Below, piece by piece: positions 1-45,799 of a stretch of DNA of 45,799 nt. This stretch comes from Bacteroidota bacterium. Its GTDB lineage: Bacteria > Bacteroidota > Rhodothermia > Rhodothermales > Bin80. The notes under the pieces were generated by a model that saw nothing but the letters and a program-made list of their open reading frames with translations, did no database searches and had not been told where the DNA came from. Numbering within the stretch: the first letter of the stretch is position 1; each line of letters starts with the position of its first letter. A program made the position numbers and the translations under genes. The stretch covers positions 1 to 45,799 of the forward strand of contig JAPPGC010000057.1 of NCBI GenBank assembly GCA_028875125.1. The letters are read 5' to 3'.

Positions 1-196
1 AAGTTGTGAAAATGATGGGACTCTTAAGCCCTATCAGTCACAAAAACAATCAAAAATTTCCTCAATGATTGAAACAAGCCCCTGGCGTTGGGTGTGCATA
101 AGGATGCAAACAATTTAAGAAGAACAAATTGACGGGATTTTGGGACAGCTTCACGGATCAGAGACTGTACTGGACGTGCCAATATATACCGATGGA

Positions 197-871
197 ATGG
201 TATTGGGGGATATTCCGGGTTCAGCATTTCTTATGGACAAACCTGAAGGTTGGACATCTTACGATGTAATACGGCGCCTCAAACGATACTTTCCGAAGTC
301 TGTGAAAATTGGACATGCAGGCACACTTGATCCATTGGCAACCGGACTGTTGATACTGTTATTTGGCAAAGCGACCAAGGCACAGCAAACTTTTTTGGCC
401 CTTCCAAAGGTTTATCGTGGTACAATGCGCCTTGGAGAGACTACTCCTTCAATGGACGTGGAAACCGAGGTTACTGAGCGCAAAGATACTAGTGCGGTCA
501 CCCCTCAGCAAATAGCTTCGGTCTGCGCTGCCTATACTGGAACGATGAAACAGATTCCACCCATGTATTCTGCTGTCAAGGTTGGCGGAGAACGGCTTTA
601 CAAGAAAGCTAGACGGGGAGAATCGGTTCAGCGTAAACCAAATATGGTTACAGTATCTGCTTTTGACGTGATTGATGTAGATGGACCCAATGTGCAATTC
701 CGTGTACGATGTGGCAAAGGTACTTATATCCGGGTACTAGCACACGATGTCGGACAAAGTTTGGGAGTAGGGGCGCATCTCACGAGGTTGCGACGCACCG
801 CTATCGGAGCGTATCGTGTACAAGAGGCGTGGGACATGCAGCAGCTGATTTCGGTATTGGAGAATCAATGA
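197..871 (+). CDS. truB: tRNA pseudouridine(55) synthase TruB
   Basis: Cytoplasmic enzyme that isomerises U55 to pseudouridine in the T-arm of tRNAs. The catalytic block GHAGTLDPLATG is complete, with the nucleophilic Asp at about residue 45, and the N-terminal DKPEGWTSYDV motif lies at residues 14-23. The later KGTYIRVLAHDVG segment is also typical. I chose the ATG at 197 (224 aa) because family members begin about 12 residues before the DKP motif; a TTG at 140 would add 19 unconserved residues. The stop codon overlaps the ribF start as ATGA, so the two are probably translationally coupled. Upstream bases 1-139 hold no supported gene; the end of an upstream gene may lie just outside the window. 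Confidence 0.95.
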   Translation: MVLGDIPGSAFLMDKPEGWTSYDVIRRLKRYFPKSVKIGHAGTLDPLATGLLILLFGKATKAQQTFLALPKVYRGTMRLGETTPSMDVETEVTERKDTSAVTPQQIASVCAAYTGTMKQIPPMYSAVKVGGERLYKKARRGESVQRKPNMVTVSAFDVIDVDGPNVQFRVRCGKGTYIRVLAHDVGQSLGVGAHLTRLRRTAIGAYRVQEAWDMQQLISVLENQ

Positions 872-1824
872 TATTTGAACGAGGTCTGGATGGGTTAACC
901 TGTCGCCCCGAAAGCGTTCTGACGGTAGGTACGTTTGACGGCGTGCACCTTGGCCACCGAGCAATCCTCTCGGATATTGTTCAGCGGGCCAAAAACTCAA
1001 ACGGATTGAGTACTCTGGTTACATTTGATCCACATCCGCGCGAAGTTCTGCTACACCGACTGCTCCCAAGGTTGACCACTGTGGAAGAACGCGCTGATGT
1101 GTTGGCGGGCCTGGGACTCGGACGGATGATTGTCTTGCCGTTTACTGAGAGATTTTCGGAAATGAGTGCAGAGGATTTTGTGACGGAGTTGCTAGTTAAA
1201 CGAATAGGTTTACAGTCCATTGTTGTAGGGCACGACCATAGATTCGGGAAGGGCCGCAAAGGTGATATTGAGTTGCTCGTCTCAATGGGAGAACAATATG
1301 GATTTGATGTGAATGTAATCGGACCCCAGACAGTGGACGGTGTAGTTGTATCCTCCAGAAAAGTGCGTCATGTCTTGAGGGATGAAGGAGATGTTTCACT
1401 CGCTGCACAACTTCTGGGTCGTCCTTATTGTCTAACGGGAACAGTTATTCGCGGAGATTCCCGTGGTCGGGAGCTCGGCTATGCAACAGCGAACCTTGCC
1501 CTGCTGAATCCACAGAAAATCGTTCCAGCCCACGGGATCTATGCCGTTAGCATTCTGATGTCTGATGCCCGTAAAGGAGGCATGATGAGTATTGGCACAC
1601 GTCCCGCAGTCAAGGATAGTACTGGAGTACACCATGAAGTGCATCTATTTGACTTCAATGACAAAATCTATGGCGAGAATTTGACCGTACACTTTTTGCA
1701 GCGCATACGTGAGGAACGCTATTTCCCATCAATGGCGATGTTACAGGCAGCAATGCGGGAGGATGAAATTGTATGCAGAAAGGTTTTGGAACAGACACAT
1801 TGGCATACCGTACCACTGGGCTGA
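868..1824 (+). CDS. ribF: Bifunctional riboflavin kinase / FAD synthetase
   Basis: Converts riboflavin to FMN and FMN to FAD in the cytoplasm. The N-terminal nucleotidyltransferase half shows TVGTFDGVHLGH at residues 19-30, and FDPHPREVL follows. The C-terminal riboflavin kinase half shows GDSRGRELGYATANL, the flavin- and ATP-binding signature, then the GIYAV strand. The length of 318 aa is normal for the fused enzyme. The ATG at 868 overlaps the truB stop by 4 nt, which settles the start; the open frame extends upstream to 709 but only antisense to conserved truB codons. A gap of about 100 bp with no evident gene follows before rpsO. Confidence 0.96.
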   Translation: MIFERGLDGLTCRPESVLTVGTFDGVHLGHRAILSDIVQRAKNSNGLSTLVTFDPHPREVLLHRLLPRLTTVEERADVLAGLGLGRMIVLPFTERFSEMSAEDFVTELLVKRIGLQSIVVGHDHRFGKGRKGDIELLVSMGEQYGFDVNVIGPQTVDGVVVSSRKVRHVLRDEGDVSLAAQLLGRPYCLTGTVIRGDSRGRELGYATANLALLNPQKIVPAHGIYAVSILMSDARKGGMMSIGTRPAVKDSTGVHHEVHLFDFNDKIYGENLTVHFLQRIREERYFPSMAMLQAAMREDEIVCRKVLEQTHWHTVPLG

Positions 1825-1927
1825 TTTGCTTCGGCTGACCAAAAAATTAATCACGGCTTGGTCTTGCGTGATGGTCACTTTGCGGGAGCGATATCGAACC
1901 CGAGACCAACTTGTCACTGTGAACTAA

Positions 1928-2194
1928 ATGATAACAAAGGAGCAAACACAACATTTGGCCGAGAAATTCGGCGAAAATTCCCAAGATACAGGTAGAGCCG
2001 AGGTACAGATTGCAATCTATTCTCACCGGATTAACCACCTGACACAACATTTGAGGAACCACAAAAAAGATCACGCAACTCGACGCGGCCTGTTAAAACT
2101 GGTCGGGAAGCGTCGCAGGATGCTCAATTGTCTGATAGAAAAAGACATTGAACGCTATCGGAGTATCACCAAAGCGTTGGGCCTGCGTAAGTAA
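1928..2194 (+). CDS. rpsO: 30S ribosomal protein S15
   Basis: Small-subunit primary binding protein for the central domain of 16S rRNA. All 88 residues fit S15: the [10 protein letters not shown] segment, the H-R-I-N-H-L-T-x-H-L helix, the [19 protein letters not shown] core and the C-terminal [14 protein letters not shown]. It lies directly upstream of pnp with a strong hairpin between, the arrangement known from E. coli and many other bacteria, where the transcripts are processed and regulated together. Confidence 0.98.
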
Positions 2195-2203
2195 GGCAGT
2201 GAA

Positions 2204-2244
2204 GTCCCCGAACCAAATACATGAATCGTTCGGGCACGCTTTTT
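2204..2244 (+). terminator. rpsO-pnp intergenic hairpin with T-run
   Basis: The arms 2204-2213 and 2228-2237 pair at nine of ten positions (CCCGAAC with GTTCGGG is the perfect core), with a 14-nt loop, followed within two bases by five T residues. This looks like a factor-independent terminator or attenuator. In enterobacteria the same interval holds the rpsO terminator and the RNase III site that controls pnp, so a processing role is also possible. Confidence 0.75.
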
Positions 2245-2257
2245 ATAACGAAATTAA

Positions 2258-4483
2258 ATGATCCCTAAAGCAATAACGGCGCAGGTAGAGTGCGCACCCG
2301 GAAAAGTAATATCAATCGAGACCGGGCGATTGGCTAAACAAGCAGGTGGTGCCGTAGTGGTACGTATGGGCGATACCATGGTAATGGCAACCACAGTTGT
2401 ATCTGATTCCGTACGCCCTGGTCAAGGCTTTTTTCCACTCATGGTGGATTACCGTGAAAAGTTCTCCTCTGGTGGAAAAATTCCTGGTGGATTCATCAAG
2501 CGCGAAGGGCGGCTTAACGATAAGGAGATCCTTACCTCCAGACTTGTTGATCGAGCAATTCGACCACTATTTCCTGATGGCTATCTCAACGAGGTGCAGG
2601 TCATCGGTTCGGTGATATCTGCAGATGACGAACATGATGGCGATATGCTGTTTGGTCTCGGGGCTTCTGCAGCACTATTGCTGTCTGGCGCCCCTTTCGA
2701 TGGTCCAATAGCAGAGGTTCGTATTGGACGTGTTGAAGGAGGCTTTATCGTTAATCCTACCCTGGAAGAGTTGGAATCCAGTGACTTTAATCTTGTAGTA
2801 GCAGGCAAGCTGGACTCCATCGTCATGGTAGAGGGTGAGATGAATGAAGTCTCAGAAGAAGATATGGTTGAGGCTCTGGGCGTTGCACATGAAGCAATTA
2901 TCAAGGTTTGCCAGGTACAGCTGGACCTGCGTTCCGCATTTGAAGAGGAGCACGGGACAGTTGAGCCGCAGTCTTATGAGACAAATACCCCCGATCCGGC
3001 TATCATAGACCGTGCACGGGAGGCCATACAGGAAAAACTTGAGGCTCACGTTTGGGCCCCGTACGAGAAAAAAAGCTTTTACGGTGGACTTAATTCCCTG
3101 GAGGAGGAAGCTGTGGAAGCTGTTGTTTCCGGGAGTGAAGACCCGAAGGAGCTTGCACCTGAGGCCCTTGCTGCTGCAAGGATTGTGTCTCGTGAAGTTA
3201 TGCGTGAAATGGTCCTGGCAGAGCACGCACGGATCGACGGTCGTGATCCACAGTCCGTACGCCCAATCTGGTGCGAGGTCGGCTATCTGCCGCGTGTACA
3301 TGGGTCGTCAATCTTCACGAGAGGCGAAACTCAGGTGATGGCATCAGTCACCCTGGGGACCACACGCGACCAACAGGCCGTTGATCAGGTCTTTGATCAG
3401 GAGGATAAGCATTTCTTTCTCCATTACGAATTTCCGCCGTTTTCGACCGGAGAAGTCAAATTCCTCCGCGGTGCAAGCAGACGTGAAGTAGGGCATGGCT
3501 ATCTGGCTGAGCGTGCGTTACGTCAGATGATTCCAGATGTAGAAGAATTCCCATATACGATTCGAGTTAATGCTGACGTCTTGGAATCAAATGGGTCTTC
3601 CTCCATGGCAAGTGTATGTTCCGGCAGTCTTGCACTCATGGACGCAGGAGTGCCAGTTCGCAAGGCGGTCGCAGGTGTCGCAATGGGTATGATAGCCGAC
3701 GAAACCCGTCATGTCGTACTTACTGACATTCTTGGTACTGAGGATCATCTGGGAGATATGGATTTCAAGGTGACCGGTACGCGTGATGGTATTACTGCGT
3801 GTCAGATGGATATCAAGATCGGAGGGCTCTCTAGCGATCTCATGCTACAGGCCCTTGAACAGGCCCGCGAAGCCAGATTGCATATTCTCGACCTGATGGA
3901 TGCAACACTGGCAAATACTCGCGAAAGTATGTCGCCCCATGCCCCCAAACTCACACAAATCACGATCGACACCGACTCAATTGGTGCGGTTATTGGACCT
4001 GGGGGGAAAATCGTTCGGAGTATTCAGGCAGACACAGGGGTGGTAATCGAAATCGAGGAAAAGGATAATCTCGGCTATGTGACCATCGCAGGGAAGAATG
4101 AAAGTTCGGTAAATGAGGCCGTAGCAATTATCCGCTCACTGGTTGTTTCGCCTGAGATTGGAGAGGAATATGAGGGCATCGTACGCAGTGTACTTGATGT
4201 CGGTGCCGTTGTGGAAATACTTCCAGGTAAGGATGGATTGGTGCACAAGAGTCAGCTTTCTTGGGAGTGGGTCGAACATCCGCGTGATGTAGTCCAGATT
4301 GGGGACAAAATGAAGGTGCGTCTCATGCAGATTAATGACCGCGGACGTCTGCAGCTCAGCCACAAGGTCACATTACCGCGTCCGAAAAATGTTGAGTTTC
4401 GGGATAATTCGCGTCAACAGAGTTCCCCAAGGGGGAACCGTCGCCCCAGAGGTCCCAAGCCTCGAGGGCGCCGTCGCCACTAG
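2258..4483 (+). CDS. pnp: Polynucleotide phosphorylase
   Basis: Phosphorolytic 3'-to-5' exoribonuclease of mRNA decay, acting as a trimeric ring in the cytoplasm. Two RNase PH-like domains are visible (the first with the DYREKFSSGGKIPGGFIKREGR segment, the second with RGETQVMASVTLG and the phosphate-site region SNGSSSMASVCSG). A KH domain with IGAVIGPGGKIVR starts near residue 574, and an S1 domain covers about residues 634-702. The tail (703-741) is rich in R, P and G. The length of 741 aa is normal. The start is the ATG 14 bases after the intergenic hairpin. Confidence 0.98.
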   Translation: MIPKAITAQVECAPGKVISIETGRLAKQAGGAVVVRMGDTMVMATTVVSDSVRPGQGFFPLMVDYREKFSSGGKIPGGFIKREGRLNDKEILTSRLVDRAIRPLFPDGYLNEVQVIGSVISADDEHDGDMLFGLGASAALLLSGAPFDGPIAEVRIGRVEGGFIVNPTLEELESSDFNLVVAGKLDSIVMVEGEMNEVSEEDMVEALGVAHEAIIKVCQVQLDLRSAFEEEHGTVEPQSYETNTPDPAIIDRAREAIQEKLEAHVWAPYEKKSFYGGLNSLEEEAVEAVVSGSEDPKELAPEALAAARIVSREVMREMVLAEHARIDGRDPQSVRPIWCEVGYLPRVHGSSIFTRGETQVMASVTLGTTRDQQAVDQVFDQEDKHFFLHYEFPPFSTGEVKFLRGASRREVGHGYLAERALRQMIPDVEEFPYTIRVNADVLESNGSSSMASVCSGSLALMDAGVPVRKAVAGVAMGMIADETRHVVLTDILGTEDHLGDMDFKVTGTRDGITACQMDIKIGGLSSDLMLQALEQAREARLHILDLMDATLANTRESMSPHAPKLTQITIDTDSIGAVIGPGGKIVRSIQADTGVVIEIEEKDNLGYVTIAGKNESSVNEAVAIIRSLVVSPEIGEEYEGIVRSVLDVGAVVEILPGKDGLVHKSQLSWEWVEHPRDVVQIGDKMKVRLMQINDRGRLQLSHKVTLPRPKNVEFRDNSRQQSSPRGNRRPRGPKPRGRRRH

Positions 4484-4501
4484 ATCTGGACGTTAAGTAG
4501 A

Positions 4502-5731
4502 GTGATCACGAAGACGACGCTAGAGAATGGAGTCCGCGTCCTTAGCGAGGCGGTCTCCTCCGTGCGCTCGATAGCAATCGGAGTCTGGATTGATTCCGGC
4601 AGCCGTAACGACCCGGAGCATCAGGCCGGCATCAGTCATTTTGTCGAACACACCGTCTTCAAGGGGACTGCCAAGCGCAGAATGCATCAAATTGCCAGTC
4701 GGATGGAGTCGGTTGGTGGCTATATGAATGCATTCACGTCCAAAGAACATACGTGCTACTTCGCCCGGGCGCTGGACAGTTATTTGGCTCGGGGTGTGGA
4801 TTCAACATGTGATCTGGTGGTCTCTCCAGTGTTCCCCGAGCGAGAGATTGAAAAAGAAAAAGGAGTCGTGCTTGAAGAAATAAAGATGTATGAGGATACT
4901 CCCGATGAGTACATAGCTGACCGTTTTGAATCGGTAATTTATCCTGCCCAATCCATCGGGCGGCCGATTATTGGTTACCCCAGAACGATTTCCCGATTGC
5001 GACGCGAAGATCTGTGTGAATATGTGGACAAAGAATACACACCGGATCAAATCGTCGTAGCCGCAGCAGGAAATCTGAGCCATAAATCACTGCTCAAGAG
5101 TGTAGAAACGGCTTTTCAGGGCCTGCGGCCCACGGGATTAAAGGGCCCGGAAAAGCCCGATATTTCACCGTATAAGCCCACAGAACTATCCGTGACACGC
5201 CCCATACAGCAGGGACATTTGATACTGGGACGGCGTGGAATCACGATTCACTCCAAACAAAGGGCCGTATTGGAAATAATAAATACTATCCTTGGCGGGG
5301 GCAGCTCGAGTCGGCTGAACCAGCGTATCAGAGAGCGTTATGGGTTCTGTTATAGCGTCTATTCGTTTCTCAATATGTACTCTGACTGTGGTGACTTCGG
5401 CGTCTATGTGGGCTTGGACGCAACCAGAATTGAGCGGAGCATCAGGCTAATTTTTCGCGAGTTTGACCGTTTGGCTCAGACACCTGTGAGTAACCAGGCA
5501 CTGAATAGGGCAAAAGGACAGGCCCGTGGTGGAATTGCACTTGGATTAGAGAGCATGTCTAATCGTATGGCACGTCTGGGGAAACAGGAACTCTATTTTG
5601 GAAAGATTACTTCTATGGATGAAATCATCGCAGAACTGGAGGCAGTCACTACGGACGAGATTCAATCATTTGCGGCTGAGTTTCTTCGTCCTGAAAAATT
5701 CTCTAGGGTAATGCTCGTCCCCTCTGCGTAA
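4502..5731 (+). CDS. M16 family zinc peptidase (processing-peptidase-like)
   Basis: Predicted zinc metallopeptidase of the insulinase/mitochondrial-processing-peptidase family, single-domain-pair type of about 400 aa. The inverted zinc motif is intact at residues 46-50 (H-F-V-E-H), with the downstream acidic block EKEKGVVLEEIKMYED supplying the third ligand. The C-terminal half holds the family segment GGGSSSRLNQRIRERYGFCYSVYSF. No signal peptide is seen, so a cytoplasmic location is likely. The start is a GTG at 4502, 18 bp after pnp; pnp followed by an M16 peptidase is a common pairing in many bacterial lineages. Confidence 0.92.
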   Translation: MITKTTLENGVRVLSEAVSSVRSIAIGVWIDSGSRNDPEHQAGISHFVEHTVFKGTAKRRMHQIASRMESVGGYMNAFTSKEHTCYFARALDSYLARGVDSTCDLVVSPVFPEREIEKEKGVVLEEIKMYEDTPDEYIADRFESVIYPAQSIGRPIIGYPRTISRLRREDLCEYVDKEYTPDQIVVAAAGNLSHKSLLKSVETAFQGLRPTGLKGPEKPDISPYKPTELSVTRPIQQGHLILGRRGITIHSKQRAVLEIINTILGGGSSSRLNQRIRERYGFCYSVYSFLNMYSDCGDFGVYVGLDATRIERSIRLIFREFDRLAQTPVSNQALNRAKGQARGGIALGLESMSNRMARLGKQELYFGKITSMDEIIAELEAVTTDEIQSFAAEFLRPEKFSRVMLVPSA

Positions 5732-5770
5732 ATTGGCCGAAACTAAACAAGTTAAACCACTGCACTAACC

Positions 5771-7234
5771 ATGCGCTACCTGATCCTTCTGATTGCACTT
5801 TTTTGTCTGCCCGCTTGCGGTGGCGAACGGCCAGTCCAAAGCGATCAACCAAATATTTTGTGGATTGTCGGGGAGAATTTTGCACTTGATCTTGGGATTT
5901 ATGGCGCGGAAAATGTTCATACTCCCAACTTGGATTCGCTTGCACGCGCGGGACTGCTTTTTACAAATGTCTTCGCCACTTCTCCCGTTTGCGCACCTAG
6001 CCGGTCAGCATTCATGACGGGAATGTATCAGACTTCCACCGATACCCATAATATGCGTTCGCATCGGGATGATGATTATCGTCTGCCAGATGGAGTTCGT
6101 CCATTAACCCATAGACTAGAGGATGCCGGCTACCACACTGCCAACATAACGCATATTGGTGATCGGGTAGTGGGAACCGGGAAACTTGACCTTAATTTTG
6201 TCAATGAAGGACCGATCTATCAGGGTAGCGACTGGGCATCGTTGAAGGATAATCAGCCGTTCTTTGCGCAGATCAATACTCCTGAGGCTGAATATGACAT
6301 CTATGACCGCAAATCGGCTGAAAAGGAACGCGTACTGTGGGTTGGAGAAGATTGGCATCCGCAAATTGCCACTCCCGAAAATGTGACCCCTCCTCCGTAT
6401 TATCCGGATCATCAGATAACACGCGAAGAGTGGGCGCGATATCTGAATTCGGTGAGTGGTATGGATGTTCGCGTTGGCTGGATTCTGGAGCAGTTGCGCC
6501 TTGATGGCCTAGCCGAAAACACCATCGTTGTATTCTTCTCTGACAACGGAAGACTGGAAGCTCGTGGTATTCACTGGGCTTGGGACATGGGCCTGCATGT
6601 ACCCATGATTATACACTATCCCGATGGCGTCCAGGCACCTCCGCAATATGAACCTGGCGGCGTTAATGATGACGTTATCAGCCTGCTGGACCTCACGGCG
6701 ACAACACTGCAAATGGCCGGCATTGATCCGATTCCGGATATGCAGAGCCGGGTATTTCTGGGGGCGGAAGCCGATTTACCCCGCACGTATGCATTCAGCG
6801 CGAGAGATCGAATTGACGAAACCGTAATTCGCATTCGTTCTGTACGCGGCCAACGGTTTCATTATTTAAGAAATTTTGACGCAAAAGATGGGTTTCTGAC
6901 ATTGAATCGCTATAAAGAAAAGTGCTTCCTGGTGAAACCTCTGATGCGTAGTATGCATGAGCGGGGCGAGCTTACCGGTACAGCCGCGATGCTGATGTTC
7001 CCACTCCCTGATGAGGAACTCTATGATACAGAGGCAGATCCTCATGAAATCAATAATCTGGCAGGTGACCCTGCTTACGAGGCGCAGTTGACAGAAATGC
7101 GGCAGGCTTTGGAGGCCTGGATCGTCGAAACCAATGATCTGGGGCGATTCATGGAGCCAGACTCTGTGGTTGCTCCGTTTATTGAGGAAATGGATGCATG
7201 GTTCGGTACGCCAAGTTGGGCCGAGTCCAAATAA
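5771..7234 (+). CDS. Type I sulfatase, predicted lipoprotein
   Basis: Predicted hydrolase of sulfate esters, exported and lipid-anchored. A signal peptide ends in the lipobox L-P-A-C with Cys16. The formylglycine motif C-A-P-S-R is at residues 74-78, with Cys74 as the residue to be matured. The metal-binding end FFSDNGR is near residue 255. The first metal-site pair, usually D-D or E-D, here reads E35-N36. The length of 487 aa fits. It sits 39 bp after the M16 peptidase and is not close to other sulfatases. The substrate cannot be told from sequence; sulfated polysaccharide or sulfated host glycan is possible. A maturase (FGE or anSME) must be encoded elsewhere. Confidence 0.9.
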   Translation: MRYLILLIALFCLPACGGERPVQSDQPNILWIVGENFALDLGIYGAENVHTPNLDSLARAGLLFTNVFATSPVCAPSRSAFMTGMYQTSTDTHNMRSHRDDDYRLPDGVRPLTHRLEDAGYHTANITHIGDRVVGTGKLDLNFVNEGPIYQGSDWASLKDNQPFFAQINTPEAEYDIYDRKSAEKERVLWVGEDWHPQIATPENVTPPPYYPDHQITREEWARYLNSVSGMDVRVGWILEQLRLDGLAENTIVVFFSDNGRLEARGIHWAWDMGLHVPMIIHYPDGVQAPPQYEPGGVNDDVISLLDLTATTLQMAGIDPIPDMQSRVFLGAEADLPRTYAFSARDRIDETVIRIRSVRGQRFHYLRNFDAKDGFLTLNRYKEKCFLVKPLMRSMHERGELTGTAAMLMFPLPDEELYDTEADPHEINNLAGDPAYEAQLTEMRQALEAWIVETNDLGRFMEPDSVVAPFIEEMDAWFGTPSWAESK

Positions 7235-7438
7235 CTTTTATCCGTTGGTTAGCCAAGTGGTCATAATTACAGCGTTGTGGGTACTATCGCCTCTGAAACA
7301 GAAAGACGGGATCTCATCAATTGCATGCTAATTTTAAAGATTGCATCTGTCAGTTCGAAAAAGCAGCCACGGGCACAATGGCCTAGATAGTTTTATGGGG
7401 CAGGAAACCAGTTCAGCAGAAACTATGCCAGCTTTCGC

Positions 7439-8371
7439 ATGAAGGTGCTTGTTACAGGCGGTGCGGGATTTATTGGCTCGCATGTAGTTGATGCCTTGAT
7501 CCTTGAAGGACACACTGTCGAAGTGCTGGATGATCTCTCGAGCGGCTTTCGGAAGAATGTGCCGCGCTCCGTAAAGCTACATACATTAGATGTTCGATCG
7601 AAAGAGGCAGCTTCTCTCATCAGAGATGGTCAGTACACTACTCTGATTCATCATGCCGCGCAAATGGACGTGCGCCGCAGTGTTGCTGATCCCGCATTTG
7701 ACGTTGAGGTCAATGTATTGGGCCTTATCAACCTTATGGAGGCAGCCAAGGACAGTGGACTCGAAAAAGTTGTGTTTGCTTCCACCGGTGGAGCTATCTA
7801 CGGTGAACCTGAAGCCGGCCCCCAAAAAGAAACACATACGCTGCAGCCGGTCTCTCCTTATGGTATCAGCAAGCTGACTTGCGAAAAGCTATTGCATTTC
7901 TATTTTTGCGAATATGGAATATCGTATGTCGCACTTAGATACGGTAATGTTTATGGTCCTCGTCAGAATGCACATGGTGAGGCAGGCGTGATTGCTATTT
8001 TTACTCAGAAGTTATTGGCTGGGCACCGGGTTACCATCCACGGCGATGGGCTCCAGACACGTGACTATGTCTATGTTGGTGATGTGGCCCGTGCGAATCT
8101 CGCTGCGCTCAATTTTACAGGTGCACCTTCGGCATTTAATGTTGGGACCGGCATCGAAACTGATGTCGTAACCCTCCATCAAAAGCTAAGGCAAGCCATG
8201 GGGTTCGAACAGCCTGCAATACATGGTCCTGGAAAACCTGGGGAGCAGCGCCGAAGCGTATTGGACTGCACCAAGGCTATGCATGAGCTGGCTTGGAAAC
8301 CGGAAGTGAATCTTGACGATGGTCTTGGGAAAACCGTTGACTGGTTTGCTTCCTCGAAAATGCCAGACTGA
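7439..8371 (+). CDS. NAD-dependent epimerase/dehydratase, UDP-glucose 4-epimerase-like
   Basis: Extended short-chain dehydrogenase acting on a nucleotide sugar, probably in surface polysaccharide synthesis. The Rossmann motif GGAGFIGSH is at residues 7-15, the catalytic YGISK tetrad portion near residue 141, and the RYGNVYGPRQ and GDGLQTRDYVYVGDVA segments are typical of GalE-like enzymes. The length of 310 aa fits. The stop overlaps the scpA start by one base (TGATG), so the gene is co-translated with scpA although the functions are unrelated. Whether it is a 4-epimerase or another epimerase/dehydratase is not certain. Confidence 0.88.
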   Translation: MKVLVTGGAGFIGSHVVDALILEGHTVEVLDDLSSGFRKNVPRSVKLHTLDVRSKEAASLIRDGQYTTLIHHAAQMDVRRSVADPAFDVEVNVLGLINLMEAAKDSGLEKVVFASTGGAIYGEPEAGPQKETHTLQPVSPYGISKLTCEKLLHFYFCEYGISYVALRYGNVYGPRQNAHGEAGVIAIFTQKLLAGHRVTIHGDGLQTRDYVYVGDVARANLAALNFTGAPSAFNVGTGIETDVVTLHQKLRQAMGFEQPAIHGPGKPGEQRRSVLDCTKAMHELAWKPEVNLDDGLGKTVDWFASSKMPD

Positions 8372-9099
8372 TGTACAGGGTACAACTACAGGATTTTGAG
8401 GGCCCGCTGGATCTTCTTCTGCTCCTGATTAACAGGAATGAAATTGACATATTTGATATCCCTATTGCTCAGATTACGAACGAGTATCTATCCTATGTGG
8501 AGCTCATAGAAACTATTGATCTAGATGGTGTAGCAGAGTTCATTTACTTTGCCGCGCTGCTCATCAGCATTAAGGCTCGCATGCTTCTACCGAGCCCAGA
8601 GATGGATGAAGAGGGAGAACCGATTGATCCACGCCAAGAGATTGTCGACCGACTGTTGGAGTATGTGCAGTACAAAGATGCAGCGGAGACGCTCGATGAA
8701 CAGTTCAAGCAGCGCTCATTATTATTTACCAGAGGAGAGGCATCTTCGCCTATCCAGTCAATGGTGCCTGAGCAAGAGATCCTGATTAAGAGGACAGTAT
8801 TTGACCTAATTGATACGCTCAGGGATGTACTCGAAAAGGCGCCAGAGGAACCCTCTATCACGATTGCACCACAAAAACACTCAATTACGGAACAGTGCGA
8901 GTACATACGCGATGCTGTGTTTACACAGGGGCAAGTCAGTTTCGGTAGCATGGTCATGGGAAAGACGAGATATTTTATAGTTGTAACCTTTTTGGCTGTA
9001 CTGGAAATGGCATATTCGGGAGAGGTCTTTGTGTCGAGTGCCCCTGCCGGAGATGATTTTGTGATTGCACGTGCAGAAGGTCAATCCTTTGTAGAATGA
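8371..9099 (+). CDS. scpA: Segregation and condensation protein A (kleisin)
   Basis: Kleisin subunit that bridges the SMC dimer and binds ScpB in the bacterial condensin. The N-terminal block FEGPLDLLLLLINRNEIDIFDIPI at residues 9-32 and the helical run FAALLISIKARMLLPSP are diagnostic. The C-terminal winged-helix part (about 170-242) ends in an acidic tail. The length of 242 aa fits. It overlaps scpB by four bases (ATGA), so the two partners are translationally coupled. Confidence 0.95.
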   Translation: MYRVQLQDFEGPLDLLLLLINRNEIDIFDIPIAQITNEYLSYVELIETIDLDGVAEFIYFAALLISIKARMLLPSPEMDEEGEPIDPRQEIVDRLLEYVQYKDAAETLDEQFKQRSLLFTRGEASSPIQSMVPEQEILIKRTVFDLIDTLRDVLEKAPEEPSITIAPQKHSITEQCEYIRDAVFTQGQVSFGSMVMGKTRYFIVVTFLAVLEMAYSGEVFVSSAPAGDDFVIARAEGQSFVE

Positions 9100-9770
9100 A
9101 TCGGAATACATTCGACAGCCCTGTTACCCTGCAAATGGTTCTGGAGGCCTTGGCGTTTGCCACGGATGCGCCTGTTAGTGTAAAGGAGGTTTGTCGCGTA
9201 TATGCTGAGGTAGTTGGGGAAACGAGTCTCCCGAGCGAGGCTGCCGTTGAAGAAGCACTCGAGGAACTGAATGATTCATACGAAATAGGGGGGCACACAA
9301 TGCGAATCCAGTATTGGGCTGGCGGGTTGCGCATGACAACCACGGAATCAGTTGCCCCATTCCTTGAGGCTTTTTTTCGGCGTGAGCGAAGGCGTCACCT
9401 GACTAAACCACTAATGGAAACGCTGGCGATTGTCGCCTACAAGCAACCGGCAACAAAGGCCGAAATTGATGCTGTACGAGGCGTGGATTCAGGATATGCA
9501 CTTCGAAAACTACTTGAACTCAACCTCCTGGCAATCTTTGGGCGTGCAGAAATAATTGGACGCCCGATGCTGTATGCGACGACCGAGCGCTTTCTTGAGG
9601 AATTCGGTCTGAAGAATTTGGATGAACTGCCGAACTTGCGTCAGGCAGAAGAGTTACTAGGAGATGCTGCATTCAACGAAGAACGAACGCGTCTTTTCAT
9701 GGCCAGGGGCCTCGAAATGGGCGATGGCGATCCTTCCAGCACTTCATCCGAATCGAAGTCTAAAACTTAG
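9096..9770 (+). CDS. scpB: Segregation and condensation protein B
   Basis: Winged-helix partner of ScpA in the SMC complex. The family core is seen in LMETLAIVAYKQPATKAEIDAVRGVDSGYALRKLLELNLL followed by GRPMLYATTERFLEEFGL, which forms the second winged helix. The C-terminal end after about residue 205 is a low-complexity Ser/Asp/Lys tail. The length is 224 aa. An intrinsic terminator begins at the stop codon, closing the epimerase-scpA-scpB unit. Confidence 0.94.
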   Translation: MNRNTFDSPVTLQMVLEALAFATDAPVSVKEVCRVYAEVVGETSLPSEAAVEEALEELNDSYEIGGHTMRIQYWAGGLRMTTTESVAPFLEAFFRRERRRHLTKPLMETLAIVAYKQPATKAEIDAVRGVDSGYALRKLLELNLLAIFGRAEIIGRPMLYATTERFLEEFGLKNLDELPNLRQAEELLGDAAFNEERTRLFMARGLEMGDGDPSSTSSESKSKT

Positions 9771-9795
9771 GCACAGCATGCAGCTGTGCCTTTTT
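9769..9795 (+). terminator. Intrinsic terminator after scpB
   Basis: GGCACAGC (9770-9777) pairs perfectly with GCTGTGCC (9783-9790) across a 5-base loop, followed by five T residues. The stem starts on the last base of the scpB stop codon. It is only 12 bases upstream of the rluB start, so it may act as a partial terminator or attenuator for rluB. Confidence 0.88.
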
Positions 9796-9807
9796 GCTAT
9801 AGAACCA

Positions 9808-10572
9808 ATGGCATGCTCCCGAGCGACCAAGCCTCCAACGGAGAGACTGGAGTCTGGACGACTTAATCGCTACATCGCGCGTGCGGGGGTTTGTTCGCGA
9901 AGGAAAGCAGATCATCTGATTGAAAACGGCCAGGTCAAGGTGAATGGACAAAAAGTCTATGAATTCTGGCACCAGGTTGATAAGGGAGATGAGGTTCGCG
10001 TGAATGGAAAAATTATCTCTCCCCGAGGATTCCTGTATGTGCTGCTAAACAAGCCAAAGGACACGATCACCACCACGAAAGATGAGCGGGGGCGCAAAAC
10101 AGTACTGGACCTGGTAAAAATTGATGGAGGGACTGAAGGATTATTCCCCGTAGGGAGGCTTGATCGCAATACTACTGGTGTATTGTTCTTAACAACCGAC
10201 GGTGATCTTGGTCATCGACTGATGCATCCCAGTTTTCAGATTCCCAAACACTACACTGCACGCACGAAAGACCCGGTTCGACCAGATCAACTTGATCAGC
10301 TCCGACGTGGAGTCATTCTGGAAGATGGACCAGCCGCTTTCGACCGGGTTGCGTATGCGCAGCCAAATAATCCCTTTGAAATAGGCATTGAGTTGCACGA
10401 GGGGCGAAATCGTCAGATCCGGCGAATGTTCGCCGCACTCGATCACAAGGTTGTTGCTTTGGAACGCATATCCTATGCTGGATTAACCACCCGTCGGTTG
10501 CGGCGGGGAAGGTGGCGCCAGCTTAATAAAAAAGAGATTCGCAAACTACATCGCCTGATTGGACGTCAATAA
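9808..10572 (+). CDS. rluB: 23S rRNA pseudouridine synthase, RluB/RsuA family
   Basis: Makes a pseudouridine in rRNA, most likely in 23S rRNA. An N-terminal S4 RNA-binding domain spans about residues 17-66 ([22 protein letters not shown]), and the catalytic block [11 protein letters not shown] carries the Asp at about residue 119. [11 protein letters not shown] near the C-terminus is also a family signature. The open frame extends back to 9664, but an ATG at 9778 would lie in the loop of the terminator, so I chose the ATG at 9808 (254 aa). The exact rRNA target (RluB versus RluE/RsuA) is inferred from general similarity. Confidence 0.9.
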
Positions 10573-10594
10573 TCGGCCACAAAACAATCCCCAG

Positions 10595-12094
10595 ATGAAA
10601 AACTCACTTGGATTGAAACGCATTCTTGAAGAGAAAGTCAAGCGTGAGGGGCTAACGTACGATGACGTATTGCTTGTTCCGGGACGGTCCAGTGTTATGC
10701 CCCGCGACGTCAGCATAGAAACACGATTGACCCGGAAAATAAAGCTGAACATCCCGTTGCTTTCGGCTGCTATGGATACGGTAACGGAAGCGCGGCTTGC
10801 AATCGCAATGGCGCGCGAGGGAGGGGTTGGAGTCTTGCACAAGAACATGTCCGTGGAAGACCAGTCTGCACAGGCGCGGAGAGTCAAACGTTCCGAGAGT
10901 GGAATGATTCTTGACCCAATCACGCTCGAAGTAAGCTGCACAGTAGGCGATGCCCGCGCACTCATGGCACGCTATTCGATTGGAGGCATTCCCGTTGTGG
11001 ATAAAGCACAGCGTTTGGTCGGGATAATCACAAATCGGGATCTGAGATTCCAGGAGAATAACCAGAGGCCGGTCAAGGATGTTATGACATCTACACCACT
11101 TCACACTGCACCAGTTGGTACAACGCTTGAACAAGCCGAGAAAATCCTCCAGGAGTATAAAATTGAGAAATTGCCCGTGGTAGATGAGGGTGGTTATCTC
11201 AAAGGCCTGATCACATTCAAGGATATAGAAAAGAAACGACGCCATCCGTTTGCCTGCAAGGATTCCCATGGGCGTCTGCGTGTAGGAGCTGCGGTGGGGG
11301 TTTCGGGGGATTTGCATGAGCGTGTAAGTGCACTTGCGGAATCAGAGGTGGACTTTATTGTTGTAGATACGGCCCATGGACATTCCGAAGGTGTGCTTAA
11401 AGCGGTAGAGACCTTAAAATCGAATCACGGCGAGTTGCAGATTCTGGCAGGGAATGTCGCAACGAAAGGGGGTACGGAGGACTTGATTGCTGCAGGAGCA
11501 GACGGTATTAAGACAGGTATTGGTCCAGGCTCAATCTGCACAACCAGAGTGGTAGCGGGTGTAGGCGTACCTCAGTTTACAGCAGTGTTGGAATGTGCAG
11601 CAGCCGCGAAGCCACATCGTATTCCGATAGTGGCAGATGGAGGCATAAAGCAGACAGGGGACATCCCGAAGGCGCTTGCGGCAGGCGCGCATAGCGTTAT
11701 GATTGGGAGCCTTTTTGCTGCTGTGGATGAAAGCCCCGGCGAGACTATCATCTATGAGGGGCGTAAGTTCAAGTCTTACCGAGGTATGGGCTCTCTGGGA
11801 GCAATGAAAGAGGGGAGTAAGGACCGGTATTTTCAGGATGCAGAGGACGATATCAAGAAACTGGTCCCGGAAGGCATCGAAGGCAGAGTCCCCTACAGTG
11901 GCCACCTGAGCGAGGTGATCTTCCAGATGATGGGGGGACTAAGAGCTGCCATGGGGTACTGCGGGTGCAAGGATCTGGAGGATTTCAGGGAAAGGGCAGG
12001 GTTCGTGAGAATTACATCCAGTGGGATTCGTGAAAGTCATCCGCACAGCGTGCATATCACCAAGGAGGCCCCAAACTACAGCTATCGCCGATAG
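10595..12094 (+). CDS. guaB: IMP dehydrogenase
   Basis: Oxidises IMP to XMP with NAD+, the first step committed to GMP. The N-terminal [13 protein letters not shown] segment, two CBS domains (about residues 100-215), and the catalytic loop [10 protein letters not shown] with Cys near residue 315 are all present, as is the C-terminal flap region. The length of 499 aa is normal. I prefer the ATG at 10595 over an upstream TTG at 10559, which would overlap the rluB end and add 12 unconserved residues. It ends 63 bp from the facing oxidoreductase gene. Confidence 0.97.
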
Positions 12095-12132
12095 CCAGCC
12101 GCCTAGCTTCCAGTAATCCAAGTTCGTACAGA

Positions 12133-12157
12133 GTTAGCAGGCTTCTCCTGCAGTAAC
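12133..12157. terminator. Possible bidirectional hairpin between convergent genes
   Basis: GTTA-GCAGG (from 12133) and CCTGC-AG-TAAC (to 12157) form a nine-pair stem with a 2-base bulge and a 5-base loop between the guaB stop and the stop of the facing oxidoreductase. There is no clear T-run on either side, so a terminator role is only suggested by position. Confidence 0.35.
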
Positions 12158-13270
12158 TCATAGATTGATCGTACGACGTTCACGTGCGGCTTGATCGGCA
12201 GCGAGCACGATTTGCAGGCTGCTAACTGCATCCTGCATGTGATCGGTTAAGTCCATATCCTCTTGAATGGCTTGGAGCAGGAACTCCTGTTCAAGCGCAC
12301 ACAATTCATCGTGCGACGGCTCATCAGAGGTGTCAATTACTCTTTCAGGTTGATCAAAATGCCCCGCCGCATCACGGCTACTAGAGTGTACTTTTAGTCC
12401 ACCAGTCTGCGTGTGCCCTTCTATATCATCCGTTTGATCTTTCGCTTCATCAACGATACTCACGGAACCCAATGGTCCAACCACATCTTTTACAAACGAA
12501 GCGGTTTCACTCATCATGGGTCCCCAACCGGCTTCATACCAGCCCACCGACCCATCATCAAAGGTTACCTGCAGGTGACCATAATTGTACATGTCCTCTG
12601 CTATTTCATTAGAGAGCCGGGCTCCAATTGCACTGACAGTCACTGGACGGGCGCGTGTCATCTGACACATCACGTCTACATAGTGTACACCACAATCAAC
12701 GATTGGAGACATTGAGTCCATGAGTGCTCGATGGGTACGCCATTGTTCTCCACTACTTTGCTGATTCAGGTTCATGCGCATCACGAGTGGTTTTCCCAGT
12801 TCGTGTGCCAGGGAGGTGAATTTTTTCCAGGCCGGGTGTACACGCAGGATATAACCTATGACCAGCTTCCGGTCCGCTTTTTGAGCTAGATCAACCAGTG
12901 TCTGTGCCTCCTCTGCGGTTGTAGCCAAAGGCTTTTCCACAAACACGTGACAATTCGCTTCCAAGCTGATACGGACGTACTCAGCGTGTGTGTCTGGATA
13001 CGTATTAACAGAAACGACATCTGGTGCTGTAACATGCAGAGCACGTTCAAATGAGGAAAATGTGGGAAGCCCGCCCAATTCAGCACTAAGCCGATCACGG
13101 GAACCGGGTGTACGACTTACCAATCCAACGATTTCAAAGGCATCCATCGCATGGTAGGCCCGTGCATGTGATGTGCCCATGTGGCCGCACCCGGCCACGA
13201 GTACTTTCAGTTTTTGTGTTGCCACCAGTCTTAGGGTTTTGTTCGTGGACACTGTAACGGATTGCTGCAA
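12158..13270 (-). CDS. Gfo/Idh/MocA family NAD(P)-dependent oxidoreductase
   Basis: Predicted sugar or inositol dehydrogenase. The Rossmann motif VLVAGCGHMGTSHARAY is at about residues 23-39 and the family motif VEKPLATTAEEA with the catalytic Lys is near residue 117. The C-terminal sheet domain carries LNQQSSGEQWR and the His-bearing DCGVHYVD motif. The start codon is uncertain: TTG at 13270 gives 370 aa, while in-frame GTG codons at residues 7 and 16 give forms closer to the Rossmann strand. It is a single reverse-strand gene. The family acts on many substrates, and none can be assigned here. Confidence 0.87.
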   Translation of the reverse strand: MQQSVTVSTNKTLRLVATQKLKVLVAGCGHMGTSHARAYHAMDAFEIVGLVSRTPGSRDRLSAELGGLPTFSSFERALHVTAPDVVSVNTYPDTHAEYVRISLEANCHVFVEKPLATTAEEAQTLVDLAQKADRKLVIGYILRVHPAWKKFTSLAHELGKPLVMRMNLNQQSSGEQWRTHRALMDSMSPIVDCGVHYVDVMCQMTRARPVTVSAIGARLSNEIAEDMYNYGHLQVTFDDGSVGWYEAGWGPMMSETASFVKDVVGPLGSVSIVDEAKDQTDDIEGHTQTGGLKVHSSSRDAAGHFDQPERVIDTSDEPSHDELCALEQEFLLQAIQEDMDLTDHMQDAVSSLQIVLAADQAARERRTINL

Positions 13271-13565
13271 TCGTAGGTTCTACAACAATAGAACCTCCCC
13301 ATAAATAATCAACAAAACTAGTGGGATGTGTATCTAAACGTAATTGCGACTTACAATTGGGATAAACTATGAAGGATCCATACTGCTACAGGCTTGTGTC
13401 CTTCTCGAAAACTCAGCATATGTGAACTCGCAGTATCCCGTAGGCATCTGAAGTTTCGAAAGAATTGTCTCATGAACATTTTGCCAATGGAAACCTGTTC
13501 GCACAAGATGTGTAGTTCACGGGCACAAATGAATTTTTCATTCTAGTATCTCTCACGAGAATCCT

Positions 13566-13943
13566 ATGGCGGGCAAACAGAAACCCACTACAGTTGAAGA
13601 GTACATTATGGCCGCCCCGAACGAGGCACTACCGCATCTACACAAGCTTCGTGCAATCCTTCGGAATGTTGCACCTGAGGCCCAGGAAGTAATCAAATGG
13701 GGAACGCCCTTCTTCGTGGAACCCCGATTCCTGTTTGCCTATTCTGCACACAAGGCCCATCTCAACTTTGCGCCGCACAGGGCTTCGTTGACACCTTTTC
13801 ACGAAGAATTGAAAAATTACAGGACAACTAAATACTCCCTGCTGATTCCCTATAAAGAGCCTCTCATGGAGGATCTGATCCGAAGAATGGCCATTTACTG
13901 CGTCGAGTATGTGAGCCGACGGGAAGACAAGAGTTTTTGGTAA
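13566..13943 (+). CDS. DUF1801 (YdhG-like) protein
   Basis: Small cytoplasmic protein of the DUF1801/YdhG-YdeI family, sometimes annotated as iron chaperone-like; the true role is unknown. The pattern is clear: an N-terminal TVEEYI helix, LRNVAPEAQEVIKWGTPFFV, the HKAHLNFAPHR strand pair, and the TKYSLLIPYKEPLMEDLIRRM end. The length is 125 aa. The 295-bp gap upstream (13271-13565) shows no gene or convincing site. A possible weak terminator follows at 14008. Confidence 0.85.
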   Translation: MAGKQKPTTVEEYIMAAPNEALPHLHKLRAILRNVAPEAQEVIKWGTPFFVEPRFLFAYSAHKAHLNFAPHRASLTPFHEELKNYRTTKYSLLIPYKEPLMEDLIRRMAIYCVEYVSRREDKSFW

Positions 13944-14007
13944 TGCAGATGCAAACCTATATCCCAGAGATTTAGGTTTTGCGAGGATGTGCTTTAATGC
14001 CTAGATT

Positions 14008-14032
14008 ACGCCGATCACTTCCTCGGTGTTTT
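14008..14032 (+). terminator. Weak terminator after DUF1801 gene
   Basis: ACGCCGA (14008-14014) pairs with TCGGTGT (14023-14029) with one G-T pair and an 8-base loop, followed by a short T-run. It lies 65 bp beyond the DUF1801 stop and about 190 bp before moaA. Confidence 0.45.
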
Positions 14033-14221
14033 CTATATAACCCCTTTCCTACACTGCTGACTTTGAATCTAGATAAACCTGTTTCGCTCTATTGAACTCA
14101 CAGTCCCTTTTTAGAGTTAATCGTAGACTGGATCTACCCTGGCCTCAATATCCGGTTTTCTGGCTTATTCTTAGCGATGGTCAAGTAAGGGCGAGCATGA
14201 AAGCATGTTGGTGAGTGTGCA

Positions 14222-15319
14222 ATGATTTATGAACTCGAGCTTCTCCCGGAGGCTGAAAGGCTGGATTCCAGAACGGCATCTGTATCACAGGCGCCTGGGG
14301 ATTTCTCGCTCACGTACGCACCCGCCAAAAGCCGGGCACACGTCTTGTCTGACAGCTTTGGGAGGGTGCACAAGTATCTGAGGATTTCATTGGTTGAGCA
14401 TTGCAATTTGCGATGCAGCTACTGCATGCCGGAAGGAGAACTCGATTGGACGCCGACGGATCAATTGCTGACTGACAAAGAAATCATCCGTCTGGCGCGA
14501 CTCTTCGTTGGACAGGGAGTAACCAAGATTCGTCTGACTGGCGGAGAGCCACTACTGAGGCCGGGAATTGAGAAAATTGTTGAATCGCTTTCTTCTTTAC
14601 CGAGTCTTAAAACTCTTGCTATAACTACGAACGGCCTGCTGATAAAGCGTAAGCTCCCCAGGCTACAAGCGGCAGGGCTCGACCTGATTAATCTGAGTCT
14701 GGATACACTGCGACCTGACCGGTTTGAGGAGATCACTCGACGAGATGGGCTGGGACTCGTATTGGAAGCAATTGACGTGATGCTCAAGTCCGGATATGAC
14801 CCCGTAAAAATCAACTGTGTTGTGATGCGGGATGTGAATGAAGGTGAATTGGTGGACTTTGTTGGCCTCACGCGTGATCAGTCAATTGAAGTCCGTTTCA
14901 TAGAGTTTATGCCCTTCGACGACAACCAGTGGAGTGGAGAGAAGCTGGTCCCTTATGAGGAAATGCTCCGAATCATCCGACAAGTGTATCCGCTTGAACC
15001 AATTGCATGCGGCCCTGAGTCAACTGCAAAGCTGTATGGCGTGCCCGGCTTTTGTGGCCGGGTAGGTTTTATTACGTCTATGACCGAAGACTTTTGCGAA
15101 GGTTGCGATCGCCTTCGAATCACTGCTGACGGTAATTTGAAAGTTTGTCTGTTTGGACGGGCCGAAGTCAGCCTGCGAAATGCAATGCGGAATGGTGCTA
15201 GCGACCAAAAACTGCTCGAGTTGATAAGTAATGCGGTAGGCGGTAAACATGCCCGACATGCAGGCATGCATGCAATCGCAGCGTCCAAGAACCGTCCAAT
15301 GATCACGATAGGTGGGTAG
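14222..15319 (+). CDS. moaA: GTP 3',8-cyclase MoaA (molybdenum cofactor)
   Basis: Radical-SAM enzyme for the first step of molybdenum cofactor synthesis. The N-terminal cluster motif C61-x3-C65-x2-C68-M-P is complete, followed by LTGGEPLLRPG. The second, substrate-binding cluster cysteines are at 292, 295 and 309 (CEGCDRLRITADGNLKVC). The protein ends in the Gly-Gly tail typical of active MoaA. About 43 residues precede the usual DSFGRVHKYLRIS beginning; an in-frame TTG at 14345 would give a protein of family-typical 324 aa. No other cofactor genes are adjacent, but modA-modB lie 5 kb away. Confidence 0.93.
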   Translation: MIYELELLPEAERLDSRTASVSQAPGDFSLTYAPAKSRAHVLSDSFGRVHKYLRISLVEHCNLRCSYCMPEGELDWTPTDQLLTDKEIIRLARLFVGQGVTKIRLTGGEPLLRPGIEKIVESLSSLPSLKTLAITTNGLLIKRKLPRLQAAGLDLINLSLDTLRPDRFEEITRRDGLGLVLEAIDVMLKSGYDPVKINCVVMRDVNEGELVDFVGLTRDQSIEVRFIEFMPFDDNQWSGEKLVPYEEMLRIIRQVYPLEPIACGPESTAKLYGVPGFCGRVGFITSMTEDFCEGCDRLRITADGNLKVCLFGRAEVSLRNAMRNGASDQKLLELISNAVGGKHARHAGMHAIAASKNRPMITIGG

Positions 15320-15321
15320 CC

Positions 15322-16146
15322 ATGTTCGGCCTGATAGTTTTGACATTTGTGTTGCAGTCTGCGTCGTTAGACTTTACGGCCATGTCCTTCAATGTTCGCT
15401 ATGACAATCCCGATGATGGTCCCAGTGCATGGCCTCATCGGGCGGAATGGGTGGCAAACGAGATGGCCAAGGTTGACCTTGTCGGTGTGCAGGAAGCACT
15501 TGTCCACCAGGTGGATCAACTGGCAACCCTGCTCTCCGGTTATGAATGGGTTGGAGTAGGAAGAAACGACGGTAAGGAAGCAGGTGAATATGCCCCCATC
15601 TTCTATAAGACTGAGGTTTTCGAGTTGCTGGATTCAGTCACCTTCTGGCTCTCAGAAACTCCCGATGTACCGGGTAGCCGGGGCTGGGATGCGGCACTCC
15701 CCAGGATAGCAACTGCAGCTTATCTGAGTGTTCGAGAAACAGGCAATCGTTTTTGGGTGATCAATACGCACTTTGATCACCGCGGCAACGAGGCGCGGTT
15801 GGAGAGCGCGAAGCTTCTAACCAGTCGCGCGCGGATATTCACCGAAGATGCGCCAGTATTGATGCTTGGAGACTTCAATACAACCCCAGAAACTGAAGTT
15901 TATGCAACACTGACAGCGGATCCGATACAGGATGCGCGAACAGTCAGTAACAGTCCGCCCGAAGGGCCCGTAGGTACATTCAGCGGGTTTCTTGAAAGAG
16001 AAACTCTACCTCAAAGGCGAATTGATTATGTATTTGTATCGTCCGGCTGGGTTGTACAGAGCTATGAAGCCGTCGTAGCAGTGAGTGAGGGCAGATATGT
16101 ATCAGATCACTTGCCTGTAAAAGTCAGCATTCGATTGAATCGATAA
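15322..16146 (+). CDS. Secreted endonuclease/exonuclease/phosphatase-family protein
   Basis: Metal-dependent phosphoesterase fold related to DNase I and sphingomyelinase. The motifs are in order: FNVRYDN near the N-terminus, VGVQEAL, INTHFDHRGNEAR, LGDFNTTPETE, and the final SDHLPV with the catalytic Asp-His pair. A short hydrophobic start (MFGLIVLTFVLQSASL) suggests export. The length of 274 aa fits. It starts two bases after the moaA stop, so it is probably co-transcribed. The substrate could be nucleic acid, phospholipid or phosphoinositide-like; the sequence does not decide. Confidence 0.85.
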   Translation: MFGLIVLTFVLQSASLDFTAMSFNVRYDNPDDGPSAWPHRAEWVANEMAKVDLVGVQEALVHQVDQLATLLSGYEWVGVGRNDGKEAGEYAPIFYKTEVFELLDSVTFWLSETPDVPGSRGWDAALPRIATAAYLSVRETGNRFWVINTHFDHRGNEARLESAKLLTSRARIFTEDAPVLMLGDFNTTPETEVYATLTADPIQDARTVSNSPPEGPVGTFSGFLERETLPQRRIDYVFVSSGWVVQSYEAVVAVSEGRYVSDHLPVKVSIRLNR

Positions 16147-16150
16147 GCGA

Positions 16151-18901
16151 TCATCCTGTGCTCTGCATTGCTGCGGCAACCCCATTGACGCTCAGAAGCA
16201 AGGCACGCGCCAACCGCTTTTCGTCCGCTTCCAGCTTATTACGGCTTCGTCTCATAAGCTCAATCTGTAAGAGATTCAATATATCAGAGTAGGGGTTGCG
16301 AAGCTCTACGGATTTTCTGAAAACGGGTACATGTCCATAGAGTCGCTCAGATCCAGTAATCTCCAGGATTGCTGCTTCACCCTTCTTGAAGTCCTCCACA
16401 ATCTGATCATGGATACGTTTTCCAACTTTCGGGTCAGCGGCTAATGCAACATATTCTGATGCGATATCCAGCCTGGCGCGTGCCATTTCGAGTTGAGCAC
16501 TGTCCAGCACTGCCTGAAAGAAGGGCCATTCATTATACATTCGCTTCAGGATAGGCGCGTGATCTTGAACAAGTGCTGTAAGCCCGTCCCCAGCTCCATA
16601 CCATCCCGGTACGATGTATCGTGTTTGTGTCCAGGCGAATCCCCACGGAATCGCCCGTAGATCGTCGAAGTCCACCGTATTCACCGAGCCGCGAGAGACG
16701 GGCCGGGAAGCAATGGGTAACCGACTGATCTGTTCGATCGGTGTACAGGAGACATACCATGCCCAGAAATCAGGATCGTCTATGAGTTCTCGATAGCTCT
16801 TCATTGAAGCTGCTGAGAGATGCTCCATGATTTCAGCATTCCCTGCTTCATCTGCTGCACGAAGCGGGGCAATCAGCACAGCCCTCACAATCTGTTCCAA
16901 GTGTCGGTGGGCTATTGCAGGAAGAGCATACCTGAAAGAAATAACCTCACCTTGTTCAGTGAACCGGATCCGACCATTATGTATGATCCGCGGCATCGCA
17001 ATGATTGCCTGACCGGCGCGACCTCCACCACGACCGACCGTTCCTCCGCGTCCGTGAAACAGCCGCAGGTCAACCCCAAAATCCTTGCAGATGTTACCAA
17101 TACTTTTCTGTGCTTTGTGCAGTGCCCAGTTCGCCATCCAGTAGCCGCCGTCCTTGTTACTGTCGGAATAGCCTAACATGATTTCCTGCATATTGTCTCG
17201 GTGTACAAGATGCTGGCGGTAGATTGGATGTTCAAACAGTTTGGTCAGTAGGACGCCCGCAAGGTCCAGGTCCTCAATAGTTTCAAAAAGCGGTACAACA
17301 TCAATGGGAAAATACACGTCCTCCCCCTCTGTGTGCCAAAGGCCAACTTCTTTTGCCAGTAACAGGACTTCCAAAATGTGACTCACGGCGTGGGTCATGC
17401 TTACTACATAACTTCCCAGTACACGAGGAGACGATTTGATAACATCCCGGATTACGGTAAATGTGTTGAGTACCTCCTCTAGGTCGTCGTCAACCTGGAT
17501 GCCTCGCGGCAGCAGAGGCCTGGGATTGCTAAGCTCTTCTGATAAAAGCTCCAGCTTAGCCTCTTCAGTCATAGCCGCGTAGTCTCCACAGACCCGGCTA
17601 ACCTTGAACAGGGTGTCTACTGCATGAGTATGTATTCTGCTGTGCTGTCGGATATCCAGCGCAGCCATATGAAATCCGAAGACCTGCGCCTGTAAGAGAA
17701 TCTTTCCAAGGCGTCCGTGTTCGACCAGATCTCCATATCCGTTTTCCTCAAGGGTATCTGCAAGGATTTTCAAGTCTGCAAGAAATCGGTCACTATCGTA
17801 AACAATATCATCCCCGTCTCTCGCTAACTCAATGCGTTGCATCATAAAGCTGAGCTTCCGGCGGAACGGTTCCCGGATGTAAAGACGATTTTCATGTGCA
17901 GCCAGCGTCACTTCTACCTCGTCTATCTGGATAGACTCGTGCAATGTATCAGAGACTGCCAAGTGCAATTCAGAAATACTGAGATCCCGTCGCAGCTCAC
18001 GAACATCGTTCAGATAGCGGGATAGCACGGCTCTACGATGCATTGAAAAGGTTTTTCGCGTAATCGCAGATGTAACATTTGGGTTGCCATCCCTGTCACC
18101 TCCGATCCATGACCGAAACTGCAGGAAGATCGGCACCTCCACATGTTCACCGTAGTGGTGCTTTATCGCGTTGGTCACGTCGATATGAATACGTGGAATT
18201 GCTTCCCAGATTGCGTTCCGTAGATAATGCAGTCCGTTTGCCACCTCATCAATCACTGTCGGCTTGCTTGCGCGAACCTTGTCAGAAGCAACTAGGAGAC
18301 CGACCTGGTTCTGTATTTTGTAGAGCAGAGCATTTCGTTCTTCGGGAGTCGGATTGCTGTGCCGAAGCTTGTCGATAAGTGATGCCAGATGTTCCTGCTT
18401 GTACAAGATTGTTCGGCGGCGCGCCTCCGTCGGGTGTGCGGTCAGCGTGGGTTGGATATCAAGCCGTGCTACCAGCTTAATGACCTCCTCCAAGGGGTAA
18501 TTTGCTCTATGCAGCATCCCCACGGCCTCGTCAATCGAATCTGCCCGTCCCATTTCAGGGAGTAGTCGTGCACGCTCACGGTTGATCCGAATGATCTCCT
18601 GTTGCTCACTCTGATTAACCAAGTAAAAGAACGTTGTAAATGCGCGCAGCAGCCATTCAATATCCTGAAGCTTCAGCTCTTTGATTTGTGCTATTGCTTC
18701 ACGACGAAGAACGATATCCTGCTCTGAGATAGCCTGCTTCGCCAAATGGCGCAACTTTTCAACCATGTCCAGCATCTCCGGGCTGGCCTGTGTTTGAATT
18801 ACATGGCCTAGCATGCCGCCCAGGAGATTAATCTGCTCACTCAGGGGAACAGAAATGCCTGTTCCCTGTGCCTCAAATCGTAATTCCTGCCACGAACTCA
18901 T
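16151..18901 (-). CDS. ppc: Phosphoenolpyruvate carboxylase
   Basis: Carboxylates PEP to oxaloacetate, feeding the TCA cycle. The catalytic segments are present: LTAHPTEARRRT with the catalytic His near residue 156, the FLQFRSWIGGDRDGNPNVT block, GYSDSNKDGG, and the HGRGGTVGRGGG glycine loop, then RFTEQGEVI. The usual C-terminal ending is NG (seen as a conserved terminal Gly); this protein ends in STG. The length of 916 aa is normal. The start is the ATG at 18901. It faces the preceding gene with only four bases between the stop codons. Confidence 0.97.
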   Translation of the reverse strand: MSSWQELRFEAQGTGISVPLSEQINLLGGMLGHVIQTQASPEMLDMVEKLRHLAKQAISEQDIVLRREAIAQIKELKLQDIEWLLRAFTTFFYLVNQSEQQEIIRINRERARLLPEMGRADSIDEAVGMLHRANYPLEEVIKLVARLDIQPTLTAHPTEARRRTILYKQEHLASLIDKLRHSNPTPEERNALLYKIQNQVGLLVASDKVRASKPTVIDEVANGLHYLRNAIWEAIPRIHIDVTNAIKHHYGEHVEVPIFLQFRSWIGGDRDGNPNVTSAITRKTFSMHRRAVLSRYLNDVRELRRDLSISELHLAVSDTLHESIQIDEVEVTLAAHENRLYIREPFRRKLSFMMQRIELARDGDDIVYDSDRFLADLKILADTLEENGYGDLVEHGRLGKILLQAQVFGFHMAALDIRQHSRIHTHAVDTLFKVSRVCGDYAAMTEEAKLELLSEELSNPRPLLPRGIQVDDDLEEVLNTFTVIRDVIKSSPRVLGSYVVSMTHAVSHILEVLLLAKEVGLWHTEGEDVYFPIDVVPLFETIEDLDLAGVLLTKLFEHPIYRQHLVHRDNMQEIMLGYSDSNKDGGYWMANWALHKAQKSIGNICKDFGVDLRLFHGRGGTVGRGGGRAGQAIIAMPRIIHNGRIRFTEQGEVISFRYALPAIAHRHLEQIVRAVLIAPLRAADEAGNAEIMEHLSAASMKSYRELIDDPDFWAWYVSCTPIEQISRLPIASRPVSRGSVNTVDFDDLRAIPWGFAWTQTRYIVPGWYGAGDGLTALVQDHAPILKRMYNEWPFFQAVLDSAQLEMARARLDIASEYVALAADPKVGKRIHDQIVEDFKKGEAAILEITGSERLYGHVPVFRKSVELRNPYSDILNLLQIELMRRSRNKLEADEKRLARALLLSVNGVAAAMQSTG

Positions 18902-19116
18902 TTTGTCTGAACTTTGAGATGCCGAATTTTAGAGGGGGGTATACTCCCCAAATCACACTTCGTGGCACGGTTAGAGACACCTGCCTTATTCCATAAATAC
19001 TCCACCACACTGGGGTGGGCACAATTATGTATATTATGCGTCAAACTTGTTGTAGGCTTGGGAGAGACGCAGATTCTACCAACCTGCTCGCATCATCGTT
19101 CATACCTAATAGTATC

Positions 19117-19404
19117 ATGACCAAAACCAAACTGATTGAAGAACTTGCCCGTGCAACGGGTCTATCCAAACAGGAGACCGAGGCCGTGTTGTCTGGATTT
19201 ACAGAAACGGTAAAGGAAGCTTTGTCCAGAGGCGAACCGGTAGATATCCGGGGCTTTGGATCATTCCGCGTCCAAGAACGGGCTGCCCGTAATGCACGTA
19301 ACCTCGCAACCGGGGAAATCATGCGTGTAGCGGCAAAGAAAGTCCCTGTTTTCAAGCCCTCACGGGAATTGAAAGACCGAGTAATGAGCCACAACCGTGA
19401 ATGA
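19117..19404 (+). CDS. HU/IHF-family DNA-binding protein
   Basis: Nucleoid protein that bends DNA as a dimer. All 95 residues fit: KTKLIEELARATGLSKQETEAVLSGF, the VDIRGFGSFRV turn, then the DNA-gripping arm RNARNLATGEIMRVAAKKVPVFKPSRELKD. The open frame extends to 19015, but the conserved part begins at the ATG at 19117. It overlaps the next gene by four bases (ATGA) and leads a close-packed array reaching 25990. HU versus IHF subunit type cannot be settled. The region 18902-19116 must hold the divergent promoters of ppc and this gene, but I could not place them with confidence. Confidence 0.95.
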   Translation: MTKTKLIEELARATGLSKQETEAVLSGFTETVKEALSRGEPVDIRGFGSFRVQERAARNARNLATGEIMRVAAKKVPVFKPSRELKDRVMSHNRE

Positions 19405-20405
19405 TGCAGACATGTGCGGAGTGTGGGGCGCGACTCATTAAAGATGAGGAACGGTGTGGCTTATGTGGATGGCCAGTGGAGGAAAAGACGCACGAAGAAG
19501 CTCAAAGTGTACTCAGAACGAGGCTCACAGAGGGCGCTTACTGTAATTCATGTGGCTGGAAAAACCCAGCCGATTCTAAATTCTGCTCCCAATGTGGAGA
19601 GAAGTTGCAGCGCGTAGTTGCTAAATCCCAAGAGCAGCTGGCGAACCCCAAAAAACGTCCAGCGAACGTTGAGCGTGGAGTTGGTCGGCAGGTCTTTGTA
19701 CTCATGGGGCTGGGGGTGTTGTTCGTGATCATACTGTTTGTTGCAACTACAGTCAGTAAACGGATATCTTCCCCTGAACCCGTGCTTCCCACAGCAACTC
19801 CGGCGGGTGATGTCTCTCTGCGGATTCCACTGTCTGGTGAATTGGCGAATCAAATTGCTGAGTTGGATGCAGCGATTGCGAGTGATACAAGTGCCGTTGC
19901 TCTTCTCCTTATGCGTGAAAAAATGTATGTACTGGCAGAGGGAGGGCGACTTGATTTGGCGGCCGATGTTCAATCAGCCATAGCTGAACAGACCGGCCTC
20001 GTCGAAGATTGGAAAACGGCAGGGGATCTGTACTATGAGTGGATGACGAATGAGACACAGGCTACTGAGCGCAGCAATGCCGCCGTGGCGGCTGTTAACG
20101 CCTATCAAGCAACACTTGAGTTAGATCCCGACAACCTCGACGTACGTACAGACATGGCGACAGCATACCTGAATACCGGTAGCCCTATGTTGGGGGTCAC
20201 CGAAATCAAAAAGGTACTTGAAGTGGACCCGGATCACTTAAATGCCAACTTTAACTATGGATTGATGCTGGCCCGCATCAATCGTACGGAAGAGGCAATT
20301 GCGCAGCTTGAACGAGTACGCGCCTTGGCACCTGATTCCATTTCGGTGCACAACCAGCGCGCATCCGCATTGATTGCCTCTATTCGCGAACAGATCAACT
20401 TGTGA
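19401..20405 (+). CDS. Zinc-ribbon and TPR membrane protein
   Basis: Function unknown. Two zinc-ribbon modules lie at the N-terminus (CAECG...CGLCG at residues 5-21, and CNSCG...CSQCG at about 48-66). A transmembrane segment (VLMGLGVLFVIILFVATTV) follows at about 99-117. The rest is exported or periplasmic and contains tetratricopeptide-like repeats in the last 110 residues (AVNAYQATLELDPDNLDVRTDMATAYL, then a similar unit). The length is 334 aa. It overlaps the HU gene (ATGA) and modA (TGATG), so it is translated as part of this operon. It may anchor a complex at the membrane; that is inference from the domain layout. Confidence 0.8.
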   Translation: MMQTCAECGARLIKDEERCGLCGWPVEEKTHEEAQSVLRTRLTEGAYCNSCGWKNPADSKFCSQCGEKLQRVVAKSQEQLANPKKRPANVERGVGRQVFVLMGLGVLFVIILFVATTVSKRISSPEPVLPTATPAGDVSLRIPLSGELANQIAELDAAIASDTSAVALLLMREKMYVLAEGGRLDLAADVQSAIAEQTGLVEDWKTAGDLYYEWMTNETQATERSNAAVAAVNAYQATLELDPDNLDVRTDMATAYLNTGSPMLGVTEIKKVLEVDPDHLNANFNYGLMLARINRTEEAIAQLERVRALAPDSISVHNQRASALIASIREQINL

Positions 20406-21145
20406 TGCGGCTGATCTTGGTCGCAGTATTCCTGGCCGTAGGATGTAGTTCAAGCTCTGATTCGCACAAGGCCTCAGTGACTGTCTTTGCAGCGGCTTCT
20501 CTCACAGATGCCCTCAATGAATTGGTCATGTCTTTTGAGTCACAGCACCCCGATATAACTGTCTATACCCACGTAGGGCCGACTTCGCTTCTTGCAAGGC
20601 AAATTCAACAGGGAGCTCCTGCTGATGTGTTTATGGCCGCGAGTCCAGACTGGATTAACTATCTGCGAGAACATTCACTGACTAGGGAGCCGGAGGTTAC
20701 TTTTGCGGAGAATACTCTGGTAGTTGTTGGCCTGCATGCAGCAGATCCAATCGATAGCCTCTCAGACCTTATGAATGTGCGTCGCCTTGCAATGGCCGAT
20801 CCTTCGCATGTACCGGCTGGGGTGTATGGTAGACAGACCTTGCTGTGTGCAGGGGTTTGGGATGTAGTAGAACCTATGGTGATCCCCACACTGGATGTTC
20901 GAGGAGCACTTACAGCGGTATCCAGCGGCGCAGCTGAGGTTGCTGTAGTATATCACTCTGACGCCGGATTGGTAGAAGGGTTACGACCAATGTTTCTGTT
21001 ACCGCGTTCCTGTATTCCAGATATCAGGTATGTGGCAACTACCTTAAGAGATGCAGCTTATCCAGAGATGGCTGCTGCTTTTGTTGCTTTTGTCGGAGAT
21101 TCTACACAGTTAGCCCTCTGGACCAGATTTGGATTCAATTCTTAA
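20405..21145 (+). CDS. modA: Molybdate ABC transporter substrate-binding protein ModA
   Basis: Periplasmic binding protein for molybdate or tungstate, predicted as a lipoprotein: a short hydrophobic start ends in A-V-G-C (Cys14). The family blocks TVFAAASLTDALNEL, GPTSLLARQIQQGAPADVFMAAS, and the late AAEVAVVYHSDA are present. The length of 246 aa fits. The start is the ATG at 20405 overlapping the previous stop by one base. modB follows after 6 bp. Confidence 0.92.
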   Translation: MRLILVAVFLAVGCSSSSDSHKASVTVFAAASLTDALNELVMSFESQHPDITVYTHVGPTSLLARQIQQGAPADVFMAASPDWINYLREHSLTREPEVTFAENTLVVVGLHAADPIDSLSDLMNVRRLAMADPSHVPAGVYGRQTLLCAGVWDVVEPMVIPTLDVRGALTAVSSGAAEVAVVYHSDAGLVEGLRPMFLLPRSCIPDIRYVATTLRDAAYPEMAAAFVAFVGDSTQLALWTRFGFNS

Positions 21146-21151
21146 ACCGTC

Positions 21152-21838
21152 ATGTCTATTCTGCCACAGGAATGGGCGATTATCGCACTATCGGCACGTG
21201 TTGCTGCAGCAGCAGTTGCGTTGATGCTGATCCCAGGGATCCTGACCGCATGGTATCTTGCTAGACGGAAGTCTCCATTAACGTTTGCCGTTGAGAACCT
21301 AGTTCAACTTCCCCTGGTTCTTCCTCCGGTAGTCACCGGCTTATTGCTATTAGCATTCCTGGGACCGAACGGAGCGGGGGGACGCATTCTCGATAGATTC
21401 TTGGGTTTAGATCTGGCATTCACGGCTTGGGGAGCGGCCCTGGCTGCTGGGATCATGGCTTTCCCTTTACTAGTGCAAACTTTTCGGGTAGCTATAGAGC
21501 AAATCGACCCAGAATGGGAAGAGGCGGTATCCGTATATGGGGGAGGACGCTGGGCAGCGTTTAGATGGGTGACACTGCCCTTGGCTGCAAGAGGGGTGAT
21601 TGCCGGTATCGTGCTTGGTTTTGCCCGGGCTGTCGGTGAATTTGGGGCAACAATCGTTTTTGCGGGTAACATACCCGGTCGAACCCAAACAATCCCACTT
21701 GCCGTATTCACGAGGCTGGGACAAGTTGGTGGAGAGGCACAATTGATAAGATTAGTGCTTGTAGCTGTGGGTTTAAGTGTACTTAGTTTATCCATCCATG
21801 CTTATCTATCAACACGTCTGATACGTGTCCAAACCTAA
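21152..21838 (+). CDS. modB: Molybdate ABC transporter permease ModB
   Basis: Inner-membrane channel subunit of the molybdate importer. Five to six hydrophobic helices are visible, with the PLVLPPVVTGLLLL segment and the ATPase-docking EAA loop (EEAVSVYGGGRWAAFRWVTLPLAARG) in the middle, then GFARAVGEFGATIVFAGNIPGRTQTIPLAVF, all typical of ModB. The length of 228 aa fits. No ModC ATPase gene follows: the next gene is a TPM-domain protein. The ATPase must come from another locus. Confidence 0.93.
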   Translation: MSILPQEWAIIALSARVAAAAVALMLIPGILTAWYLARRKSPLTFAVENLVQLPLVLPPVVTGLLLLAFLGPNGAGGRILDRFLGLDLAFTAWGAALAAGIMAFPLLVQTFRVAIEQIDPEWEEAVSVYGGGRWAAFRWVTLPLAARGVIAGIVLGFARAVGEFGATIVFAGNIPGRTQTIPLAVFTRLGQVGGEAQLIRLVLVAVGLSVLSLSIHAYLSTRLIRVQT

Positions 21839-21852
21839 ACATAAGTGACCTC

Positions 21853-22506
21853 ATGAACGCAATCCTGACCGAGCCTGAACTCGCACGTATCAAGGAAGCG
21901 ATATCCGCAGCTGAAACGCGTACCTCGGGGGAGATCGTCCCCTACATTGTGGCACAAAGTGATAAGCATGAAGTAGCTCTTTGGCGCGGAGCCGGTCTAG
22001 CTGCTCTACTTGCCTACGCTGTGATTTTGGGGCTTCGCTGGCTTCCCGGCTGGGGGGCTCCACAGTGGCTTGAGGGAATTACACCAGTCCTTCTTATCGT
22101 ATCGACGGGTGTGACAGGAGCAGTTCTTACCTCATTGATACCGGCATTAAAACGCCGTTTTGCAGGACGCTGCCGACTTATAGTTACTACCCATCGACGA
22201 GCAGTACAAGCCTTTTTGGAGAAAGAGGTTTTTTTGACTCGGGAACGTACAGGGATCCTCTTGTTTGTGTCTCTACTTGAACATAGAATAGAAGTTATTG
22301 GGGACACGGGCATCAATGCAAAAGTAGATGCAGATGACTGGGCAAACGTTGTAGCCACGATCCAGAAGAATATCAAATTGGGAAAATTGGCGGATGGACT
22401 CGTCGAAGGCATCACTGAATGCGGTTCTCTCCTTGAGAAGGCTGGAGTTGAGATTAGATCAGACGACACCAATGAACTAGCGGACGACGTTACTTTTGGC
22501 AGCTAG
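21853..22506 (+). CDS. TPM-domain membrane protein
   Basis: Resembles TPM_phosphatase/YgcG-related membrane proteins, whose role is poorly known. An N-terminal SGEIVPYIV segment opens the domain, two hydrophobic helices (about residues 47-63 and 78-95) interrupt it, and the cytoplasmic or periplasmic remainder shows ERTGILLFVSLLEHRIEVIGDTGINAKV, the conserved strand pair. It ends 14 bp after modB starts its tail spacing and overlaps the start of the next gene by 11 bases. The length is 217 aa. The start ATG at 21853 is 14 bp after the modB stop. Confidence 0.75.
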   Translation: MNAILTEPELARIKEAISAAETRTSGEIVPYIVAQSDKHEVALWRGAGLAALLAYAVILGLRWLPGWGAPQWLEGITPVLLIVSTGVTGAVLTSLIPALKRRFAGRCRLIVTTHRRAVQAFLEKEVFLTRERTGILLFVSLLEHRIEVIGDTGINAKVDADDWANVVATIQKNIKLGKLADGLVEGITECGSLLEKAGVEIRSDDTNELADDVTFGS

Positions 22507-25500
22507 GCAGGATCAGAAACGCCCCTGGAGTACTCATCTAAGTAGATTACTATCCATATGCTGCCTGTGTGCGCCGCTATGGTCATCGCACGCGTTTGCA
22601 CAAAATTCCCAGGCCCGGACAGACACCTTGACGGGGGAGCAACCTTACGTACTGCGTCCTTTCATTGTACCCGGCACTTTGACGGTCGAAGTGCAGGGTA
22701 CCGTACTGGATTCCAGTGACTACCGTCTAGACATTAGGTTTGGCCGTCTTTGGATACCATCCCTCGCCCCTAGTGACACTGCAACTGCAGTCTATCAATT
22801 TTGGGATTTGGGCCTGCCAGACCGATACACAAGAGTCCTTGAGTCTCCAATAGAGCCAGATTCATCAATTGTGGAAGAGCCAGCCAACCCAAGGATCACG
22901 CAGGCTCCGCTCCAATTAAGACGGAGCGGATCCATTACACGAGGGATACTTGCCGGCAATAATCGCGATGCGACTATTGAGTCAGGCCTGCGCCTGCAGA
23001 TGTCGGGGGCGCTGGCACCGGACATAAACCTGCGGGCAGCCTTGACGGACGAGAATACTCCTATTCTCCCCGAAGGCACAACACAGCGACTCAGCGAACT
23101 TGATCGTGTGTTTATTGAAATTGAAACGCCATACAGTTCGGCCCAACTGGGCGATTTTGAATTGCCACTCAATAGCAGCACTTTCGCAAAACTCAACCGG
23201 AAGATTCAAGGTGTTGGAATCACAACGCCTTCTCCGTCCGGGAGCCTGAGAGGAACATTGCGCATGGCTGCCGCCACATCCCGCGGACTGTTCAAAACAC
23301 AGGATATCAAAATCCAGGACGGCGTCCAAGGCCCCTACAGGCTGCAAGGAAACGCCAATGAACCATTCATCCTGGTTATCCCAGGATCTGAATCTGTCTA
23401 CCTAGATGGTAATCTCTTAACCCGTGGAGAATCACAGGACTACGTGATTGACTATGCCACCGGCGAAGTAACCTTTACTACGAACCGGTTGATGAAATAC
23501 CATCACCGTGTAGCTGTGGAATTTCAGTATAGAACCACGGAATTCACCCGTACCCTTATTGCAACTGAAGCAGATTTTTCGGCGGGAGAGCGTGCTTCTG
23601 GGCCGTCCTTTGCAACGTTCGGAGTCACATTTATCAGGGAAGCTGACGGTAAATCATTTGATCAGGAGTTCGGGCTTACGGCCGCTGACAGAGATCTTCT
23701 GACCACGCTGGGGGATCAGGAGGCGTCACGCAGTGGCGCAACACCCGTTACGTATGACCCTGACGCACCATGGGTCCACTATGAACAACGAGACACTACA
23801 GTATCGGGCAATCTGTTTCGTGTCTATGTTCCAATCACTCGAGCATCACAGGGGCAGGTATTCAGGGTTGAGTTCACTCGGGTAGGTCCCGGGGAGGGAG
23901 ATTACGTTCGGCAAGGCCAGACCACGAATGGAATCACATACAGCTATCGTGGACCGGGACAAGGTGAATATTTACCTATTCGCATCTTGCCGAAGCCAAC
24001 GCAACAGCGTATGCTTGATCTGCGCGGAAGCATCGCGCCAATTCGTTATATCGAACTATCTGGTGAATGGGCGCACTCATTCCGTGACGAAAACCGATTC
24101 TCTTCCCTTGATGCCGCAGACGACCGGGCCCATAGTTATCACGGCCGTTTACAAGTATCGGATTTACCGGTTGGTGTAGGCACAGCCATGGTTGTCCTTG
24201 AGCGACGCCATACAGGTGAAAATTTCGCCACATTTGACCGCGTTCAACCCATTGAGTTTGTGCGTTCCTGGAACCTCCCAACTAATCGCAATCTTGTTTG
24301 GGGACATCGGGAATCAATTGATGAGGCGAGTATTACCTGGCAATTTTCGGACAAATCTTCGGTAAACGGCACACTTGGCCGCCTTCGTCAGTCTGGCGTA
24401 TTCAGTGGTAACAGACGAGTTCTGGAAGCAACTATCAATGAGCTTCGCTTACCCCACCTAAGTTACTTTTTTACAGTTATTGAGAGCGAATCAGAATTGG
24501 TTCAGGGAAATTGGGTTCGCCATGATGCGGAACTGCAGGAGTCGCTGATTGGTGAACGTCTAGCCTTGAGTATGCGATTTAAATCCAGCAATCGCCGGCA
24601 TCAGATACCCCAAGGGCTGCAACAGAGCTCACAAAAGTATTGGCAAATATTACCCGCCGCCGAATGGACCGGTAATTGGGGCACACTGTCATCAGTTTTT
24701 GACTTGCGTGATGAGCATCTATGGACCAATTATAAACTGATGCCTGGCAGACGGACAGCTACAACCAGTCTGCAGTACACCGCGAACAGCGGTCGTTCTT
24801 TTCGTAGTGAAGGAAGACTGGGTTGGCAGGATACAAAGTATTCGGGTTTTTTTCAAACTACTCAGGGTCTGGCGAACAAGCGATCATTAGTACTCCGCTG
24901 GACTGGGCGCATGCAGCCATGGCAGCGATTATTCAGATTGAATTGGTACTATGAAGCGCTCTCCGAACAAACACCCGTGCTTCAGGAAATTTACATTCGT
25001 ACTGGTCCTGAACTTGGTGAATACGTCTGGATCGATTCCAATGACAATGGAATTATTGAAATTGATGAATTTATCCCCGAAGTAACCCAGGATGAAGGCA
25101 ACTACGCACGCACGCTTATACCATCGGATTCGCTGCAATCGGTTACCGGACTAAAGGCCCGATTCAATATCCAATTTGATAACAGTAAGCGTTGGCAGCG
25201 TGCTTCGGAAAAATGGAAAAGGTGGTTGAGTCACGTGGCACTACGGACCGCAGTAGAGGTGAACGAAAAGAGTCAAGCGCCCCAGGCATCGGACATCTAC
25301 TTTCTGCGGCAGCAGAACTTTCGGCATCCGCAGTACTCTATCCGTGGAGTGCTCAATCTTACACAGGACCTGTGGCTGTTTCGCAATAACCCTCAGTATG
25401 GCCTTGAGGCTTCCTGGCGAAGAATCCGCTCAGCCAGTAAGCTTGCTGCCGGCGCAGAGACGAGAAGTATTGATGATTTTCGCATTCAAATACGATGGCG

Positions 25501-25990
25501 ACTCGGAGAGGCATGGGCCTTCAAGTCCGGGGGGAGCTCTTCGAGCAAGATCAACAGGAGTGACTCGTTCTCTTCCAGGGAATTCGATATTCAAACACGA
25601 TCATTCACGCAGGAAATTCAGCTAGGGATCACGCAGGATTTAAGGGTATCTGTTAGCCCGGATTATGCACGAAAGGATGGTGATACGGGAGTTTCAGCTG
25701 CGATTGTAAAATTCCCTTTACAAGGTTCATGGAGTAGGGCGGGACGAGCAAATGTTAATGCTACACTTGAACTTGCGCATGTGAACCTTGAAGGCGGTGA
25801 GGGTTCAGCCGGGCTCGCACTGTTTGAGCTTACGGATGGCAGAGGCCGAGGAAGTTCTCTTCTATGGCGCTTACATGGCTGGCTTCAATTGAACCGTGTC
25901 CTGCGTGCGACCATATCTTATTCAGGACGGAGTCCACAGGATGCACCTCAGATCCATACTGTACGGATGCAATTGTCAGCAACCTTTTGA
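22496..25990 (+). CDS. Large outer-membrane beta-barrel protein, function unknown
   Basis: I do not recognise a named family. The start is probably the TTG at 22496, because it gives a good signal peptide (basic start, hydrophobic LLSICCLCAPLW, cleavage near SHAFA-Q), and no ATG exists before it. An N-terminal beta-sandwich-like part with repeated YVLRPFIVPGTLTVEVQG-type strands precedes a long run of alternating polar/hydrophobic strands with many aromatic residues. The last residue is Phe (QLSATF), a usual outer-membrane insertion signal. A calcium-binding-type loop DSNDNGIIEIDEF lies near residue 848. The length is 1164 aa. It overlaps the TPM gene by 11 bases. Confidence 0.7.
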   Translation: MAARQDQKRPWSTHLSRLLSICCLCAPLWSSHAFAQNSQARTDTLTGEQPYVLRPFIVPGTLTVEVQGTVLDSSDYRLDIRFGRLWIPSLAPSDTATAVYQFWDLGLPDRYTRVLESPIEPDSSIVEEPANPRITQAPLQLRRSGSITRGILAGNNRDATIESGLRLQMSGALAPDINLRAALTDENTPILPEGTTQRLSELDRVFIEIETPYSSAQLGDFELPLNSSTFAKLNRKIQGVGITTPSPSGSLRGTLRMAAATSRGLFKTQDIKIQDGVQGPYRLQGNANEPFILVIPGSESVYLDGNLLTRGESQDYVIDYATGEVTFTTNRLMKYHHRVAVEFQYRTTEFTRTLIATEADFSAGERASGPSFATFGVTFIREADGKSFDQEFGLTAADRDLLTTLGDQEASRSGATPVTYDPDAPWVHYEQRDTTVSGNLFRVYVPITRASQGQVFRVEFTRVGPGEGDYVRQGQTTNGITYSYRGPGQGEYLPIRILPKPTQQRMLDLRGSIAPIRYIELSGEWAHSFRDENRFSSLDAADDRAHSYHGRLQVSDLPVGVGTAMVVLERRHTGENFATFDRVQPIEFVRSWNLPTNRNLVWGHRESIDEASITWQFSDKSSVNGTLGRLRQSGVFSGNRRVLEATINELRLPHLSYFFTVIESESELVQGNWVRHDAELQESLIGERLALSMRFKSSNRRHQIPQGLQQSSQKYWQILPAAEWTGNWGTLSSVFDLRDEHLWTNYKLMPGRRTATTSLQYTANSGRSFRSEGRLGWQDTKYSGFFQTTQGLANKRSLVLRWTGRMQPWQRLFRLNWYYEALSEQTPVLQEIYIRTGPELGEYVWIDSNDNGIIEIDEFIPEVTQDEGNYARTLIPSDSLQSVTGLKARFNIQFDNSKRWQRASEKWKRWLSHVALRTAVEVNEKSQAPQASDIYFLRQQNFRHPQYSIRGVLNLTQDLWLFRNNPQYGLEASWRRIRSASKLAAGAETRSIDDFRIQIRWRLGEAWAFKSGGSSSSKINRSDSFSSREFDIQTRSFTQEIQLGITQDLRVSVSPDYARKDGDTGVSAAIVKFPLQGSWSRAGRANVNATLELAHVNLEGGEGSAGLALFELTDGRGRGSSLLWRLHGWLQLNRVLRATISYSGRSPQDAPQIHTVRMQLSATF

Positions 25991-26052
25991 GTGTTTTAGC
26001 GATGGTAACGTGATTTTTTTGTATCTTCTGTGCCGTCCAAATCTGACTACGT

Positions 26053-26697
26053 ATGACTGAACGCCTGAACGGGTTCTTGTGCGCCCTGTTGATTGGCATA
26101 TGCTCCGTGGGTCCGGCGATATCTCAGGATACTGAAGATCTTGAGGCACTCTACTGGGCACGCAAGGATAGTGCTCTTGCACGTTTTTCCCAAGCAGATG
26201 TTGATTTTATGACCGGTATGATCGGACATCATGCTCAGGCCCTCATAATGTCGGGATTTGCCGAAAGCAATAACGCAAGCCCCGAAATTCAAACCCTGGC
26301 AGCCCGGATCATTAACGCTCAGAATGACGAGATACGCATTATGCAGGACTGGCTGCGCAAGCGTGACCAATCAGTTCCTCATGTGATGATAGAAGGCAGT
26401 TCTCTAATGATTCATGGCGTCGACGACCACCACGCCACGCATATGCCAGGCATGCTTTCCCAAGAACAACTCGACGAACTTGGAGCAGCCGAGGGAGTCG
26501 ACTTTGATCGATTGTTCTTGGAGTACATGATAATGCACCATGAAGGAGCTGTATTTATGGTTAGAGAGCTCCTGAAGGTAGATGGGGCGGTCACAGGTGA
26601 CGATACTTACAAACTGGCTACGGAAATACATGTCGATCAAGTCACAGAGATCGACCGCATGCGCCTGATGCTCGATCGCCTTGAAGGCGCACAATAG
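26053..26697 (+). CDS. DUF305 exported protein
   Basis: Exported four-helix DUF305 protein; some relatives bind metal, and the role is otherwise unsettled. A signal peptide ends near SVGPAISQ. Two copies of the family's His motif are present: DFMTGMIGHHAQAL near residue 55 and EYMIMHHEGAV near residue 158. Between them lies a histidine-rich stretch, GVDDHHATHMPGM, that could add metal ligands. The length of 214 aa fits. The next gene starts 32 bp on, so the two are probably one unit. Confidence 0.85.
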   Translation: MTERLNGFLCALLIGICSVGPAISQDTEDLEALYWARKDSALARFSQADVDFMTGMIGHHAQALIMSGFAESNNASPEIQTLAARIINAQNDEIRIMQDWLRKRDQSVPHVMIEGSSLMIHGVDDHHATHMPGMLSQEQLDELGAAEGVDFDRLFLEYMIMHHEGAVFMVRELLKVDGAVTGDDTYKLATEIHVDQVTEIDRMRLMLDRLEGAQ

Positions 26698-26729
26698 CAG
26701 TTACACTACCACCCCTCAATCCTAACACG

Positions 26730-28613
26730 ATGAAACTACGATACTTGTTGATTGCCGCATTCCTAATGTCTGTTATAGTCAGACCAGAAATGGGTGCGGC
26801 GCAAGAATTCACCTCCCAGAAGATGGTCATGGAAGATGCCCGAATTGGTCTTGAAGCTGGACTCTTTGATGCGGGGGAAGCTATCTGGAATTTGCGTAAA
26901 GTCGCAACCGTTATGCCCCCGGAAAACTTTGTTGGTGTCACCAACAGCGACTTAGCCTTCAAGGACCAATATGTATTCCAGGGAAACTATAACGGTGTCA
27001 TTATCTGGGATGTATCAAATCCCAGCAACCCTGTGCTTGTGAAAGATTACCTGTGTCCAGCCTCACAGAGTGACGTTTCAGTGTACGGTAATCTGCTGTT
27101 TGTTTCAGGTGAAGGAACCGGTGGCCGACTTGATTGCGGCACTGAAGGCATACAGGAAAGCATCAGTCATGACCGGCTGCGGGGAATCCGTATCTTCGAC
27201 ATTGCCGATGTAACTGACCCTCAGTACATCCATAATGTCCAGACCTGTCGTGGCTCGCACACACACTCGTTGCTCAAAGATCCCGATGACGACGAGAACA
27301 TCTACATTTATGTTTCTGGATCGGCCCCTGTGAGACCCGCGGAAGAATTGCCAGGATGCTCAGGCATGTCCCCTAGTGAGGACCCCGAGTCTGCACTCTT
27401 CCGGATTGAAGTCATCAAAGTTCCTCTGGATGACCCTGCAGAGTCAGCAATCGTGAGTTCACCAAGAATCTTTGAAGACCTGACCGCCCCTCCAGTGCAT
27501 GGTCCTACAGACGCGGAGCGAGCCGAATTTGAGGAGGCAAAGGCACGGGGAGAGTTTGTAGTTTCAATCGGTGGTTCTTATTTCATACTGCCTGAGAGCT
27601 ACGTGGCTCCGATGAGTGCAGCCTACTTTGGTCAGGAGGGAATTACCGAACCTACCGCCGAGGATACGATGGCATTCCGTGAGGCGCTGCCAGATATAAT
27701 TGCTCAGATGATGGGCGGGGGTGATGGCGCTGACGAAGACCGAGGCCCCAACCAGTGCCATGATATCACACTCTATCCTGAAATTGGCTTAGCCGGCGGA
27801 GCGTGTGAGGGATACGGCCTACTCCTTGATATTTCTGATCCGGCCAACCCTTATCGCCTCGATGCGGTTGCGGACAGCAACTTCTCCTACTGGCATTCGG
27901 CGACATTTAACAACGATGGCTCACAGATCCTATTCACGGATGAATGGGGTGGAGGTGGAGGACCTAAGTGCCGTGAAACAGATCCAATGGAGTGGGGGGC
28001 AAATGCATACTTCACGATTGATGAAGAGAAGAAGATGCATTTCAAAAGCTATTTCAAGTTACCCGTACCACAGACGGACGAAGAAAACTGCGTAGCACAC
28101 AACGGGTCTCAGATCCCTGTGCCCGGTCGGGATATATTCGTACAGTCCTGGTATCAGGGAGGTATTTCAATTACCGACTGGACAGATCCGTCCAATGTGG
28201 TTGAGATCGCGTACCATGACCGTGGCCCTGTAAGCGATGAGCAGATGGAGATGGGAGGAAGCTGGTCTGTCTACTGGTACAATGGCTACATTTACAGCAG
28301 TGAGATCGCGCGTGGCTTAGATGTGTTTGAGCTTGTTCCCAGCGAGTTTCTGACCGCTAACGAAATTGCTGCTGCGAATACTGTAAAATTGGAGTACAAG
28401 AATGCTCAGGGACAGCCAACATACAAATGGCCACCATCCTTTGCGCTCGCTCGTGCCCATGTTGATCAGATGGAGCGGAATCAGGAAATGAATGCAGAGC
28501 AGATTGCTGGAATACGTGCAAGGATTGATCAGGCAGAACAAGAAAGTAGCCAGGCAATTATAGATGGCCTCCAGAGGAGAATGAACCGGCTCAGGATGAG
28601 CGGTTCAAACTAG
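26730..28613 (+). CDS. LVIVD-repeat exported protein
   Basis: Exported beta-propeller-like protein of the LVIVD-repeat type. A signal peptide (MKLRYLLIAAFLMSVIV, cleavage near GAAQ) is followed by repeats reading G-V-I-I-W-D-V-S-N-P-S-N-P-V-L-V, ...IRIFDIADVTDPQYI, and GYGLLLDISDPANPYRL, spread across the protein. A charged helical tail (about 555-625) follows. The length is 627 aa. Function unknown; such proteins may be adhesion- or surface-related. Its terminator was probably pushed 2.8 kb downstream by the transposon insertion. Confidence 0.82.
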   Translation: MKLRYLLIAAFLMSVIVRPEMGAAQEFTSQKMVMEDARIGLEAGLFDAGEAIWNLRKVATVMPPENFVGVTNSDLAFKDQYVFQGNYNGVIIWDVSNPSNPVLVKDYLCPASQSDVSVYGNLLFVSGEGTGGRLDCGTEGIQESISHDRLRGIRIFDIADVTDPQYIHNVQTCRGSHTHSLLKDPDDDENIYIYVSGSAPVRPAEELPGCSGMSPSEDPESALFRIEVIKVPLDDPAESAIVSSPRIFEDLTAPPVHGPTDAERAEFEEAKARGEFVVSIGGSYFILPESYVAPMSAAYFGQEGITEPTAEDTMAFREALPDIIAQMMGGGDGADEDRGPNQCHDITLYPEIGLAGGACEGYGLLLDISDPANPYRLDAVADSNFSYWHSATFNNDGSQILFTDEWGGGGGPKCRETDPMEWGANAYFTIDEEKKMHFKSYFKLPVPQTDEENCVAHNGSQIPVPGRDIFVQSWYQGGISITDWTDPSNVVEIAYHDRGPVSDEQMEMGGSWSVYWYNGYIYSSEIARGLDVFELVPSEFLTANEIAAANTVKLEYKNAQGQPTYKWPPSFALARAHVDQMERNQEMNAEQIAGIRARIDQAEQESSQAIIDGLQRRMNRLRMSGSN

Positions 28614-28695
28614 CCGGGGATGGAATACCTAATTGTTTGGCCTTCAATCAAGTAGATCAGCTAATGTCCATATCTGCTGGCATTAGTAGATGGTG

Positions 28696-28703
28696 TTTAT
28701 TTT
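28696..28703 (+). repeat. Left target-site duplication TTTATTTT
   Basis: This 8-bp sequence directly precedes the left transposon end and is repeated exactly at 31531-31538 after the right end. Eight base pairs is the known duplication size for the IS1595 family. Confidence 0.95.
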
Positions 28704-28727
28704 GGGAATTATATCCCAAAGTTGAAA
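28704..28727 (+). repeat. Left terminal inverted repeat
   Basis: It begins GGGAATTATATC and matches the inverted right end at 22 of 24 positions; mismatches are at positions 13 and 14. A TTGAAA at 28722-28727 could serve as a transposase promoter -35 element, with TATAAG 19 bases later, but that spacing is poor. Confidence 0.93.
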
Positions 28728-28785
28728 TCATTTCGATTTGCCTACGTATAAGATAGTAGATAAAGCAAATCAGAGGTTGTATATT

Positions 28786-29730
28786 ATGGCAAGCTCAGGA
28801 CGCTCACACAGACAAGGAATCATGCTCTTAGAGCTCGCTGAAAAGTTGCCCGATGAAGCATCTGCATGGAGTTGGTTTGAGAAAGTACATTGGTCAGACG
28901 GTAACTTGTGCTGCCTGCGGTGCGGTAGCGATAACGTGTACAGGTGCAAGCACAAGACCATGCCTTTCCGTTGCCGGGACTGCAAGAAGTATTTCAGTGT
29001 CAAGACTGGAACAGCTATGGAATCCTCTAAGTTGCCATTGAAGAAATGGGTATGGGCTATCTACTTGGAGAACACAAGCCTTAAAGGTGTATCTTCTATG
29101 AAGTTGCACCGCGATATTGGTGTGACTCAAAAGCACGCGTGGCACATGCTTCATAGAATCCGCGAGGGCTTGCTGCCGGAAATGATCAATGCGTTTGAGG
29201 GGCCAGTAGAGGTAGACGAATCCTATATAGGAGGCAGGGAAGTAAATAAGCACGAGGACAAGAAACTCAACGCTGGACGCGGTACGGTAGGCAAGGCGGC
29301 TGTATTGGGCGTGAAAGACCGCAAGACGAATCAGATCACCGCTAAGGTCATTGAGGATACGACCAAGCCAACTGTACAGGAGTTCGTGAATGACAACCGC
29401 TCCGAGGATGCTTCGGTGTTCACCGATGAGCATTTGAGTTACAAGGGCTTGAAGAATCACACGTCAGTTAATCACAGCAGAAAGGAATGGGCTGTTAGCA
29501 GTGCGTTGGGCGAATACGCTCACACGAACGGCATAGAATCCTTTTGGGCTGTCTTGAAGCGTGCCTATCACGGCACATATCACCACCTAAGCAAGAAGCA
29601 CCTTAACCGCTACGTCACGCAGTTTGCAGGGAAGCACAATTTGAGGAGCATGGATACCATTGACCAGATGGCCTCGGTCGTCAAAGGCATGGTAGGTAAA
29701 CGGTTGAGGTACAAAGACCTGATCTCGTAA
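28786..29730 (+). CDS. IS1595-family DDE transposase
   Basis: Cuts and rejoins the element's ends. An N-terminal zinc-ribbon (CLRCG...CRDCKKYF, about residues 43-68) leads to an ISXO2-like DDE domain. The expected catalytic residues sit in VEVDESYIGGRE, SVFTDEHLSYKG and HTNGIESFWAVLKRAYHGTYHH. The frame is intact. I place the start at the ATG at 28786 (314 aa); an upstream in-frame TTG at 28738 would give 330 aa. Its TAA stop touches the ATG of the methyltransferase. Confidence 0.95.
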   Translation: MASSGRSHRQGIMLLELAEKLPDEASAWSWFEKVHWSDGNLCCLRCGSDNVYRCKHKTMPFRCRDCKKYFSVKTGTAMESSKLPLKKWVWAIYLENTSLKGVSSMKLHRDIGVTQKHAWHMLHRIREGLLPEMINAFEGPVEVDESYIGGREVNKHEDKKLNAGRGTVGKAAVLGVKDRKTNQITAKVIEDTTKPTVQEFVNDNRSEDASVFTDEHLSYKGLKNHTSVNHSRKEWAVSSALGEYAHTNGIESFWAVLKRAYHGTYHHLSKKHLNRYVTQFAGKHNLRSMDTIDQMASVVKGMVGKRLRYKDLIS

Positions 29731-30663
29731 ATGGGACCGTTGCTTCACAAGAAAAGGCGAGGGCAATACTACACGGAGTCAAATCCATTCAGACACTCAG
29801 CATTTGTGAAATGGGCAAAAGATTCTGGTATGCAAGCCTGCACGGTTCTTGAACCTTTTGCCGGAAGTAACAGCATTATCAAGCACTTACGTGTAATGGA
29901 CTTGTGCAGGTCGTTCAGGTCATACGATATTGAGCCAGCAAGCAAGGACGTAGAATACAGAGATACATTGGCAAACTTCCCGCAAGGCTTTGAGGTGTGC
30001 GTTACAAATCCGCCTTGGCTTGCACGGAATATCGCTACGTTCAAGGGGCTGGAATTTCCCGAAGGCGAATACGGGAACCTGTACCAGTATGCCCTCGAAA
30101 ATTGTCTTTCTAATTGCGATTGGGTAGCTGCACTTGTACCAGAATCGTTTATCAGAACGCAGACATTCAGGAAACGGTTAAGTTCTTTTGTATCTGTAAC
30201 TGAATGCTTATTTACCGACACAGGCCATCCCGTAGGGATGGCATTGTTTCAACCTACGAAAACAGAGAAAACACGTGTTTGGGTTGGTAAACAACTTGTA
30301 GGTTGTCTTGAAGAGTTAGAAAAGGACTATCCTATTCCCCGAAAGAACGGTGTCAAGGTGGTTTTCAACGCCCCAAACGGAAATGTGGGACTTTACGCAC
30401 TTGACAACACAGTTCAGCCGTCTATTCGCTTCTGCTCCCCGGACGAACTGTCCGATTATGCAGTTAAGCGCACAGGTCGCCATATTACTAAATTGTGGGT
30501 TGATGGCAAAATTGAGTTGGAGAAATGGAATGCTTTTCTTAATGAGTTCAGACACAAGACGCATGATGTCTTGATGACTTGTTACAAAGGCATTAGGAAA
30601 GACGGAAAGTATCGTAGACGGCTTGACTGGCAGCTCGCGCGGGGGATTATCCATAATGCATAA
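29731..30663 (+). CDS. N6-adenine DNA methyltransferase, gamma-class
   Basis: Predicted to transfer a methyl group from S-adenosylmethionine to adenine in a short DNA site. Motif X-like GQYYTESNPF (residues 11-20), motif I VLEPFAGSNS (39-48), the acidic YDIEP after it, and the catalytic motif IV N93-P-P-W96 appear in the order X-I-IV, the gamma class. The region from about 190 to 310 would hold target recognition. The length of 310 aa suits a stand-alone Type II enzyme. It begins with no gap after the transposase stop, and the next gene overlaps its end by 8 bases, as for a paired restriction enzyme. The target site cannot be predicted. Confidence 0.88.
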   Translation: MGPLLHKKRRGQYYTESNPFRHSAFVKWAKDSGMQACTVLEPFAGSNSIIKHLRVMDLCRSFRSYDIEPASKDVEYRDTLANFPQGFEVCVTNPPWLARNIATFKGLEFPEGEYGNLYQYALENCLSNCDWVAALVPESFIRTQTFRKRLSSFVSVTECLFTDTGHPVGMALFQPTKTEKTRVWVGKQLVGCLEELEKDYPIPRKNGVKVVFNAPNGNVGLYALDNTVQPSIRFCSPDELSDYAVKRTGRHITKLWVDGKIELEKWNAFLNEFRHKTHDVLMTCYKGIRKDGKYRRRLDWQLARGIIHNA

Positions 30664-31324
30664 TCCACCAGATTATGACGCCTTAGAGCAAGTAGCATGG
30701 CGAGAAAACGTTGATGCTGTTATTGACCGACTCAATGCCCGAGACGCCAATATCCTGAAAAAGATCAGCACATACATTTGGCGTTTTGGGTACTCGGAAT
30801 CAGAGGTCAGCAATCACATAAGAGAAGATCAAATGTTTGCGGCGTGGTTTGCCAAAGAACCGCGCAGAACTAAGTTCCATGAGAAAATTGCAGCCGAATG
30901 GCTACGACAAATTGAGCAAGAATCAGACTTGATCAAGGACTTTGACGAGTTGGCAACGAGAGGCAGAAAGGCATGGTATATCGCTTCTGATAGAGACTTA
31001 CGCCAAGGCCAAAGGCCCTCAGGCATTAAGTCTTTGGACTTCAAATGGAAAACAGGCAACTATACGATCTACGCTTCACACAAGTACACGAAAGAGGGAG
31101 GCGGGAATCAAGACAGCCAATTCAATGAAGTCTTGCAGTTGCTAATGCATTTTCAGAGGTCAAATGGTAAATATGACGTTGTTTTAGCAATCGTGGATGG
31201 CCCATACTTCACAGAAAAAAAGATGGAGGAACTGTACAGGTATGAGAGAACGAGACCACCGTACAGTAAAGCACTGCCAATCCAAGACGTACCGGACTTC
31301 TTAGCCAATCTACCAGACCAATGA
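30656..31324 (+). CDS. Probable Type II restriction endonuclease (novel-looking)
   Basis: No family is recognised with certainty. It is 222 aa from the ATG at 30656, overlapping the methyltransferase stop by 8 bases. The N-terminal half (1-115) is mainly helical. The region 121-183 looks like a PD-(D/E)XK nuclease core: D128 on a strand, then the strand TIYASHK with Lys143, then Gly-rich KEGGGNQDSQFNEV, a helix, and the strand YDVVLAIVDGPYF. The position expected to be acidic two residues before Lys143 is Ser141, which is unusual but not unknown. The pairing with a methyltransferase is the main support; a non-nuclease partner remains possible. Confidence 0.6.
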   Translation: MHNPPDYDALEQVAWRENVDAVIDRLNARDANILKKISTYIWRFGYSESEVSNHIREDQMFAAWFAKEPRRTKFHEKIAAEWLRQIEQESDLIKDFDELATRGRKAWYIASDRDLRQGQRPSGIKSLDFKWKTGNYTIYASHKYTKEGGGNQDSQFNEVLQLLMHFQRSNGKYDVVLAIVDGPYFTEKKMEELYRYERTRPPYSKALPIQDVPDFLANLPDQ

Positions 31325-31497
31325 CGAAGCAACGCTCCAACGGCCCCGACAAACCGAAAGACCGTTTAGACAGGATGATGGACGAACCCAGCGTAAATGA
31401 GCGTTACGGCGGAATGACGATGCGTGAAATGGTGAGGAAAGTGGTGCTGCGCAGGGACGATTCAGCGCAGGAGAAGAAGAAAATTAACCTGAAATGA
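31321..31497 (+). CDS. 58-residue basic protein of the transposon
   Basis: A small open frame starting as ATGA over the previous stop and ending with TGA at 31495-31497, three bases before the right inverted-repeat zone. The protein is rich in K, R, D and E, and Met-rich in the middle, with no Cys. No helix-turn-helix of the restriction-controller type is evident. The four-base overlap and continuous strand support real translation. It may regulate or assist the nuclease or methyltransferase, but nothing in the sequence shows how. Confidence 0.65.
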   Translation: MTKQRSNGPDKPKDRLDRMMDEPSVNERYGGMTMREMVRKVVLRRDDSAQEKKKINLK

Positions 31498-31506
31498 GCG
31501 GAAACC

Positions 31507-31530
31507 TTTCAACTTTTAGATATAATTCCC
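31507..31530 (-). repeat. Right terminal inverted repeat
   Basis: The reverse complement starts GGGAATTATATC and matches the left end at 22 of 24 positions. The outer end at 31530 directly abuts the second TTTATTTT. Confidence 0.93.
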
Positions 31531-31538
31531 TTTATTTT
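31531..31538 (+). repeat. Right target-site duplication TTTATTTT
   Basis: Exact copy of 28696-28703. Deleting one copy and the element rebuilds the uninterrupted intergenic sequence. Confidence 0.95.
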
Positions 31539-31540
31539 GG

Positions 31541-31580
31541 ACGCCGTGCAGTCAGTGACAGATTGCATGGCGTTTTCTTT
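31541..31580 (+). terminator. Intrinsic terminator beside the transposon
   Basis: ACGCCGTGCA (31541-31550) pairs with TGCATGGCGT (31564-31573) over ten positions, with a single G-T pair, and TTTTCTTTTC follows. It starts two bases beyond the right duplication. Without the transposon it would lie about 93 bp after the LVIVD-repeat gene stop, which was probably its original partner; it now also closes the transposon's passenger genes. Its end is only 24 bp before the transporter start. Confidence 0.85.
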
Positions 31581-31603
31581 TCAATTAGTCAAATAGAGTT
31601 AAC

Positions 31604-32845
31604 ATGAATGTAGGACTTATAGCCCGCCTCAGTGTAATGATGTTTGTCCAGTACTTCATTTGGGGGGCTTGGGCACCCACGCTGGGCAACTACATGACCA
31701 CTATTGATGCAGGAGAGTGGATTCCCCTGGCCTATGCGCTTGGACCGGTGGCTTGCATGATCGGACCATTTTTCCTTGGCATGGTAGCTGATCGCTTTTT
31801 TGATTCAGAAAAACTGCTCGGGGTTCTCATGCTTATCGCTGGAGCAGCGATGTGTGCTATGCCATTTGTTGCCGGCACAGACCTGTTCTTGCCGCTTTTA
31901 GGGCTGCATGCTTTATGCTATTTCCCGACGCTTGGTTTAACCGCCTCGCTAGCATTTCATCACCTGAAAAATCAGGAAAAAGAATTTCCTGTGATTCGTG
32001 TCTTCGGGACTATTGGTTGGGCTACAATCGGTTTGTTTATGGGCTATATCCTTCAGGCAGATAATACACCGATCCCGCTATACATTGGTGGAGGTTCGGC
32101 GTTGTTTCTCGGTCTGTACAGCTTCACGTTACCCTACACTCCCCCACCATCTAAGGGACAAACGACTACATGGAAGCAAATTGCGGGCATTGATGCTTTC
32201 AATGCTCTTAAGAGTAAATCTTTTGTAGTGTTTCTGGCTGCGGCAATGCTGATCTTTATCGCCTTCGGAACCTATTTTCCGTACGCACCCATCTACTTCT
32301 CAGCTATTCACGAGAATTTCTTTGCAGGAGGAGACGCTTTCGCGAATCCTAGCGGAGAGATGGCTTGGGGGCAGGTAAGTGAAATATTCTTCATGCTCCT
32401 GATACCCTTCTTTTTCCGAAGATTAGGCGTAAAGTGGATGCTTCTTCTGGGGATGCTTGCATGGGTTGCCCGCTTCGCGATTTTTGCTGTGGGGGCAAGT
32501 GTAGGGACGTACTATTTCATACTGATTGGTATTCTCATTCACGGTATCTGCTATGATTTCTTTTTCGTTACCGGACAGATTTACATTGACAAGAAGACTG
32601 CACCGGAAATCAGAGGCCAGGTGCAAGGCTTGCTGGTGCTTCTCACCCAGGGGATCGGGTTTTTCTTAGGTACCCAGTTAAGCGGGCTTTTTGTGAATAC
32701 CTATGGTGTAGGCGGGCAATTGGATCTTGGAGGGTGGGCTACGTTTTGGTACATTTTTGCTGCGGCCACATTCGTATTTTCAGTGGCGTTCGTGATGCTC
32801 TTTGACGACCGAGTTGCAGATAACACGGAACCTGCAAAGACCTAA
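31604..32845 (+). CDS. Nucleoside-type MFS transporter (NupG/XapB-like)
   Basis: Predicted inner-membrane proton symporter for nucleosides. The 413 residues form about 12 membrane helices. The N-terminal RLSVMMFVQYFIWGAWAPTLGNYM and the central VKWMLLLGMLAWVARFAIFA are the family's characteristic segments, and HGICYDFFFVTGQIYIDKKTAPEIRGQVQGL is the most conserved loop. A role in importing other sugars or modified nucleosides is possible. It is preceded by the displaced terminator, so its promoter is unclear. A DUF1080 lipoprotein gene follows 47 bp later. Confidence 0.88.
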   Translation: MNVGLIARLSVMMFVQYFIWGAWAPTLGNYMTTIDAGEWIPLAYALGPVACMIGPFFLGMVADRFFDSEKLLGVLMLIAGAAMCAMPFVAGTDLFLPLLGLHALCYFPTLGLTASLAFHHLKNQEKEFPVIRVFGTIGWATIGLFMGYILQADNTPIPLYIGGGSALFLGLYSFTLPYTPPPSKGQTTTWKQIAGIDAFNALKSKSFVVFLAAAMLIFIAFGTYFPYAPIYFSAIHENFFAGGDAFANPSGEMAWGQVSEIFFMLLIPFFFRRLGVKWMLLLGMLAWVARFAIFAVGASVGTYYFILIGILIHGICYDFFFVTGQIYIDKKTAPEIRGQVQGLLVLLTQGIGFFLGTQLSGLFVNTYGVGGQLDLGGWATFWYIFAAATFVFSVAFVMLFDDRVADNTEPAKT

Positions 32846-32892
32846 CAGACCAAAAGCACCCAGCTCGTACAATTTATCAGAAATAACATCCC

Positions 32893-33633
32893 ATGGTAAT
32901 GCGATTATTCATAGCGGCTACACTTGCTGCAGCGACTTTAATAGGATGTCAGTCTGCCTCGGAGAATGTATCTCCCGCGGAAACAGATGACGAGGAACCA
33001 GCCATGTCCGAAGAAATGCCATGGCAAACGCTCGGGGCTGACCAGTGGAGAAGATATGGAGGTGAAGGGATCCCTGAAGCATGGCAAATGAGTGATGACG
33101 GAGTCTTCCATTTCACTGGCGAAGGGGAGGGCGGTGATATCATTACCGTCGAACAATATGATAACTTCGAGCTTGAGCTCGAATGGAAAGTTTCACCTGC
33201 GGGAAATAGTGGAATCATGTTCCGCGTATCCGAAGACCATGACTATCCCTGGCGTACAGGGCCGGAGTACCAGATATTAGACAATGACTTGCATCCAGAT
33301 GCACAGGAGGGCGAGGACCGCCATGCGGGCGCAAACTATGATATGCACGCTCCCTCTGCTGATGTGGTGAGTCCAGTTGGAGAATGGAACATGACCCGCA
33401 TTGTTGTTGATGGTGCGCATGTTGAGCATTGGCTGAACGGGGAAAGAATTGTTTCTTATGAGTTGTGGAGTGACGACTGGAATGCCTTAATAGCAGAAAG
33501 CAAATGGATTGATATGCCGGATTATGGGATGACCAAGACCGGGCATATCTGCCTCCAGGACCATAGTGATCCGGTCTGGTTCAGAAATATTCGTATTCGT
33601 CGTCTGCGGCAACCGGAGTCGGGACCAGTTTAG
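32893..33633 (+). CDS. DUF1080 (3-keto-glycoside hydrolase-type) lipoprotein
   Basis: Exported lipoprotein with a concanavalin-like DUF1080 domain, some members of which hydrolyse 3-keto-glycosides. The lipobox is L-I-G-C near residue 19. The domain begins around residue 55 and shows FELELEWKVSPAGNSGIMFRV, GPEYQILDN, GEWNMTRIVVDGAHVEHWLNG and GHICLQDHSDPVWFRNIRIR. The length is 246 aa. Start ATG at 32893 or the second ATG at 32899. A similar domain forms the first part of the large protein at 39667-43167. The 273-bp gap up to the next, facing gene shows only a small AAAGTC/GACTTT hairpin. Confidence 0.88.
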   Translation: MVMRLFIAATLAAATLIGCQSASENVSPAETDDEEPAMSEEMPWQTLGADQWRRYGGEGIPEAWQMSDDGVFHFTGEGEGGDIITVEQYDNFELELEWKVSPAGNSGIMFRVSEDHDYPWRTGPEYQILDNDLHPDAQEGEDRHAGANYDMHAPSADVVSPVGEWNMTRIVVDGAHVEHWLNGERIVSYELWSDDWNALIAESKWIDMPDYGMTKTGHICLQDHSDPVWFRNIRIRRLRQPESGPV

Positions 33634-33906
33634 TTAGTACGCCCTGTACAAGACATATGGGCATTTCACGGACTGTTCGAGGCGATTGTCCGTCGCAGTC
33701 CGGCGCGTATTGATTGTGGGCCTAAATCTCTCCCCTAGAGGGATTGATGTTGTGTGGCGTTAAAGTCCAATGACTTTGACCCGAAGCTTATCTGGTCTTT
33801 GCGCATTTGCCCAAACCACTCCGAAGGACTTGTTTTCGGATGCGAGAAGGCAGAAGGACTCTCTTACCTAGAGGACTAAGAAACAACGCCTGACATATGG
33901 TGGCGG

Positions 33907-36054
33907 TCAGTCAGGCAGCGCAAATGCCAAGTAAGCATCGCCCGATTTTGTGCCCATTTTCCCTCCTCCTGCGGCGATAACTACATACTGTTTTCCTCTA
34001 ACTTCATAGGTGGCCGGCGTCGCATAGCCACCTGCGGGCAGTTGTGTTTCCCACAGGACTGCACCGTTTTCCTTGTCAAAGGCCCGAAACCGCTCATCCT
34101 TACTGGCCGCAATAAATAGCAGGCCACCAGAAGTAACCACAGGTCCACCATAGTTTTCTGTGCCAGTCTGTGGGATCCCCCGGGTCGTCAACTCCGGGAA
34201 TTCTCCCAGAGGTACAGTCCAGTCAATTGTGCCGGTGTTCAGATTTATCGCATTTAGCGTGCCCCAGGGAGGTTTGACTGATGGGTATCCGTCCTGATCA
34301 AAAAATCTATTGTATCCGGTATGTCCATATGGGGAACCGGCAAAAAACGCACTTAGCTCGGCATCGTCTTCTTCCAGCTCAATTGAGGTTCCCTCGTCTT
34401 CTCCAAAAAGAAAATCTACAATTGCAGATACCTCGTCTGATTCCAGAAAACCAAAGGATGGCATAAAGCCAATGCCCCGCGCAATCTGCTCGCTCACAGC
34501 ATCTCTTGTCATCCGGGATTCCAACCCAATCAGAGCTGGCATATCACCAGTGGGAGACCCTTCCAATCCAATGCCGTGGCAGCCTGCACAATAGCGGGCA
34601 TATAGACCTTTTCCTGTCGTTGCTCCATCCGGGTTCAACGGAACCATCGTGAGAATCCAGGCCATTTCGTTACTATTGACATACAGTATACCCGTGGTTG
34701 GATCGTAGCCGGCACCACCCCATTCAGCTCCCCCGTCAAATCCCGGATAAATGATGGTCCCCGGTACGCTGGGTGGAACGAACTGACCATCAGAGCGAAC
34801 CTGCCCGAGACGCTCCAGCACATAGTCACGAGATTCCTGTGAGATATTGGTTACATCTTCCTCATCAAACTTCTGACGTGCAAAGGGAGGAGGTTTCAGC
34901 GGGATTGGTTGAGTTGGCCAGGCTTTTTCACCTTCTAGGTCTGAGGGCGGGAATGGGCGTTCTTCCACCGGAAAAAGAGGAATTCCAGAGTCCCGGTCAA
35001 GAAGAAATACATGCCCGCTTTTTGTGACCTGTGCGACAGCATCAATGCGGCGACCGTCATGTACGACCGTGACAAGGTTAGGGGCAACTGGGAGATCACG
35101 ATCCCAAATATCATGATGCACTATCTGGAAGTGCCATATGCGTTCACCTGTCATGGCGTCAAGCGCAAGTACAGAATTGGCAAATAGGTTTTCACCAATA
35201 CGGTTGCCGCCCCAAAAATCAAAAGCTGCCGATCCCGTGGGAAGGTAGACTGTTCCACGCTCTTCATCCAGACTTAATCCACTCCACGCATTGGCACCGC
35301 CACTGTACAAGTAGGCATTGGGGGGCCATGTATCATACCCAAATTCACCAGGGTGGGGGATTGTATGGAAGATCCATACTAGCTCTCCTGTGCGCACATC
35401 GTAAGCCCGAATATGACCCGGTGCAGAGCGTATCCCCTCAGATACAGATGTGCCCTGGATCAGTAGGTGCTTATAAACGATACCTGGTGTTCGTGCTGTT
35501 ACGGATAAACCCGTAACGTCGCGATCCAGACCGTCACGCAAATCTACAGATCCTTCTTCACCAAACGGGTCGATCGGTATTCCGGTTGATGCTTCCAATG
35601 CAAACAGCCTGGATCCTGCGGTATAAAGGATACGCGCCTTGTGCTGATCATCACCAGGCCAATAACTTACTCCTCGATTGATCCCGCGCCCTTCATCCAC
35701 GGCTCCATTTTCAAACGGGTCAAAACGCCATATTTCTCGCCCAGTTGCGGCATCCAGTGCAATGGCTTTTAACCCTGGTGAAGTGGCATACAACGTAGAA
35801 TCTATGATAATTGGATTACACTGAATCTGAGTGCGGCCTGTACTGTCAGCATCACCGGAATTATAGGTCCAAGCCAAAGTCAGATCTGCGACATTACTAC
35901 GATTAATCTGATCAAGAGTACTGTAGTGGCTACTCGTCGCGTCCCCCAGGTAGACGGACCAATTGGCATATGCATCGCTGATGTTTGTTGAATTTCGGTC
36001 TGTTGTACAACTACACACAGCCACAACAGTAATCAAGATCGTCGCATGTCTCAT
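33907..36054 (-). CDS. PQQ-dependent dehydrogenase with internal cytochrome c domain
   Basis: Probable periplasmic quinoprotein dehydrogenase of the glucose-dehydrogenase type, oxidising an aldose or alcohol. Propeller blades are visible (LAWTYNSGDADSTGRTQIQCNPIIIDSTLYATSP, ALDAATGREIWRF, and at the end RAFDKENGAVLWETQLPAGGYATPATYEVRGKQYVVIAAGG). A cytochrome c domain with C-A-G-C-H at about residue 489 and a candidate Met ligand in FMPSF sits within the propeller. I chose the ATG at 36054 because it gives a lipoprotein signal (AVCSC); the open frame runs to 36123. The length is 715 aa. It is 61 bp after the HAD phosphatase gene on the same strand. Confidence 0.87.
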   Translation of the reverse strand: MRHATILITVVAVCSCTTDRNSTNISDAYANWSVYLGDATSSHYSTLDQINRSNVADLTLAWTYNSGDADSTGRTQIQCNPIIIDSTLYATSPGLKAIALDAATGREIWRFDPFENGAVDEGRGINRGVSYWPGDDQHKARILYTAGSRLFALEASTGIPIDPFGEEGSVDLRDGLDRDVTGLSVTARTPGIVYKHLLIQGTSVSEGIRSAPGHIRAYDVRTGELVWIFHTIPHPGEFGYDTWPPNAYLYSGGANAWSGLSLDEERGTVYLPTGSAAFDFWGGNRIGENLFANSVLALDAMTGERIWHFQIVHHDIWDRDLPVAPNLVTVVHDGRRIDAVAQVTKSGHVFLLDRDSGIPLFPVEERPFPPSDLEGEKAWPTQPIPLKPPPFARQKFDEEDVTNISQESRDYVLERLGQVRSDGQFVPPSVPGTIIYPGFDGGAEWGGAGYDPTTGILYVNSNEMAWILTMVPLNPDGATTGKGLYARYCAGCHGIGLEGSPTGDMPALIGLESRMTRDAVSEQIARGIGFMPSFGFLESDEVSAIVDFLFGEDEGTSIELEEDDAELSAFFAGSPYGHTGYNRFFDQDGYPSVKPPWGTLNAINLNTGTIDWTVPLGEFPELTTRGIPQTGTENYGGPVVTSGGLLFIAASKDERFRAFDKENGAVLWETQLPAGGYATPATYEVRGKQYVVIAAGGGKMGTKSGDAYLAFALPD

Positions 36055-36115
36055 TAATTCAACTTGTTTGCCTCGACTCATAAAATTAGGGGATAGCTCC
36101 CGGAATGCCCAGAAA

Positions 36116-36778
36116 CTACGCAACTGTCAGGCTTAGTAGCTCCTTTATATGTGATTCAATTTTCACAATCGAATCAAAAACAGCATGCGCGCCGGCATCA
36201 TCCAATGCATCACACGAAAATGTTGTTGCTAGCCCCAAAACATAACATCCCGCACGTAATGCACTGACTACTCCATACTTGGAATCCTCAACAACGATAC
36301 ATCCTTCAGGCCGTATCCCCAAACGTTCAGCGCCAGTTAAATATGGCTGTGGATGAGGCTTTGCCTCGGTAACATCTTCAACAGTTGTGACTGATGAGAA
36401 ATAGGGAAAAAAACCAAATTTTGCAAATGCTCTTTCCTGATCGGCACGAGTAGCAGAAGTAACCAGACCCAGGGGAATATTCAGGTTGTACAATTCTTTA
36501 ACAACCTTTGCTGCGCCTGATATGAGTTCAAGTTCATCCACAAGACTCGCAAATGCGGCATGCTTGGCTTGCACTAGCGTCTCTACCGTAGCTGAACCCG
36601 TACCAAAGTGTTCAGCGATATATGCGTACACGCGGTCTTCCGTCCAGCCCTTGAAAATAGGAGAGACTGATGCTGGCACATCCAGACCGAATCGTCGACA
36701 GACTATGTCCTGCGCCTTTTCATGTAATGGTTCGGAATTAACAAGAACTCCGTCCATGTCAAATATCACAGCAGCCAA
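36116..36778 (-). CDS. HAD-family phosphatase, beta-phosphoglucomutase-like
   Basis: Cytoplasmic phosphatase or phosphomutase of HAD subfamily I. Motif I is DMDGVLVNSEP (nucleophile Asp at residue 7), motif II is VTSATRAD, motif III Lys lies in EAKPHPQPY, and motif IV is VVEDSKYGV. The cap helix segment shows the usual KGWTEDRV. The length of 220 aa fits. The start appears to be TTG at 36778; a purine-rich AGGAGGT at 36797-36803 lies rather far upstream. It precedes the PQQ dehydrogenase gene and could act on sugar phosphates of the same pathway. Confidence 0.87.
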   Translation of the reverse strand: MAAVIFDMDGVLVNSEPLHEKAQDIVCRRFGLDVPASVSPIFKGWTEDRVYAYIAEHFGTGSATVETLVQAKHAAFASLVDELELISGAAKVVKELYNLNIPLGLVTSATRADQERAFAKFGFFPYFSSVTTVEDVTEAKPHPQPYLTGAERLGIRPEGCIVVEDSKYGVVSALRAGCYVLGLATTFSCDALDDAGAHAVFDSIVKIESHIKELLSLTVA

Positions 36779-36889
36779 TGGTGTATCGATTTCAGTACCT
36801 CCTAGAATTAATTGTACCGTTCGGGGATAGCAACTATTAGCAGGGGCTCAGCATATCCTACACAACATTAACCACGCATGGTTGGCAGA

Positions 36890-37954
36890 TTAAAGAATTG
36901 CGCCCTTGGTTAGCAACGGGATACGTAGAAGGAGCATGTCTGCTGTGATGTATAGCAGGCTACCATCCCCTCCAAAAGTGCAGTTGGCAGTAGCCTGTGT
37001 CGTATTGATCGTACCAAGGTGGACGCCCTCTGGGCTAATGATGAGTACACCTCCCGGCCCGGTTGCGAATGTATTGCCATTCTCGTCTACTTTCAGGCCA
37101 TCGGGTAAACCGGGAAGACCTTGCTCTACCAGGTCGGTTGCATCGAAAAACACTCGACCATTGCTTATACCGCCGTCTGGCAGTACATCGTAAGCCATCC
37201 AGATAGCGCGTTCCGGGTCTGAATTAGCGACATATAGCGTGCTCTCGTCTGGAGAAAAGGCCAATCCGTTGGGCCTGCTCATTGTTGACTCGAGGAACTG
37301 GACAGTCCCATCTGGGCTAACACTGTACACGCCTTGAAAATCCAACTCTTTGGCCGGATCAGACATTCTGAACTCGAGTCCATAGGGCGGATCTGTGAAA
37401 TACAGCGTTCCGTCAGAGCGGTAAACCAAGTCATTGGGACTGTTGTATCGTTTGCCGTCGTACTGCTCCGTGATCGTCTCATATATAGGCTGCGGTTCCA
37501 AAACAGATGTACTCAGCCGGGCAACCCGGCGGTCCCCATGCTGTGCAATGATCAGATGGCCTTCGGAATCCAGCGTTAGCCCGTTAGATCCAGTCTCACC
37601 CCCTCTTTCCACAGTACCCGTATAACCCGACGGTTCCAAAAACACACTGACCTCGCTACCCTCGATCCATTTATAGATTCTGTTAGTAGGTACATCTGAA
37701 AAGAGCAAGAATCCGCCATTGCTTACCCATACGGGGCCTTCTGACCAATCAAAACCTTCAGCCAGAACCTCTAACTGTGCATCTGGGGCAATCAGGGAGG
37801 AAAGCGTTTCATCTAGTACTTGAACCGACCCGATTAATCTCGTCGGAGCCATGGTTTGGTCTGAGTTTGTGGGTGTTTCTTCCTGAGTTTCATCTGGGGG
37901 AGCCGTCTGACACATTGCCAACAACAGCACAAAAACGACGGAGGTATGGCGCAT
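36890..37954 (-). CDS. SMP-30/gluconolactonase-family exported protein (copy 1)
   Basis: Predicted to hydrolyse sugar lactones with a bound divalent metal. The six-bladed propeller markers are present: EGFDWSEGPVWVSNG (metal Glu), GSNGLTLDSEG, YNSPNDLVYRSDGTLYFTDPPYG, SRPNGLAFSPDE and GLPDGLKVDENGN. I use the ATG at 37954 (354 aa) because a hydrophobic segment follows directly; its C-terminal Cys (LLAMC) resembles a lipobox with an atypical Met at -1. A longer frame to 38050 exists. It is about 70-75% identical, by eye, to the next gene, with an extra short loop (LEFRMSDPAK). Confidence 0.9.
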   Translation of the reverse strand: MRHTSVVFVLLLAMCQTAPPDETQEETPTNSDQTMAPTRLIGSVQVLDETLSSLIAPDAQLEVLAEGFDWSEGPVWVSNGGFLLFSDVPTNRIYKWIEGSEVSVFLEPSGYTGTVERGGETGSNGLTLDSEGHLIIAQHGDRRVARLSTSVLEPQPIYETITEQYDGKRYNSPNDLVYRSDGTLYFTDPPYGLEFRMSDPAKELDFQGVYSVSPDGTVQFLESTMSRPNGLAFSPDESTLYVANSDPERAIWMAYDVLPDGGISNGRVFFDATDLVEQGLPGLPDGLKVDENGNTFATGPGGVLIISPEGVHLGTINTTQATANCTFGGDGSLLYITADMLLLRIPLLTKGAIL

Positions 37955-38108
37955 TTTTGATTTGTTATTACTGGAAATCATATCCTCGGAGATCAGTCCT
38001 GAATTGCTTTGGGTTTCCCGTACTTTGTATCGCGATTGCGAACTGACCATTCATATGGTACGAGTCGCTCAATAAAGAGTGGCTCCCTGATCCTGCATCT
38101 GAAATGAG

Positions 38109-39104
38109 TTATGGAGTGGTTCCTCTCGTCAATAACGGGATGCGCAATAGAAGACTGTGAGCCGTTATATAGAGCATACTGCCATCATTTCCAAAAGCAC
38201 AATTGGCCGTGCGCTGGGTCGTATTGATCGTGCCGAGATGGACACCCTCTGGGCTTAGAATCAGAACTCCTCCCGGCCCTGTGGCAAATACATTGCCGTC
38301 CAGATCCACCTTTAAGCCATCATGCATTCCCCGCAATCCTTCCTCCATGAGACCAGTACCGTCGAAAAAGACGCGCCCATTGTCTAGCCCACCATCGGGC
38401 AACACATCGTAAGCCATCAGGACTAGATGCTCTGGATCTGAATTTGCTATGTAAAGGATGCTCTCATCTGGTGAGAAAGCTAATCCATTTGGTCGACTCA
38501 TCCCCGCTTCAAGCAGTCTAACCGTACCCTCCGGTGTAATGCTGTATACTCCTTGAAAATCCAGTTCTTTGTCCTGTCCGTAGGGAGGATCTGTGAAATA
38601 CAATGTCCCGTTGGAGTGAAAAACCAAGTCGTTGGGGCTGTTGTATCGTTTATCTTCGTACAGATCGGTGACTGTATCGTATACGGGCTCTGGATCTGTT
38701 AGGGAGCCACTCAATCGCGCAATACGACGGTCGCTGTGCTGTACCATTACCAGTCTACCTTCCGAGTCCAATGTGAGTCCATTAGATCCACCGACGCGCC
38801 CCTCTCTGGGCGGACCTGTGTAGCCCGATGGCTCCAAAAATACCTCGGCTGATTCTCCCTCCTTCCAACGGTAGATTCGATTAGTCCAAACGTCAGAAAA
38901 GAGTAAAAACTCGCCATCACTCACCCAAACTGGCCCTTCAGACCACTCAAATCCTTCGGCCAGAACCTCTAATTGTTCATCTGGATTTATCAGTGATGCC
39001 AAGGCTTCATCGTGCACCTCAACTGATCCAATCAGTTGTTGTCCAAAAGTAAAAGGCGCTTTACATATTGCCAGGCACAGCAAAATAAAGAATGGTCGCA
39101 GCAT
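38109..39104 (-). CDS. SMP-30/gluconolactonase-family secreted protein (copy 2)
   Basis: Close paralogue of the preceding copy with the same propeller and metal motifs (EGFEWSEGPVWVSDG, YNSPNDLVFHSNGTLYFTDPPYGQ, GMHDGLKVDLDGN). Its start has a plain Sec signal peptide (MLRPFFILLCLAICKAPFTFG-Q), so it should be soluble in the periplasm, whereas copy 1 may be lipid-anchored. The length is 331 aa. It begins 13 bp after the cytochrome c gene and probably shares its transcript. Confidence 0.91.
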   Translation of the reverse strand: MLRPFFILLCLAICKAPFTFGQQLIGSVEVHDEALASLINPDEQLEVLAEGFEWSEGPVWVSDGEFLLFSDVWTNRIYRWKEGESAEVFLEPSGYTGPPREGRVGGSNGLTLDSEGRLVMVQHSDRRIARLSGSLTDPEPVYDTVTDLYEDKRYNSPNDLVFHSNGTLYFTDPPYGQDKELDFQGVYSITPEGTVRLLEAGMSRPNGLAFSPDESILYIANSDPEHLVLMAYDVLPDGGLDNGRVFFDGTGLMEEGLRGMHDGLKVDLDGNVFATGPGGVLILSPEGVHLGTINTTQRTANCAFGNDGSMLYITAHSLLLRIPLLTRGTTP

Positions 39105-39117
39105 GTTAAAATATTCC

Positions 39118-39651
39118 TCAATTTGATTTTGTTGTATCGCGCGGGGTCAGTAGAAATCCGAAAGAACCAGGGATACCCTTGTTGGCTTCATCTGCCAACT
39201 CTTCGGCCGTCCAGGCTTGAGTTCTGCCTTTTGTGGCCTCTCGTACGAGACGAACCTCATCCTCGGTAACTCTCGAAGCATCATTATCCCATGCACTCCG
39301 AATGTAGGTTAGTAGGGCAGCCATCTCTTGGTCATTCAGAAAATTCTTCCAAGGGGGCATCGCGCCAGTGTAAATCACACCTCCGATCTCGTATTCCCCA
39401 ACAGCACCATCCAGTGTAATTCGAATCAGTCGACCCTTATCCCCTGTCACCCAGTCAATCTCGTTCAATGGAGGAAATACGCCCGGGATACCATTGCCAT
39501 CAACCTGATGACAAGACATGCAGCGACTGAGGTAGAGTTGTTCCCCATCCACGCTGGAAGAACCCTGTGCTGAACTCTCCTTGATGATCAAACCAGTGAA
39601 CAGCACTGCAATACCGAAAAGACCAATTACCTTCTTGAAATTCATGAACAC
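39118..39651 (-). CDS. Exported cytochrome c
   Basis: Single-haem c-type cytochrome, likely an electron carrier for the neighbouring dehydrogenases. A signal peptide ends near SSAQ; C-M-S-C-H is at residues 44-48 and a candidate axial Met lies in GAMPPWKNFL near residue 96. About 60 further residues follow the haem domain, forming a charged helical segment not usual in minimal cytochromes. The length is 177 aa; a second Met at residue 3 is an alternative start. It is 15 bp after the large multidomain gene. Confidence 0.9.
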   Translation of the reverse strand: MFMNFKKVIGLFGIAVLFTGLIIKESSAQGSSSVDGEQLYLSRCMSCHQVDGNGIPGVFPPLNEIDWVTGDKGRLIRITLDGAVGEYEIGGVIYTGAMPPWKNFLNDQEMAALLTYIRSAWDNDASRVTEDEVRLVREATKGRTQAWTAEELADEANKGIPGSFGFLLTPRDTTKSN

Positions 39652-39666
39652 ATAAATGTATGAACG

Positions 39667-42600
39667 CTATTCAACCTTCCAATCCCACCTCATCACACTG
39701 GAATCACCGTGAATGTCAGTGACCTCTAACACGATGCGGTACTCACCAGGAGCGTCGTACGCATGTGAAACACTTTGTGCCTTTGCCTCATTGCCGTCTC
39801 CAAAGGACCAGTGGTATTCCAAGGCATCCCCGTCGGGATCCACGATTGCCATCCCGTCGAAATGAAGCAGTTTAGTCTGGTTGGCATCGGTCCTTATTTC
39901 TGCTTTCCCAAGTGGAGCACGATTCCCTTCGATCCAGCGGTAACGTGTCACTTTTGCATCCGGCCCTGCGTCCCAGAAGCCATCAAATTCTGCCAAATAT
40001 ATGCTTCCATCCGGTCCCAATTCCATGGAGATGGGAGAGGTGCCCCGTAGTGTATCGAATGTCTTAATGTTGACCAAGCGCTTTGCCGGCATCCGAATAT
40101 CAGGAACATCGATGCGCACATCCTCTTCCCGGTCGCTCTCAAACGTTGCATCAACAAGTTCACCATATTTAATCCAGCGTCTGGCCCAATCAAACACAAA
40201 TACTTTGTTTTGGAAGTTTTCGCCAAATGCATATTGGCCAGTAGAGCGGTAAATCGGTCCAACAGTAGCTGAACGTCCACCATGTTCGTAGGTGTACTCC
40301 CAGAAGGGCGGGACGAAATCAGGTATCAATTCTGGTGTCCACTCATTATAGAAGAGCTTTCCAAGTGTACGTGGCCACCCGAAATTTTCCCCTCCATCGG
40401 CAGAAATGTTGTACTCATCGTAGTCAAAGGAAGCATCCGGGCCCACCACACCTATGTAGAGTGCACCGGTTTCATGGTCTACTTTGAAACGATAAGGGTT
40501 ACGTAGGCCATATGCATAAATCTCCCAGCGTACACCTGGTTTGCCGAAAAAAGGATTGTCTTGGGGAATCGTTCCATTCCTGTTAATCCTCAAAATTTTT
40601 CCGCGTAGATCCTGTAGATTCTGTGCGGATCGTTCGGAATCCACCAGACGGGCCCAATGGTAATCGTTCAGCGCATGTGTGTCAATAAATGCAGCTAGCT
40701 GCTCTTCTGACATCTTCCATCCAGGCCGCACCTCAGACATACCGGTATCCCCGGTTGAGAGATAGAGCGTAGAATCGGGTCCCCATTCAAGATCACCCCC
40801 TTGATGGCAGCATTGTGGCTCTGTTGGTACGCGCAGGAGAACATGCTCCGATTCAAGGTTTATATTCCCGTCCTCATAGACGAATCGTGAAAGAGTGTTG
40901 ATGAAAGTATGTGGCTCTGCATAGTAGAGATATACATACGGCGACCCGTCGTAAAAATCAGGATCTACCTCAATTCCATACAAGCCGTGTTCAACGTTCG
41001 TTGGATCTGTCGTTTGTAAATGGGCAATCTGCCTTACCTCGCCACTCCGTGCATCATAATGATGCACTTTGCCTCGAAGCTCTGCAATCCATACATCACC
41101 CTGTTCATCTACAGCGATATCATCCGGCCAAACATTGTCAGCAATTACTTCCTTAACCCGGTGTCCCGAGAAATTTGCATCTGTACGCCCCGCTACCATA
41201 CGTATGCCCTGAACAATATGCTCAAGGAATGCGGGGGTTCTCCAGGTATCCGCAAAGTGTCCGAGTCCTGTGGCAAACACACGACCACCATTATGCGTGC
41301 GTATCCAGCTTATGGGGTAGTCGTTTCGCTCTGCTCCTGCAGATGCTTCCGTCAATTCAACGGATTCAGTATCCAGAGACAGGAGTACTCGCGCATTCCA
41401 GCGAGGATTGACATCAAGTACATAAATCTCTTCATGTACCCACAGATCTTCTCTCAAATGGCGTGTTGCAGGTGTATGTGGATCTTCCACGGTAACACGA
41501 ACGCTTTGCGTCCAGGGATGGCTCTCAAACAGACCACCTCCAGCCATCTCGCGGTATTCCGGCGAATTGTAAAGTGCATCAAGTCCAGCGTGTGCTATTG
41601 CAATTCCCTTTCCCTGAGCCAGGAATGAAAGGATGGCATCAAGCTGCGCCGGTTCAAGAGTCTCGCCCTCATGTTCTGGTTCACCTATTTGTCTGGTTCC
41701 GTCAAAGGGCAACTCACCAAAATCACTCCCAAGCGCGCCGCGGATACTATCACCCTCAATAACCCCTTCGGCGTAGAAATCTCCGAATTGTTCAATGTTA
41801 AAGTGGAACGTAACTGAATCTCCCGCAAGCAAGAGATCATTTATTGGCAGTGCGCCATCCGGAAAAGTAATTGTACTTGAAGCCCCTCCCAGTGTCAGTT
41901 GAGCACCCAACGGAGCCTGTGGGGTAGTGATTGTAATGTTATAATTGATGGGTTCAGGTTCGCTAGGAATGCCTGAAAGTGGCACCTGCATTTCTCCCAG
42001 AGACATCAGTCCGCTCAACGAATCGCCATCGATATGAAGCACAGCGGATGCTACCCCCATGCCCCCCGTATCCCACATGAAAGAGAGAGAATCTGCATCT
42101 AGCCAAACACCGAACAAGCTTGCTGGATCAGGAAATATGTTGAACTTGACCATTCCGACCAGCGAATCCGGGGCCTCGCTGATGGCAACCTCACCCTCGA
42201 TCTCGTTGTCGGGTACCATGAGCCTAAGGTCGAAATTTGCCAGTGTGCCCTCAGCCATGATTTCGGTCGATTCCGGTTCCGGGGCTCCCTCTGGAGGCGG
42301 GATTCGAAGTGTCGAGTTTGCAAGGAACAGTACATCGTAATTATCCAGCACTTCTGGACGCAGCATGCTGACATCTTCGGTCGTATCCACCTGGAGCTCT
42401 GTGGTATGGTTCAACGCCATCATTACCTCCTTCTGAGCCTCAATTGCAGGGCCATGCCTAAAACCATGGGTTGCAGTTACCATCAGCACCCGTATCGGCT
42501 CATACGTCTCAGATGCTGCCAGAAGTTCAGCCAGAGACTCGTAGACGTCCTCTTCAATGGGGCGGATCTTTACGTTCCTGAAAGCCACACGTGAGCCGTT

Positions 42601-43167
42601 ATCATGATTCTGAAGGCCAATAAAACCTTCCCGTCCACGATTCCCCATATAGTCGTTGACCTTAACATCATTATGCCATACTTCGTACCGGTGCCCCGTA
42701 ACGCGAATACGGAACTTGTTCCATTCGCCTGCCGGGACCGGGTTTGAGCGGAATGCTTTACTTATTGCGAAAATGCTGCCCGTCTTGTGGTCAGGATCTC
42801 GACTGTCGTCAATCTGGATTTCATAGCCTTCGTCAACGGCTACCCAGGGATCATCGGTTTTTGGAAATCGAACGAAAACCCCACTGTTTGCTGTTGTCTT
42901 GTTTGACTTCCATTCCAGCTCCAATTCAAAATCACGAAACGATTCCTCGCTGTAATAGAAGAGGCCCATTCCGCCTTCGCTGATCATGGACCCATCAGGC
43001 TCTAGTACAAACTGACCTGGTCCTGCCTGATGCCATCCATCCAGAGATGAGCCATCAAAGAGTGTCTTCCACTGCGCCTGGGCGGGTGATAGATTTCCCA
43101 AAGGAATGAGACCAAGGAGAACCCCCGCAAACGCTATAAAAGTGATTCTGACTATTATTTTGCTCAT
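39667..43167 (-). CDS. DUF1080-ThuA-PQQ sugar dehydrogenase-PKD multidomain protein
   Basis: Large exported protein of 1166 aa with a signal peptide (cleavage near AQAQ-W). Domains: DUF1080 (about 34-202); a ThuA-like glutamine-amidotransferase-type fold starting at IRVLMVTATHGFRHG (225-239) and resuming near 496 (ISFL...GKGIAIAHAGLDALYN, then GRVFATGLGHFADTW); a glucose/sorbosone-dehydrogenase-type propeller (about 675-1070, with EVDPDF, GGDLEWGPDSTLYLSTGD and GLRNPYRF); and a final PKD domain (about 1080-1166, DPDGDALEYHWSFGDG). The ThuA fold is broken by about 200 residues (300-495) forming two similar beta-rich units. It probably acts on 3-keto- or oxidised sugars at the cell surface; that is inference. 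Confidence 0.88.
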   Translation of the reverse strand: MSKIIVRITFIAFAGVLLGLIPLGNLSPAQAQWKTLFDGSSLDGWHQAGPGQFVLEPDGSMISEGGMGLFYYSEESFRDFELELEWKSNKTTANSGVFVRFPKTDDPWVAVDEGYEIQIDDSRDPDHKTGSIFAISKAFRSNPVPAGEWNKFRIRVTGHRYEVWHNDVKVNDYMGNRGREGFIGLQNHDNGSRVAFRNVKIRPIEEDVYESLAELLAASETYEPIRVLMVTATHGFRHGPAIEAQKEVMMALNHTTELQVDTTEDVSMLRPEVLDNYDVLFLANSTLRIPPPEGAPEPESTEIMAEGTLANFDLRLMVPDNEIEGEVAISEAPDSLVGMVKFNIFPDPASLFGVWLDADSLSFMWDTGGMGVASAVLHIDGDSLSGLMSLGEMQVPLSGIPSEPEPINYNITITTPQAPLGAQLTLGGASSTITFPDGALPINDLLLAGDSVTFHFNIEQFGDFYAEGVIEGDSIRGALGSDFGELPFDGTRQIGEPEHEGETLEPAQLDAILSFLAQGKGIAIAHAGLDALYNSPEYREMAGGGLFESHPWTQSVRVTVEDPHTPATRHLREDLWVHEEIYVLDVNPRWNARVLLSLDTESVELTEASAGAERNDYPISWIRTHNGGRVFATGLGHFADTWRTPAFLEHIVQGIRMVAGRTDANFSGHRVKEVIADNVWPDDIAVDEQGDVWIAELRGKVHHYDARSGEVRQIAHLQTTDPTNVEHGLYGIEVDPDFYDGSPYVYLYYAEPHTFINTLSRFVYEDGNINLESEHVLLRVPTEPQCCHQGGDLEWGPDSTLYLSTGDTGMSEVRPGWKMSEEQLAAFIDTHALNDYHWARLVDSERSAQNLQDLRGKILRINRNGTIPQDNPFFGKPGVRWEIYAYGLRNPYRFKVDHETGALYIGVVGPDASFDYDEYNISADGGENFGWPRTLGKLFYNEWTPELIPDFVPPFWEYTYEHGGRSATVGPIYRSTGQYAFGENFQNKVFVFDWARRWIKYGELVDATFESDREEDVRIDVPDIRMPAKRLVNIKTFDTLRGTSPISMELGPDGSIYLAEFDGFWDAGPDAKVTRYRWIEGNRAPLGKAEIRTDANQTKLLHFDGMAIVDPDGDALEYHWSFGDGNEAKAQSVSHAYDAPGEYRIVLEVTDIHGDSSVMRWDWKVE

Positions 43168-43176
43168 TGTATTCTA

Positions 43177-44010
43177 TTAATTAACAATTCCCAAGTATCC
43201 TGCGTGTTGGATCGCTGTATCCAGTCCCCCCTCCATCATGATCGGAGCGACAGCACCATCGCCATTTTCATCTTCGCCTGACTTGCATTTCTCCAATAAT
43301 GCAGTCATGGCTTTCGCATGTTCCTGGGCGGAAGCAAGGTCCTCCCCGTATTCTGTTTTGAGAATGTTGATTGCTTGGGCATGAACTTCACCTAGCCAGC
43401 CGGTATCTGCTGTCGTATTCCAGAAGCGGGTAGGGGCATCCCAGACATGTGTTAGATCAATTCGAGGTTGGCGTTCACCTTTTGTTACTCCATCACTGAG
43501 GCGCATCCATCCGATAACGTTGCTCAGGGAAGCGAGTACGTGCTCTGCATGAGGTTCTTCCTGACGGGGAACGAGCATCTTTACGATAGCACGGCCTTGT
43601 CCCATGATGCCAAGCTTTTCTGGATCCGAGATTATGGGCTTATCCGAACCATGGCGCTCAACATGGGCCTCGTCAAATTCAGTACCATCGGATTGCCATC
43701 TTGTTTTCCAGCCATGTGCAAGTACTGCCCCAGTGGTTGAGAGCAGTCCTGAGGGGGCACCCCAGATCGTCTCAAACGCGGTATCGGTGTACATTTTCAG
43801 TTCTTCGACAGAGGTGGCCTTTTCAGCACTCTGGCTGGCCGAATGCGCCTGACTGAGCAGTTGGTCAATGTTCTGCAGGTAGGCTCCTGCCTGATCCTGC
43901 GCCTGTACTAATGGGGTCAATCCCATTATAATCCCGAAGCACAGCGCGCCCATTAATCGGTCCATGTATCTAGAATTCAGATAAGTAAGAGTTCTTGAAA
44001 GCAGCTTCAC
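43177..44010 (-). CDS. Exported protein of unknown function
   Basis: I do not recognise the family. The 277-aa form starts at a GTG overlapping the creatininase-family stop (GTGA), which favours it; an ATG at 43965 gives a shorter signal peptide (MDRLMGALCFGIIMGLTPLVQA-Q). The mature part is helical and acidic, with the segments SVEELKMYTDTAFETIWG, FDEAHVERHGSDKP, and ending EDENGDGAVAPIMMEGGLDTAIQHAGYLG. A calcium-like DENGDG is near residue 250. It sits 9 bp before the large multidomain gene, so it belongs to the same operon. Confidence 0.75.
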   Translation of the reverse strand: MKLLSRTLTYLNSRYMDRLMGALCFGIIMGLTPLVQAQDQAGAYLQNIDQLLSQAHSASQSAEKATSVEELKMYTDTAFETIWGAPSGLLSTTGAVLAHGWKTRWQSDGTEFDEAHVERHGSDKPIISDPEKLGIMGQGRAIVKMLVPRQEEPHAEHVLASLSNVIGWMRLSDGVTKGERQPRIDLTHVWDAPTRFWNTTADTGWLGEVHAQAINILKTEYGEDLASAQEHAKAMTALLEKCKSGEDENGDGAVAPIMMEGGLDTAIQHAGYLGIVN

Positions 44011-44780
44011 AGCCGTTTGTAAATCGAGTTAATTGGAGTAGAATCCAGTTCGGCCAGGAATCGGCCTATCTTTTGCGTAACAGCGTCCAGAAATAGCTTC
44101 CCCTTAGCTTTTGACGCTGCCCGGGGATCCCCGACACCCGTATCTTCTGTCACCTCACTCCACCGTCGTTCTGCCCAGGCCCAGCCCTCGTTCAATCCGG
44201 CAATTGCCCAAGGGCGTGCAGCACCTGAACCTGCCTGGTCAAGCGGCAGGGCAAGTTCCGGGGCAATTTCCAGTATTAGGCTTGTTTCCAAGTCTCCGGC
44301 ATGATCCCCGGGATCCTCGAAATAAGGTGTTGCATCAATTACCTTGAACCAGTTGATCTCACAAATAAAAAGTTTAGGGTAGCGGTATCCGACTTCGCGG
44401 ATCATTTGTCGAAAGTTGTTTCCGCCATGTCCATTCAGGACAACCAATTTCAGAATGTTCTGGCCTTCAAGTGCATGTGCAATATCTCCCAACAACGCCT
44501 GCTGTGTGCTGGGCATCATATTCAGATCCAACTTTATGTCATATTGTCCTGTATTGACACCATAGGGTACCGTTGGCAGCGCAATGCAGCGGGCGCCCTG
44601 TTCCCATGCCACGGCACAGGCATCAGATGCTATCCGGTCCAGTTGAATATTGTCGGTACCATAGGGGAGGTGGGTATTATGTGCTTCAATAGCCCCCCAA
44701 GGTAATACTGCCGTCCCGAAATCAGTTTCACTGACCGATTTCCAGTTAGTCTCGGTAAGTACGTATGGTCTAATGCTCAC
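44007..44780 (-). CDS. Creatininase-family amidohydrolase
   Basis: Metal-dependent amidohydrolase of the creatininase/MftE family. The motifs are GAIEAHNTHLPYGTDN (residues 30-45, metal Glu, His and Asp), VLNGHGGNN near 113, and GDHAGDLETSLIL near 157. The length of 257 aa fits. It starts with GTG, one base after the lipoprotein gene stop. The family includes enzymes for creatinine, cyclic amides and peptide maturation; which one applies here is not shown. No peptide-maturase neighbours are visible, so a mycofactocin role is unlikely. Confidence 0.87.
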   Translation of the reverse strand: MSIRPYVLTETNWKSVSETDFGTAVLPWGAIEAHNTHLPYGTDNIQLDRIASDACAVAWEQGARCIALPTVPYGVNTGQYDIKLDLNMMPSTQQALLGDIAHALEGQNILKLVVLNGHGGNNFRQMIREVGYRYPKLFICEINWFKVIDATPYFEDPGDHAGDLETSLILEIAPELALPLDQAGSGAARPWAIAGLNEGWAWAERRWSEVTEDTGVGDPRAASKAKGKLFLDAVTQKIGRFLAELDSTPINSIYKRL

Positions 44781-44781
44781 G

Positions 44782-45246
44782 TTATTCAGTCAAAATCAAT
44801 ATTAGGTCATACTCGTGATCAATTATTTGGATGGGATTAGCATAATAAGGAATAATATAGCGTCCCCTCTTGTCCTGAGAGAGCTCTGTAGAATTGAAGG
44901 TGAGTGTGCCACCATCATAGGAACCCTGAAAAGTGTAGTTCTGCATAATTCGATTGGAAGTGACGCTGCGTTCTATTTCGTAGCGACGCACCTCCTCAAA
45001 GGATTGTCCAACGTGCAATGAGACGTTTGTAATCTCAAAGCTGCGCCGAATGCGGACGGTAGCGGGTGTAGTGCCTTGTTGGGAGCCCTCCACAAAAATC
45101 CATGCACGTTTGGCTTCAATGGGGGCAGGGCGTGTAGAGGTTGTATCCTCGGGCGCCCGAGACGTTATAGAGACCCCTAAGGGAGTCGTAACACAGCCCC
45201 AAACCAGCACTGCCAACAGAAATGTGAGAATTGGAAAGTGCTTCAT
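44782..45246 (-). CDS. PEGA-like lipoprotein
   Basis: Small predicted lipoprotein (154 aa) from the ATG at 45246: hydrophobic MKHFPILTFLLAVLVWGC with Cys18 as the lipid site. The region after about residue 50 contains FVEGSQQGTTPATVRIRR, which resembles a PEGA surface-domain strand pair, followed by a beta-rich C-terminal part. Function unknown. It is the first gene of the reverse-strand operon running to copy 2 of the SMP-30 genes, so its promoter should lie in 45247-45400. Confidence 0.72.
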   Translation of the reverse strand: MKHFPILTFLLAVLVWGCVTTPLGVSITSRAPEDTTSTRPAPIEAKRAWIFVEGSQQGTTPATVRIRRSFEITNVSLHVGQSFEEVRRYEIERSVTSNRIMQNYTFQGSYDGGTLTFNSTELSQDKRGRYIIPYYANPIQIIDHEYDLILILTE

Positions 45247-45799
45247 GATAACTTGTGGACGCAATAGACTGTAAGACTTAAGGTAGTCAATATTAGCCTA
45301 ACTGTCCTTCCAAAAACAAACCTGAACTAGTATGAGAGGGGCAGAGCACCTCTCATCTCAACAGGCAACTCCCACTGTTCCAACGCCTGACCTGGCTTCG
45401 GGATCAATGCAGAACTGCCTAAGGAATTCACATCTCACTGAGCATGAGCGAAAACAAGGGCACTTGCTTGTTCAGCTTAATACGTTTTTGAAGATTCCTT
45501 TTATAATCATGAACGAACCACGAGTGCGATACACATATGTAATGCGCGAAGATGCGAATCCTATACATATGATTTCCCCCTGAAATTTTTGTCAATACAT
45601 ATGTTTAGTCTGAAAAAAGAGCCGGGAGCATATGTATTCGGGGCTTCGTCCATCCGGCATGGTTCGTGTATTGGCGATATTGTCGCAGGGCTTCATGTGG
45701 TGCAAAGTCCTTGCAGGCCCTTAGCTCAATGCGGGAAGATGCTTCCACTCCTGACTTCGACAGGTACGGGTTGACTCGGGGGCACAAATGGCCATTTTG
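45247..45799. other. Gene-free end of window with spaced CATATG palindromes
   Basis: No supported coding region is seen in this 553-base stretch; the short open frames have no family features. CATATG occurs at 45534, 45566, 45598 and 45629, spaced 32, 32 and 31 bases, most with flanking A and T (ACATATGT). The reverse-strand operon promoter probably lies in its left part. Confidence 0.6.

Follow-up and report, generated by a model that had tools for sequence, protein, structure and literature searches.

Can a single insertion sequence (IS) unit serve as the vehicle for a complete restriction-modification (R-M) system? R-M genes show a patchy distribution and are evidently mobile, but the vehicle that moves them is often obscure; the usual examples are IS-flanked composites and plasmids. 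The window analyzed here, a stretch of 45,799 nucleotides from a Bacteroidota bacterium, contains a locus that bears on this question. A first-pass annotation described the locus as a simple IS1595-family transposon with three passenger genes, which were proposed to form a Type II R-M system. Our analysis indicates that it is very probably a passenger-carrying IS1595 transposon ("tIS") with a predicted Type II R-M operon as cargo.

The transposon extends from 28704 to 31530. Its inverted ends are 24 nt long, match at 22 positions and start in the GGG/GGC manner: the left repeat, GGGAATTATATCCCAAAGTTGAAA, lies at 28704–28727 on the + strand, and the right repeat at 31507–31530 on the – strand. 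The GGGAATTATA start of the left repeat is also found in sister elements. Two identical copies of the 8-bp target site duplication TTTATTTT flank the element (28696–28703 and 31531–31538, without strand). The transposase gene (28786–29730, + strand) is intact and encodes a 314-aa protein with a zinc ribbon and an ISXO2-like DDE domain, which matches Pfam DDE_Tnp_IS1595 (PF12762, 2e-35) and NCBIfam IS1595 (NF033547, 8e-49), both above the cut-offs. The methyltransferase, nuclease and ORF4 genes follow on the same strand. The first base of the methyltransferase gene (29731) directly follows the transposase stop codon, with 0 bp in between; the nuclease gene overlaps the methyltransferase gene by 8 nt, and ORF4 overlaps the nuclease gene by 4 nt. 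The first-pass annotation was correct about the ends, the direct repeats, the transposase and the gene packing, and its view of the locus as a simple passenger-carrying transposon is supported, since 8-bp duplications and passengers are established for IS1595 elements (PMC5704250).

Uninterrupted versions of the insertion site were found in two genomes of the same genus. In one (G004, contig C104) the target occurs once, as TTTATCTT, within contiguous flanks that are 92–93% identical to those in the window; the other (G008, contig C13) has a similar single target copy, and its contiguous flanks are 87% identical. Sister elements have ends and duplications of the same kind. Because the flanks are contiguous around one 8-bp target in both congeners and the sister ends are alike, we regard the insertion as real and not a chance resemblance. 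Judged from its sequence, the window element is a complete IS1595-family transposon that inserted recently, and transposition itself is suggested by comparative evidence of insertion only. A terminator-like stem-loop with a T-rich tail (31539–31575) adjoins the right target duplication. This stem-loop is part of the host flank, which places the insertion at the base of what is probably a host terminator.

The gene immediately behind the transposase (29731–30663, + strand) encodes a 310-aa gamma-class DNA methyltransferase of the N6-adenine type with the motifs GQYYT, EPFAGSN and TNPPW. It matches PHROG 18657, a phage DNA methyltransferase family, at 5e-50, and Eco57I weakly. The SAM-binding and catalytic motifs EPFAGSN and NPPW are present and are conserved in alignment A2. 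From the motif patterns only, the methylated base would be adenine. A relative with 41% identity is encoded on a plasmid of Magnetospirillum sp. XM-1, with no recognizable nuclease beside the gene. Cyanophage methyltransferases are approximately 33% identical to the window protein. Their genes adjoin one for "restriction endonuclease II" in phages S-H38 and P-SSM4, and lie one gene away from it in S-RSM4 and ACG-2014e.

The next gene (30656–31324, + strand) encodes a 222-aa protein that we predict to be a Type II restriction endonuclease-like enzyme of the PD-(D/E)XK fold, based on its structural model, motifs and gene context. Its library matches are weak (Tsp45I, 0.006; PHROG "restriction endonuclease II", 0.0034). 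Comparison with characterized enzymes gave no significant sequence match, PDB sequence searches with single proteins and with profiles returned nothing significant, and tblastn of plasmids with the nuclease found no relatives. Scans of viral contigs with either the methyltransferase or the nuclease also found none. Relatives that are 34–41% identical occur in six Chloroflexota genomes (loci L006–L011), where each lies directly behind a beta-class N6_N4_Mtase gene unrelated to the window methyltransferase and, in most loci, overlaps its 3' end. No IS1595 gene was found near these Chloroflexota pairs. The pair is chromosomal and conserved in position: in each of the six genomes it lies upstream of an acetyl-CoA synthetase gene that is encoded on the other strand. 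Alignment of the window nuclease with its relatives revealed invariant D128, K143, GGxxQD and E158 positions, and the pattern K-x2-D...K...GGxxQD...E is common to the window protein and the cyanophage "restriction endonuclease II". The AlphaFold model (pLDDT 86.7) resembles C7BVG4, an S-RSM4 protein that at 230 aa has the length of the cyanophage enzyme at the S-RSM4 locus (TM 0.74, E 9e-7), as well as the viral protein M1HMH0 (TM 0.72, E 4e-12). Fold matches in the PDB are weak (best E 3e-3), and include PD-(D/E)XK nucleases, among them Can2 and the restriction enzyme BstEII.

For the nuclease, the R-M reading rests on context and structure. Two unrelated classes of methyltransferase partner this nuclease family across three lineages, as would be expected of a restriction enzyme. 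Relatives of each partner occur separately in R-M-like pairs, and the exact combination was seen once: among 196 related genomes this methyltransferase-nuclease pair was found nowhere else. Together, the paired relatives, motifs and fold match lend good support to the predicted Type II R-M system that the first-pass annotation had proposed. That annotation had also suggested looking for copies with the same cargo in related genomes, and none was found in the 196.

ORF4 (31321–31497, + strand) had been counted as a third passenger. It encodes a 58-aa right-end protein with the motif N-x-R/K-Y-x-G-M/L/I/F-T, and is 79% identical to the right-end ORF of the closest sister, L048, which otherwise carries unrelated cargo. 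ORF4 also occurs beside the right end in the cargo-less element L049 and in differently loaded elements, and a profile search found copies close to right-end sequence in many of the family's genomes. Because it is common to sister elements with differing cargo, ORF4 is a gene of the transposon and not cargo; the passenger assignment holds for the methyltransferase and the nuclease. Short ORF4-like proteins were found in 15 of 16 family genomes, many of them next to an IS1595 right end where no transposase was detected. In two elements, L083 (positions 2509–2685 of the element) and L084 (2428–2595), ORF4 is replaced by a different short basic protein with a GRPxKD motif, which suggests two alternative right-end genes. 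We also considered whether ORF4 together with a methyltransferase but no transposase represents a non-autonomous R-M transposon, and rejected this because no bounded elements surround the solo ORF4 matches; several of these adjoin right-end sequence close to the start of a contig or are accompanied by remnants of a transposase. In G006, contigs C80 (L154) and C30 (L155) each have a methyltransferase-Mrr fusion gene followed by ORF4-like sequence, and in L155 the remnant of a transposase C-terminus lies just upstream of the fusion. Both look like decayed R-M transposons.

We then compared the cargo of sister elements, using transposase relatives from the genus, family and order with automatically called element ends. 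Thirteen elements, the window element included, are bounded at both ends and carry R-M cargo. The target duplication matches at 7 or more of 8 positions in ten of the thirteen and at 6 of 8 in L087; L053 and L055 extend to the end of their contigs. The cargo is diverse. L050 and L060 carry methyltransferase-HNH fusions, L063 and L084 methyltransferase-Mrr fusions, and L053 and L087 an EcoRI-type methyltransferase with a GmrSD_N/HNH protein. L052 has HSDR_N, N6_Mtase and specificity domains in a split frame, L091 a single-chain Type IIG enzyme, L083 a methyltransferase with REase_II, and L089 and L136 a methyltransferase with a partner without an assigned family. The window's own genome holds a further such element, L055 (G000:C28:1-4714), with a 657-aa HSDR_N_2/N6_Mtase protein and a 498-aa specificity protein; it fills its contig, which begins and ends at the inverted repeats of the element. 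Library scores of the sister cargo (REase_II, 4e-86 and 7e-117; Type IIG, 9e-189; EcoRI methylase, 3e-125) and Pfam domains support its assignment to the R-M class. Other sisters have non-R-M cargo (L048, L061, L067 and L082) or none (L049, L054, L099 and L100), and IS1595 elements from farther afield in the phylum have other genes, such as those for PIN-domain or DUF4065-like proteins, the latter identified by eye. The first-pass annotation had held that its reading would be refuted if many relatives lacked the cargo as a unit. This is the case for the window's own genes, as L048, with a transposase 88% identical, carries others, but R-M cargo as a class is recurrent in the element family.

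The association was also apparent from the methyltransferase side. We collected 184 methyltransferase loci of two Pfam families from 16 genomes of the family and found 18 that lie downstream of an IS1595 transposase, on the same strand and no more than 2.5 kb away, compared with an expectation of 0.34. None lies upstream on the same strand, and one lies on the opposite strand. The Poisson probability of 5e-25 for 18 against 0.34 assumes random placement and should be read as "very unlikely" only. For at least one of these 18 loci (G009:C36) an ORF4-like match intervenes, so that the methyltransferase gene may fall outside the element. The window methyltransferase and the two EcoRI-type enzymes are described by other families and are therefore not among the 18. 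Other transposases provide a better test than the Poisson figure: among the loci listed, 3 of 217 controls (rve or DDE_Tnp_1) in the same genomes have such a neighbor versus 18 of 92 IS1595 loci (Fisher P 5e-8), and all three control cases are in G014, with 0 of 95 listed control loci outside that genome. Among the loci listed, this control rejects the idea that R-M genes simply accumulate near any transposase.

R-M cargo is scattered on the transposase tree, which has 36 rows, 18 of them with R-M genes. Its distribution takes 11 changes, at least 10 of which are forced by well-supported branches, and the cargo types need 12 changes among the 18 R-M rows. Transposases that are nearly identical can carry different systems: the HNH fusion of L060 stands beside the Mrr fusion of L063, and the window element beside L048. 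In the window, L050, L052, L053, L063 and L084, the first cargo gene has its start codon directly against the transposase stop or overlapping it (TAA|ATG, ATGA or TAATG), and the methyltransferases at these six junctions belong to different families. A short gap separates transposase and cargo in L055, L060, L083 and L087. In the 16 family genomes searched, IS1595 elements repeatedly carry unrelated R-M systems in one slot.

How would such an element work? From its sequence and the uninterrupted sites, the transposase would act on the 24-bp ends and insert the unit with an 8-bp duplication. The R-M genes may be transcribed from the transposase promoter, with the methyltransferase made before the nuclease, and the anatomy, in which each start codon falls at or within the preceding stop, suggests that the two genes share a transcript with the transposase gene and are coupled to it in translation. 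One short DNA motif would be protected by the methyltransferase, probably through methylation of adenine at N6, while the nuclease would cleave DNA in which that motif is unmodified and so defend the cell against foreign DNA. The pair might also penalize loss of the element, so that the R-M genes could pay for their carriage through defense, addiction or both.

The broadest form of this model is about as likely as not. In it, the IS1595 group of this bacterial family would be a shuttle devoted to compact R-M systems: unrelated modules, coupled in translation to the transposase, would be loaded time after time into the fixed slot between the transposase stop and the conserved right-end ORF, and transposition, immunity and maintenance would be joined in one unit. 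The elements could instead be ordinary transposons that take up nearby genes in genomes rich in R-M genes and defense islands, with no special role for the cargo. Sisters that are empty or carry non-R-M genes (L048, L061, L067 and L082) fit this explanation, as do the PIN-domain and DUF4065-like cargo of distant elements in the phylum and the more than 20 methyltransferase loci in some family genomes. Yet opportunistic uptake does not account readily for a strongly non-random position and strand (18 downstream versus 0 upstream), for a bias that other transposases do not show among the loci listed, or for unrelated methyltransferases that start exactly at the transposase stop codon, and we consider it unlikely. 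Less probable still is that the methyltransferase serves the transposon, in regulation or end protection, and that the nuclease-fold protein has another job. Orphan methyltransferases are common, and sequence comparison of the nuclease with tested restriction enzymes gave no significant match, but across three lineages its family partners methyltransferases of two unrelated classes, and recognized restriction endonuclease families occupy the same slot in sister elements.

Active addiction, in which the R-M pair retains the transposon by killing cells that lose it, is a tentative possibility that ranks above opportunistic uptake and below the shuttle model. Both genes are intact and tightly packed, the methyltransferase gene comes first, and stabilization of mobile elements by R-M systems is established in general (PMC4176335). 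Against this, a single-copy insertion is rarely lost cleanly, which makes the benefit less obvious than for plasmids, and the pair is absent from the other 195 relatives searched, which gives no hint that it has been maintained for long. We give almost no credence to the idea that the R-M genes moved alone and landed beside an IS, or that the locus is an assembly artefact. R-M genes can move alone or as IS-flanked composites (PMC3031569), and the host is known from draft contigs only, but the locus is a single unit with matched ends and an exact duplication, and a dozen sister elements share its architecture. An assembly artefact was rejected because the flanks are colinear in two congeners.

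The loaded IS1595 element can be set against several known systems. The tIS elements tISCpe8 and MTnSag1 have passengers, 25-bp ends and 8-bp duplications (PMC5704250). They share with the window element an IS1595 DDE transposase, inverted repeats of approximately 25 bp, the 8-bp duplication and a passenger inside one unit (PMC5704250), but they carry lincomycin resistance and oriT rather than an R-M system, and differ from the window element in its short right-end ORF and its passenger that begins at the transposase stop codon. Transposon-borne and IS-flanked R-M genes have been described as well (PMC4176335, PMC3031569). In the Rhizobium leguminosarum VF39SM composite and PaeR7I, R-M genes were likewise moved by IS machinery (PMC3031569); those cases involve an IS copy on each side or IS recombination, whereas in the window a single IS unit encloses the R-M genes, which sit between the transposase gene and the right end. 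The cyanophage pair (PHROG 18657 with PHROG 18366, "restriction endonuclease II") resembles the window pair in its methyltransferase, 33% identical over the full length, and in the fold and active-site motif of the partner, but it resides in a phage genome with the nuclease first and, in some phages, one gene in between. The Chloroflexota pairs share the nuclease and its overlap, and differ in their beta-class partner and lack of a nearby IS1595 gene. We found no description of R-M cargo inside IS1595 units in the literature searched, and methyltransferase passengers may be mentioned in the article that established the IS1595 family (Siguier et al. 2009) or in the 2014 IS review. The kind of passenger-bearing IS1595 element is already known; recurrent, junction-coupled loading with R-M systems is the new part. 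A single-unit IS that has taken up different R-M systems again and again at one position is a tangible vehicle for such genes, in a bacterial family that has received little study, and the transposon group is a source of new compact R-M systems. Two questions become testable: whether R-M cargo promotes the persistence of a transposon, and how cargo is exchanged so precisely behind the transposase stop codon.

A distant IS1595 element (L141) on plasmid p1318-1 of Roseomonas marmotae has an 8-bp duplication and carries a hypothetical protein together with a PIN-domain protein, a cargo that is possibly toxin-antitoxin-like.
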